DNA from: Styela clava
Lineage: Eukaryota; Chordata; Ascidiacea; Stolidobranchia; Styelidae
Direction: 5' to 3'
Assembly: GCF_964204865.1 (NCBI RefSeq)
Contig: NC_135250.1
Coordinates: 8,184,001-8,248,000, forward strand
DNA: 64,000 nt
Numbering within the stretch: the stretch's first letter is position 1; each line of letters opens with the position of its first letter. This document shows positions 1-64,000 of the stretch, one piece after another. The translations under genes were made by a program, and so were the position numbers. Under the pieces are notes generated by a model, which had not been told where the DNA came from, made no database searches, and saw only the letters and a list, made by a program, of their open reading frames with translations.

Positions 1-840
1 AAATAAAACAAATTTGTTAAAGAATAGACAATTCCTAATTTGCCTCCATTATTCAATAATCAAATATAATCAGAAAAATTAGCAAATCTAAGGTTGAGTT
101 TGAAATAAGTCGGGCAAATAAATGATTTCAATTACTACGGATCGTCTCAATAGGTATGCCTAAAAGAGTGGGGTGGCACACTGGGTAGAGGGATTTAAAC
201 CTAGATCCTAATCAAACATTCCTTTTATAGTTATTGATTTACTACAAAATATTTATTCATTTATCTTTTTGTCTGAAGTTATCCTGATTCTGTAAAACCT
301 CTAAGTTTGTCAGTAAACACTCTCAATTCCACAATAACCAAAATTAGATTAAGATATGCATATATAAATAACTGTATATGTTGAACAGTATTCGTGATAT
401 CTTCATAACTTCGCTCGCAACAGAGATTTTAATTGCAACATATAGGAGAGAAGACAAAGAATCGGAAAAAAACTTTTAACAAAGAGCAAAAATATTTGAA
501 GCATGCAAGTACTGGGGTACGGCATAACTTACTGTTTTTGCGTTCATAAATATTTTGGCCTTTGTTGATGGGGTGTACTTTAAAATGGAATGAATAAGAG
601 CTCCGCAGTTATCATGACACCTGAGTGTTAGAGACAATGCGAAAAGTTACTCAGAAGTTTCGCTTCTGAATATAACTCATATATATATTTATTGATATTT
701 CGTCTGATTTTAGTATTTTACAAAATATGATACAAACGAACGATGTGTATATGTAATCTATCTCTCTTCAAAAATAAAATGTTGAGCAAAAACAAAAAAC
801 CAACGTTTGAGTACACGTATCTTGATGAATAATTTTTCAA
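1..840. other. Intergenic, no gene recognised
   Basis: AT-rich sequence downstream of the last LU-A exon. I see no convincing exon and no structured repeat. Confidence 0.5.
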
Positions 841-3800
841 TTAGCCTTTTCCTGCTCTATAGCGATGAATTTCCTTCCTAGTGACGACGCCAGCAAGTCT
901 TTCGTCACCAATAAAATATTGCCGACGCTTTTTAATTGGGAGTTGCGTACCATAGCGTTGTTTCAGTCTTACGACCATGATATAATGATCTTCGTTGTCG
1001 TAAACAACAGCAGTGTCAACAGAAGGCGTCGGCAGACATTCTTCATCGTCATCACTAAAGAAAACAGACAAAAATACAGAAATATTTTTTTATCATAACC
1101 TGTTAATGAAATGTAGTCGACATACATTTTTTTTTATTTTATTCTTCTAATTCTATAATTTTTTTGAATTTTTTAAATTTTTGCTATGGCGTTTATCATT
1201 AAATTGAAAATATGTTTTTAAGAGCAATGTTTTTGTTTGTATTTTAACGTTTAAAATATTCTAAACACAGTCATGATTTGTGCAGTCACCACGTCGTTTG
1301 GTTGTTTTTGTGAATCAGTAATTAAACATTTATTATTATTTTAACATTATATGTCATTTGTATTAAGACTAGACGACGTAATATAGAAATCGTGATTTTT
1401 CGAATAGTCTTAAACATGACCTATATACACGCGACGTCGACTGACCTACAGCTGAGTAAAATTTGTCTACAAAACGTTACACGCTATAAAATTCAGAATA
1501 TTCGAGTGTTTTAGAAAATCAGAAATAAAGTGTTATGCCAGATATTTTAAAAACACTTACAAAATCAAAATTTGATTTGTAATATTTAAAAAATATTGCG
1601 AAATCCTACGGAAGTATAGTTTTGTAGCCCCGAAACTGCGAATACTTGCATCGGCGCAGAGTTAACGATTCCCCAAGTAGCCAGTATAGTTCCAGGAGCA
1701 TTACCTTGTGTTACCCTTATTTTTGTTTTCTTTTTCGAGTTTGTAAAGTCGAAAAACTAGCGTTCCATCCTCTATACATGACGTTGCTGGTTGGATAACG
1801 CATTCTTCTTTCGGATTGAAGTTTTCAGGTGGAGGTAAAACTGGATTTTTTGCGTTTGCTGTAATTGTAAATATCCCATTTTTAGACTTCAAACATACAC
1901 AAATAAAAAAAAAACGGGATAATTGAGCACACTACTCTAACGACTGTCATGTATATTTATCGAAACTAGTGAAATTACCCTCTCCGACGCAAACTTATCG
2001 GTTTTGTCACGATTGCGTAGCAATGTGATTTGAGCATGTTTCTACATCAAATATTGGGTAAGTAACAAATCATTAACTTTGAACTCAATTAGCTACAAAT
2101 TAAAATACTGGACTTACTGCATCCTTCTTTCCATTTCTTTATTCTTTCTTGTTTTTTCACAAGAAGTTCCTCAACAGGTGGGTCTAAAATATTTTGAAGT
2201 TAGTTACAATTGATTTAAATTTAATGTATATATTCTATAAAATTAGTTAAATATCGTTTGCAAAGAAAGGATTATGCATTCGATGAGAATCACAGTCATA
2301 GCGTGAGATTATAGAAACGACAGTTATAAATGGTATACACCCGACTGATTTGGCGTACTGAACTTATCGTCACGCTAATAACCGAATTGCGTAAGTCATT
2401 TTTGGCGATTTTGAGTTTTTTATAAAATAGGTATTCATGTAATGCTGCGCACCTGTCTGTTAACTCAGATTTTATTTTAGGAATTCCAAAACCCATAAAA
2501 ATGGAGATTTAGTATGACATGCACATTTGTGCAATTGTTTCGTCATAATGAATTATCCTTGTTACCGCAGTACTATTGTGACGTCACAAAGGCAAAATAA
2601 CCTCGGCGAAGTATTTTCGAGTTTTTGCATCTCGGATTATAGCTTAGCGCGTATTAATTTGAATTTTTACTACAGTATAAGAAGACGTACACTTGTGATA
2701 TTCACTGTCCGAGTCAAATTTACCTTGGTTGGCTTTTATATTGGGTGCATTGCTGATTTATTCTTTATATTTAATTTTAGTCCTATTTCGGTGGGTGTGC
2801 AGAACGTGTTATATTGATGAAATATATATTTTTAAACATAAAAAATGATTCAATTGAAACTGATTAGCTATTTTGGGGATTAGACATTGTAGATACTGAG
2901 AATTACATTTGTTTTTGGAATGTTTAGTTTTCAGGACTGGTGCATATAGTGAAGTTGCAAATTGCGTATGTCACCAAGTCATAGACACATTTCTGCCTAA
3001 GTCACAGTGCGCCATTATGACGTCACTTAACTGCGTCATACAAATTACCTTAAATCCGGCTACGAGCAAAAAATTGAACCATGGCAAATTATTGACTCTC
3101 AATTGCATAACAAAATCATTAGGAAGTTTTTTACGTTTTCTCAAAACTGCTAAAAATGACTTACGCAATTCGGTTATTAGCGTGACGTTATGTAACTTGC
3201 TTATATTTACCATAAAATAATTACAGATTGAATTAAGCTTACGCATGAACTCGTAGATTTCTTCACTGACATTTCCGCGGTTCAGCTGACTTGGATCGTC
3301 CGCATAGACTGGTCCTGGAGGAGGTCTCTGATTTTTAACTTGAGAAAGTGACACCCAACCGACTCTCTAAAAACAATGCAGGTAAAAAATTATTTTAAAT
3401 ATAAAACTAGTGGAAAATTTCTCTACAATCAGTTGGTTGTTTATTGTTCTAGTCTGCTGGGTTTCAAAATTGAAACACTTTCAAAATGAACTTCTATCAT
3501 CTTCCGCTAATACGCTTCAAATATGTTTGAAGTTGAAGCAAAATTTAAAATGTGACAAACGGTGCGCAAATTATTACCAATGTTGAACGTTTTCTGAGAT
3601 TCTTAGGTAGATTCAGACTTCCGTTAACTTTGTCAGTTTTATTGGCAACAATACGGTAAATTTTCTCGTGTATCCGTTCAAAACGAAGAGCTATATCCAA
3701 TTATTTCAATTTGACAGATAAATTTTCGTATGTCACCTAAAATTGTAATTTTATGTAAAGGCATATGATATTAAATAAATTTTTTCATTTTCAATTTTTA

Positions 3801-6800
3801 CGCACGCAAAACGCAAATTCATCATTTTCTTTTATTCGAAAATATATCTTAATAATATATGTTACAAAATATTATGTCATTTTAGAAATGAGAAAACGCT
3901 CAATTATAAATATTGAAAATAAAATATTATTTTGAGTTTCATATGCCTTCGTTAAATTAGAATTTTTGTTCCAATTTCAGCATCAATCATAAATTATGAT
4001 ATAGTCTTTGTTTGTGTTAAGTGAATAATTATGTTGACAATGAATGATTAGATTTAATTACCTCTTTTTAAATTCATTTGTTATATCAGAATACAAATTT
4101 TGCAAACTTTTGTATTGTGACAAAATTAATATTAAATTTTCTTATTTTCCTACTAATTGTTGAATGAGTAATCATGTTTTGACTTGGTGCTCATGGCTTT
4201 GAAAAAATATACCTAAATGCAATCCTTTTTATTTAACGTGCCATAAATCAAGTATACGTGTTTTGGCATATTTAATATTATTTTGGAACAATTTCTTATG
4301 AAATGAAAAATATAAAAGAAGAAATGCAATAGACGTAAACTCATTTCGGGTAACATGAACTGGCAGTTCGTGGTAGCATTTCTCATGCAACTTGAATAAA
4401 TCGAAACTGCTTTTAACACGCCCAAACCTTTGTTGTCAGTTGGGTCAACGATACAAATGTTGGATTATAGATAGATTGAAGGCCATTAGCACTCGTCTAC
4501 ATCGTGAAAATTAAGATTTATTTGAAAATTGAACCTGCTTTGTTCGAATAATTTCACCGTTCTCATCGTCCAGGCAAGTCAGAGAGAGTAGCAACTTTCG
4601 TTACCTACTCACTATTTTTTCGCCAAACTTTCGAAGTCTCACGTGCTTGGGCGTGCAAGCTCCGAAGCTTCAACTATATTTGGGTTCAGACCTGAAGTGG
4701 GCAAAGTTTTCAGACGATGGGTCAAAAATTTTGCCCACCTAGACTGGCGGTCCATACAAATTTGACGTGAAAAGTTACATTTTATGAACAGGATGCCAAG
4801 AATGCCTAAGCTATGAACAAAAAAAAAGGCAAGATACTTTATGGAGGCGGTAACAAAATTCTGTCGGCACTAAATTGAAACTCGAGGCTGTCGCGCGCAC
4901 GAGACGAAAGAAAGTGGTGTGAAAAGCACACCGTCGAAACGAATGAGAAAACGTGGAGATTTGATAACGTCACCATAACATGAAAGTCTCTGGCAACCTG
5001 AAATACAACTCACGCGAACTACGATCTTAATCTAACAAGCCATATTGTACCATACAGATTTCAATAATTACAACTTTGTGATACATGCATTATTGCGTAA
5101 AAGCAGAAATTTATGGCTGCATCAGGCGGGCCACATTGAATCACCCAACCCCTGACTTGGCGCCTTGACTCCGAAATTTTATTATTTGACTTCCCTTGTA
5201 ACTGAACGAGAGGTAACGTGGCACATACCACAATAAAGCTCGCATTATAATTTAAGTGTAAAAGTGATTCATTATTAAACCATGTTTACTGAAAAGGTAT
5301 AACCACGTTACGGCGTTTGTCGAAAACGCATTACGTATTGTAAAATGCTTTGTAACGAGCCTTGTTATGATATCCGATGATCTAATCCTAATGTCACATT
5401 TAAAACTTAACTTCAACGTTTCGACTTACATCAAAAGCTCTTGCGACCCAAATAGCGTTTGGAGTTTCTGATTTTCCCAAAGATTGCAAAATTACCTCAA
5501 AACTGTTCTGGTGTATACATAACTATGTACAAATAAATAAATGCTGTAACGTTACCGGGTAAAAGACTTCTCCCAGATTGACCTGCTTTCCTGGTATGAG
5601 AGGTACAACAGGAGGCATTGCTTTTGTCGTTGTAGTGCTAGGTGTTGTCCTTGGTGCTTTTGGTATGAAGGGTCGTGGCGGACTTTTCCTTTTTAACTTT
5701 CCCATTGTTATTTTGGCAGTTTGAGTAGGATTGCAAAAACTTTTATCGCAACAATGCCGACATGTTACAGGTACTTTACTGCAATGCAAAACGTATGAGA
5801 ATTTATTAAACATGCATGCAACCCAAATAAATATGTTGAAGAATGTTTTACCTCTTGAACCTGCCAACAAATTTCTTAAAAAGAAAATTGCTGCATTGAA
5901 AATGGTTTTGCCCTGCTAACGATCGACATGCAGTATCTTGCTTGCATCCCCTTTTGTGTATTTCTATTCCATTTTCATATCGCTGTTCCACGTAGCAGTG
6001 CTGTAAATAGCGTTTTTATTGGTAAAAAAAAGGCAAAATGGGAAGGTAAGAGATAATATTATTCCTATAAATGCCGTATTGATGAGTACAAGTTCCCGAG
6101 GTTTGAGGTTGAGTTGAAGATTCAGCGAAGTTCAAGTCACTATATTCCTGAGTCACAAGTAAAGTAGAGGTGTTTCCGTTTTATTCACAAATCCAGTCTG
6201 AGTCATAGTAAGTTTCGTAAACAACACTGAATGGTTGTCACATTGAAACAATGACTTCAAACTCCCACCATTCGTCAAACCAACGTTATTTTGACGGTAA
6301 AATTAAAAATTTATCAATATAACAAATACCGAGTATCGAGGCGAGCTGTTTCTGATTATGGATGGAATTGGCCATTAAATTTTTTCAACATTCACCAATC
6401 TTATTTAATCGTATTTTTTACTATTTGGAAGACTCGCTAAAAATTTTCATTGGTATTTAAGTTAAGTAGTGGAATGTTCGGAATCCAAATAAATTCATCC
6501 GAATGAAAATTATTAATATTATTGCATTATATCACGGAATAATTAAATGGTAATAACGAATAATTTGCTTCAAATTTTAAATTTGAAGAGCGCATTTGAT
6601 CTAGATCTAAGACCTTTTCACAGTCATCTTTACCTTCACTGGCAATTAATTTAGACTGAGCCACCTTTTACACATGAACATTTGGCATATCTCGTAGGTA
6701 AGTTAACGTAAGAGAGATTATAAAAAATGTTTAATGATTCCAATCAAAAATATGAAAAATGTTTAATTAAGTCTCATTAAAATGAAATCATAACGATGTA

Positions 6801-7237
6801 TATGGGGTCAGTGGTAACTTTGGATGTCCTAATATACATTAGATTAATATATAAGCAATATTTTATTTAAAATTATTCAATATATTATTTACTATTATTA
6901 TATTTGTTTATTATATTACTTAAATATCCTATTCATTTTCAAAATCAAACCTTATGTATTAAAGGAGTCCAAATAGTAAATACGCAAAATTAATAAGCGT
7001 AGTATTTTTCGATTTTCCAAAACCAAGCAAGGTACCAACCATGATACAACTCACCTGTGAGGGGCCGCATTCAATCCATTCGCCGGTTTTAAAACACTGC
7101 GCATCCGAAGTCGAATCTACACACCTCCAGCATTTCAACTTTTTTCGTAGAAATGATCCAGAACTGATTGGGGAAATCGACATAAATATCAAACATACAA
7201 AGGCAATATTGCCCCACGTTCCAGAATAGGTACTCAT
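841..7237 (-). CDS. LU-A: secreted Ly6/uPAR (Quiver-like) domain protein with extended C-terminus
   Basis: Seven exons in gene order: 7237-7055, 6000-5852, 5778-5556, 3366-3243, 2183-2118, 1858-1705 and 1054-841. Every junction is GT-AG, all phases agree, and the total is 1113 nt (370 residues, stop TAA). Residues 1-27 form a signal peptide. Residues 36-127 carry twelve cysteines, starting LKCWRC and ending CCDKSFCNP, the C-C-x4-C-N end typical of the three-finger Ly6/uPAR fold; the KRGC motif resembles the Quiver/Sleepless branch. A Thr/Pro-rich linker follows, then NLGEVFYPRVGWVSLSQ. Exons 5-7 add about 130 residues I cannot assign, with PTPSVDTAVVYDNEDHY and a basic KKRRQ stretch. There is no hydrophobic GPI-type tail, so secretion is inferred. 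Ly6 proteins usually bind receptors or channels; the ligand is unknown. It is a tandem paralogue of LU-B, 2.1 kb away. Confidence 0.72.
2368..3187. repeat. Inverted-repeat element in LU-A intron 4
   Basis: About 48 bases at 2368-2415 recur as the reverse complement at 3140-3187 with few mismatches (core CGTCACGCTAATAACCGAAT). The interval between carries no convincing exon. A MITE-like insertion is the simplest reading. It lies wholly between LU-A exons 4 and 5. Confidence 0.5.
3367..5555. other. LU-A intron 3, AT-rich
   Basis: Long intron with no convincing exon. The stretch at about 4600-5000 is richer in GC and probably an old repeat remnant, but I could not define its ends. Confidence 0.45.
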
Positions 7238-9351
7238 ATTTTAATACAACAGAGTTCGCAGATTTGAAAAATTAAATGAGGGAACAAACTATATAAGGAG
7301 TAGAACTGCCCGACATTTTATCTTCAAAATAGAAAAAATACCACGATTGAAGAGACAAATGTAATTTATGCATTTAACAGCACAATTAATCAAATCCATA
7401 AGTGGTTCTGGTATAAGACGAGCTTAAATTTAGTCATGCCTGGCCTTTTGTAAATTAGAAATCAATAACATTGAGATGTACTTGAAATGTCATAACAAGC
7501 GTCATTCATATAGCGAAGTCATCTCGCAATTCGTATATATTTTCTTTTATTCAAAATAAAATTCATCACTTTGATAGAAATCTTGATTATTGTTGTAGAA
7601 TATTATATTACACACACACATTATAGACAGTGATGGATTATAGACGAAAGGAGAGAATATGGTTCAGATGACACCATGTAAACTGCAATATTTTTACAAT
7701 TTTACAATATTTGACGTCTATTTCAGTGGTATATATAGCTAATATTTCATATTTTTACAGTCTCCATTCCCTTTTACGGCTACATAACCAACTTGCAAAT
7801 TACAACAACATTCAGATAGAAATTCACAATGTCTTCAAACATATAATGTATTCGGGTGACATTTTTTACATTTATTATTTCTTGTTTATTCAATTGAGCC
7901 CTTCAGTGAAGAGCTTTTAAATTAGTCCCATGTATATATATTTGAATGTCCCGGAACACATGTTTCCACAAGATGCTGGAATTGTCTGTTTGAATAACCT
8001 AAATTATTTATACATTTGTCGTAATTTAATTGATAAATGCAATAGTCTCTTATGTACTATATAATGTCGTCACTTGTTTATGGGGGTAATTTGATGATAA
8101 AAGGTATAGGGTGTGACCTTATAATATATATTTTCCAGTGTCGTAAACGTTTAAAAAGACAACGGTCCGCGTTCACTTACAAGTCCAATTCGAACATGGA
8201 ACTAGTTGGCGATTTAACGCTCCATATGGCCGTGATGGGAAGCGAAAATACCTTCTTGCACAATAAACATTTCAGGGATTCGAAAGTCTGGTAATCAATG
8301 GCGCGATGGAAATCAGTTCTAACTAAACTATACCATATTACAGCTAATATCAATCATATTTATGAATAGTTTATCTATGATAATGAACAATAAAATTATA
8401 AATACCATTCTAATATCAACTTAACATTTAACGTTATACGGTGTCTAATTTATTGTATATATTTCAAAACTTTGTTGAACAGTTTACGTAATGTCGCAAA
8501 TGATATTAATAAGACGCACAGAAATGTAATCCGCAAGATTCTCGGAAATATCTGATTCAGCGAATGAACCTTTACGTAATTTGTAAGGATCTATTCGTTG
8601 GTCCCCCCATCTAACTTGTACAAAATAAAAAATATTGAAAGAGTTGCTAACTCAATCATGTCCATAAGTATAGTAGTATTGAGAGATCGAGTCTTAATTT
8701 CTCAGATCAATTTCAATTTCCAATCGATTGTTGAGTCAGAAATTTAAAATTTAACAAATAATGGCAGAATATAAATGCAATGCTAAACAGCGAACATTGC
8801 AACCTTCATGCCCAGAATTTCTAGATCGTTTGACCCATGGAGTTCCATTCATTGCCTGCAACTGATTCGGTGCGGATAGCGGATAAGAAAAACTTTCTAT
8901 ATTGAGAAAAATCTGTCTTAAAGTAAAAATAGGACAAGTAACCCAAGAAAATATTTATTTGTCGAATTTGTTAGCCAAACATTACACAAACATATTTGAG
9001 CATAAGATAAAATCAATTTCAGTAATTTGTTATAGAATCATATTTGAGTTTGCAGAAACAATTCATTAAAAAATATAACACTTGAAAATTTAACGGAGAC
9101 ATGTCAGCATGCAATTTAGATAATAAACTTCTGCTAACCCTAATGCAACAATAACTTAACAATAACAAGTCAAATAATACAGATTTTATCGTCTGGCAAT
9201 AATTATACCATTAAGTACTTTTAATAAATGTAATTAATTGATAATTAAATTAGCGATAGTTTTTCACAAATTATTTGAACTAAAAATGAAATTATATATC
9301 AATCATTAAATGAAACAATTAACCTTTTAATTAAAACTACCAAGAAATTTA
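7238..9351. other. LU-A to LU-B intergenic spacer
   Basis: It should hold the LU-A promoter, next to 7237, and the LU-B 3' end. Apart from the possible plus-strand exon at 8148-8294 I see only AT-rich sequence. Confidence 0.45.
8148..8294 (+). other. Possible orphan terminal exon
   Basis: A more GC-rich stretch follows an acceptor-like TTTTCCAG. It is open for about 49 codons in the frame beginning CRKRLKRQRSAFTYKS and ends DSKVW-stop. I found no upstream exon on this strand and recognise no family. It could be the last exon of a nested gene, an exon remnant or chance. Confidence 0.2.
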
Positions 9352-11278
9352 TCAATCATTTAGATTAAGTTCTTTGGTTGCATGAGTGATTCCGACGTCT
9401 AATGATTTTTCTTGGTTGTATACAACACTTGGTGGGGCGGCTCTCTGCTCTTTCGACTGAGTCAAAGAAATCCAACCGATACCCTGAATATAAAATAGTA
9501 ATGTTAAGTTTGTTAGCCAAAATCAATAGATTGTTTAGGTAATGAAAAGCATTGCCCAAAAATGAATACTTGTTCAATCAGATAAATATTAGAATGAACC
9601 ACTGGTGGTGACAATTCTTGTAATTTGGGGTCATGACAGTCTTATCCACACGTTTAAAGAAACGTCGGAGTAGGCTGCAAAAATATAAAAGAAACAATCA
9701 GTTACCGGATAGTAGACTTGTCCCAAATTCATTGTCCTGTCTGCTGGCATCTTTCCACGATACGGTGTCGGTACGGGCTCAGTTGTTCTCTCTTCGGGTG
9801 CAACATTGGTAGGATGGTCAGGGTTCCCATAAGGAGTTGTTTTGATATGTGGCAACGTATACCATACTTCTTCTTCTTTTTTAGAGGAGGGTGTCGAGTA
9901 CTTCGCCTGATGTGGAGTAGGGTATACGACAGGATTCTGATTCTTTTTAACGGAGTAATGAGATACTGGTGGCATCGGATAGTTGCCCGTGGCTGGTTCG
10001 TTCCGGTTCACAGGTGGTTTTTTATTTGAGATGTTTTTTTTTCGTAACTTATTTTTGATCGCCATATCAGTTCTGGTGGGATTGCAGTAGTTCATGTCGC
10101 AACAGTGTCGACAAGTGATGGGATTACTGTAATCAAGACAATTATTTGTAATAATTGTACGAGAGGTGTAAAGTGTGCAATAAGGTATAACTGCAATTGC
10201 ACGTAAAACATTTCACGCACTTAAAAATACTATTTATTGATTTCTACGCAAATTTACAATAATCTTTTGAAAGTTATCACTAATTCAACTTCTACAAAAT
10301 AATGCATATATATTTTATTTAACTAACGTGGAATATTCCTGGAAATGCTTTTTGAACTGCAGACTATTGCATTGGAATTCATTTTGCATCATCAGTGATT
10401 TACAAGCTGAATCTTGTTTACATCCCCGTTTGTGAACTTCAATGCCATTTTCATAACGTTTTTCCACGAAGCAAGACTGTAAAATAAAAGAATCAGAAAT
10501 TACGTTTTCACAAAGCCCATTTTAGTTCGACTTTATTTTTGTCTTGCTTCAATTTAATTAGACGGAGTACACAATGATTACATGCAGTTATTAAGAATAA
10601 TCGAGTCGTCACCAATGTCTTAGCTGTTTTAGTAAATGGTGTTATTTTCATAATGTATATGCTCAGACCCGTCTCACTTAAATCTTTATTGTGTTTTCGA
10701 AATTGCATAAATATGGCGAAAACTTCAAGAAATTTCGCTGATTTTAGCGTCGAGGTATAAAATACAACCCTCAAGAAAGTTCATTTAGTCATGATCGATG
10801 TCCTCAATAAATTACAGCAATATCATCATGCGTCAGCAACTACTCGAACTCGGGAGCACGATAGAAAGAAATGTTATATTGTTGACGCACGGCGTCAGTT
10901 GCGAAATTGCGCGATGTCAGCAAATATTTGAATTCCTATTTAGTCTAGCGTGGTCCGTGCATTAAAAAGATCAAGTTCCAATTATGCATTAATGCACGTG
11001 CCGAGTATTTACGTCAGGTGGTTTGGATATACACGTCATAAACATATGATGCTGCATATAATTAAAAATTGTTTCGATTGTCATAATCCACTAACCTGTG
11101 ACGGTCCACACTGCTTCCATTTTCCTACTCTGAAGCAATGAGCATCAGAACTGGCATCTTCGCACTCCCAACATTTTAGCCTTTTGGCCGCTGCAAATCG
11201 AGGAATGTATCCGCCATGGCACATTGATGCCAATCCGAACATGCAAACAACAAGTAAACTGACAGATGGTAGTCTCAT
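9352..11278 (-). CDS. LU-B: secreted Ly6/uPAR (Quiver-like) domain protein with Pro-rich tail
   Basis: Four exons: 11278-11096, 10476-10328, 10126-9706 and 9483-9352. All are GT-AG and in phase, 885 nt in total, 294 residues, stop TGA. The start is the ATG at 11278 (MRLPSVSLLVV), which gives a clean signal peptide; the frame is open upstream to a GTG at 11293, which I do not use. The LU domain runs from LKCWEC (Cys36, Cys39) through KRGCKQDSAC to CCDMNYCNP. Exons 1 and 2 are exactly the lengths of their LU-A counterparts (183 and 149 nt). Exon 3 is longer (421 versus 223 nt) and encodes a Lys/Asn then Pro/Thr-rich linker. NLGQVYYPGIGWISLTQ spans the last junction, as in LU-A, but LU-B stops 33 residues later. 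Secretion is inferred; the ligand is unknown. Confidence 0.75.
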
Positions 11279-12200
11279 TTTGAATAGATACACAGGTACA
11301 CTGAGAAGATATAATCTAACAACAGAGCAAGCAGGCTTATAAATACTTTCTATATGCCATTTATGTTTAGTTTCATTAACGGTATGATTGGTTTTCGCTT
11401 TTCGCAGACGTTCTACCTATTCGAAAGAAAACATTAAAACGCAGTTATATTAATTTAAAATATTATCAGAATGTTTCAAGGTAATGGATATATAATGATT
11501 TGATTCACTTAGAGGTGAAATGGCACAAGCATTATTATTTTACTATTACTTAATTAAAAAAAATATTAAATCATTTTTAATTTCAAAAGTCTGATTGGTT
11601 ATCATTGATAGGTAAAACATCAAAGAAAATGGCAATAGCAAAATAATAACAATTAGCTACTATAAAAAATGAACTACACCTCAAGTGCAATTTTATCTAA
11701 AACCCATGTATGATCAAGACTCAGTGCAATATATTATATTTTGATGATCACGAGAAGTGTCAATCAAAAGCAGATGACGTTAATGATCGTGACTAATCTC
11801 GGTAATGATGAGAAATGAAATGATTCTGTTTGTACTATTACGTAAATACGCTAAAATAACTCAACAATAAATTGTTATTCGATGTTTGTTTCGCTAAATA
11901 GGATACTATTTTCATATGTACTATCGATTATGAGTAATGGGTTATTTGACGAGTTTAATGTTCGGCCCCTCTCCCAGTTATAGAATAGCTTTGTGAGATA
12001 CATATATTGAAATGTTAACAATTTTGAACAAAGCGACGTGTTTAAATATCATATTAATAATAATGTACAGAAGTTTTAATTAATTTTTGAACTTCAGTTC
12101 TGGTTAAAAACTTAGAATTACTACGTAATGTTCTACCTGTCATCGGTACCAGACTAGAAACTATTATTGGACACGTAGTGGACATAACGATCGTTTCAAT
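11279..12200. other. Intergenic, presumed LU-B promoter region
   Basis: AT-rich sequence upstream of the LU-B start. I see no further gene and no clear core promoter motif. Confidence 0.4.
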
Positions 12201-12203
12201 ATT

Positions 12204-12240
12204 ATGTTGTTGTTGTTCTTGTTCTTGTTCTTGTTGTTCT
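12204..12240. repeat. Microsatellite, TTG/TTC-type
   Basis: A short run of GTT, GTTCTT and TTGTTG units. Confidence 0.75.
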
Positions 12241-13465
12241 TTGACACGTTTTTAAAAAGTCGCTTTTCTCTTCGAATACTGGACCAATTGCTTTGAAATT
12301 TTCAGTGGTTAAAGATTAATTTTTTCGCTAGAAGGCTATTACTTTTGTTTATTCTTAAATTTTATATGAATCCTATGAGATATGATATTTCATACAAAAT
12401 TTCGCGGTATTTATTTTTACTCATGGGAACACTGTTTTACACTTATTTCAAGCGGTTTCGCGATCGATTGTCTTGCTCAGTACTACAGCTACTGTAGGTC
12501 GGTACTGGTAAGTTGCCATACAGGTACCGTAACGCAGTGAAATTGACTTATTCCTTCCGCGGTATTACTAATGCTGCAATGCAAGTTTTATAGCCTATCG
12601 TATGCGGAACGGAATATCAGACCTACAGGTTCGGTACCGGTACTGGTAGCTCAGTACGTAAGTACGATACTGGTACTGGTGTCTTACCACAATGAAATTA
12701 CCGTAACTTATTCTTTCACGGTCCTACCAGTGCAGTAATGCAAGCGTTGTAGCACTTGTAGCCTACTATATTTGTTTATTTTGACGAGAGTCTACTGGAA
12801 ACAACATAAAATTTGAAAGGGAAGAATTGTTCTGTGATCAATTATCTGTCCTAAAGTGTAAACAACATAAAATTTGCAAGGGAACAACTGTTCTGTGATC
12901 AATTACGGTACCGTATATGGCCTACAGTGTACAGGTAAGATGCTGGCTGACTGCTAACCGGTACTGGTAGCTCAGTACGTAAGTACGATACTGGTACTGG
13001 TGCCGGTACCGGTGTCTTACCACAATGAAATTACCGTAACTTATTCTTTCACGGTCCTACCAGTGCAGTAATGCAAGCGTTGTAGCACTTGTAGCCTACT
13101 ATATTTGTTTATTTTGATGAGAGTCTACTGGAAACAACATAAAATTTGAAAGGGAAGAATTGTTCTGTGATCAATTATCTGTCCTAAAGTGTAAACAACA
13201 TAAAATTTGCAAGGGAACAACTGTTCTGTGATCAATTACCGTATATGGCCTACAGTGTACAGGTAAGATGCTGCCTGACTGCTAACTCAGTACCGCTTGA
13301 CACGTTTTTAAAAGTCGCTTGTCTCTTCGAATACTGGACCAATTGCTTTGAAATTTTTAGTGGTTAAAGATAAAAATTTTCTCCAGAAGGCTATTACTTT
13401 TTTTTCGCTATGACGTCATCAAAATTATGTGACTCTACGTGTCCATATATTTGAGCATAGCTCTC
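12240..13465. repeat. Composite repeat: outer direct repeats around a ~320-bp tandem duplication
   Basis: A ~105-bp segment at about 12240-12345 (GACACGTTTTTAAAAAGTCG...) recurs in the same orientation at about 13299-13405. Between them a ~320-bp unit starting near 12641 is repeated almost exactly from near 12963; within each unit an AAACAACATAAAATTTG block also occurs twice. The end sequence GTCCATATATTTGAGCATAG at about 13440 recurs at about 48421, so the array belongs to a dispersed family. No coding frame was seen. Confidence 0.8.
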
Positions 13466-14979
13466 TTGTTATACATATAATACTAATAGAAAGTAGTATA
13501 ATAATAATATAATCTTAATAAAGTAAATTAAAGTTAGTTAACGTGCCTTACAATGGAGATGATATATACCCTAAATAAAATGCAAATTTGTTTGAAGTTG
13601 AAAATCAAACTGCTTTATTATAAAACCAATTGTGATAAAGGTATAGGTTGGAATTTTGAATTGAGTTCGATTTGAATTTTCTCGATTATTAAATGATTTT
13701 AAAATTGTATTCTTCATATACTATTCGTTCACAATTACATTAATTCAGCTTTTTTAAAACCAAGTTTTGTTTTTCTGAAACTTTGTCATTTCCTCCCGCG
13801 GTATCAAAACAGTTGCGAAAAATTTTCAAACAATTTTGTACAAATCTCAAGTCTTTTTACAGATATTTGAAAAGTGACTAAATCAGAGTTCATCTAATTT
13901 TATGTTCATTTGAAATTAATGCAATATAAACATATCTTTTTGACATTCAGCCTTTTACTATACATACAAGGTGGGTTTCTCAGTGTCGCACCGCAGTTCA
14001 AGTGGAGCAAATTTGTTCATCCCGGTGTTTGATCTCACGTGAAACGTAACAGAATTGCCTATTGAAGCTAAAAAAAGATGGCATCATTGTAACGAAAATA
14101 TTTTTTCTATTGAAATAGAGCGAAATGAGTTGAATTTGGAACAACAAAAAATGGCATTCTGTGTAATAAATATATTAATTCATTGATATCACACAATTCC
14201 ACACGTCTACAATTTCAACACAGCGTTATTATAGCTTTGCGACGTCGCCTGGTGTAATCTTCGGATATACAGAATGAGCGGGGGTGTTTCAAAAACGTCA
14301 TGCACTCGAACGATACATTGGTTAATTATTCCCCCTTACCAGCCTTGAACTAGTAACCAAACCAGACCGTGCATTGGTATATAAATAGGCCATATTATCG
14401 TAGCAAAATTTATCCTACTAAAATATTATAGATGTGACATTGTAACATGTTGTAAATTATGAATTTTACAATACAAAATTTGAGCGGCCGAAACGTCCGA
14501 GCGGCCTTTTTTGCGAAACGTGTAGCAGCGAATTGCTTATTCTGCGACATGTTCGGTTTGCTCTACAGTCTACACTCCTACAGTATTAAATATACAATAA
14601 TAAAGCTACGCCTAAGCCATGTCTATATGTACATATTTCGGGGTATGGCAACGTGTGGGCGACTCAAAATTTAAGCAAGAAATATCCTAGATATTTGTTC
14701 AAAATTTCTAGGGCAAAAGTCCAAACTTCCCTGAGTGGAAAAATTCTAAAAAACAGTTATTCACATTTTCCGAGTGAAATACAGCAAGTACCGTGTTCAT
14801 GATTGCGTTTTCCTCATTGATTTAGTGTTAAGAGCTATGTTAGTCGTTGGTGAGATATAGTGATAGCGTTAAATTCTGTTTATAGAAGATTTTAGGCAAA
14901 TAGTTCTTATGGTGGTTGTCATTTTTGCATCCGCTCAGACACTTTGTCCGAGCGCTCCAACAGATATTCAATCATGGTT
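13466..14979. other. Intergenic, no gene recognised
   Basis: AT-rich sequence. The last ~100 bases (from about 14885) match, on the opposite strand, a dispersed repeat also seen near 47.5 and 53.0 kb. Confidence 0.4.
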
Positions 14980-15310
14980 GGCGCGGCGGTGTGGCTCAAC
15001 GGGCTAAGCGTTAGGAATACGCTCGCCACCGCACCTCTAATTACTCGCAGGTTCGAATCCCATGCAGGGATGGTTATGTGCGAGAGGATTGCTGGACTCC
15101 TCGCCGTCGTAGGGTGGTTCACGTAACCGCTGGTCGGTTACGGCTTCCTCCACCACCAAGTCCATGCTTCCGAAAACAAACAATACAGTAAAAACTAATC
15201 CCATACCCGACTTGGAATGGTAACCGGACGAGAGGCCGTGGTTCGCCATATGGATAAGCCGTCTTATCGGCTTTCCTCTCCCCCGGGATAAATATGTAAT
15301 TCCTATCCTA
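14980..15310 (+). repeat. tRNA-derived SINE, full-length copy
   Basis: The head contains an A box (TGGCTCAACGGGC) and a B box (GGTTCGAATCCC), the internal RNA polymerase III promoter of tRNA genes. A tRNA-unrelated body follows, ending in CCCCCGGGATAAATATG. It is very similar to the copy at 27890-28224. It interrupts an older repeat: the flanks at 14950-14980 and 15311-15360 match a continuous stretch near 53040-53120. Confidence 0.88.
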
Positions 15311-16583
15311 ACATTGCCCCGTTTTCGTGGTTTTGAGTGTTATTTGTCAGTTTTCAGGTGTGTTTCCAAAATTTAGTAGTAAATGAAGTATTTTAATTAC
15401 CATCATGTATTCCAGTGAGCTTTACTTTAACTGCGATAGCCAAAAGCATCCAAAATTCTTCAGTAGTAAAGTATAGGGAGAATTTTGTTTGGGGTCATCC
15501 ATTGAGTTCGGTTTCGTGATAGAAACTCAGAAATTCTGCTAGCGACATCTAACGGTTAGATTTTTGACTTTTACAATATCTGACAGAAATCCAGAAAATT
15601 CTACGAATGCTGTGACTTCTCATTCGGTATGACGTTTCAATCAGACAAAGGTCGTGGGCTTTGGCGCTCTGCGAGCTGGAATATCGTAATATATTGCTCT
15701 ATTGTACGGTTTAGGCTTGAGCTTCAATTTATAGGTGTTTTGTTTATAGTTAATTTCGTGTCTTACAAAAGTTTCTAGTCGTAGTGGTGGTCGGGTCTAC
15801 ATTCAGACATTGTAATAACGTTCTGACGTTTCATATTTTTTTTTGTATTTGAAAAATTTGGATGATACTGATGCTGAATTAATCGAACATACAATGCTGA
15901 TGGGGATTATATAGGATGGTGATGTGTAATGTGATGAACATATATTAACACATTGAAAAAAATAAATAAATAACGTTTCATATTTACCCAGGGAAAGGCC
16001 CATGTCATTCTGTCTGTCCCATGTTCGCATGTACAATATCTGTACATATTCTTGTATTCGAGTACCTACACTCTGACACCTAACAACTTAAGCTCTGTGA
16101 TTGGAAAGTTAGACACAATGGACTTTCTGACTTTAGTTGATTGAAAGAAATAGCCCTTTTTTGTAAAGAAGTACGAAAATGTTTCTAAATTAAGTAATTG
16201 CTGCATGTCTTCAGCAGTATGCCTCCTAGCCAGTTTTCCAGTTTTCACTGGCTGTTTAGCACTTCCCGTTTTCGATTTTCTGTTTTTTCACCTGTAACGA
16301 TATCAACAAGTAAAACCAAACACCCATTTTGAGGTTTGTGATATAAAGATGTATTACAGTATTATAGGCTAGTTGACAAATTTTCAAAAAAAAAACAACT
16401 TTTCAATAACATTTCCACTCTGCTGTTTATCAATATAGAGCTTTTCGATTTTTTTTTTAAACAGAAGTTTATCTTAAAGTATTGTTAATTATGTAATATT
16501 ATGAATTGAACTGCTGATTCCAAAGGCAGTTTCAGTGAACGAATTTTGAATAAATAAACTGGATGATATCTTGGAATTAAACA
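15311..16583. other. Intergenic, upstream of the DnaJ gene
   Basis: The first part continues the older repeat interrupted by the SINE. The remainder is AT-rich with no recognised exon and presumably contains the DnaJ promoter. Confidence 0.4.
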
Positions 16584-18712
16584 ATGAATCGGTGTTATTA
16601 TGAAATCCTTGGAATATCTCGTTGCGCAAATGACGAGGAAATAAGAAGGGCGTACCGAAAAATGGCCCTGAAATTTCATCCAGATAAAAATAAAGACGCT
16701 GATGCTGAAGAACGATTTAAAGAAGTTGCCGAGGCTTATGAAGTCTTAAGCAACAGCTGCAAACGGAAAGTTTATGATAAATATGGAGAACAGGGATTGA
16801 AACATGGGGGAAACTCTGGATGTAGTTATACTTTTAATGATCCGAGAGAAACGTTTGCTTCATTTTTTGGTGGACAAGACCCATTTACGAATTGGGATGA
16901 TATGTTCATGGACTTCGACGATACATTTCAAGATGTATTTAGTAGGACTACCTCATCGCATTTTCCCGGGTTCGGTGGTTGCCATCGGTCTCGAACTACC
17001 CCTAACTTTTTTTGTAGGTCACGACGAGGTTGTCGTAGTAAACAGTTACCTCAAGATCCTCCTGTCATTCATGACTTGAGAGTATCACTCGAAGAAGTTG
17101 CAACTGGTTGTACTAAACGGATGAGAATTACAAGGAAACGTTTATCTCCTTGCGGACTTGCTTCCAGAACAGAAAATAAAATTTTAGTCGTAGAAATTAA
17201 GAGAGGGTGGAAGGTGGGTGGATTTGCTCTTTTAATAAGGCAAAAATATAGGCAAATTATAAAAAAATTTGAATCATGTAAAAAAGTTTAATACAAAATC
17301 TCAAAACAAATTAATTTTTGCCAAAAGTGAATTATGGTATAGAAATATGTAATTGAATCAAATCTAATTTTTCAGAGTTGCAGATTATATAGTTTCTTCC
17401 CATCACTTCACTTCTGAATTTGAAAGATGGGCTACTTGTAAGTCTGAAATGATCTGTAACATCCTCACATTTTTGTGGTGTTATACAGGGCTGCAGTATT
17501 TGACCAAAAACTTTTATTTCTTTGTTTGATTGAGCTTGCTAACTTCTCTTTTTCTTCTATTCTAGGAAGGGACCAAAATCACATTTGCAAAAGAAGGAGA
17601 TGAGAAAGCAAATACAATACCAGCAGACGTCATTTTCATTGTGAAGGATATTCCACATTCTATATTTCAGAGAGATGGAAGTGACATTATATATCAAAAA
17701 ACATTAACATTGAAAGAGGTGAGATTACCTGACAAAAAGTTCTGTGTTTCATCTGATGCTCATCTAAGCTTTTCACTTGAATGAGAGATCAGATAGATTA
17801 TCACGATTCTGGCAGGCCAGTATAATAAACATTTCTTAAATCTTTACTTTCGTATGAGATTTACATGTTGTCCCGGGGGAGAGAAAAGCCGATAAGCTGG
17901 CTTGACCATATGGTGAACCACGTCCACGACCTCTCGTCCGGTTACCAATCCATGTCGAGTGTGGGATTAGTTAGCCAGTTATTTGTTTTCGGATGCATGT
18001 ACTTGATGGTGGAGGAAGTAATAAATCTTGAATGAATGGGATGTGTTCTTTATGTGTATTTTGAGGGTTCTTAGACAAAAAGGCAAATGTTAAAATTTTT
18101 ATTTGAAAATAATATAAAGATATACCGGTAGGTGTTTTTTAAGCTGGTATTCTATCATGGCTTGGATCAATATTTTCCAAAGGATCATGTTTTAATAAAA
18201 AGCTACAAATGTGTTAAAATATTTCCTAAAGTAGCTATTTAAAGATTCACCCTTCCACTTAGAAGCTAGCTAGAGTACAAAAAGGATGTATCATGTATGT
18301 ATGTATTGATTAATGTTAATTGATCATAGTGGATGACAAATTTCATATTGACGAAACAGGAGTATAAAAGTTCTGACTCAGACAGTGTTTATTTAACCAG
18401 TGACAATGTTACTGATTCGACATTTGTAAAATCTATCATTGTAAAATTATCTTGTAAAATATATTAATCTTATTGTAACAGGCCCTTGTTGGATGCGTAC
18501 TACAAATTCCAACACTAGATGCTGGAAGAACGTTAACAATACAATGTTATGATGTTATTAAACCAAATTCCGAGAAGCGAATACAAGGAGAAGGTCTTCC
18601 CATACCAAAACAATTGAGCCAAAGGGGGGATCTTGTTGTTCAATTCACAGTTAATTTTCCAGCATTTTTAAATGCGTCACAAAAATTGGCGCTAAGTAAT
18701 ATTTTACCATAA
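16584..18712 (+). CDS. DNAJB1/B4/B5-like Hsp40 co-chaperone (class II J-protein)
   Basis: Three exons: 16584-17213, 17566-17718 and 18482-18712. They are GT-AG, all phase 0, and give 337 residues, close to the ~340 of human DNAJB1. The J domain is residues 1-70, with YYEILG and the HPD motif at 32-34 that stimulates Hsp70 ATPase activity. SYTF and FASFFGGQDPF (81-101) follow, as in the DNAJB1 group. The usual Gly/Phe-rich linker is reduced: residues 121-158 are instead rich in Arg, Ser and Cys. The substrate-binding C-terminal domains run from about residue 160 (VIHDLRVSLEEVATGC) to the end and include IQGEGLPIPK, the family's GEGLP signature. The expected role is an Hsp70 partner in cytosol or nucleus. 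The exact orthologue within B1/B4/B5/B13 was not resolved. Confidence 0.9.
17859..18020 (-). repeat. SINE fragment in DnaJ intron 2
   Basis: Reverse-complement copy of the 3' body of the tRNA-derived SINE (CCCGGGGGAGAGAAAAGCCG). The tRNA-like head is absent, as in a 5'-truncated insertion. Confidence 0.8.
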
Positions 18713-21700
18713 TTTTTTTCATTGTATTTTAATAATTTCGATACTAAACATTTTTATTCGAAAATAGATTATATAATAATGTTTTATTATTTTACTACAA
18801 AATGGATTGACTAGCGCTCTGATCAGCCATGATTATGGCAACACCATTTTGCAGTGTCTGAATTATTATTGTCCTAACATGGGCCTACTGATCGTTGACC
18901 CCTTTACAGTCCATTTGGGAATGGAAAAAAGTTGGAAAAGGAAATCCTCAATTCTGCAAGATATGTATTGAAATATCCACTAGAGCAGTGGTTCCCAACC
19001 TTTTTTTCTGAATCACCCACTTTTAGAAAGCGTTTCATTCCCACACACTAAAGCCTGAAGATAAAATTTGGTAAGATTTAATTGGGTGTGCTCTGCTTTG
19101 ATTAACTAACTTCCTATAGTGTTGCGCCTCCATAATGATATACCTCCACGCAACAACATGCTTACAAGAAGTTTCTTAAAAATCTAAAGTGGTTGTTGAC
19201 ACCATGGGCAGCTTTCTTTGCTTAGCGTTATTGTGATTACTGCGCACTTACAAATTTGTATATTGGCCACTAGCAACCCCTCAATTCCCCACAGGCGAGA
19301 TATAACCCATCCCAATAACCCATTGGTTAACTGTTTAAGCTTGAGGATCTGATCTACTATTGCTCTATCTCTGTATATAGATAACTGTCATTTGTGGAAT
19401 TACAGCAAAATTATTACTCATTGCCTATTCAATAGACTATAAACAGTGGTGAGGTTTACACAGATCCATTCTTAGAATGTCGTAATAATCAGCGTTCTTG
19501 TTCGAGACGCTAGACTAGCGTTGTATTTAACGTACCAAAAGTTATATATTAGATTTATGAAGAGCATGTCATGTTAATGAAGATTCTGTAACGACATACA
19601 TGTATTTTCTAAAATGAATGAACCGTTTGTTAGCGAGTTCAACCTGTTTTTTGATTAAAATTTTAAATTTCATCACTGGATGCAGCATTGAGTACCTTAA
19701 TATATCATTGTTTGTTTGATATTTATCCGATTTTGGTTGTGCTGTTATTGCAAAAAACTCACTTATTATTTGCGAAACGCACGCAAAGACTGTATAATAG
19801 AAAGTCATTTAATGCTGTCCTTACTATTGAATGTGAAGGATTCGGTCATTCATGGTATGCAATGGTATAATACAAAGGAACAGTGGTTTTTTTTAACTTT
19901 TGTTGTAATATACTAAAATATTTTATGGAATTGTGTACATATCTACTATGCCAGTGCATTCGAGCTACATTTATAAATTATCATTTCAGTAAACAAATAT
20001 AATACTGATAACCTTTGTATGACCTCTGAATTTAGTCATGACAGTGCAGCGGAAAGCTAGAATGGGTTCACACCACTAAGGGCCGACTTCAATAATGCTC
20101 AGCTGTTGAACGGAAATATCGAAGTCCGAGTCTAAATGGAAATATAGTGGACATACTGATGACCATCCTAAACTCTTTCAACTAAAAGTGTAGTTTGGGA
20201 AGATTTACACCAAACTCTAAGCTATTTGAAAACGTCTTAGTAAGACTTCAGGTTGATAAAAGTTTAACTTTGCCCGCCTCTCCGAGGATACCAAATTTTG
20301 ACATACAGTAAGTTCCTTTGTTCTTATTAGAACTTTCGACCAGATTATCACATCTCATGAACTGACTCCTGTTCCACGGCCCAATCTCATTTATTTTCAC
20401 CTAATAAAAAAAAAACGAATTTCCAATCATGAAGTATCGTAGTATGGCCCCAATAACACAGAGATAGGCAGGCCTTCCTGGAAATAACCTCCAACTAGCC
20501 AGTCTGACTTTTTTATCCTCCCACAGATGTTGCAAAACCGCAGTTAAAGCATAGCTAAATCCCCATACAGAGACAACATCAATTCACTTCTGCTCACTAA
20601 GTCAAAAAAAAACTCATTAGATTGTGTACTAATATATATTTGAAGGATCTAGCAATTATTAAAATTACCTAAAAACAGCGTATGTATATCAGTATGATAG
20701 TAAAATTTTTTGAAGACCGAGGTACAGTTTTGATGAAATATTTGGTTATAAACTTTGCATCAGTAAATGTTCAAAAACATCGACAAAACCATTCATTATA
20801 TGGAAATGTAGATTTGCAGAATACAATTATCGAGATAGACATCCATAATTATCGATTTTTTATGCATGGCGCTGTTTGGGTTCAATTTTACTAATAGTCA
20901 TTTCCAAAATGGACCATGGCTTCTTTAAAAATCAATAAATTAATAGTGCAAAGAATAGAGTAACTGCATGAATTTGACAACTTACTAATGTAGTACAGTA
21001 ACGAGTAAATTAAATTAGGAATACAATATTATAAACATATATAATTTTCTACACATGCAATTAAAGAATTATAAAATAAAAACATTTATAGCATCGCTAA
21101 TTGAAGATATAATGGTAGCTTCGTCGGAACAATTTGAATGTCAGAAAAGGGTATAGCTTTTGTTTATACTTTTAGCTGGAATTCTTTAAACGAGTTATTT
21201 TAAAATCAAACAATTTATCAGTCGAATATTGTATCAGAAATGGCCGAGAATTTAATTCATGTCTAGCAGAGTAAAAAATAAAAATCAGGAATTTTGTTCT
21301 CAAGTAAAATTAGGTGGATCATAAGTAAAGTACAAATACAAAAAGTTTGAAAACAAAATTAATATTTGAATATAAAAAAAAACTTCATATAATAGAGTAC
21401 TGTTCCAAAATATCTCATTATTGATAAATAAAAACAAAGGTGGTCAAATTCCTCAACCAAGTTATCCCTTGGTCATATCTCAGGCCATATATATATTATT
21501 GTATTCACCAAAGAACAAATGATTGTTAGTTCTCTAGGTCAAGTGTGGCAAAATTGAGAAAATTTATATAATGAGAGTAAGAACAGGTCTCATTGAAGTA
21601 TGTGGATAGCAATAAGTTATAACACAGAAAGAGTATATAAGAATAAATATTGAAAATTGAAGAATAATTTGATTTTGAGGAATAATTACACCTAAAACAT

Positions 21701-21895
21701 GATAATTGAAGTAAACAATGGTGCTGAATTAAAATTCTCTATCACAAACATGGGTAATGCGCTAACTATGCAAAATAGCATGATTTATATAACGCACACC
21801 ATATATATAATTACGGTGGATGTCAGGAATGGCAGGCTAAAAATTCATTTGTCATGGATTGAAAAATACAGTAAATTTTTTTTTTTTCAAAATTA
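18713..21895. other. Intergenic between DnaJ and the GALE 3' end
   Basis: No gene recognised. At about 18985 a CAGTGGTTCCCAACC terminus typical of hAT elements begins, but I found no matching right end. The rest is AT-rich. GALE transcription, on the minus strand, should terminate in the right-hand part. Confidence 0.4.
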
Positions 21896-27056
<5,161 letters not shown>

Positions 27057-27629
27057 TTAGCCTAACCTTCAAATTAATAGAAAGTACAGGGTGTTTATAG
27101 AGTAATTCGTGAACTGTAAGTTACAAATAAAGAGTTATCAATACCGGTACCATAAACGCTAACTCTACGACACGAACGCCAACAGGGGTTTGAGAATTGT
27201 AACTGCATCCGGTTACACGTTCCCGTCGCCACGATTCAAAGTAAACATACATTTGAAGGTAGTGTGGGGAGTCAAAATATCATTAGCCGGATACTAAAAT
27301 GGTAGCAAACTTTTTTCATTAAATCCCACCACGACGTATTTTAGTTGGGTCTCATTGGGTACCAGAAACTCAAAGGACGTATAGGCAAGCGATTTAAAAT
27401 TGTTTGCGGTGAAACTTGCACTATTGGGGTGCACAATGAGGTTATCCTCATTGGGAGGCGAGGAAATATGTTAACTCAAGATCCAAGAGTACCCTACCTC
27501 ACGGCCACTCATTCTAAAAGAGTAAGCATTATTGTCCGGATGATCTGTTTGCCCATATATAAGCAATACCGCAATACTGATCGCAAAAATCCGACAAATA
27601 ATATCGCGCGAGATTCCTTTTTGATGATG

Positions 27630-27792
27630 GGATTTGCATATGTATCCCGGGGGACAGAAAAACCGATAACGTGGCATTATCATATGGCGTACCACCATTG
27701 AGGTGTATTAACACCTCAGTGCGTACCACAAGCTGTAGTCGGGTAACCAATCATGTCTGATATGGGGTTGGTTAGCTTGTTATTAGTTTCAA
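27630..27792 (-). repeat. SINE fragment, minus orientation
   Basis: Reverse-complement SINE tail (TATCCCGGGGGACAGAAAAA). It lacks the tRNA-like head and is moderately diverged. Confidence 0.7.
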
Positions 27793-27889
27793 TCAATTTC
27801 AGATACACCGACTTAAAGCCAGAATTTTACGTACATATCATCGCTTCTAATCCCAAGCAGAGGAATTAAACTATCAAACGCAGCGTTTT

Positions 27890-28224
27890 GGCGCGGCGGT
27901 GTGGCTCAACGGGCTAAGCGTTAGGAATACGCTCGCCACCGCACCTCTAATTACTCTGCGTGGGTTCGCAGGTTCGAATCCCATGCAGGGATGGTTATGT
28001 GCGAGAGGATTGCTGGACTCCTCGCCGTCGTTCGGTGGTTCACGTAACCGCTGGTCGGTTACGGCTTCCTCCTCCAAGTCCATGCTTCTGAAAACAAACA
28101 ATACAGTAAAACTAATCCCATAGCCGACTTGGAATGGTAACCGGACGAGAGGCCGAGGTTCGCCATATGGATAAGCCGTCTTATCGGCTTTCCTCTCCCC
28201 CGGGATAAATATGTAAATCCTATA
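27890..28224 (+). repeat. tRNA-derived SINE, full-length copy
   Basis: Nearly identical to 14980-15310, with the same A and B boxes. It has an extra ~10 bases (CTGCGTGGGTTCG) just before the B box and a short deletion in the body. The similarity suggests recent activity of this family. Confidence 0.88.
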
Positions 28225-28808
28225 TCACAGCACACCGATTTATTACGCCGCAGCAGCGAGTCAAATGAGGAACGGCATAAGTTCTAACACGGAAGTAAAT
28301 GTCTAAATAAACCAATATGCAGGAACGAACCTGTTTTCGACAACAACAAACTCAAAAAAATTATAACAAATTTATTTCAGGTCAAACACGTCATAATCGC
28401 AAAAACACAATGAACAAATCGTTCCGTTATGATAAGAAAAAACATATTATGCAAAACAGAATGATTAAAACCATGGTCAACATACCTATATTCCCATAAT
28501 ATAATTGGAGAATTATCGCGAAAAATACTTAAAAATAATATTATTGAAATGCTGTTTGCGAACTGTCACTAAAGTACTGTATACGTGTATATGTCAATGC
28601 GTTTTTTGAAGAAGATTTTATACCTAAAAAAAACAACAATTACTGTTGCTAAACAGGGCTAGGAATCTCAAGCACCAACCAGATTAAAAAATAATACCAA
28701 ATAGTCTCATTCTAGATGAAGAAAATTTCAGCAAGCAAACTCTGCATTAATCATTCTTGAATCAGAGTAAATATGTGCTTCAATTATTTAATATTCAAAT
28801 TATTAAAG

Positions 28809-31800
28809 TTATAAGATAAATGGAACAATTGCTTTTCTGGTTCGAGGATAATCTGGAAACTCTTTTCTGTAATTGCGATGCTTGCCAAGTGCCCATTGTG
28901 CCATCTGCATAAATCCAACAATTGCAAACAGAAGACCTGCAAAACGAACATTTTTTTATCATCTTGAAGAGACGATGACTGTGCAGAAGGCATGCTGCAT
29001 AATTTCATCCCCCATATCGAGCGATTGAGGAACTCTATCCTACTACTGAAAAGTCCATATGCACAATCAATAATCCAGACTAGTAATTTTCAACCTGCGT
29101 TCTGTGGGTAAACAGTCCAGGAGTTTCACAAGTTACATTAAAATCAGAGAGTCTATATTATATATTATTATACCCATTAAATAAAAATCTCAAATATTAT
29201 TAACCTTACAAATCTTTAAAGATCATTTTGTTTTGCCAGTATTAGGTTTACTTTTATATATATTTATAGTTCCAAATGTTGTCTTTTGGATAAGGGGAAG
29301 GTTTCATTAGGGTTCCGGTCCAAAGGTTAAAACCAATATTCCAGACCCAAAAAGGCTGGTGATTCCAAATCACTGATTATAGGCCTCAAGTCGAATCTTA
29401 TTAGATGACGAAATGGATTGACCACTTTCCAGAATGTTCAATCGCGTCTCCTTCTGGTTTTACACTGCATCACTATAACAATATCCGAGATTTATACAGA
29501 CTTTACAATCACTTACCTACAACTGTTTGTGTCATCAATGCAAACCCAATCCAGCTCCCAGCTTCATATGTATAATTTGGACACGATACCAAATTGAACA
29601 TAAGGGTGAAGGGATTCATAGTTGGTTTGGGAATCTGACGCTTCGTCGAACCAGCTGGCCGAAGGCTTTTGAAAGCAAGGTGAATAGACAGATTGCCAAG
29701 TTCACAGAACTGAAAAAAAATATGAAAATCAATATAAGGTGAATTCTTAATTAAGGAATAGTCTGTTTCCAACTCCCAATAATAGACCAGAAAAGGTCAA
29801 ATTCAGCTTCACACCCAACTTTATTGACAAGATCAAGTAAATAAAACTCCATACTTATTGCTAAATGATAATATAATACTATTCACAATGGAAACTGAAA
29901 AAAAAGTCTGTGCCACAATCCTCAAAAATTTCTGCAAAGTGCTCGGGCCAAAAAATAGACATGGAGATAAAATGGAGAAAACCTTCAGTTAGGACCCATA
30001 GGATTGCGCTCAATGTGCTTTGTTTTTCAGATTTGATAAATTCTTGATAAATAAAAAGGAACAAATAGGTACCATTTCCGATGACTACATAATTCTAATT
30101 GGGGAACACATTTCACACGCAACCCCGTATCCTTCAACCCATGCAATCAACAAAAAATTTCCAGACATCGGCCATTCAGAATTTGGTTCAGACTCCAGCC
30201 TGACAAAATTTCTAAGTCAGACCTAAATCCCAACTCAAGAATACCAAATTTTTGACTCCGAGTCCTGCAACAATACCAAAGGAATTTTAACTATGGTTCA
30301 CAAATGTTTTACTTACGATAAATATTGCTAATCCAGTGTAAATCTGAGTATCTCCATAACATGGTGGAGTGTATAGTGGATGATTGATAAAGTAAGACAT
30401 CCATGCTGCAAATCCCCAATAATATACTGAATTTCTGAAGATATTTGCGATTGGCATTGTACCGTGTGAAAATCTGTGGACAAACTTGGTTTCCAGTAAT
30501 CTCTTTGCATAATGGATGGTGTGACACAATGCTGCTATTCTGTAAACAAAATAAATATTAGGTTTTTCATTATTTAAACATGTTCAACATTCTTGGATAT
30601 TTCTGCAGGGCTTAATGTATTCAGTGATGTGGTTTCTCTCCAATGCAGTTTCCATGGTTACTTTATGTAACAAATCAGGCACTTTGAAGAATACTTTAAT
30701 ATCTAATATAATATTAAAGTATTTTTTCTTCTGTTTTAATTACTGTTATACTTATAAGTTTTGCTGCTCAATAAGCAGTGTTGGTTTATCGCGCTTTCCT
30801 CGCTCTGAAATGCCATTTTAACTGATTTTCTATATTCTGTTTGGGCAAATTGTATTTTCAGTATGGTTAAAAAATAAATTACTGATGACTGATAATAATA
30901 AAATAACTTTAAAAATTTTGACAAAATTCATCAATTTAAAAGGATACAATTTGATACTATTTGCAAAAACCTATTTCACGTTAACTGATAAGTTCAGAGC
31001 AATGTTGTAAATTAAACTTACTGTACAACTTGATGTTCACTTGGTTTGAATGCATATTCACTGCCATATATGAAAGGTAGACGAATGTAAAACAGCAAAT
31101 ACAGCAACAGAGGACCTGCATATTCACAGTAAAATACCTGGAGAAATAAGGTAAATTTACAATATAACATGAACGAAGAATGGGGAACGAGGGGGTGGGT
31201 ATGGGGGCATGGGACTTGAATCAGAGATCAGAGATATGGACACTGCAATGCCAAAACAGTACAGTTTGTCGCCTCAAGCCATTGTGCTGCCCATGAAAAA
31301 AATATAAATGCAAGGTTAAAAAAGGATTAGTTATGTTGCTATGAATAATAAGTAAAATTCTGATTAGTCCTACACAGTCCTGTTGGTTTATAGTACACTA
31401 AAATCATACCATAAATAACATCCTATTTTGTGATATATTTAAACGGAAAATATTTCCCTATCCAAATTGGGCTAGGCAATATTTCTAGTGACATAACACT
31501 AATAATGAACCAGAATTTTCAAAGATGTTGATCTATAATTACACTCCATCTTGGATTCTTTAAGACTTTCTACCATGAGAAATGAATTCGTCTTAATTTT
31601 GTTTATAAACCCATCATGCAAGCACCCTAATATCCAAATAAAAATCGACTCACAGTTGACCAGCCAACTTGTGGACCAAGATCCTTGAAGTATAATATAC
31701 ATTCGTTTGTTAAGTTTAAGTCTGCTAATGTATCATTGTCTTTCAGCGACTTTCCTCTTGGCTCAAGTCGAAAGGATTGACGTGATGTATAGAACTGAGG

Positions 31801-34800
31801 ATCTACAAAAAAAAAATATTATTTTGAAGCACACCCTTTGGAAAAGATGAAAAATGAACTGGAAAAATACTAATTTTTTTCAAGGAAATGAGTCTGATTA
31901 TGAATATTGTAAGACAAAAATTCTCAAACTTCCATGATCCTTGAATCCTTCCAATGACTTTAACACTTCGTCGCCCCCTGCTCTTCGAAAAAAGACTAGT
32001 TTTGTTTCTATTAGAGTACAATATGCTCGCAAAAATTCAGCATCCTTCATCAAATCAATGCACAAAAATATTTTGACAATGATCAAGACAAAATTTGATA
32101 TAAATCGTAACGAGTATAGAAAGGCAATTACATAAAAATGGCTAAGAAAATGAAAATAAATGAAAAATCTTACATTTTTTTTGAAAAAGTTCTTTTAAAA
32201 CTGATATCCCCACTGTGTTTCCGACCTAAATGTAATATAACAATTTTTAATGGGAAAGAATGTCAAATGAAAGCAGATAATGGTGGTAGCCAGAGATAGT
32301 GATATTGGGAATATTTTTTCTACAATCATTTTCTAAACTAGTCTCATTTTAGGATTACCTGATTGTTGGATAATATGAAGGCATGACGTATGATGCATTG
32401 AAATTTTGAAATGTCATTCTTGTATGCGAGTGTGTACGAATAACTAATTTAAGTTGATAACTGTGAGAAAAGGGTCAAGCGTTCTAATAAGGCAACAAAC
32501 AAGATGTCTCGATGAAATTAAAATAATACATAATAGATTCAACAATTCAAATTAATATATATTTTAATGGCGATGAATTGGAAAGTAAAAATCAGCATAC
32601 CCTTTCTAGAGTGCACATCTTCTGCTTTGTCTTGGCATTGATGATCTCAACCTCAACAAGAGAAAAATGAGAATTCTTATTTGCCTGTTTATGACAACTA
32701 GACTTGGATAAAATCTCGTTCATTTTTTTCACTGATTTTTCTAACCCTTTCTTTTCTTGCTCCTCTGCGCAATCACCGCCTAACGATAAGAACTTTCTGA
32801 CAACAGGGCAATCCATATTGTGGAGTCCCTTTTTCTTTCTTATTTATAATTACTAATTAGGAAATAGAAAAAGTTGCTAATTACCAACACCTATACATGT
32901 TTGATATTATTGTCAGCCCAGCTAATATTATCTTGATGGTGATGAAAGGTCAAAACAAGGTGATCATAATTATTTTGAAATAATATTTGTCAAATTCAAA
33001 AGCACTTCCTAACTAAAGAAACGCTGGAAAAATTCCATTATTTTAGATGATGAAATTTTACTCCATAATTAATTAACTCCTGAAGTATTCAGACCAAGAT
33101 GGCAGACACCGGTATGTAGTATGTGTACCACCGTACCAGGTTAGGGTTAGGCCATAATTTTATTCCAATTTTCTATATTTTAGTTCAATTATGAGTTCGG
33201 GGACTAGCAAAGTGACTCCCGTAGTATTTGTACTTAAAATTATGGCCCAACCCTAACCTGGTACACATACTACATTCCGGTGTCCGCCCACCATCTTTGG
33301 ACACATACTTACAGGAGTACCATTAATTGTACCACGCCTAATATCTGGTACTTGTTTAGTTTTTGTGCATAGTGAGTATTGAGTCAATACTATTGACATA
33401 ACAAAAATGGTTGATAAGTTTCAAAATAGCCGAAGGCAGAAATAAAGGTTCCAAAACAGGGTAGTTGAGACCACTGGGAAGTAATAATTGAAATAACTGA
33501 ATAAGGAACATGATGTGTAAGTACAGTATGTAAGAAAAGTAAATACTCCTATCTATGTGTAATACAGATGAACTACATTTTGATAGTTTAGACTTATTCT
33601 TATCAACATATTGTCTATACTATATTATCATATAACTAGGGCTTGTAATTTAAGCCAAATCCCTTAGTTAGAATGTTAACCAGACAAAAATGACAAATTG
33701 CCCAGAAAAACATAGCTATTGTAAATTGCAAACATTTAACATTACTACTCAAAAAAATTTATAGATGCTTAAATTTTGTTATCATAATGCACTTTCAGAA
33801 ATAGCTTTTAACAGAATTTTTGAATTGCTGTCATGCAATTATACATGGATCATGGTTGATATATTCTCATTTACTTTTAAATTCACTCTAAACTTTATCA
33901 CAACAGACAGTATTCCTACTTTATACATTTTTTTTTTTTGCATTTTTTTGGTGTACTATTCACCAAGTGCATTGGCTATATATCTTTAATAGAGGACCAT
34001 GCAAGCTAAATTGATGACAATTCAATATTTTTATAGGTGTGCATGTACACTGGAAAATGGAATCATTACCTATCTAAGATCAGTTGATTGGGTATGTTGT
34101 AAACCATTTTGGGCCTACAAGTGAAACATTGTCATCTTTTGCCAAACTTTTCAAATGTAAAAACAAATGCTGAATTTCTAATGATACAAGTAAAAAAGTC
34201 ATTGTTTCTATGATCGGAAGAAGTAAAAATGTGCTCAAGGCAGTGTTAGCATGTGATATTAATTAAACAAACAGTATACTACTATATAAGGGATAATAGT
34301 ATTAGTCATTTGGGTACCCTTAATTTATTCAAACAAGTCATTTTTGCCTCTGATTAAAATAAGTATATTCTATTTGCTTAATACACTTGATAAAGTTTGA
34401 TTTTCTATTTCCTATTTACAGCTGCCACTATAATCCATAATTTCAAATAATGTAATAATATTTGCATTGAACCTACAATTGTATTTTCACATTGATCCTG
34501 AAAATTTGCCAACAGGATTTATATGGGCTCATAAGCTAACTAACAATGTTTCTTAAAATTGTTCAACAAATTAAAAAAAAATCGCAGGTTTTGATTCAAT
34601 GATCAAACTTCAAAACAAATTCTGTTCACAACAATCAGAGTCTCATGTTTCATTACCCAATTTTGGTACAAAAATTGAGCAATATAAGATTTGTTGTAAG
34701 CAAATATTGAATAAATGATAGATAGTATTGCGCTAAATACATTCTTTGCTGAGATAGTATAATGCACACAAACTAGTCATAGTTATTAATTAACCTTCTC

Positions 34801-35789
34801 AAACCTTAGGTAACGGGAATTATGCTATAGTATGCAATTTATGATAAAAAAAATTGAATGCCTAATTAGTATCTCAAATTGGGAGCATTTAAACTCAAAT
34901 TAACTCTAAAAAATCTGATTCAACAAAATATATTTTTGCTTTGTTGTAGGCCTACTAAATAATTATATGCTGATAAAGAAATATATTGCATATATATATA
35001 TAATACAAAATACCAGATTAAATATGGGAGAGAAAAAAGATTCTTAAATTAACTGATTCGAGTCAACTAATTGGGAAATAGTATAAAAGTATACACAGGA
35101 GATTATTCTATCACATGACTTTTGATACTGTGTAAAATCAAACAAAATATCATTCAAATGTAAATTTATGGATTGTTTAGTAAACACATATTGTTATTAG
35201 ACTCTAAAATAAGCTAAAAGTATAACAAGCACTTAGTATATCTTCCGCATAAATCTTTAAACATCTAATTTCCATCTTATTACAGTATCATTCATTCCGC
35301 TATAGAACTACAGAACTAATACATCCCTTTGACACTACTGCACTAAGAAGTGAATATGATAACAGTATTAATTTGTGAAACCCTATATACATATATAACA
35401 TTATATATATATATAAATATAGACATGATCATGATAATTAGTTCTATACTTGGATTCAACTTCCTAAACTGACACCAAATCTGTTAAGTAGATGGTGAAG
35501 GGCAGGCTAAGAGACATAGACTAGGTAATTAATAACACCTTCCAGCCTTTACTGTTAAAAAGTAGAATTTTAAATAGCAAGTATACCTTTAATCAGTATA
35601 CATATATAACATAAACACCTAATATTACAACTCTGTACTATATATCTGTATATTTTACAGTTTTAGCTTATTTAGGATTTGGACAGTACCGTACGGTAAT
35701 AGCTGAATAGACTACCGGAATATGGTTATGCAAATGCTAATACAGTAATATTAAGATATATGCAAAATGCTCACCTCCACCGTTGCCAT
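28809..35789 (-). CDS. TECR: Trans-2,3-enoyl-CoA reductase
   Basis: Exons: 35789-35775 (MATVE), 32651-32601, 32225-32174, 31802-31654, 31137-31022, 30539-30317, 29709-29517 and 28936-28809. All GT-AG and in phase, 308 residues, the same length as human TECR. It catalyses the last step of very-long-chain fatty-acid elongation, NADPH-dependent reduction of trans-2-enoyl-CoA, in the ER membrane. The N-terminal ubiquitin-like part contains VEIINAKTKQK and RLEPRGKSLKD. Hydrophobic segments follow (YAGPLLLYLLFYIRLPFIYG), then HRFSHGTMP at 149-157, YYWGFAAW, LVSCPNYTYE and the C-terminal KAIVPFIL of the steroid 5-alpha-reductase-like domain. Without the MATVE exon, the 32.6-kb exon is open upstream to an ATG at 32816, giving a 358-residue alternative; I prefer the 308-residue form. 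Confidence 0.93.
32652..32816 (-). CDS. Possible alternative TECR first-exon extension (55 residues)
   Basis: The frame of the TECR exon at 32601-32651 stays open upstream to ATG 32816. It adds 55 residues rich in Glu, Lys and Ser (MDCPVVRKFLSLGG...) before VEIINAK. A pyrimidine-rich acceptor (TTCTCTTGTTGAG) sits exactly at 32652, so this stretch is either intron or an alternative first exon. I recognise no domain in it. Confidence 0.35.
32817..35774. other. TECR intron 1, AT-rich
   Basis: A ~3.1-kb intron in the preferred TECR model. It holds the foldback element at 33094-33300 and short (TA)n runs near 34985 and 35400; otherwise I see no exon. Confidence 0.55.
33094..33300. mobile_element. 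207-bp MITE with ~60-bp terminal inverted repeats
   Basis: The left end (CCAAGATGGCAGACACCGGT then GTAGTATGTGTACCA) matches the reverse complement of the right end (CCAAAGATGGTGGGCGGACA and onward). GGTTAGGGTTAGGCCATAAT occurs in both arms. The left arm has an 8-bp internal insertion. There is no coding capacity. Confidence 0.8.
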
Positions 35790-36509
35790 AATTTCGCTGT
35801 TTTCGAAACTTCTGAGCTTTGATACAGGACAAACAGGAAAGGGCGATACCGGTACACAACCACAGGAGCAATGGCGACGACGGGGTGGAGAAATTCTAAA
35901 TTCTGTGCAAACAAACCACGTGATTTGAAAATCAAACCGATAAAAGTAGCGCTACCCCGAGCTAGCACTTGGCCAATCAACAACAAAATCGCAATCATGA
36001 TTGGGCACAGATAAGATTTACAGGTTACGGTTTTAGAGTTATACTGTGTTGGCGTTTAAAGAAAATTGGATTGAAAAAACGTAATGTCACCTTCAATTTA
36101 ATGCCAATTATGGTGACCGTGCCTTTTACGAGTAACGATTGAGTTGGAATGTCGCGTAGATATAGCGGTTGTATCGGTTGTCCAAAAATATTTCAAACAT
36201 TTCCTCTGACCGATTAACAAACGTACAATCTCTGTCTGAATACCTTATGATACTGAATTGTTCACCAAGAGATGTGCCATTCCCAATAAAACACTTGCTT
36301 TAGCAAGGTATTGTACAGTACTTACACTTTTCTCTCCCATTGGATGAACCTAAAAACCTATTCTATATGATATAGGGATAGCGATGAAATATTTATTCTT
36401 TTTGGCGGTGCGATGGTAATCCATGACGACCCTGGAAGATTCCAGTAATTCAAACTTTATTATCACGTACACACAGTGGCTACTTGCCTACAGACAAGAT
36501 AGCGTATAC

Positions 36510-36650
36510 CAGTGGTTTCCATCCAGGGGGCCCGTGGCCAATGAGGTCACAGAGCAGTTGTGGGGGAGGGGGGGGCAAAACCATGCGCCAAATGGAGTAC
36601 TAAAATCCTCTGGAAGGGGGCTGCGAGCCACTAAAGGTTGAAAATCACTG
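36510..36650. mobile_element. hAT-type MITE
   Basis: It begins CAGTGGTTTCCATCC and ends AGGTTGAAAATCACTG, whose reverse complement resembles the start. The flanking 8-mers do not match, so target-site duplication is not supported. Confidence 0.5.
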
Positions 36651-37119
36651 TTGTAATTTGAATTGGTGAACAAATTCTTGGTAATTTCGTGTTTGAAATG
36701 GCGTATCTGAGAGATCTTCCTTAATTTATTTATATATTCCCACGTTATTTTCTTTGTCTTGTTTTAATCGATTATTATTATTTTGGTCGCTCTGGCATAA
36801 GACAAAACAACAACGAACGGACAAACAAGATGCACGGATACCTGGAAGACGAGTATAACTTAGGACAACGTTAATGTTCATGGTGATTCGTGCATGTCAG
36901 TGGGAAAAGGTGGGATTCCAAATTCTAAAAGCGGTATCTTTTTTGCATCGAACTCACTAACAACAGTTTGCGTAGTTCCAGAAAATAAATTGTAGTACGT
37001 GTGAATAATTAAACTCCTTTGTGTTGCAAGTCTATATCTGAGCTTGTACAAAGCGAATAACGCACATCACAAGATAAAAAACCAAAATTGTTGTGTGCGC
37101 GACTACTAGAAATCCTATG

Positions 37120-37196
37120 TTAAGTAAAGGTGCGGCCCGCGGTTTCGTCAAGTTATTTGTATTTGGCCCCGATGTATTAAAGGTTGCACACCCCTG
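37120..37196. mobile_element. Short hAT-like remnant
   Basis: The right end GGTTGCACACCCCTG matches that of the element at 51678-51868. Flanking 8-mers TCCTATGT and TCCTAGGT differ at one base. The left terminus is degraded. Confidence 0.35.
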
Positions 37197-38355
37197 TCCT
37201 AGGTTATAAAATTAAAAAATATATCAACTACGATTTTGTAAAATGTCATAATTCATTTTATTCGCAAGTTTAAGAATATTGTACACAAAATAGATTCCCA
37301 CTATAAAGATTAAAAGGTCAAAATTAAATATCCAAGACGGAGAACGTATGACCCCAATAACAGTCTTCGTCCATATTTTCTTGTATGTGTGGTAGAAGCC
37401 TAATTAAATCAAGATTATCCAGATTAAGCTGGATTATTTAGAATTAATTACACAAAGAACAGTTGAAGTAAAGTGGTAGACCCCACAATGAAGTCTTCAA
37501 AAAATTTATTGGAGGAACATTGTATACCTGGGATAACTACCTGAAACTTAAAATACCAGTCCACGAGGCACAAACAGCCTGCAATATATTGTAGAAATCG
37601 GTGGCGAAACATTTCATTCAGCTACTACATTCATATATCAGTCATCATAAAAACTATTCAATGGGTTAATGGAAAAGAATAAACGAAAAATATGAAACAT
37701 AAACCATTATATTATGGTTATCAGGTATTGAAAAAACTTAGTCCCAGTCTCGTTTATCAATAAAACGTGGCATAAGCACATTGTGTAACATATATTCCAC
37801 TATAGTTCAAAAGTAAATACCACTACATCCCAATTATGATAAGCTAAGGAACATTGGAGAGGAATTCTGTATCAGTCATTCTGTGCGAAGCGCCGAAGCA
37901 TACATATAAAATTGAGTTGAGTGCTGGTTGATTGTGGATGACAACACCTCTGAGTTGGCCCCAACAACCAATCCGGCAATATATGTGGTATTCATCTATG
38001 GCGTCATGCAAACATTGAAAGCAAATCGAACAGTCCATATTCAAATAAATACAAAGCAACGTGAAAAAAACTCAACTGTTAGCAATTCCTTAGTATGGTG
38101 CATTGAGCGGTATGCATATCTTCTAACTAACAGCTATGTCATGAGTAATAGTCACACGAAATACTACTTCAAAATACAGACAGAGGTTGACAGCGTAACA
38201 AAACTCCAAATACACTAAAGTACACACCCATGGGTGACTCACATAAACCTCACAGGCACAGTGTTTGGCGATGATATTCACCAATATTGTTTTCGTTTTT
38301 ATAGTTCTGTAAACATGTACAGTATAAGTATTTCATGGAGATTTTTATTTAATCT

Positions 38356-41300
38356 TTATTGTCGCACCATAGGAAGTATGCTTTGGTAGAATTCCGGTAA
38401 GAATGTGTATTGAAGTTTTCGCTTGACTTTCTGCAACACTTCTCCTCTGTTAATGTAGTTCCGAAGCGCTCGTGCCATTTTTTGATATGTCATTGTACAT
38501 CGATTGTTCTTCGCTATACCCCAGTCTTTCGAAAGTTCTTCCTTGTGACGTGATGTGAACTGAATTGATAAAAAAATATTAAGTTTCCTTAGCAATGAAG
38601 AGATTAATTTAAAAGCAGAATTGAAGAAACTCAAAATAATATTATCCTGAATGATGGAGCCGCATCGACAGAGATTCTTACATAGTGTTATTTGCAACAA
38701 AAAGTTAAGCCATTTATGAAAAAAATGCCGAAATAATTCAAATTCATTCATGGCACACCAAACAAGGCACAGTAAATTGTATATGCGGAAAATTTACTTC
38801 AGACTGATATGACAACTAACTATTTCATTACAAGACCTGACTTATGAACAAAATAAGGCAATATAGATTGATAAGCAATACTGGCGTAGCACCCCAACCA
38901 AAATGAAGATAAATTCCATATGGCATACTCAAAGGTTATTCTGGACGTGTAAAAATGCTCGAATGATAAATATTTTTACCTGGAAGGTGCCTGTTTTGAT
39001 ATCGACCCAGTGAATCATTTTTCCATATTTCTCAGGTTGATTAAGCGCATCCAGTAAAAATTTCCACAGAATTGGTTGTTTTGTAGTCTTCCGCCTCCGC
39101 CTTTTTGGACCAATAGTTTCTGAATAATGGGAAATATGAGAGATTTATCAATAGTAATAATAAACAAACATATTAAGTGTGCGGTAGTTGGTGTATTGCG
39201 AAGCCTCTGATTATCTTGCGTGGGTTCTCAGATTTATAGTCTGTAGGGGATAATGTGTTAGAGGATTGTTAGACTCTTTGCCGTCATAGGGTGATTCATA
39301 TAACCGCTGGTTGGTTATGACTCTCTTACCATCAAGGCCATGCATTTACAACAAAGAACTGTTAGTGTTATATGCACAGAATTCAAGACTTTGTGTTAGA
39401 GTGGTGGCAAGCTCTATTTTTACATAATCCATATAATAATTTGGTTATTAAAGCATAGACGGTAATGCCAAATAATTATTTTTTAAACGTAATGAGAAAA
39501 CTCACTCAAGCACAGAGATGAACGCATATTTATCTAATAACTCGTCGACTAAGAAGTAGGCAGTAAACAATATTAGGTACCAGTAATCTTTTTTGGAAAA
39601 CTAAAAAATCAAACACAATAGTACAGGCAGGTATGAACCACTGTGCTAGATTATAAAATCTAAGATGCCTAAATTAGCTTTGTAACAGTGAGTGAAACAG
39701 GCAGCAGAATATATTTAAATCATACTAAAACAAGCTTCTGATCTCTCATCAATAAAGTATAAACAAACAGATTTTAAAGCGTAAAACATGCGTAAAAAAC
39801 TGGATGTGGAATAGTTTATTAAATCTATATGCCATTTAAGACAAATCCTCTGAAGGGTTATGGTGAGTAGTTGTGTCATGTTGCTTCTGAGATACATGTA
39901 TTTATTGATTCAAATATCACATACGAAATGTAATTTTATCAAATATTAGAAGCAATTTTATGTTGAGTTACCTATTTCAGCTTGGACTTCATCAAAGTTT
40001 GAGATGGTAGTTGATTTGTTTTCCTCTTCAACTTTATCAATTCCAGTGGGAATTTCGTCATCTGCTTTTCTTTTTTCCCTTTTCTTTTTCATTATATTTA
40101 TTCCCCCATTTCTTTCCCAAGTTCGAATTAGTTCTTGCGCTCCTTTTTTGCTAATACGAATTTTATCTTTATCGTACATATCGATGGGAATTCCTCCTTC
40201 TTGTAAGTTGAAAATTGTTGGTGGTTCAATGTATAAAGCTCCGTTATACTCCGCGACTTTCTTCAACTGCCTATTAACAGTATGTCGCGAGTGATCGCTT
40301 TCAAGATGGTCATAACGAGGAATGATCCCACTAACAATAACCTTTTGTGATTTTTGTTTCGCTAGTTTTACTAATTTATCAACATCTTTTTCAACTGGTT
40401 GATTTGATACTACGTTATTTGCTCCGACATAGAGTATTAATACGTCCATTAACTTGTCAACATTGTGCCATGCTAATATGTTATGCAGTTTCCAAATCGG
40501 ACAACCAGGGGTACCTTCTTGGACTTTGGCAGAGACCAGGTGTTTGAGTTGCCTCCCTTGGGAATCAGCAAGTATGTAAGAACGACGAGATGTTGTTTGA
40601 TCATTTTTCGTGACAACGTGTGTCGCGTCTGAAGTTTCTTGCAAATTTGTTTTTTGTTGTAATTCTGGGCCAGACTGACTTGTGACAACGTGTGCTGCCT
40701 CTAAAGCTTCCAGAGCTTTCTTTTTTCGTTGTAATTCTGGGGTTTGTTGAATAAAAGGTTGAGAATTGTGAGGTTTTGGGCCAGATGTTATTATTACAGA
40801 TAATTGTTTTTCAGGATGAATTTGTGTTTGATAATTAATTTGATTCACTGGTATATCTTCTAGACTATTTTTGTCTTCTTTGTTTATAGTATTTAGTGTT
40901 CTAATGTTTATTATTTCAGGATAAGGTGTAGTAGTTTCTTTGCTATCCGAGGACTCTGATTGTTCTATTTTCTCTATTTCATTTTCTTCGTGGTAATTAT
41001 CTTCACAATTTTCTTCAATTTTGGACGCTTTGCTGGGACTCAATTGACTCTGTCCCATTTGGACCATTGTTTGTGCAATCATGAATTCTTCCAGCGTCAT
41101 GTTTTCTATATTAGATTTCCTATGTTCTTTACAATCTTCTTCACTATGAGGTGTGGGATCCCAATCTTTACATAACGGACACACTTTTCTTCGCCAACAA
41201 TCCATGGCACGATGACCAGTTTTTTTACATATATAACATTTTGGCGTGATATCACTTTGATTTTGATTATTTATTTCATCATTTTCTTGTCCCTCATACC

Positions 41301-41592
41301 ATACTTTAAATTCTTGTTGATTACATCTGTGTCCTTGCGGTAATTGTAAAGTTCCCGGTATTTCATATTCTAAATGCATTTTATACATTCGTCTCCCAGT
41401 CAAATTTCCCATACAATCTTTTTCTCTTGTTATAGATACAATATGTCCATAGTTTTCCAATATTCGAGTCAGATAATGATCTGGAACCCCATTTGGAATA
41501 AGGGACATCCAAACATCCACAATGTCGTCTTCAACATCTTCGGTATTTTGAGAATTATTATCGGGATCAAAAGATGTGAAAATATTCACCAT
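38356..41592 (-). CDS. Predicted fusion: retroelement ORF1-like protein joined to a SPI-type ETS domain
   Basis: Exon A, 41592-39972 (1621 nt), encodes residues 1-540: an RRM-like stretch (~27-102), CCHC zinc knuckles (Cys119-Cys122-His127-Cys132, then Cys138-Cys141-His149-Cys154), an acidic linker, and an SGNH-hydrolase-like region (~338-495). A basic KKKREKRK follows at 502-509. The frame reads four more codons to a stop, but GAAATAG|GTAACT at 39971 is a phase-1 donor. Exons 39119-38980 (140 nt) and 38559-38356 (204 nt) start in phase 1 and encode the ETS domain ([29 protein letters not shown]). The joined model has 654 residues. The ETS exons have the same lengths as, and are about 91% identical in protein to, the last two exons at 55.7-57.6 kb. 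AATAAA lies just past the stop (38349-38344). The ETS exons are secure; the join is inference. The alternative is an unrelated ORF1 copy lying upstream of an ETS pseudogene. Confidence 0.58.
39176..39352 (+). repeat. Diverged SINE fragment in the ORF1-ETS intron
   Basis: It resembles the SINE body (GGATTGTTAGACTCTTTGCC, ATATAACCGCTGGTTGG) with many substitutions. It lies between the ORF1-like exon and the first ETS exon. Confidence 0.65.
39958..41592 (-). mobile_element. Solo retrotransposon ORF1-like ORF (zinc knuckle plus SGNH)
   Basis: A 544-codon ORF without internal stops. Domain order matches ORF1 proteins of CR1-like non-LTR retrotransposons, which carry zinc fingers and an SGNH esterase. 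SGNH block I is LADSQG (Ser344) and block III is VGANN (390-393). The block V D-x-x-H is Asp476-Lys-Ile-Arg479, so the catalytic His is replaced. A ~35-residue unit (ELQ..K..LE..xATHVVT) occurs twice at about 287-328. No reverse-transcriptase ORF2 or remnant is visible on either side, unusual for an element that normally keeps its 3' end. Confidence 0.75.
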
Positions 41593-41964
41593 TACTATGA
41601 ATTACTAAACATTCTAAAATTTAATGATGTAACAAAATTAATAAACATTCCAAATTTATTAGGTAAACTAAATCTTCAGTAAGGCACAATTCTCTAATTT
41701 CAAGAATGTCCCAATATTTATTTATATATATGATATAAACACTTTTTGTGCTAGAAAGGGAATATTTAGCAAGACACCAAAATAAGTAACGTTTGTCGCA
41801 ATAATAACAAATTATTTGTGAAGTGAACCAGCTTACCCTATACAGCTAGGCTATACCCAAAGTTTTGATAAGTCAGCTACAGAGCTATTTGATATATTTT
41901 TTATTTTTTAAAAAATAACCAAATCTTTAATCAAGTGATACAGGTACCGTACTACACACAATGT

Positions 41965-42455
41965 ACAGATGTAGGGTCTAGTTCTAGTATAGTACCACAA
42001 GTACTACCGGTGGGCGTAGCATAACGAATTTTGCATATGCTATTCCTAACCCCCACCTGACTACAGAACTAGGCTATGCCATCCAAAAATTATGTCACTA
42101 CGACGTCACCATCACGTCATAGAAATTGCCAAAGTATAATTACGATCTCCCGAAATGACATCTGCGCCGCCGATAACGAACTTGCTAAAGCCGGCGATCT
42201 CTCTCCTATAATGATCGTTGTGACGAGAAAACGAGAGAAATTGCTTGCTCGATTTCGGGTGATCGTCTGTGCCTTTTGGACGAGCATCCGCATACTTCGG
42301 TGGGCCTTATTACGCCACTGTGTAGTCGAAATGACGTAATTTTTCGGTGACGTAGTCAGGTGGGGGTTAGGATTGACATATGCAAAAATTGTTGAGCCAG
42401 GTCAACTAGAAGTACATGTGGTACTAAACTATACCGGTACCAGACCCCAGATGTA
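41965..42455. mobile_element. ~490-bp MITE with long terminal inverted repeats
   Basis: The left arm (TTTTGCATATGCTATTCCTA, then ACCCCCACCTGACTAC at 42028-42063) matches the reverse complement of the right arm near 42354-42390. Homology continues outward through GTACCACAAGTACT versus GTACCACATGTACT. The interior is GC-richer and includes an open frame that is part of the element. Outer ends are approximate. Confidence 0.72.
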
Positions 42456-42939
42456 ATTGTAAGACAGAATTGAGGTCCAAAGAAGTACATGCCGTAAGTC
42501 TGTAAGTGCTTAAATATTGTCAAACAAAAATGTAGATAATGTGAAAATAAATGCTGTACCGGTACCGTAACTGTCCAAATAATGTCAACCAAAAATGTCA
42601 TGTTAAAATACTGCCTAAATTTTTGATTTTTCTCAAATAAAGTCAATCTCGCAGGGAAAGCTATAGATACCCTATTTCTTTTTTTTTTAAACGCTCACAA
42701 ATGTGTTAAATGTGATACAGTAATAATCATAGAAATAGCCTAATGGGAAAAAAAAATTTTACAATCATTACTGCATTATTATTCCAAATTGTAATCCATA
42801 ATATCCGACGTAGTTTCCATTTTTCAGTATTCCAATGTTCAATAATCCATATATAATCCGTAATATCAATTCAGTGATATCAAGATGTTTACAAGTTAAT
42901 AATACATTAGTTAAGCATTATTTGTTTTATCCTACCCTA

Positions 42940-43166
42940 TCGTTACCGTGCGAAGTGACACAAAGGCACGGTAGGGTAGTAGCGAAGGTGTGCGATTCGG
43001 TTCCGACCTCTAATCCGGTCTCAACTGAACTTATCAGTAGAGAAAGGAGTCACAATCGGAGTTTAAAGGCACCGGAAACCCCGAAGGAATTGCACGGGTC
43101 ACGTGATTTTGTTTACTGGACAGCAAAAAACAAAAACGTCCATTTGGCTCCTGTCAGTTGTAAGTC
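42940..43166. promoter_or_regulatory. CpG-richer block, possible promoter or first exon
   Basis: Its GC and CpG density exceed the flanks. It includes a TCACGTGA palindrome (E-box core) at about 43099 and a donor-like GTT|GTAAGT at about 43160 on the plus strand. The direction of any transcript is unknown; it could serve the minus-strand fusion gene or a plus-strand gene. Confidence 0.25.
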
Positions 43167-44691
43167 AGATTATACGTTTCCGTTTTGTTTGGCTGTTGAA
43201 AATAGTTATTTCGTATTATTCCGTTGGCTGTACGTATAGTATAAACCAGTGGTTCTCAAACTTTTTTAGTCTCAGAGCCGCATTTCAAACCTCAAAGCTG
43301 TGAAGAGCCGCACACAAGCAACGCAAGGTAAAATAACAACAAACCTTAAGCGCGTATTTAAAATACCAAGTCCTCGTAACAACAACACACCTAACAACTA
43401 GAGCTGGGCAAAATATTCGAATAATAAAATATTCGAATGCCATTTTACTATTCGAATATCCGGTACCACGTGACCTGCGCCGCTCTGCTTGGAAACCGAA
43501 CTCGCGCGTCTCCAACTCAATCGTGAATTGTGCGAACGGCGCTCGCTATCAGAAAAAGAAAAGACAAATTTGAAAAGCCGTTGTTTTTGCGTTATGGTGT
43601 TATATGCTTATCTTTGCACTTAACGTATCGTTTCAATGCATTATTTTGCAAAAAAACGTATCGACCGTTCCGTAAATTTAGAAACGTCAAACCAGATTAG
43701 GTATTTAAAATGAATTTCCCAGATTTTAAACTCCGCATGCTTGGTGACATATCATTAGCCATTTTTTGCATTACCGAACATAAAGTTGATTGAAATTAAA
43801 TGTTAAAATGCCTTTTCGGTGTTTCATTGTGAAAAAGGCGATTTTAGATCGTTAGAAAACTCTAGTTATGTAAATAGCATGGATTTAAAAATGACCAGAA
43901 GTTTTTCCAAAAGCTGGTATGAGTTACTTGTATGAAAAACACTCATTAAATTGTAACCAGATAAGAAATGTCATGTCCTACTCCCTTTAAAGCACTTTGT
44001 ATTAGATCTTTAGTGATCCCTTCCATCCTTTGCCAAGTGATGTTTCGAATATGTAACATTGTACTTGACCATACATGGCCGCTGAGCCAAGAGTAAAACG
44101 TAAAATTAATCGTGAATTTCGTTGTGACAATGCACACTGACTCGTTCGCGAATTGTTGCGTCTATTATCATCGAAAATGATTTCAATTGGTAAATTTTGA
44201 AGCAATTGGGCAGTACTAATTAAGTCTTATAGCATGACATAATCAAAATCATTAAGTGAAGTGCTGAATTTGCAAATTCCGTAAAGAAAATTGAACATTA
44301 CTCAGTAAGTATTTTAGCTATAATAACCATCGGCGTGTTGTTTTGTTGAAAAAAAAAGAATTGAGAGAATCAGGTATAATTAGCGTCTGACCCTCGATTA
44401 GGCACAAAGGCCTAGGAATGCCTTTATTGCCAACTTATTTAATCGCTTTTTCAAATCAACTATCAAGATTCACGCAATCGTAAATTTGCTAGGTTTATCT
44501 ATCTAATAACACGAACACCATAGAAAGCACGAGAAACTCAAGTATCGTTTTAATAAATATCTGCATCTCGGTTACCGTTCACTTTAAACAGGCACGGTTA
44601 ATTTACAAGCGTTGATAAGGAAGATCAAATCCAAGACAGGGAATAAAACTCAGAATAAAATTAATTTGGTTTAGAAAATCAGCCCTTAATG

Positions 44692-46038
44692 CAGGGGTCA
44701 CCAACCTTTTCGAAGCCGAGGGCTACTTTTTGGGTACAGATTAAGCTGCGGGCTACCAGTTCAATGTACACTTCTAAAAAAATCAGTTGCTCGATTAACT
44801 TATAATTATTGATATAATTACTTGTATTTAGTGAAGTATAGACACTAATAAACTTTAGGATTATTCAGGAAATCAAACGATTATCACAACGTTGCAAATA
44901 AATTTTTATCAATAACACTTGTATTTCAAAACTGAGTGTTTTTAAATTGATTTTCAACACTCTGCACAAGTCTAAGATAAAATGGACTTAACAGTTGTAC
45001 TATCAACTGTTGCAGAGTATTATACTCCGACGAGTAACTTGACACTGTAACTTTGAGCGAGTCTTGCAGATTTTCATCAGTGAGGCGTGTTCCATGTTTG
45101 TTCCTGGTGGAGTGAGTCGCACCGCTATGAACAATCGTGTTAAACGTTAGGTTCGCAGGTTAGAATCCCATGCGGGGATAGTTATGTGCGAAAGGATTAC
45201 TGGACTCCTCGCCGCCGTAGGGTGGTTCACGTAACCGCTGGTCGGTTAAGGCTTCCTTCGTCATCAAGTCCAGGCTTCCGGAAACAAATAACTAACTAAT
45301 CCCATACCCGACATCGAATGGTAACCGGACGAGAGGCCGTGGTTCGCCATATGGTTAAGCCGTCCTATCGGCTATCTTCTCCCCCGGGATAAATATGTAA
45401 ATCTCCTCCCATCCTGAGTTTATGTCAAAAATGTTTATTCGAAAGGATAGGTTGAAACAAACGATGGTCTCGTAAAATAGGATTGCTGTATGATTTGAAT
45501 CGCAAGCTTTTTCTGTCCGTACTGTGCTGACCAGAGGGTAGTTAGCGCGGAAGATTACGTGACAAGATGTGAAATATCTCTCCGTTTTGCCGTCGCTAAA
45601 ATCGCCCCATTAATGAGACACACGCAGGCTGTTTTCATGGTGGTATAAATATATCCAACTCCCATTCATCGAGAAAATGATGGAATTTTCTTTGGAATCA
45701 ATAATTGTATTATTACTGCTCCGCTAACCAACGGACAAGAAAAAGCGCGGGTTCGTGGAAAGTGATCTCAGTGTGATGTCATAATTGGAAGAGTGTTAAT
45801 TGACCCGTCACATTACTGAGGTCAAATAAAAATAGGTTGATGGTTACAATGATAAATATAGTGTCATTTCTAGTTCCCATATAAGTGTGATTTATACTAA
45901 AATAGCAGGACAAAATTCAATTGATGTAGCTTACTTATAAGAGCCGTTATTAAGCTTAGTTTGGAACAGACCTGCGGGCGACTCATATGGTCTTCGCGGG
46001 CGACTTGGTGCCCGCGGGCAACTCGTTGGTGATCCCTG
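44692..46038. mobile_element. 1.35-kb hAT-type element nested in the 3.6-kb element
   Basis: The termini CAGGGGTCACCAACC and GTTGGTGATCCCTG are inverted repeats. The flanking 8-bp duplication CCTTAATG is perfect (44684-44691 and 46039-46046). It carries a SINE at about 45108-45414. No transposase frame was seen. Confidence 0.9.
45108..45414 (+). repeat. SINE copy nested in the 1.35-kb hAT element
   Basis: The body is well preserved (GGATTACTGGACTCCTCGCC to CCCCCGGGATAAATATGTAA). The tRNA-like head is diverged and shortened, with a weakened B box (GGTTAGAATCCC). Confidence 0.85.
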
Positions 46039-46599
46039 CCTTAATGTATTCAACAGCTGTCGCTGATGTGAACGCAAGGATATACTAGAAATATGAAACT
46101 TCGATATTCGGCGACCGCTTATTCCTGCAAAAAACGAGAAAGGGCGGGAATATAGAATACAAACTTTAGGATATCGCCGCCAAAACGATCGCGGTGACAA
46201 AGACAATCAGCGATTATGATGAAATTAACCATTAACCAATAATAAAAAAACGCTTTTTTGCCGACTTTTCAATGTTTCTATCAATTTCCAACTGGATCCC
46301 TGTTATGTATAAAAAAAATATTCAAATTATTCGATTTCAAAAAAGATTAGAGTTTGCCCACCCTAGACTAACAGCCATTTAATTTGGCTTTGATTTCTAA
46401 TAAGTTTGTCAAAGCGGGTCGTAATCGCGGAGGATGTAAAGTACAGTAACTGCTTGAGATGATCGCCAGATATTTTGGGACTATTTCCGATTACTGGAAC
46501 AAAATTAAAATGCTCTGGGATTAAAATAATCATTGAGTTATTTGATTTATAAATAATATCCGGGAATGCGACAAACACTGAAAATCCACGGAAGCAAGC

Positions 46600-46720
46600 C
46601 AATGATTACAGCCATGTCTAAAATCTTGCCAAGTGAAAAGTGTACGAGTGTCCGAGAAACGCTTACTGTTGCGTCACTATTGCATCTTGTAGGTTAGTCA
46701 ACGCTACGCAAATAAACACG
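46600..46720 (-). repeat. Dispersed repeat fragment inside the hAT shell
   Basis: GTTGCGTCACTATTGCATCT and AAATAAACACGG match, in the same orientation, copies near 47.58 and 63.95 kb and, inverted, one near 52.94 kb. Confidence 0.5.
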
Positions 46721-46936
46721 GGGAAATTCATATAAATTACTGATACTGATACTGACTAACTAATAGACTTCAGCATTTTAATTTCGAGTCAATGATTAGT
46801 TTTCAATGAAAATTTTTTTCTGAAAATAATTAATTTTTAAGCATTACCGAGAGCCGCATGCGGCTCTCAAACCCTAGTTTGAGAATCACTGGTATAGACT
46901 ATGTATAGACAACGAAATGGATCTTCAGTTATATTC

Positions 46937-47064
46937 CACTGTTTTTAAAAGATCCGGAACGTCGCGCAATGTGGATATCATCTACTGTATTGGCAGGACT
47001 GCTTGGTGTCAAGTCCAGAAATCATCTCGCTGGTGTTTCACTGTTTGCGGATAGCATTTCGTTG
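46937..47064 (+). other. Possible orphan coding exon
   Basis: The frame KWIFSYIPLFLKDPERRAMW... continues through two hydrophobic stretches to SISLM and then a strong donor ATG|GTGAGT near 47065. It looks like part of a membrane protein, but I recognise no family and find no partner exons. The 3.6-kb hAT element ends only ~45 bases upstream. Confidence 0.25.
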
Positions 47065-47099
47065 ATGGTGAGTGATAGTGTGCCGTTATCAATTTCGTC

Positions 47100-49358
47100 A
47101 AATATTCATAAGCTTCCTCATTTCAATGGAAAGCAGATGACAAACTACTGTTATTGGTAGGCTTAGGCGTAGGCCTACTTGCAGACTTGACTTGTGTGAG
47201 GAATTAATCATCAATTGCCATAAGATATTGTTTTCCTAGTTAGCAGGTAATCTATTAGTAAGTGTGAAAAGTTGAATAGATAACTAAAGTTTAACGCCAG
47301 TGCTCATGCAAAAAAGAACCAGAATGCAATTGAATTCGCCATCTAGGAATACCCTCGCCAACGCATCTCTGATCACCCCGGTAGTTTCACGGGTTTCAAA
47401 AAAACTCCTAGGAAGTCAGAGTGATGATTGAATTATCTGATATATATTTGAGCTTCCAAAACACAACAGAAAACTAACGAATAGAGTTCAAAAACAAGGC
47501 AATGTTTACGTTCACGGTTGAGAATCTGTCTGAGTGAGAAAAGCGTCTGAGCGGATGCGAAAAGGGAGGATTGTTACGTCACTTTTTGCATCTTGCTGAT
47601 TGGTCAATGTCACGAAGTAAACAAGGAAGTCGATGCTCGGGGAAAGGTCCATTACTTTTACTTATGATAATTACTTCAATTTATACTATTTTTGTTCTAT
47701 TTATTAATTACAATCTTAATACAACCAAACACCCAATGAAATCAATGAAACGAAAAGCATACAATAAAAATAACAAATACCAGGCAGTACAATATGAGAA
47801 AACAATAAAAATTAAAGACGGACCCTGAAATCGAAGACAACTTTCAATAGCAGCCAAAATAACCCCTATAATCCGGTACACTAAACCAGCTACTTACAAT
47901 TTGAAAAATAGGCTGAGAATAACCCATGACGGGCACTTTAAAAAAACCACAAACAATTCAAGCTTTGAACTGCACTGTTGATAGCCAATTTCATGGATAA
48001 ACTAAAAATACAACGCCAAAACAACTGTAATTGCACTCTACCGGTACTAAAACAATAATATCATCCTACTGTCTAGCATCAAAATATCTAACAATCCCAA
48101 TCTAATAGTCATAAAACCAAGAGAAAACATCTTTGATACCCTACTTGAGACTTAGAGGCACTTTTACAGATATAGAATACACTCGAAATCTACAACTGCA
48201 CTGCTACAAACCACAGCATAGGCTAACAGGATACCAAAAGACAGATCGACAGTGTCACAGCGCCCTCAGGGTCTTCAGTGTTAAAAATATAACAATATTA
48301 TCACATGACATCATTCAAAAGATAAAACAAGGGTTGTCACACTTATTTCAAAAATTTCTGTGGGTTCAAGAGATTCGTTTTTTATGTGTCAGAATAAAAA
48401 ATAGCTACACCTTGTGACGTGTCCATATATTTGAGCATAGCTTATATTATAATACTTATGAAAAAGAAATGTAGAAATACTCAAGCAATTTCATTCTATA
48501 TTGTCGTCAAGTAGAATAATTTCAGATGTTTCCTAACTCCCGATGGAAGTTTCGAGTGAGTATTTCTTGACTAAAATGCAATGTATTTTACTTATGTCAA
48601 TAGCAAACACAAAATTGTCAAATAATAGTCTCACTGTATAAATTTGTCATAATGCAGTACGACGCACTTCTCTGATTTCAAGATTCCGATACATGAAATT
48701 ATTTGCTTATGAATTCTAGGTCAGACTCTTTAGAATTTTAGATAGTTGTTTGACTATAGTTACCTCATCATGAGTATTGATATCTTTGTTCCGTAACAAT
48801 AGCAAATAAGCAATAACCCAACTTTGACGTATCAATCAAAGTTCCGGACAGGCATATTTGAGCATGGTTGTAAACATTAATTTGCTTTTATACTATTGTC
48901 TGTTTTTGGTTTTGGTTCCCAAATTCCATTACAAATTAAATAACTCAATGGTCTTTTGGTCATCGAAAGCGTGTTAATATAGTTGAAGTAATCCAATTTT
49001 GAGCTAATTCTTAAGAATCCGTTAAGCGCCACCATCTTCACTTGGGACAAACACAATGCTGATGTTCTTCTTCGACTCGATTTGACACTTTATGTAAGTT
49101 CACATTCAATCTGTTTTAGAAAATATTTTTGAACGATTTAACGAATCATACCTGATTTCCCGTTCCTAGCATCGGCATAGTCCAACCGAAATAACAACAT
49201 TTTGGGTGAAATAGGGATAAACAGGACCCCAAATTTGATCGATTAGTCCATTTTTCTTCAAGTTTAAGCTTATCAAGGCCTGGCCGTTTCTCACCGTTGT
49301 CACTATAAAACGAAATAATCACTTTTCAGCCTGTTGGTAAATATGTCATGAGGATACC
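47100..49358. other. Repeat-derived intergenic sequence
   Basis: A SINE scrap sits at about 47341-47398. A dispersed-repeat copy (minus) spans about 47440-47660. At about 48421 there is a copy of the GTCCATATATTTGAGCATAG end also seen at 13440. No gene recognised. Confidence 0.45.
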
Positions 49359-50849
49359 CAGAGGCGGATTATGCCCATTTGGTGCCCGTAGCACTTAAGA
49401 CTTTGGTGCCCCCTTATGTGTGATTTAAAATATAAATGCAATACTGAAAACCACTTAAGTTTATTATCAATCTAAATTTCTAAAACAACAATGAAAATCC
49501 ATCAGAAACAGCACTAAAAACAGCGAACATTTTTGGGTCTCCTTACAATTTTTAATTAATTGATAAACTTTGCTCAAATCCCAATAATTAAACCAACGTA
49601 ACAAACATATTTTGTGGAACGTCGAAAAAAGTCGAAATAAAAACAAAATTAACAGAGAGCACATATGAATGAAACTGCTGGAGCACAGTTGAGAAGTTAC
49701 TGTTGAAATTTTCTGTGTAAGCTCAATAAGTTTTTAACAACACTGCCAATACCCGCCCGTCCTTGTCAACAGATAAAGAGACATTTGGTTGTAGCGGTAC
49801 ATCATTTTAAGTGAAAACATATCTCTGCAATTTTACTGTATATCTATCCCCTATTCGGCATCACAGTTACAGGTTTGTCAACAATTGCGTAAATAAAGGG
49901 GTATGAAATTTATCTCTGGCAGTCAAATATAAATCTGCTGCTCTCCATCATTGAGTACATTATTTCGGATACGTTTACGAGTTGCAACTGCCTTGCAATC
50001 CACATCTGGTAGCATTTACTTTGCAGCTGCTTCACAGCGTTTAAATTCATCTCGTGAAATTTCACGTAAGTATGCATACAGAGCTGCACATGTTTGTTTT
50101 GAATTATTCTTCAAAAATTCATTCAAAAACGTTAAAATGAGAACGAATTCTAGCTCTTGCATATTATTTGCATCTTTTCTAGCATCTTCGTTTTGTGACT
50201 GGCGTTTCCCTATATATTCCTGTGTCTCTATAATTTTGAGAAAACCTTTTATATTTGCCCACCATTTGGTATCAGTGAGAAATATTAGCAAAATTCCATT
50301 TTCAACCCAAAAAACTCTTCCATATCAAAACACTCCCGACTTCGACAAACATTATGAAGCGCGTAACTGCCACAGAGTGCGCCATTTTAAATTTTGATGA
50401 TGCCGTTAGTATACCTTCGGAGTGAAAACAAATCCCATTGGGCCCAAAGAAATTTTTGAAAAATAAATAGCCTTGATCAAACAAGCAATTTGTCCCATAT
50501 TTTAAGAGAGAATAGATTTTTTCAAAACAGAAAAATAATAACAACAATTTAACAAAGCAATACATAGGTCCATTTCGTGTCCAAAAAGTAATTTTCATTG
50601 TTCATTACTAATTGATGGCCAAGCTATGATTATTTTACATGCTTTTGGAGATAGTTCGAAGACCTACATTCATTAATAGAAAAGCTTAACGATACTTAAG
50701 TAGGAAAAAATGCGAACATGTTCAAGTCTGAGTCGTCTGACCAACACTGGTGCACAATTGAAAATTCAGCTCTAAACATTTCTGGGGTTCCCCCTTTTTC
50801 TTGGTGCCGTAAGCACGTGCTTATATTGTTTAATGGTAATCCAGCGCTG
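49359..50849 (-). mobile_element. 1.5-kb hAT element with degraded transposase
   Basis: The left end CAGAGGCGGATTATG and the reverse complement of the right end (CAGCGCTGGATTACC) form inverted repeats. Homology continues inward to GTGCC...GTAGCAC and AAGCACGTGC...GGCACC. Flanking 8-mers AGGATACC and GGGATACT agree at 6 of 8 bases. On the minus strand, about 50290-50016 encodes FLTDTKWWANIKGFL... ELEFVLILTFLNEFLK, resembling the TDTRW region of hAT (ZMYM/DUF4371-type) transposases. An in-frame stop follows and no full frame survives. Confidence 0.65.
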
Positions 50850-52741
50850 GGGATACTGGTTAGAAGTGATCACAGCTACAATCTGCAAGACTGGTTTCTA
50901 CCCGACCTTTTAAGAGGGGTTGGTAGCCTAAAAGTCTGGTTGTGAGTAGCGCATTACGCACAGTGAGGTCGCATTAGGAATGTCGCATTATCAACAGCGC
51001 ACTGGGAATAATATGGCGTCCCATTGGGAGCAGCGCATTACGCGCAGTGAGGATTGTCAGTTCATTCATATCTTTACTATCGTTCTTGAAATCTATAATA
51101 CCAAGTTGGACCCGATTTCTAAATAGAAGCAGCAGTGATTCGCTTTGACTTGGTGCTCGATTTGCTGGGACTCGGACTAGTGATATATATGCCACTGTAG
51201 TTTGAGATTTTATTTTTGCCGTGGACATTCGATGGAGATTTGGTGATATGTAGCCCTACTCTTTTTATGGGGTACTTCACACATCCCTTCGAACAAGAAT
51301 TTGAATAAGAAGTTACTCATTCATCTACATGCATTTTGAAAATGAAAAAAGCCGTCACGCTCCCTTAATTCGTATGAAAATTGGTAGTAGAGTGGAAGGA
51401 CGAAGCTTATTTAGAAGAAACAACAGGATGGCTTCTGTTGCGCGAAAAAGATATTCAATCGAGCCCTTGTCATCAGTCCTGTGAAAAAGAGCAGAGCAAA
51501 GGCTAGGATAAACGCATATAAAAATATACTTTTCGATACAATGAAAAATATAGAATTAGGGATATATAGGATTTTCATATGTATCCGTGTTCGACCGGAG
51601 GGGTTGGGCGATAAGAGGAATAAATGATATGGCGTGTAATGACGAATAATGACGTTTTTCAACTGAACAATCTAGATCGGGGGTGTGCAACAATTTTTGT
51701 CGGCGGGTCGCTTAACCAACTTCATACATCTAGTCGGGCTACACACAAAAACATTCGAGTTTTTTCATAGTTTGTTAACGTCAGCTTTGCGAGAAGTTGT
51801 AGCAGGGCCACACTAAATGCATTAACGAGCCGGGTTGTGTCCCGTGGGCCGTCTGTTGCACACCCCTGATCTATATTAACCAGTTAATTGATACAGATGC
51901 ATGGATTTATCACATGACGATGAATTTTATCATAATAGTAGTCCTACAGTATACATGGATGAACAACGAAGGGCAAGCCATTCTTAGGCAATTTACGGTA
52001 AATCAGTGCAGATTCGGAACACAATTCCACACTTAGAAGTAGTGCTCAGATTGGGGGTTTTGTTTTTTAATTTAAAAAAAATCAGCCTGTTTTAGAAAAA
52101 GGGTCTAGTTTAAATCTTTTTTTTTCGTTTGTATTTTTTTCTTATTTTTTTATAGAAATACACCTCGTACCTTAGTGAAACTTTGTTAAAAATGGTGCTT
52201 TTTTGCAGCTGCACACGCTGCTGGAATAAGAATTTCAAAAATATAGAAACGATATTTTGATTTGACTTGGTACGCTCTCTTCATATCGCTTTACTGCAAG
52301 GTTTCTATGTCATATAAAAATATTTTAACAGCAACGGCATCAGCATCAGTATATACCGGGAAATACGAATCTAAACCCAAATTGACTTTGGTTTGAATGG
52401 TCAATCATGCGATCTACTAATATATATATACTACAGCAATGTTTTTGTTACAATACACACAGTCCTTCCTCTGTGAGTTTACCTTTCACTGTAACAGGCG
52501 TGATTTCCCGGTAGAAAGTTATATCAAACTTTTTGTTTTTCCTTCTCAAACTTTAGTAAATACTTTTACGGTACCGATCACCGCCGTTGGCAAATCATAA
52601 TTTATTCAGTACAATTATGGGCATACGAAGCAGCCACTAGAGTTCGACACAAGATGGCCCAATTAAAACAGAAAATCTTGACGCCTGCTGGGAAGTGGGA
52701 ATCTGGCGGGTCAACGGTGGCGTGATTTAACATGACCATAG
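50850..52741. other. Intergenic with short repeats
   Basis: At about 50945-51060 GCGCATTACGC/GCATTA-type motifs repeat irregularly. The hAT MITE at 51678-51868 is listed separately. No gene recognised. Confidence 0.4.
51678..51868. mobile_element. 191-bp hAT-type MITE
   Basis: It begins CGGGGGTGTGCAACAA and ends TGTTGCACACCCCTG. Flanking 8-mers ATCTAGAT and ATCTATAT differ at one base. There is no coding capacity. Confidence 0.82.
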
Positions 52742-52749
52742 TGCTACAG

Positions 52750-53681
52750 CAGTGGTTCTCAACATGGGGTACGCGTACCACTAGTGGTACGCGGGAGCTT
52801 TTCAAGTGGTACGCGAGCAGATTTGAATTATTGCAACAAGTAACCTTTCAGTTGGTTAAAATATGCCGGCAACGCTTTATCTTTTTTACTGTATGTATTC
52901 GCTGAGCGTTTATGGATGTTTTCCCAAGCTTCAGTTTCCTTGTTTATTTCCGTAACTATAACCAATCAGCAATAAGTCAATAATGACGCAACATGTAACA
53001 ATTGCAATTTCTGCAACCAGTGGCTCAGACAATTCTGTCGCCCAAACAGATATTCAAGCATGGTTGCAAACATTGCCTCGTTTTTGGAGTTTTAAGTGAT
53101 ATTTGTCAGTTTTCAGTTGTGTTTCAAGAAAATAATTGTGAATTAATTAACCTAATTGTCATTATGTCTTCCGCGGAGCTTTAATTTAGTTGCAGTAATT
53201 GAAAATGAATCTCGCAAATGCTGCGATGGACAAGGCTAAACTTAGCTATATATATCAGTACCTCATGGTTGAATAATTTCAATATAAATGATGGTTTCAA
53301 ACACGTAAACCAGTTTATATTCGCCAACACATCAAAACACTCCCAGAATAAGTATAAAGTTTGCAATAGTAAAGTATAGGGATAACTTTTTCCGGGATCA
53401 ATGGTCGGGGAAACGTCCATAGCGCTGGCACGCTACCAGTCCTTTTCTTTGGAGATCGCTCTCGCCCGCTATTGCCCACCTTAAATGAAGCAATATGGGC
53501 ATGTTTTTGTCCGTTTTGCGTGTTACGCCACAAGGGATGTAGTGCCACATTATAAAATACTCCCATAGCACGTTTCTTGTGTCTTTTTCCTCACGCCAAA
53601 AAAGTGGCTTTGTCGGTGGTACGCGGCCATAGTAAAAAACAGTGAAGTGGTACGCGGTCTGTAGAAGGTTGAGAACCACTG
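52750..53681. mobile_element. 932-bp non-autonomous hAT element
   Basis: The left end CAGTGGTTCTCAACATGGGG is inverted at the right (GGTTGAGAACCACTG). A perfect 8-bp duplication TGCTACAG flanks it (52742-52749 and 53682-53689). GTGGTACGCG occurs several times near both ends. The interior (about 52921-53200) matches dispersed fragments elsewhere in the window. No transposase frame was found. Confidence 0.9.
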
Positions 53682-53689
53682 TGCTACAG

Positions 53690-55671
53690 CGTCAGAGGGC
53701 GTGAAAGGGCAAGTTTATTTTTCATATTTTTAACCTATTTAAAACAAGAAACAAATTAAACAGCTGTTTCAAAAAAAATACAGGCACAAAACTTGATTTA
53801 AAACAAAATCTTTTTGAACAAATTCCTAGCTCAGAAAAGCGATGTTCAGATAAATTACTCACTTGGGCTGTTTATGTACGAGTACCTTTATTGTATGTAA
53901 TATAAGAAAATCAAACAAATAAAAAAAAGTAAGGGGTGCTCCAGAAGTATGCGCACCAAGATGTCGCACAACCTGAATTTTAACCGGTACAAACATACTA
54001 TGTTCAGGTTGTGCGCCATCGTGGTGCGCATATTTTCGGAGGTCCGAGTAAGAAATATATTTGGTATAGAACTAACTTCCCCCTTGCAAAATTTATCGCT
54101 TCTTAGCTCTGCTTATAAATATTGCAATCATCTAGGAACACGTCTAGGAACTTCTCCGTCCTGCTTTTCTCTAAAATAGTTTTCGTCGATTTTTAGTAGA
54201 TCATGTTAATTTCCATTACTACTCTGTAGGGCTCTGGTTTTGAACGTAATTTTTTTACTAAAACTTTGTCTAATATTACTGCTTTTTTATCGAATAAAAC
54301 AGGCCTAACACAAAAAATATACGAAAGTCAATATCTAGTTTGTTTTTATTTGAAGGAGTAAGCATATTGTACAGAAAATAAAATGCAATTATATAGATAA
54401 AAATGAGCAGTTTTCAAATAGGAAAAATAAAGTGGAAATATACCTAAGCATGACCAACCAAGTGAAACCTTTAAATGCCTTGGTTGTAGACTAATTAAGA
54501 TAGTTTTTCCTTAATTTATTTCATCGAATTTAACAACAGTTTTGTGTTGAAAACACGCTTAAATTAAAATTAAAGAATAAATACAAACTTCTGAAAATTC
54601 AGATCGCGATTAAAAGTTCAATTTTTTAGTATAGCTTACATCTCATACAATATAAATTTTCTCATAATAGTCATGTTATGGTAATCTTCATACAAGAAAG
54701 GATGGTTTTGATAAAACGTTTGATTTAAAACAATGGAGCGTGTTTTTTTGTGGCTATTCAATGATTATTTACGTGGTGGAATTTAATTATATGTAAACGT
54801 GTATTTCCCCATGAGATTGAACACAGACTGGGTAAATTCAAATTTCCTTGAAAACGGGGCTTAGTACAAAACCAATGACGTTCTAATAGTTCTAGAGCTA
54901 AATAAACTCAGTACATCAATGAAAGATTCAGTCAGTTTTTACCAATATTTTATTCTGGTATATATAAGTTTGTATGAAAAATGAATGATTTTCATGACTG
55001 ATTTACTCTTGACACATCACGTTATTATTTCTTCCTATTGTTTCTTTCAAATGCTTAAATTTGAGGCATCAATTATATCCATGAGCAACGCACAAAATAT
55101 ACGAAATTTTTAGGCATTAAATCAGTTCGTCATTTCTATACAAGAGGTTGTTAGTAACAACTAAAAAAGAACATCAGAAAAAGCAAAATAGAGGGGAAAA
55201 AAATTAGTTGAAAAATAATAAAATAATGAACTTTTGGAAACTAAAAACAAATCGAAAAAGTTTATTCCTGGAACATAAAATAAAGACAATATCATCACCC
55301 TATAAAGATGCATTATGACGCTGAAAACTTGAGCTTGTCTTAATAAAATTTATTCTATTTGTTACAGCAATTCATGGAAGTGAACCAGCAGTTTGCTCTG
55401 AATGAGTACAAAGTAACATTGTAGAATAGAAATGAATATCGCTCAGCAGCGACAGCAGTCTCGTTTTCGCTAGGGTAGAGCGACAGCTTTGGTGATGATA
55501 TTTGGCGAGGTGTCACAGTTCCACTGTCTTGCAAATCTCATACAACGTACACCTTTTAGTAAAAAAACATATCTGATGTTTTCATGTCTATCGAGCACCA
55601 TTCCATCCGAGCACCATTCAGCATGTCAGAGATTGTCTCTGGGCTATTATTCAGTTTCGGAGTTGTTTCGT
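53690..55671. other. Intergenic, AT-rich
   Basis: Apart from the 111-bp MITE at 53934 I recognise nothing. The 3' end of the ETS gene at 55672 should extend into the right-hand part. Confidence 0.45.
53934..54044. mobile_element. 111-bp foldback MITE
   Basis: Two ~43-bp arms are inverted copies: GTATGCGCACCAAGATGTCG on the left, and on the right the reverse complement of GTTGTGCGCCATCGTGGTGC. The spacer is about 25 bp. Confidence 0.8.
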
Positions 55672-58600
55672 CTATTGTCGCACCATATGATGTATGCTCC
55701 TGTAGAATTCTGGTAGGAATGTGTATTGAAGTTTTCTTTTTACTTTTCGTAACACTTCCCCCCTGTTGATGTAGTTTCGAAGCGCTCGTGCCATTTTTTG
55801 ATACGTCATTGTGCATCGGTTTTTCTTTGCTATGCCCCAATCTTTTGAAAGTTCCTCCTTGTGGCGCGACGTGAACTAAAATAAAATTTTATAACCGTTA
55901 GTGGGCGATAAGGAAATTTATTTTCGAGCATTATTCAAAAATATGCTCTTGTCGATTACATATGAAGCTACAAGTTAAACAATGAATTCAAAATGAGTTG
56001 CTAACATCAAGTATGGAGACACCAACGTACGAACGGAATTGTAACGGTTCGTTAGTGTTATAACGCAGTGACATTAAATCATGCATGAGCAAAAATAAAA
56101 TGGCTTTCAATTGTTCACATCAGTTCGATTCAGCTACCTTACTCCTCATATCATTATTTGTTGTTATCTGTCTACGCGATTATGTATACAACATATTAAT
56201 ATCAAATTTAAGTTTAAATTATAAAATCATAGCCTGATCACATCATGGCGTAAAGCGCGCTTTTACTTGGCCAAATGTACAGACCAATTTCCCAGTGGGA
56301 TCTGCCTGCAAGTTTCGAGAGTTTCACGGCTGAGTGGTATTGAAAAAGTACCGGCGCATAACTTGTCAAACATTCGCGCTGTTTGTTACGAAACGGTTCA
56401 AGCTAGCGTATCGTTATGCCGCTGCAACATTGGAATATCACACAAAATAAAGCTTTCGAAACTGCGCGGTGGCGAACCCAGTTTCAGTCCTACTTTGTGT
56501 GATATAAATTATCAGCGTAATAAACAAACGCAATTATAAAAATCCGAAACAATTTTGTACACCGCGGAATTCCACGATCTTTTTAGGGCACAAAAATAAG
56601 CATGTGTTTTTGTCGGTTAGCAGCTTCAATATAACTAGATGTTACTTCAATGTTTTTAAACCGCATTTGAAACTGGCAAAATAGGAATCTGTCATACATA
56701 TTTTCCATGAGAGGCCCATTTGTCAGAATACACGTATAAAATATAGGGCTATACACAGTGATGAGCTGCAACTGGAACGCACCGAAACGGCGTTCCGGTT
56801 GTTGGACATTTTATTGCATTTGCGTTCCTGTTGTTGAAATAAAATTATGTCATGGAAAGTTTAGTTTCTCCGGTAAACTTAGTTATTTACTTGCGGCAAA
56901 CAATTAGTTAGTACAGCAGCAGTGGATTTTCGCCGACCTTTGACCCCGTGAAAATTTGTTCTGTTACATTCTAATAATAACATTTGTATTGAATTGGTAT
57001 GAATATTCTTGTAATTATAAACAGACATATTTCAGGTAATGAATTCTGGCTGAAACTGGCTATACAAAATATCGCACTCAAATAATCACGTTAAAATATG
57101 GTTGCTTGAATGCTTTTGATATATATACTTCGCAGCAGTAATGAAAGCAACGTTGCTGAGTACTTAGCCATATGTAGGGGATTTCCCTCGTGCGCAACTC
57201 GATTTCTGAGTCGCGGTGGTTGTGAATATAGTAGTTGGCGGTTTACGATGATCTGAGACCAATAGCTTGCGAGTTTGGCTTGTCATTTTACCGCATTTAA
57301 CAGTTTCGTCGCTGAAAGGGCAATTGGCTCGTTGGCAGAACATAATAACGCATTGCGGCAAATTCAAACTATTCAAGATATTTATTCACACAAAGAAATA
57401 AGCATTAGGCCTATAAAGTACTGACTTACCTGGAAGGTTCCCAGTTTAATATCAACCCATTGAATCATTTTGCCGTATTTTTCTGGTTGATTGAGCGCGT
57501 CCAGTAAAAACCTCCAAAGAATTGGTTGTTTTGTAGTCTTCCGTCTCCTTCGTTTCGGAGCTGTAGTTTCTAAACAAGAGATAAAAATACGATGAATATC
57601 TAATTCAAACTGTGGCAAATTACCTGAGGTCAAATCCTAGTGCGGTGCACGCTTGGCTAACTTAAAATGCAAGTGTATGTTCATGGATCTCTAAACAAAT
57701 ATTTCGCCATACGCGACTATTTATTAAACTGCTAGGTCATGTTTGGAATACACCTCATAACAACGCCACAACAGTATTGCGAGGCAATAAATATTAGTGA
57801 CAATGGTTTTCAAACTTCATTGGATTCAAACACGTAAAACAGTATGCTGGGTTGTGAATATACCACATTTAAAATAATGATTTGTGTGATGATGACCAGA
57901 AGAACAAACTCCACAATTCATTAACAATGATATATACATAAACGATAATACCGGCTTCAGATGTGTGACCAATTAGCACATGTGATTCATAGTGAGGTAA
58001 GCGCCATGGTTTTTGCCTCATAAATTAACCCAGTATAATTTGAAAGGTGCTCAATACCGTTTTAAATATCGATTTGGAGAGCAGTTTATTAATTTAAATT
58101 CGAAAGGATTGTAAATTACAATTTCTTACCTGGTGTCTGTTTGATTTGGGCGGGATTAATTGATGGCAATGCGGTCTCTTGTTCGTTGTCTGAGATTTCC
58201 AACAACGCGTCGTCGTAGGGTGAACAACTGTTGAGCGATTCTGACGGTGTATAGTAGGCCGGAATTTGGGTCTCAGGTACAACTTTGTAGGGCCATATCG
58301 TGTTGGGTTCACATTTCGAAACGGGCTGCTGAAAAAGCTGTGGTGAAGCATACGTCATGTTACACGTCGTTGTTACGTCATAATTAGCGATTGATGTTGA
58401 GGATAATGCTGAAAGGCTGTCGATAGTTAAGTCGATGTAGTCAAGCTCCGAGTATGACTCTGTGCCAGACGTCCATCCCGCAAAGTCGTCAGATGGCTCG
58501 ATTTTTAGAGGGGCTGGTCCCTCGTCTATTGTCGTTACCGGCATCATGGTGGACACTGAAAGAAAAATCTTTTAGTTAGAATGGACGAAAATTGTACATC

Positions 58601-59885
58601 CCGTTTGCTTGTTCATTCAAATGATTTTGAGAACAAGACTATATGACTCATATTTACTTCAAAGATTTAAACTTGTTTAAAATTTCTGTAATGTATCATT
58701 CATTAAAGCTAACTGCATTTACCATTGCTGCCCAGCATAGGTGCAGATGTGCAATTGTAGGTGCCAGTCGATGGCGTCAGAATGTCTGTGAATCTTCCCT
58801 GAAAAGCAACGAATCAAATTTTACTACTTTTCGTTGCTTGCTTATATATAAATTCCATTTTCGGGATGCAATTGAAAAATGTGTCAATATGGATAATGTA
58901 TTTTGTTACCTAGTTGTATTCATTCAACATGTTGTACTCTGACCTTGTCATTGGTGAATTAGAAAAAAATTACCTCTGTGAAGTCGTTGAAACAGGTTTT
59001 CTGATTAATCGTGTCGCTTTCATAGCCATGATCTGGCGAATCTCCATAACATTCATAACCTGCAAAATTGTTATTTTAATTGTTAAATTAAATGAATTTT
59101 TTAAAATTGTGGAATGCATTACAACTGCAGCGATCCCGGACAGAAACCTCAAAACCAGCCATGTCCAACTAGATGCCTTTTGGGGCCTTAAATTATATTT
59201 GCCGCAGGCCGAACATTAAATAACAAACTTCTTGTGGACCACAAATTCGTCCGGTGGGACGCGGATTGGAAACCACTGCTCAATCCCGACGTTCAAAACA
59301 ATGACTTTATCTATTTTACTGTCATTGTGAATGTGAATTTTGCTTTTTTAAATGCTAAAAATAAATATTAATTGAATGCAACAAAAAATCTTTCGGTCAG
59401 ACAGTTCATCAGCAATTTACCGTACGTCACATCACTCGAAACCGGATATTAGAACGCGGGAGACAGAGCGGGAAAATTGAAATCAAACAAAAGTAAAAAT
59501 TATGGACTGAAGTTGTTACCTTTTATATCTCCTGACTTTTCACCGCTGCTATAAAGTTGTTGGTAGATCAAATGATCCTGGTCCATCTAAAGTAAATTGA
59601 ATTTTTTTACCAGTTTTTCAAAACCTCATTTAAATTCAACATCATGACGATCTTCACAGTCTAATGCCTATGTATAGAAAATATTTTCAGATGATAATGG
59701 GGCCGTGTGAAGTACGGCATTGTACAATTGTAAAATTTGATATTTTGTATTTCCAGGATTTTGTCAAACTATTTAATTCATAAACTTTAGAGTGTATTTA
59801 ATGGTTTATAACTTACCGGTGACATGCAAGGACTTCCTTCGACGGTTACAACATTTGCAATTTCTGGTACTTCAATGAAATCCAT
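55672..59885 (-). CDS. ETS-domain transcription factor, SPI (PU.1)-like
   Basis: Seven exons: 59885-59817, 59586-59520, 59059-58974, 58798-58723, 58555-58130, 57569-57430 and 55875-55672. All GT-AG and in phase, 355 residues. The first five exons are rich in acidic, Ser, Thr and Tyr residues ([43 protein letters not shown]), as expected for a transactivation region. A basic KRRRRK precedes the ETS domain: [38 protein letters not shown], then the recognition helix [14 protein letters not shown] and [31 protein letters not shown] and the VKRKLQYTF end fit the SPI branch better than ETS1, ELK or ELF. It should bind purine-rich GGAA sites in the nucleus. The ETS exons are duplicated at 38.4-39.1 kb. 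SPI1, SPIB and SPIC were not distinguished. Confidence 0.88.
55876..57429. other. Last intron of the SPI-like gene
   Basis: A 1.55-kb intron between the two ETS exons, more GC-rich in its middle (56250-56480), with no recognised exon or repeat. Confidence 0.5.
59200..59277. mobile_element. hAT-like right-end remnant in intron 2 of the SPI-like gene
   Basis: The stretch GGGACGCGGATTGGAAACCACTG looks like the right terminus of a hAT element. The left terminus was not identified. Confidence 0.3.
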
Positions 59886-62800
59886 GAAGTGTTTTTCTTT
59901 GTGAAATATACAAACTTAAAATATGCGTATGCCGTATTTCGGTATTTATTATAAACTTTAATAAAAAGATACATTGAAATAAAAAGATTATGGCAGCTAT
60001 TACCATTTTGAATACACAGTAAACACTAATATTTCTATATCACTTAATTAAGCAAATATTACAAATGAGTCATCCATTCTATTTATAAGCACATTCGCTC
60101 GATGGAACTTCATGATTAGGTGACATGTTTAAATGAAAAATTTGTTTGGCCAAACATGATAAAAGTATTTGTTCAACCATAGCAGCGAAGTCAATTTTTA
60201 ATATGTAAGACGCTTACTTGCCTTTCGCTACGAACAAGGCCATGGACAAGCAATTATTATAGTTTTAAATTTTTATGATTGGCTGTCTCCTAATGAAGAT
60301 ATATAAAAAACTCTATATTCAGCGAAAAACCAGCGTGATCACTATATTACGTTTCTCGTCATTAACCTGTGACATACATTTTATCAATCAAAAATAATGC
60401 ATGGAATTTAAGAAATATTGCAATCATTCCAAAAGTCTACAATCATTGCCTATGTCAACCTATGACCGTTTTCAATACCTAAATGACGACCTTTATTCGA
60501 TTTTAATTTTTATTTGTTATTTGAATTTAGTCAACCTTGCAAAGCGTATTTCTATTCATTGACTCAAACCAACTTCACTGTGCTTCGCAACAAACGGTAT
60601 GCATCATACGCGGGGAAGTAAATTTGACTGGAAATACGTTTGCATTGTACAATAACATATGGGTAAGACTAGCATGATTTATTTTTAATCATGGTTAAGA
60701 TAGCAAGAATAATATTGTTAATTACCTAAAATTTCCATTTTTGTTCACGACTTTTTCTAACACACAAAATCGATACCAAAGTTGCGCAGTATTTATATAA
60801 AATAGGTAATATTTCCATGTTGAGCAATAAATTTGACTTCCGTATCTAGACCATCAATAAACTGTCCGCTAACGATAAACTACGAATACCCGTGTCAGAT
60901 AATATTTGAAATAATTTTGATATGTCTTTTCATTCCTCCAATTGAAATAGCTCGTCTCAATAAATTAAACTTGTTTCAGGCGGCTCATTACCCACTGAAC
61001 TCTCGAGAAATCAAAGACCCTTACATCTTGAAGGTCTTTATCCGACTGAATGTGAACGCGCCAGTCACAACAAATAAGCATTTGAATTGCCGTCCTAGCT
61101 GAATACACCCGATCGCATTCCGAGGGAAATAACCTGAGAGCCATTTCGTAGCTATGTGGGCGTCTGAAATGTTTCTCTCTCGAAATTGTGAGGGCGAGTC
61201 ACAGCTACTCCTCAAACATGAAATTTGAATTTTATTTTAATCATTCTCTCTTATTCGCGATATCACAATAAAGATTTTAGGCCGTCATTATTTGTACAAC
61301 AGTTTGGGGTAACCCCTCCTTTATGGCTTTGTCCGCGATCCACTGGTCTTTCGATCGCTGTGTATTCGTTGATTAAGTGCGTTTTAAGCCTGGACTATCT
61401 AGATTTCCGAAATACTGCTTTTTTATTGCACGGAATTGCCATTTAACCATAACGAGATGAATTGCTGTCTTACTTGCGATGGCGCAATTCGATTTATTTT
61501 TTGCCACAACGTGATTTCTGCATTCGGAAAATGAGCTTTGCAATTGATATACCATCTGGCATACACACCCTTTTTTAACGAAAATGTAAAATATACTAAA
61601 ATCACATGGGAATGAAATTTTTTGTGTAAAACACTTTGTGTATTATCACACCATGATCACTTTCCCCGTTACCATTCCTGGCCCTTGCTCTATGCGGAAG
61701 CGTGGTTGCATAATGACATACCTGTTCTTAACTATGGCTTTACTATATACATATCATCCAATATTGTAGTGGTAGCGTGATGGACCACGGGTATGGCTAA
61801 TACTATTACATGAGCATAATTTCAACCGTGCTTTCATTTTCCAGCCAAGTCAATCGGAGGATTGAGTACACTCATTCGACCCAAGAATAAGTCATTCAGA
61901 AGCATCAAATGTGACGCCATTCTGATGCAGCAAAGCGAAAGATTTATAATGTATCAGAGAGTCGTCCAAGCGTTATTTTTTTAAATGAAACAACGGGATG
62001 CTGAGTGTTTTGTTGTGTCTTGAATGAAATTTTCTACCTGACATCATCGAGATAAACAGAGACTTAAGTTTCAACTTCCAACCAATCCCGCCAAAATATA
62101 AAAATTTCACTGAGGACGTATTCAACATCAGCGGCGCATTACATAAATATAACTCGATTTTGCATGTTAAATTACCAAGATTTTTAATTGAAACAAAAAG
62201 AAGAAATTTGATGAAACTCTTTCCATATTTGAATATAACTTTTCTTCGAAGTTTTACTGTTTACTAAAAACACATTCAACGCAATTTCATACCTAATTTC
62301 GTCTTTGAATTATAATATGCAAATTTTAGTTACCCCAGAAACAAGGCATACACCACGAAGTCTTACCACTAACCCACATTCGGAAGTTAATGCCTAAAAC
62401 GTTTACTGAGGAGTATATAGGCAGGAGATGGAAAATTACAGCTGGGTTTTGTCATTCAACTCTAACACCTTCCAGGGTATAAAAAATCAAATCAGGACTT
62501 CTCCGTAATACGGGGTTTTGGGCTGATTTACTTGAATAATGTATAGACAGCGCGAACTCATTTGACGCATTTCCTATGCTTCACACCAACGTACAAAACG
62601 ATTCGCTACATCAGAATTCACTTGGACGTTTACTACGTTTTGGTGACTTAGCCGGGGAATGACTCTACAAACCATAATTATTTTCATGGTCAAGCTATTT
62701 GGAAGTCATTTCAGCTGCGTACTGTTATAATGCCCATTAACAGTATTTGTTTTTGGTGTTTGCATATTAATCGAATTGACTTCTCACGGAATATGATTGA

Positions 62801-64000
62801 TTCAGTCAACATATTGACAAAATGAGTGTAGTATCGTATTATTACTGTAGGTCATTGGAATATTTTTAAATCAAATTTCACCAAAAACTATAGTTATAGA
62901 AGACAAAGAAATTCACAGGCAAACATTTTTCTCTTTGTGGTAATTTTGTTGACTTTTGAAAAGTACAGTTTTGATTAATATTTAACTATACACTTTACGG
63001 TTAAACTATCCAGCAATATAGACACGGCTTATGTACATACCGATACATATATATACACTAGCATAAAAATCCGGTTATTTTTACTTGCATTCAATCTAAC
63101 TGAGTATAATTTTCCCCCCAAAATTATTAATACTCCCATTCGCATGGCCCACGACAAAATAAAAGAACACCCTATAACTTTTAATTGCAATTAATATGCT
63201 AATAATTTAATGACTTTTTGAAATAAGGTAGTGTTAGATATAAATCAATGTTTCCAAGGGGTTACTCGAGTTCGGGTTAAGCATTATGTACAGGTGTTAG
63301 CGAGACAAAGAGTGTTTGACGTCCAACGCAAAGTCAAGGAAACCGTCAAACAGCAAACGTCTATAGGACAATCTCAGAGGATTGCCTACGGCCGATGTTA
63401 TAATAAAGGCGTATTTACTTTCGTGGTGGATATGGTTGGAACTTGCTCTTGCTTTGCCTATTCAAAATAACTCGATTACATATTGTAAGCATTTGAGTAT
63501 CAAGAAATTTGTGTAACCCAAAGCAGAATCCACCAATCATTTATATTTAGAAGTTTCCTCGATACATGAAACCATGAGTATGGATAGCGAACCCCACTTT
63601 AATTTACCCGGAAACAGCAATGGAGCCCGCCAGCCCAAATCGTTCCTATGATTTTCTATTGCAAAAATTTTTTATGCTTATTTCAAGTGTATTGAAAAAA
63701 GCGCTTACAATCTGTTTTACATGTTCATAGCCATCAATTTGATTGAAAAAGTTTAACCATCTGCCATTTAAAAGATTTTACGTCAGTCTAGCGCAGGTTT
63801 TTCGGCAGTAATTTTAGATTACAGGTATTAAATCAAGACTCCTTAGAAGACAAAATGGTCTTTGACAAATGTATCCAATTTGTAGTGCCATGCTTGAAAA
63901 TCTATCTGAGTGAAAAAATGTCTGGACGGCTGCCCAACATGAAATTGTTACGTCATCTATCACCTATTAGTCATTGTGACGAAACGAAAAAGAAGCCAAT
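59886..64000. other. Upstream of the SPI-like gene, no gene recognised
   Basis: AT-rich sequence that should include the SPI-like promoter near 59.9-60.2 kb. An unassigned open frame lies at 63231-63470. The last ~110 bases belong to the dispersed repeat also seen near 46.6, 47.5 and 53.0 kb. Confidence 0.4.
63231..63470 (+). other. Unassigned 79-codon open frame
   Basis: Its composition is less AT-rich than its surroundings. The frame encodes RVKHYVQVLARQRVFDVQRK and ends CFAYSK-stop. There is no ATG at the very start and no clear acceptor, and I recognise no family. It may be a repeat remnant. Confidence 0.15.

Follow-up and report, generated by a model that had tools for sequence, protein, structure and literature searches.

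A probable domesticated LINE ORF1 fragment beside an old duplicate of a PU.1-like ETS domain

The 64-kb stretch of DNA analysed here, which we refer to as the window, contains a 544-codon open reading frame (ORF) that is probably a single-copy, domesticated fragment of a LINE ORF1, judging from its sequence in one genome (Table 1). The fragment appears to have kept an RRM-like domain, two zinc knuckles and an SGNH fold and to have lost the N-terminal region, all of ORF2 and the catalytic His, and its product may bind RNA, carry an SGNH fold devoid of catalysis and perhaps act on LINE ribonucleoproteins (RNPs), as reported for L1TD1. The ETS exons that follow it are an old, constrained duplicate of those of an upstream PU.1-like gene, hereafter the sister gene, and most likely they serve as alternative 3' terminal exons through a splice from 58130 to 39119, by which the same activator would acquire a slightly different DNA-binding domain. 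To the combination of the two, a domesticated ORF and an ETS copy sharing the activation-domain exon of the sister gene, we give slightly less than even credence. The likelihoods that we attach to domestication and to the splice partner are judgements, and the rival explanations weighed below are not mutually exclusive.

Table 1 Features of the ORF, the ETS copy and the sister gene, in window positions
Feature	Position	Strand	Remarks
Activation-domain exon, sister gene	58547-58130	minus	from first in-frame ATG; strong phase-1 donor, 11.5 bits
First ETS exon, sister gene	57569-57430	minus	
Second ETS exon, sister gene	55875-55672	minus	with stop
LINE ORF1-derived ORF	41592-39958	minus	544 codons and stop; RRM-like domain, two zinc knuckles, linker, SGNH domain, tail
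RRM-like domain of ORF	41287-41520	minus	bounds approximate; equals the knuckle-adjoining RNA-binding domain of LINE ORF1 relatives
Two CCHC-type zinc knuckles of ORF	41131-41238	minus	residues 119-154
In-frame tandem duplication in ORF linker, 72 nt	40610-40741	minus	60-nt units, 77% identical
SGNH (esterase-like) domain of ORF	40123-40581	minus	bounds approximate; Ser344, Asn392 and Asp476 retained
Codon 479 of ORF, CGT (Arg)	40156-40158	minus	where the SGNH triad has its catalytic His
GT of donor-like site	39971-39970	minus	TAG/GTAACT, phase 1, last exon base 39972; in Gly codon GGT
AATAAA	39901-39906	minus	52 nt past ORF stop; possible polyadenylation signal of the ORF itself
SINE-like dispersed repeat	39205-39361	minus	between ORF and first ETS exon of copy
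First ETS exon of copy	39119-38980	minus	begins in phase 1; no in-frame ATG ahead of domain
Second ETS exon of copy	38559-38356	minus	with stop; AATAAA from 38360 overlaps stop

The ORF itself is as originally predicted, with a phase-1 GT four codons ahead of its stop, and its frame opens just three codons ahead of its ATG. The zinc knuckles and the SGNH fold that had been proposed for it were also found, although the Pfam matches of the ORF alone (Lipase_GDSL_2 at 22.9 bits, zf-CCHC at 20.0 and the ZCCHC3 domain at 12.7) all lie below the curated cut-offs, a point against domestication. A profile of the ORF together with four LINE relatives, compared with solved structures, matched the ZfL2-1 ORF1 esterase (PDB 4c1b) with an E-value of 2.5e-11 and an RRM structure with one of 8.9e-7. 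The Pfam family PF23058 was matched by three of five family members at E ≤ 0.5, the best value being 0.0017 and that of the window ORF 0.17. A search of viral contigs and phage records returned no relatives of the ORF, and Rfam and tRNA scans of the 64-kb window gave no matches.

The relatives of the ORF were sought in its own genome (G000, 376.6 Mb), where at least 57 other matches at E ≤ 0.001 were obtained with 80 of the 81 candidates scored. Twelve of these loci were read with their flanks, and at 11 of them ORF2 homology lies downstream of ORF1 on the same strand; six of the 11 had supplied the ORF2 queries and match by construction, which is not so for L042 to L046. The sole locus without ORF2 homology is a decayed copy, L050. 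Both ORF2s that were scanned with Pfam (L039 and L047) carry endonuclease and reverse transcriptase domains; in L039 the ORF2 is split into two frames by a stop, and long unbroken ORF2 frames are found in L047 and L049, each of which has an intact ORF1 as well. By the sequence evidence the relatives are LINEs whose ORF1 has, after an N-terminal region, an RRM-like domain, a pair of zinc knuckles and an SGNH domain, and the retroelement origin first proposed for the window ORF was right. The N-terminal region, present in six of the seven relatives whose translation was read (the open frame of L040 is without it), may be a first RRM-like domain, which is our own reading and has no database match behind it. 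An OSK match was obtained for one LINE relative, but it is weak and falls short of the cut-off (E 0.032). Since L039 and L040, located on two chromosomes, share about 99% identical DNA over ORF1 and ORF2, this LINE family has recently been active. L041 and L042 (G000:C16, about 90 kb apart) are 99.5% identical across 9.4 kb, and so the segment either was duplicated recently or is present twice through an assembly error. The window also holds an inverted repeat of MITE-like look at 41985-42431 (80-nt arms, 287 nt apart, matching at 80%), and DNA resembling it adjoins the LINE loci L047 and L048.

Compared with its relatives, the window ORF sets in close to where their N-terminal region ends. 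That region was not found in the 84 kb around the ORF, where the best of many weak matches, at E 0.04, was taken as noise. Nor did the 84 kb yield pieces of ORF2 at E ≤ 0.05, the best weak matches being at E 0.087 in a flank and E 0.27 within the window, and an alignment for decayed ORF2 in the DNA just after the ORF produced nothing exceeding shuffles. The window copy is accordingly without the ORF2 bearing endonuclease and reverse transcriptase that a mobile LINE has, and it presents an intact ORF1 frame with the rest of the element missing, as a domesticated LINE ORF1 should. The SGNH triad is given as Ser-His-Asp in the part of PMC3905857 available to us; the window ORF keeps Ser344 and Asp476 and has Arg479 at the DxxH His, and it thus departs from an active SGNH hydrolase. 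The His is found in 19 of the 20 relative elements that cover the site, with Asn in one decayed element; the 20 come from 29 loci (L010-L038) and several are near-identical, so that they do not amount to 20 independent tests.

With 80 of 81 protein candidates and 40 of 312 DNA candidates in the genome scored, we found no near copy of the ORF. The top protein identity of any other match is 62%, and this across 66 residues only, by which the ORF classes as single-copy and non-repeat within the candidates scored; in DNA, where many of the candidates are the SINE-like repeat, the best other match among the 40 scored is 73% over 372 nt, with short stretches more identical (for example 88% over 49 nt). 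The original prediction had named many equally intact ORF1 copies with an adjacent reverse transcriptase, together with a lack of conservation of the locus, as findings that would speak against it, and here the outcome is divided: LINE relatives with both frames intact do exist (L047 and L049), but the best matches are only about half identical in protein and none of them is this element, so that the idea of many equally intact copies was not borne out. These observations bear on the alternative that the ORF is undomesticated, an orphan that was inserted recently, whose LINE family has otherwise disappeared and which is intact by youth. We regard this alternative as somewhat unlikely. As 5' truncation is typical of LINE insertions, the missing N-terminal region counts in favour of such an insertion, as do the recent activity of these LINEs (L039 and L040) and the presence of intact relatives in the genome; the lack of a near copy among the scored candidates, the absence of ORF2, the lost catalytic His and the divergence of the internal duplication all count against it.

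The units of the linker duplication have diverged by a K2P distance of 0.28 over 60 nt, and when neutral drift was simulated at half this divergence none of 3000 frames remained free of stops, compared with 5% open at 0.04 per site. The simulations argue for selection on the ORF if the duplication postdates the insertion, which it may instead predate. Along the window branch, synonymous changes make up 23 of the 49 codon changes that could be scored, versus 24% expected (p 0.0005), a constraint that is no proof of domestication because the branch includes time as an active LINE; the corresponding count on the branch of the L039 LINE is 18 of 37. Unique changes at codon positions 1, 2 and 3 number 56, 44 and 69 in the window copy versus 49, 29 and 63 in L039. 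Second codon positions may thus be somewhat relaxed in the window copy, and the excess at these positions (44 versus 29) weighs against the domestication that we otherwise consider probable.

Turning to the ETS copy, a PU.1-like ETS exon in phase 1 downstream of the ORF, and a joined frame of 654 residues, had been predicted, and both were confirmed: the exons of the copy continue the frame of the ORF (540 + 114 residues). The domain has PU.1 structures as its best matches. Over the 114 codons, 35 of the codon changes between copy and sister are synonymous and 10 nonsynonymous, with dN of 0.04-0.05 and dS of 0.7-1.1 by three methods and dN/dS of 0.04-0.08, and the two align over the exons and a few flanking bases only. 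The low ratio and the flanks that no longer align therefore indicate an old duplicate that has been translated, and the copy, being both closest to PU.1/Spi and constrained, belongs to the PU.1 class, as the prediction of a duplicated ETS domain of this class had it. Because there is no in-frame ATG ahead of the ETS domain, the copy must have an upstream exon. The SINE-like repeat in this region is about 155 nt long and occurs also at about 15.1, 24.2, 28.0 and 45.2 kb of the window, with at least 38 further genome matches at 73-83% identity among the 40 of 312 candidates scored.

One possible upstream exon is the ORF. In the original prediction the two formed a single chimeric gene, with the ORF as 5' coding exon spliced from 39972 to 39119 and a predicted 654-residue RNA-binding/SGNH/ETS protein as product, a fusion that we consider unlikely. 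Donor, phase and acceptor are compatible, the copy needs an upstream exon, and of the 69 GTs in the ORF the terminal one scores highest as a donor, at 6.7 bits by a generic matrix; the same matrix assigns 6.0-12.8 bits to seven donors of the sister gene and the ETS copy that were taken as real. Donors as good as this one occur at 1.6 per kb on the minus strand, and by our own arithmetic such a donor within 15 nt of a stop and in the right phase is, taken alone, an event of about 1%. The tails of LINE copies, however, place the site in a different light. L041 and L042 end in DEVMQIETGKTV-stop and L043 in DEEIQREAGKTV-stop, and all three have GGT AAA at the Gly-Lys homologous to the tail of the window ORF, with a stop four codons on; their donor-like site scores 5.6 bits. 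L041 and L042, at 99.5% identity, count as one, so the copies sharing GGTAA are two independent elements. L039 is the closest of the relatives whose full ORF1 is open; its tail differs and lacks the site. Since GGTAA and the following stop are common to LINE copies, the donor-like site is ancestral ORF1 coding sequence, and we rejected the idea of a newly evolved GT. The terminal GT and stop, being inherited from the LINE ORF1 and not specific to this locus, are therefore no evidence of a splice junction, and the site did not originate as a splice donor at this place, although an inherited GT could have been co-opted as one. The AATAAA past the stop of the ORF also speaks against the fusion, although in AT-rich sequence matches of this kind are not unusual.

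The other candidate partner is the activation-domain exon of the sister gene, whose donor is far stronger than the terminal GT of the ORF (11.5 versus 6.7 bits) and whose phase fits the acceptor of the ETS copy as well as that of the ORF donor does. A phase-1 junction ahead of the ETS exons of the sister gene, as originally described, agrees with our reading of the phase by eye. Of the proposed chimera, then, the compatibility of frame and phase holds, but the claim of one gene is left unsupported by a LINE-inherited GT and by a stronger sister donor that fits the same acceptor. Because the sister gene lies upstream of the copy on the same strand, its activation-domain exons were found once in the genome and its phase-1 donor is strong, the ETS copy would more likely provide alternative terminal exons than the 3' part of an ORF-ETS fusion. 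Exon sharing is in our judgement the simplest route by which an ETS-only duplicate could survive, and we rate the sister exon as splice partner at about an even chance, a judgement and not a computed value. Against it stand the stop within the sister's own ETS set and the need to skip across 19 kb. A scan of 60.0-39.12 kb for exon candidates in phase 1 that are ATG-open, span at least 20 codons and have a donor of at least 6 bits found five. The ORF is the sole one of these located between sister gene and copy; as the only candidate of this kind between 55.7 and 39.1 kb, it weighs against exon sharing and in favour of the fusion.

It is also conceivable, if rather unlikely, that the ETS copy has a small or multi-exon 5' end of its own which was missed by inspection, the ORF being a separate gene. 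A coding exon may fall below the 20-codon limit of the scan or start without an ATG, and in our gene model the first exons of the sister gene are about as short as that. No convincing copies of the sister's exons were found near the ETS copy, however, and a six-frame Pfam search of 41.7-55.6 kb, between the sister gene and the ORF, gave a single match, below cut-off (E 0.055); both results count against a separate 5' end. Elsewhere in the window are a DnaJ-like open frame at 16581-17291 (plus strand), with a J domain seen by eye, and an open frame at 9631-10212 (minus strand) with a Cys-rich CCxxxYCNP stretch, Ly6/three-finger-like by eye only.

Set beside known systems, a domesticated ORF would most resemble the mammalian gene L1TD1; according to the abstract of a 2014 paper (PMC4161310), no other domesticated gene that stems almost entirely from a LINE-1 was known. 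In both, an intact LINE ORF1 frame with its RNA-binding parts has outlasted the remainder of the element. The two differ in ORF1 type, the window ORF having RRM, CCHC and SGNH domains, and the window ORF is known from one genome. The EKA genes of powdery mildew are likewise a gene family made from LINE ORF1, but they are fungal effectors, and the portion of PMC4641428 at hand mentions no SGNH or ETS part. The ZfL2-1 ORF1 protein, the best solved match of the family profile, has the SGNH domain in a LINE ORF1 too, with the difference that according to the accessible text of PMC3905857 its Ser-His-Asp triad is kept and active. The same text names Oskar as a non-catalytic SGNH protein, and the window ORF, with an SGNH fold that would likewise be without catalysis, resembles Oskar in this; the OSK match noted above for one LINE relative is too weak to indicate a close sequence relation. 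ZCCHC3 shares CCHC knuckles and a second, weakly similar RNA-binding domain (PF23058), whereas the SGNH domain is a feature of the window ORF, and ZCCHC3 is reported to suppress LINE-1 (PMC10351740, available in part). As for the ETS copy, it resembles PU.1/Spi factors in its domain and differs from them in that no activation-domain exons of its own were found. The excerpts we had of two papers differ on the spread of esterase ORF1s: within the Jockey superfamily they are confined to two vertebrate groups according to PMC4120745, in contrast to their occurrence in many animal phyla according to PMC3905857. No LINE ORF1-ETS fusion was recognised in the literature by title or the opening of an abstract.

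One could also speculate, as a quite improbable case, that a domesticated ORF1 has had its inherited Gly codon GGT co-opted as a donor into the duplicated PU.1 ETS domain. If so, the result would be a sequence-specific DNA-binding protein with an inactive esterase fold besides its RRM and zinc knuckles, which could recruit LINE RNPs to GGAA sites or could silence them; any fusion of the ETS copy to the ORF would be an unusual one between transposon and host, in that the DNA-binding part would come from the host. If the ETS copy is instead an alternative pair of terminal exons, the sister gene would encode a factor of the PU.1 type in which either of two DNA-binding domains can be used. Domestication of the ORF, which we hold to be probable, would be a further case, arisen independently in an animal, in which the ORF1 is of another type and has lost a catalytic residue, and would thereby show which ORF1 functions hosts reuse.
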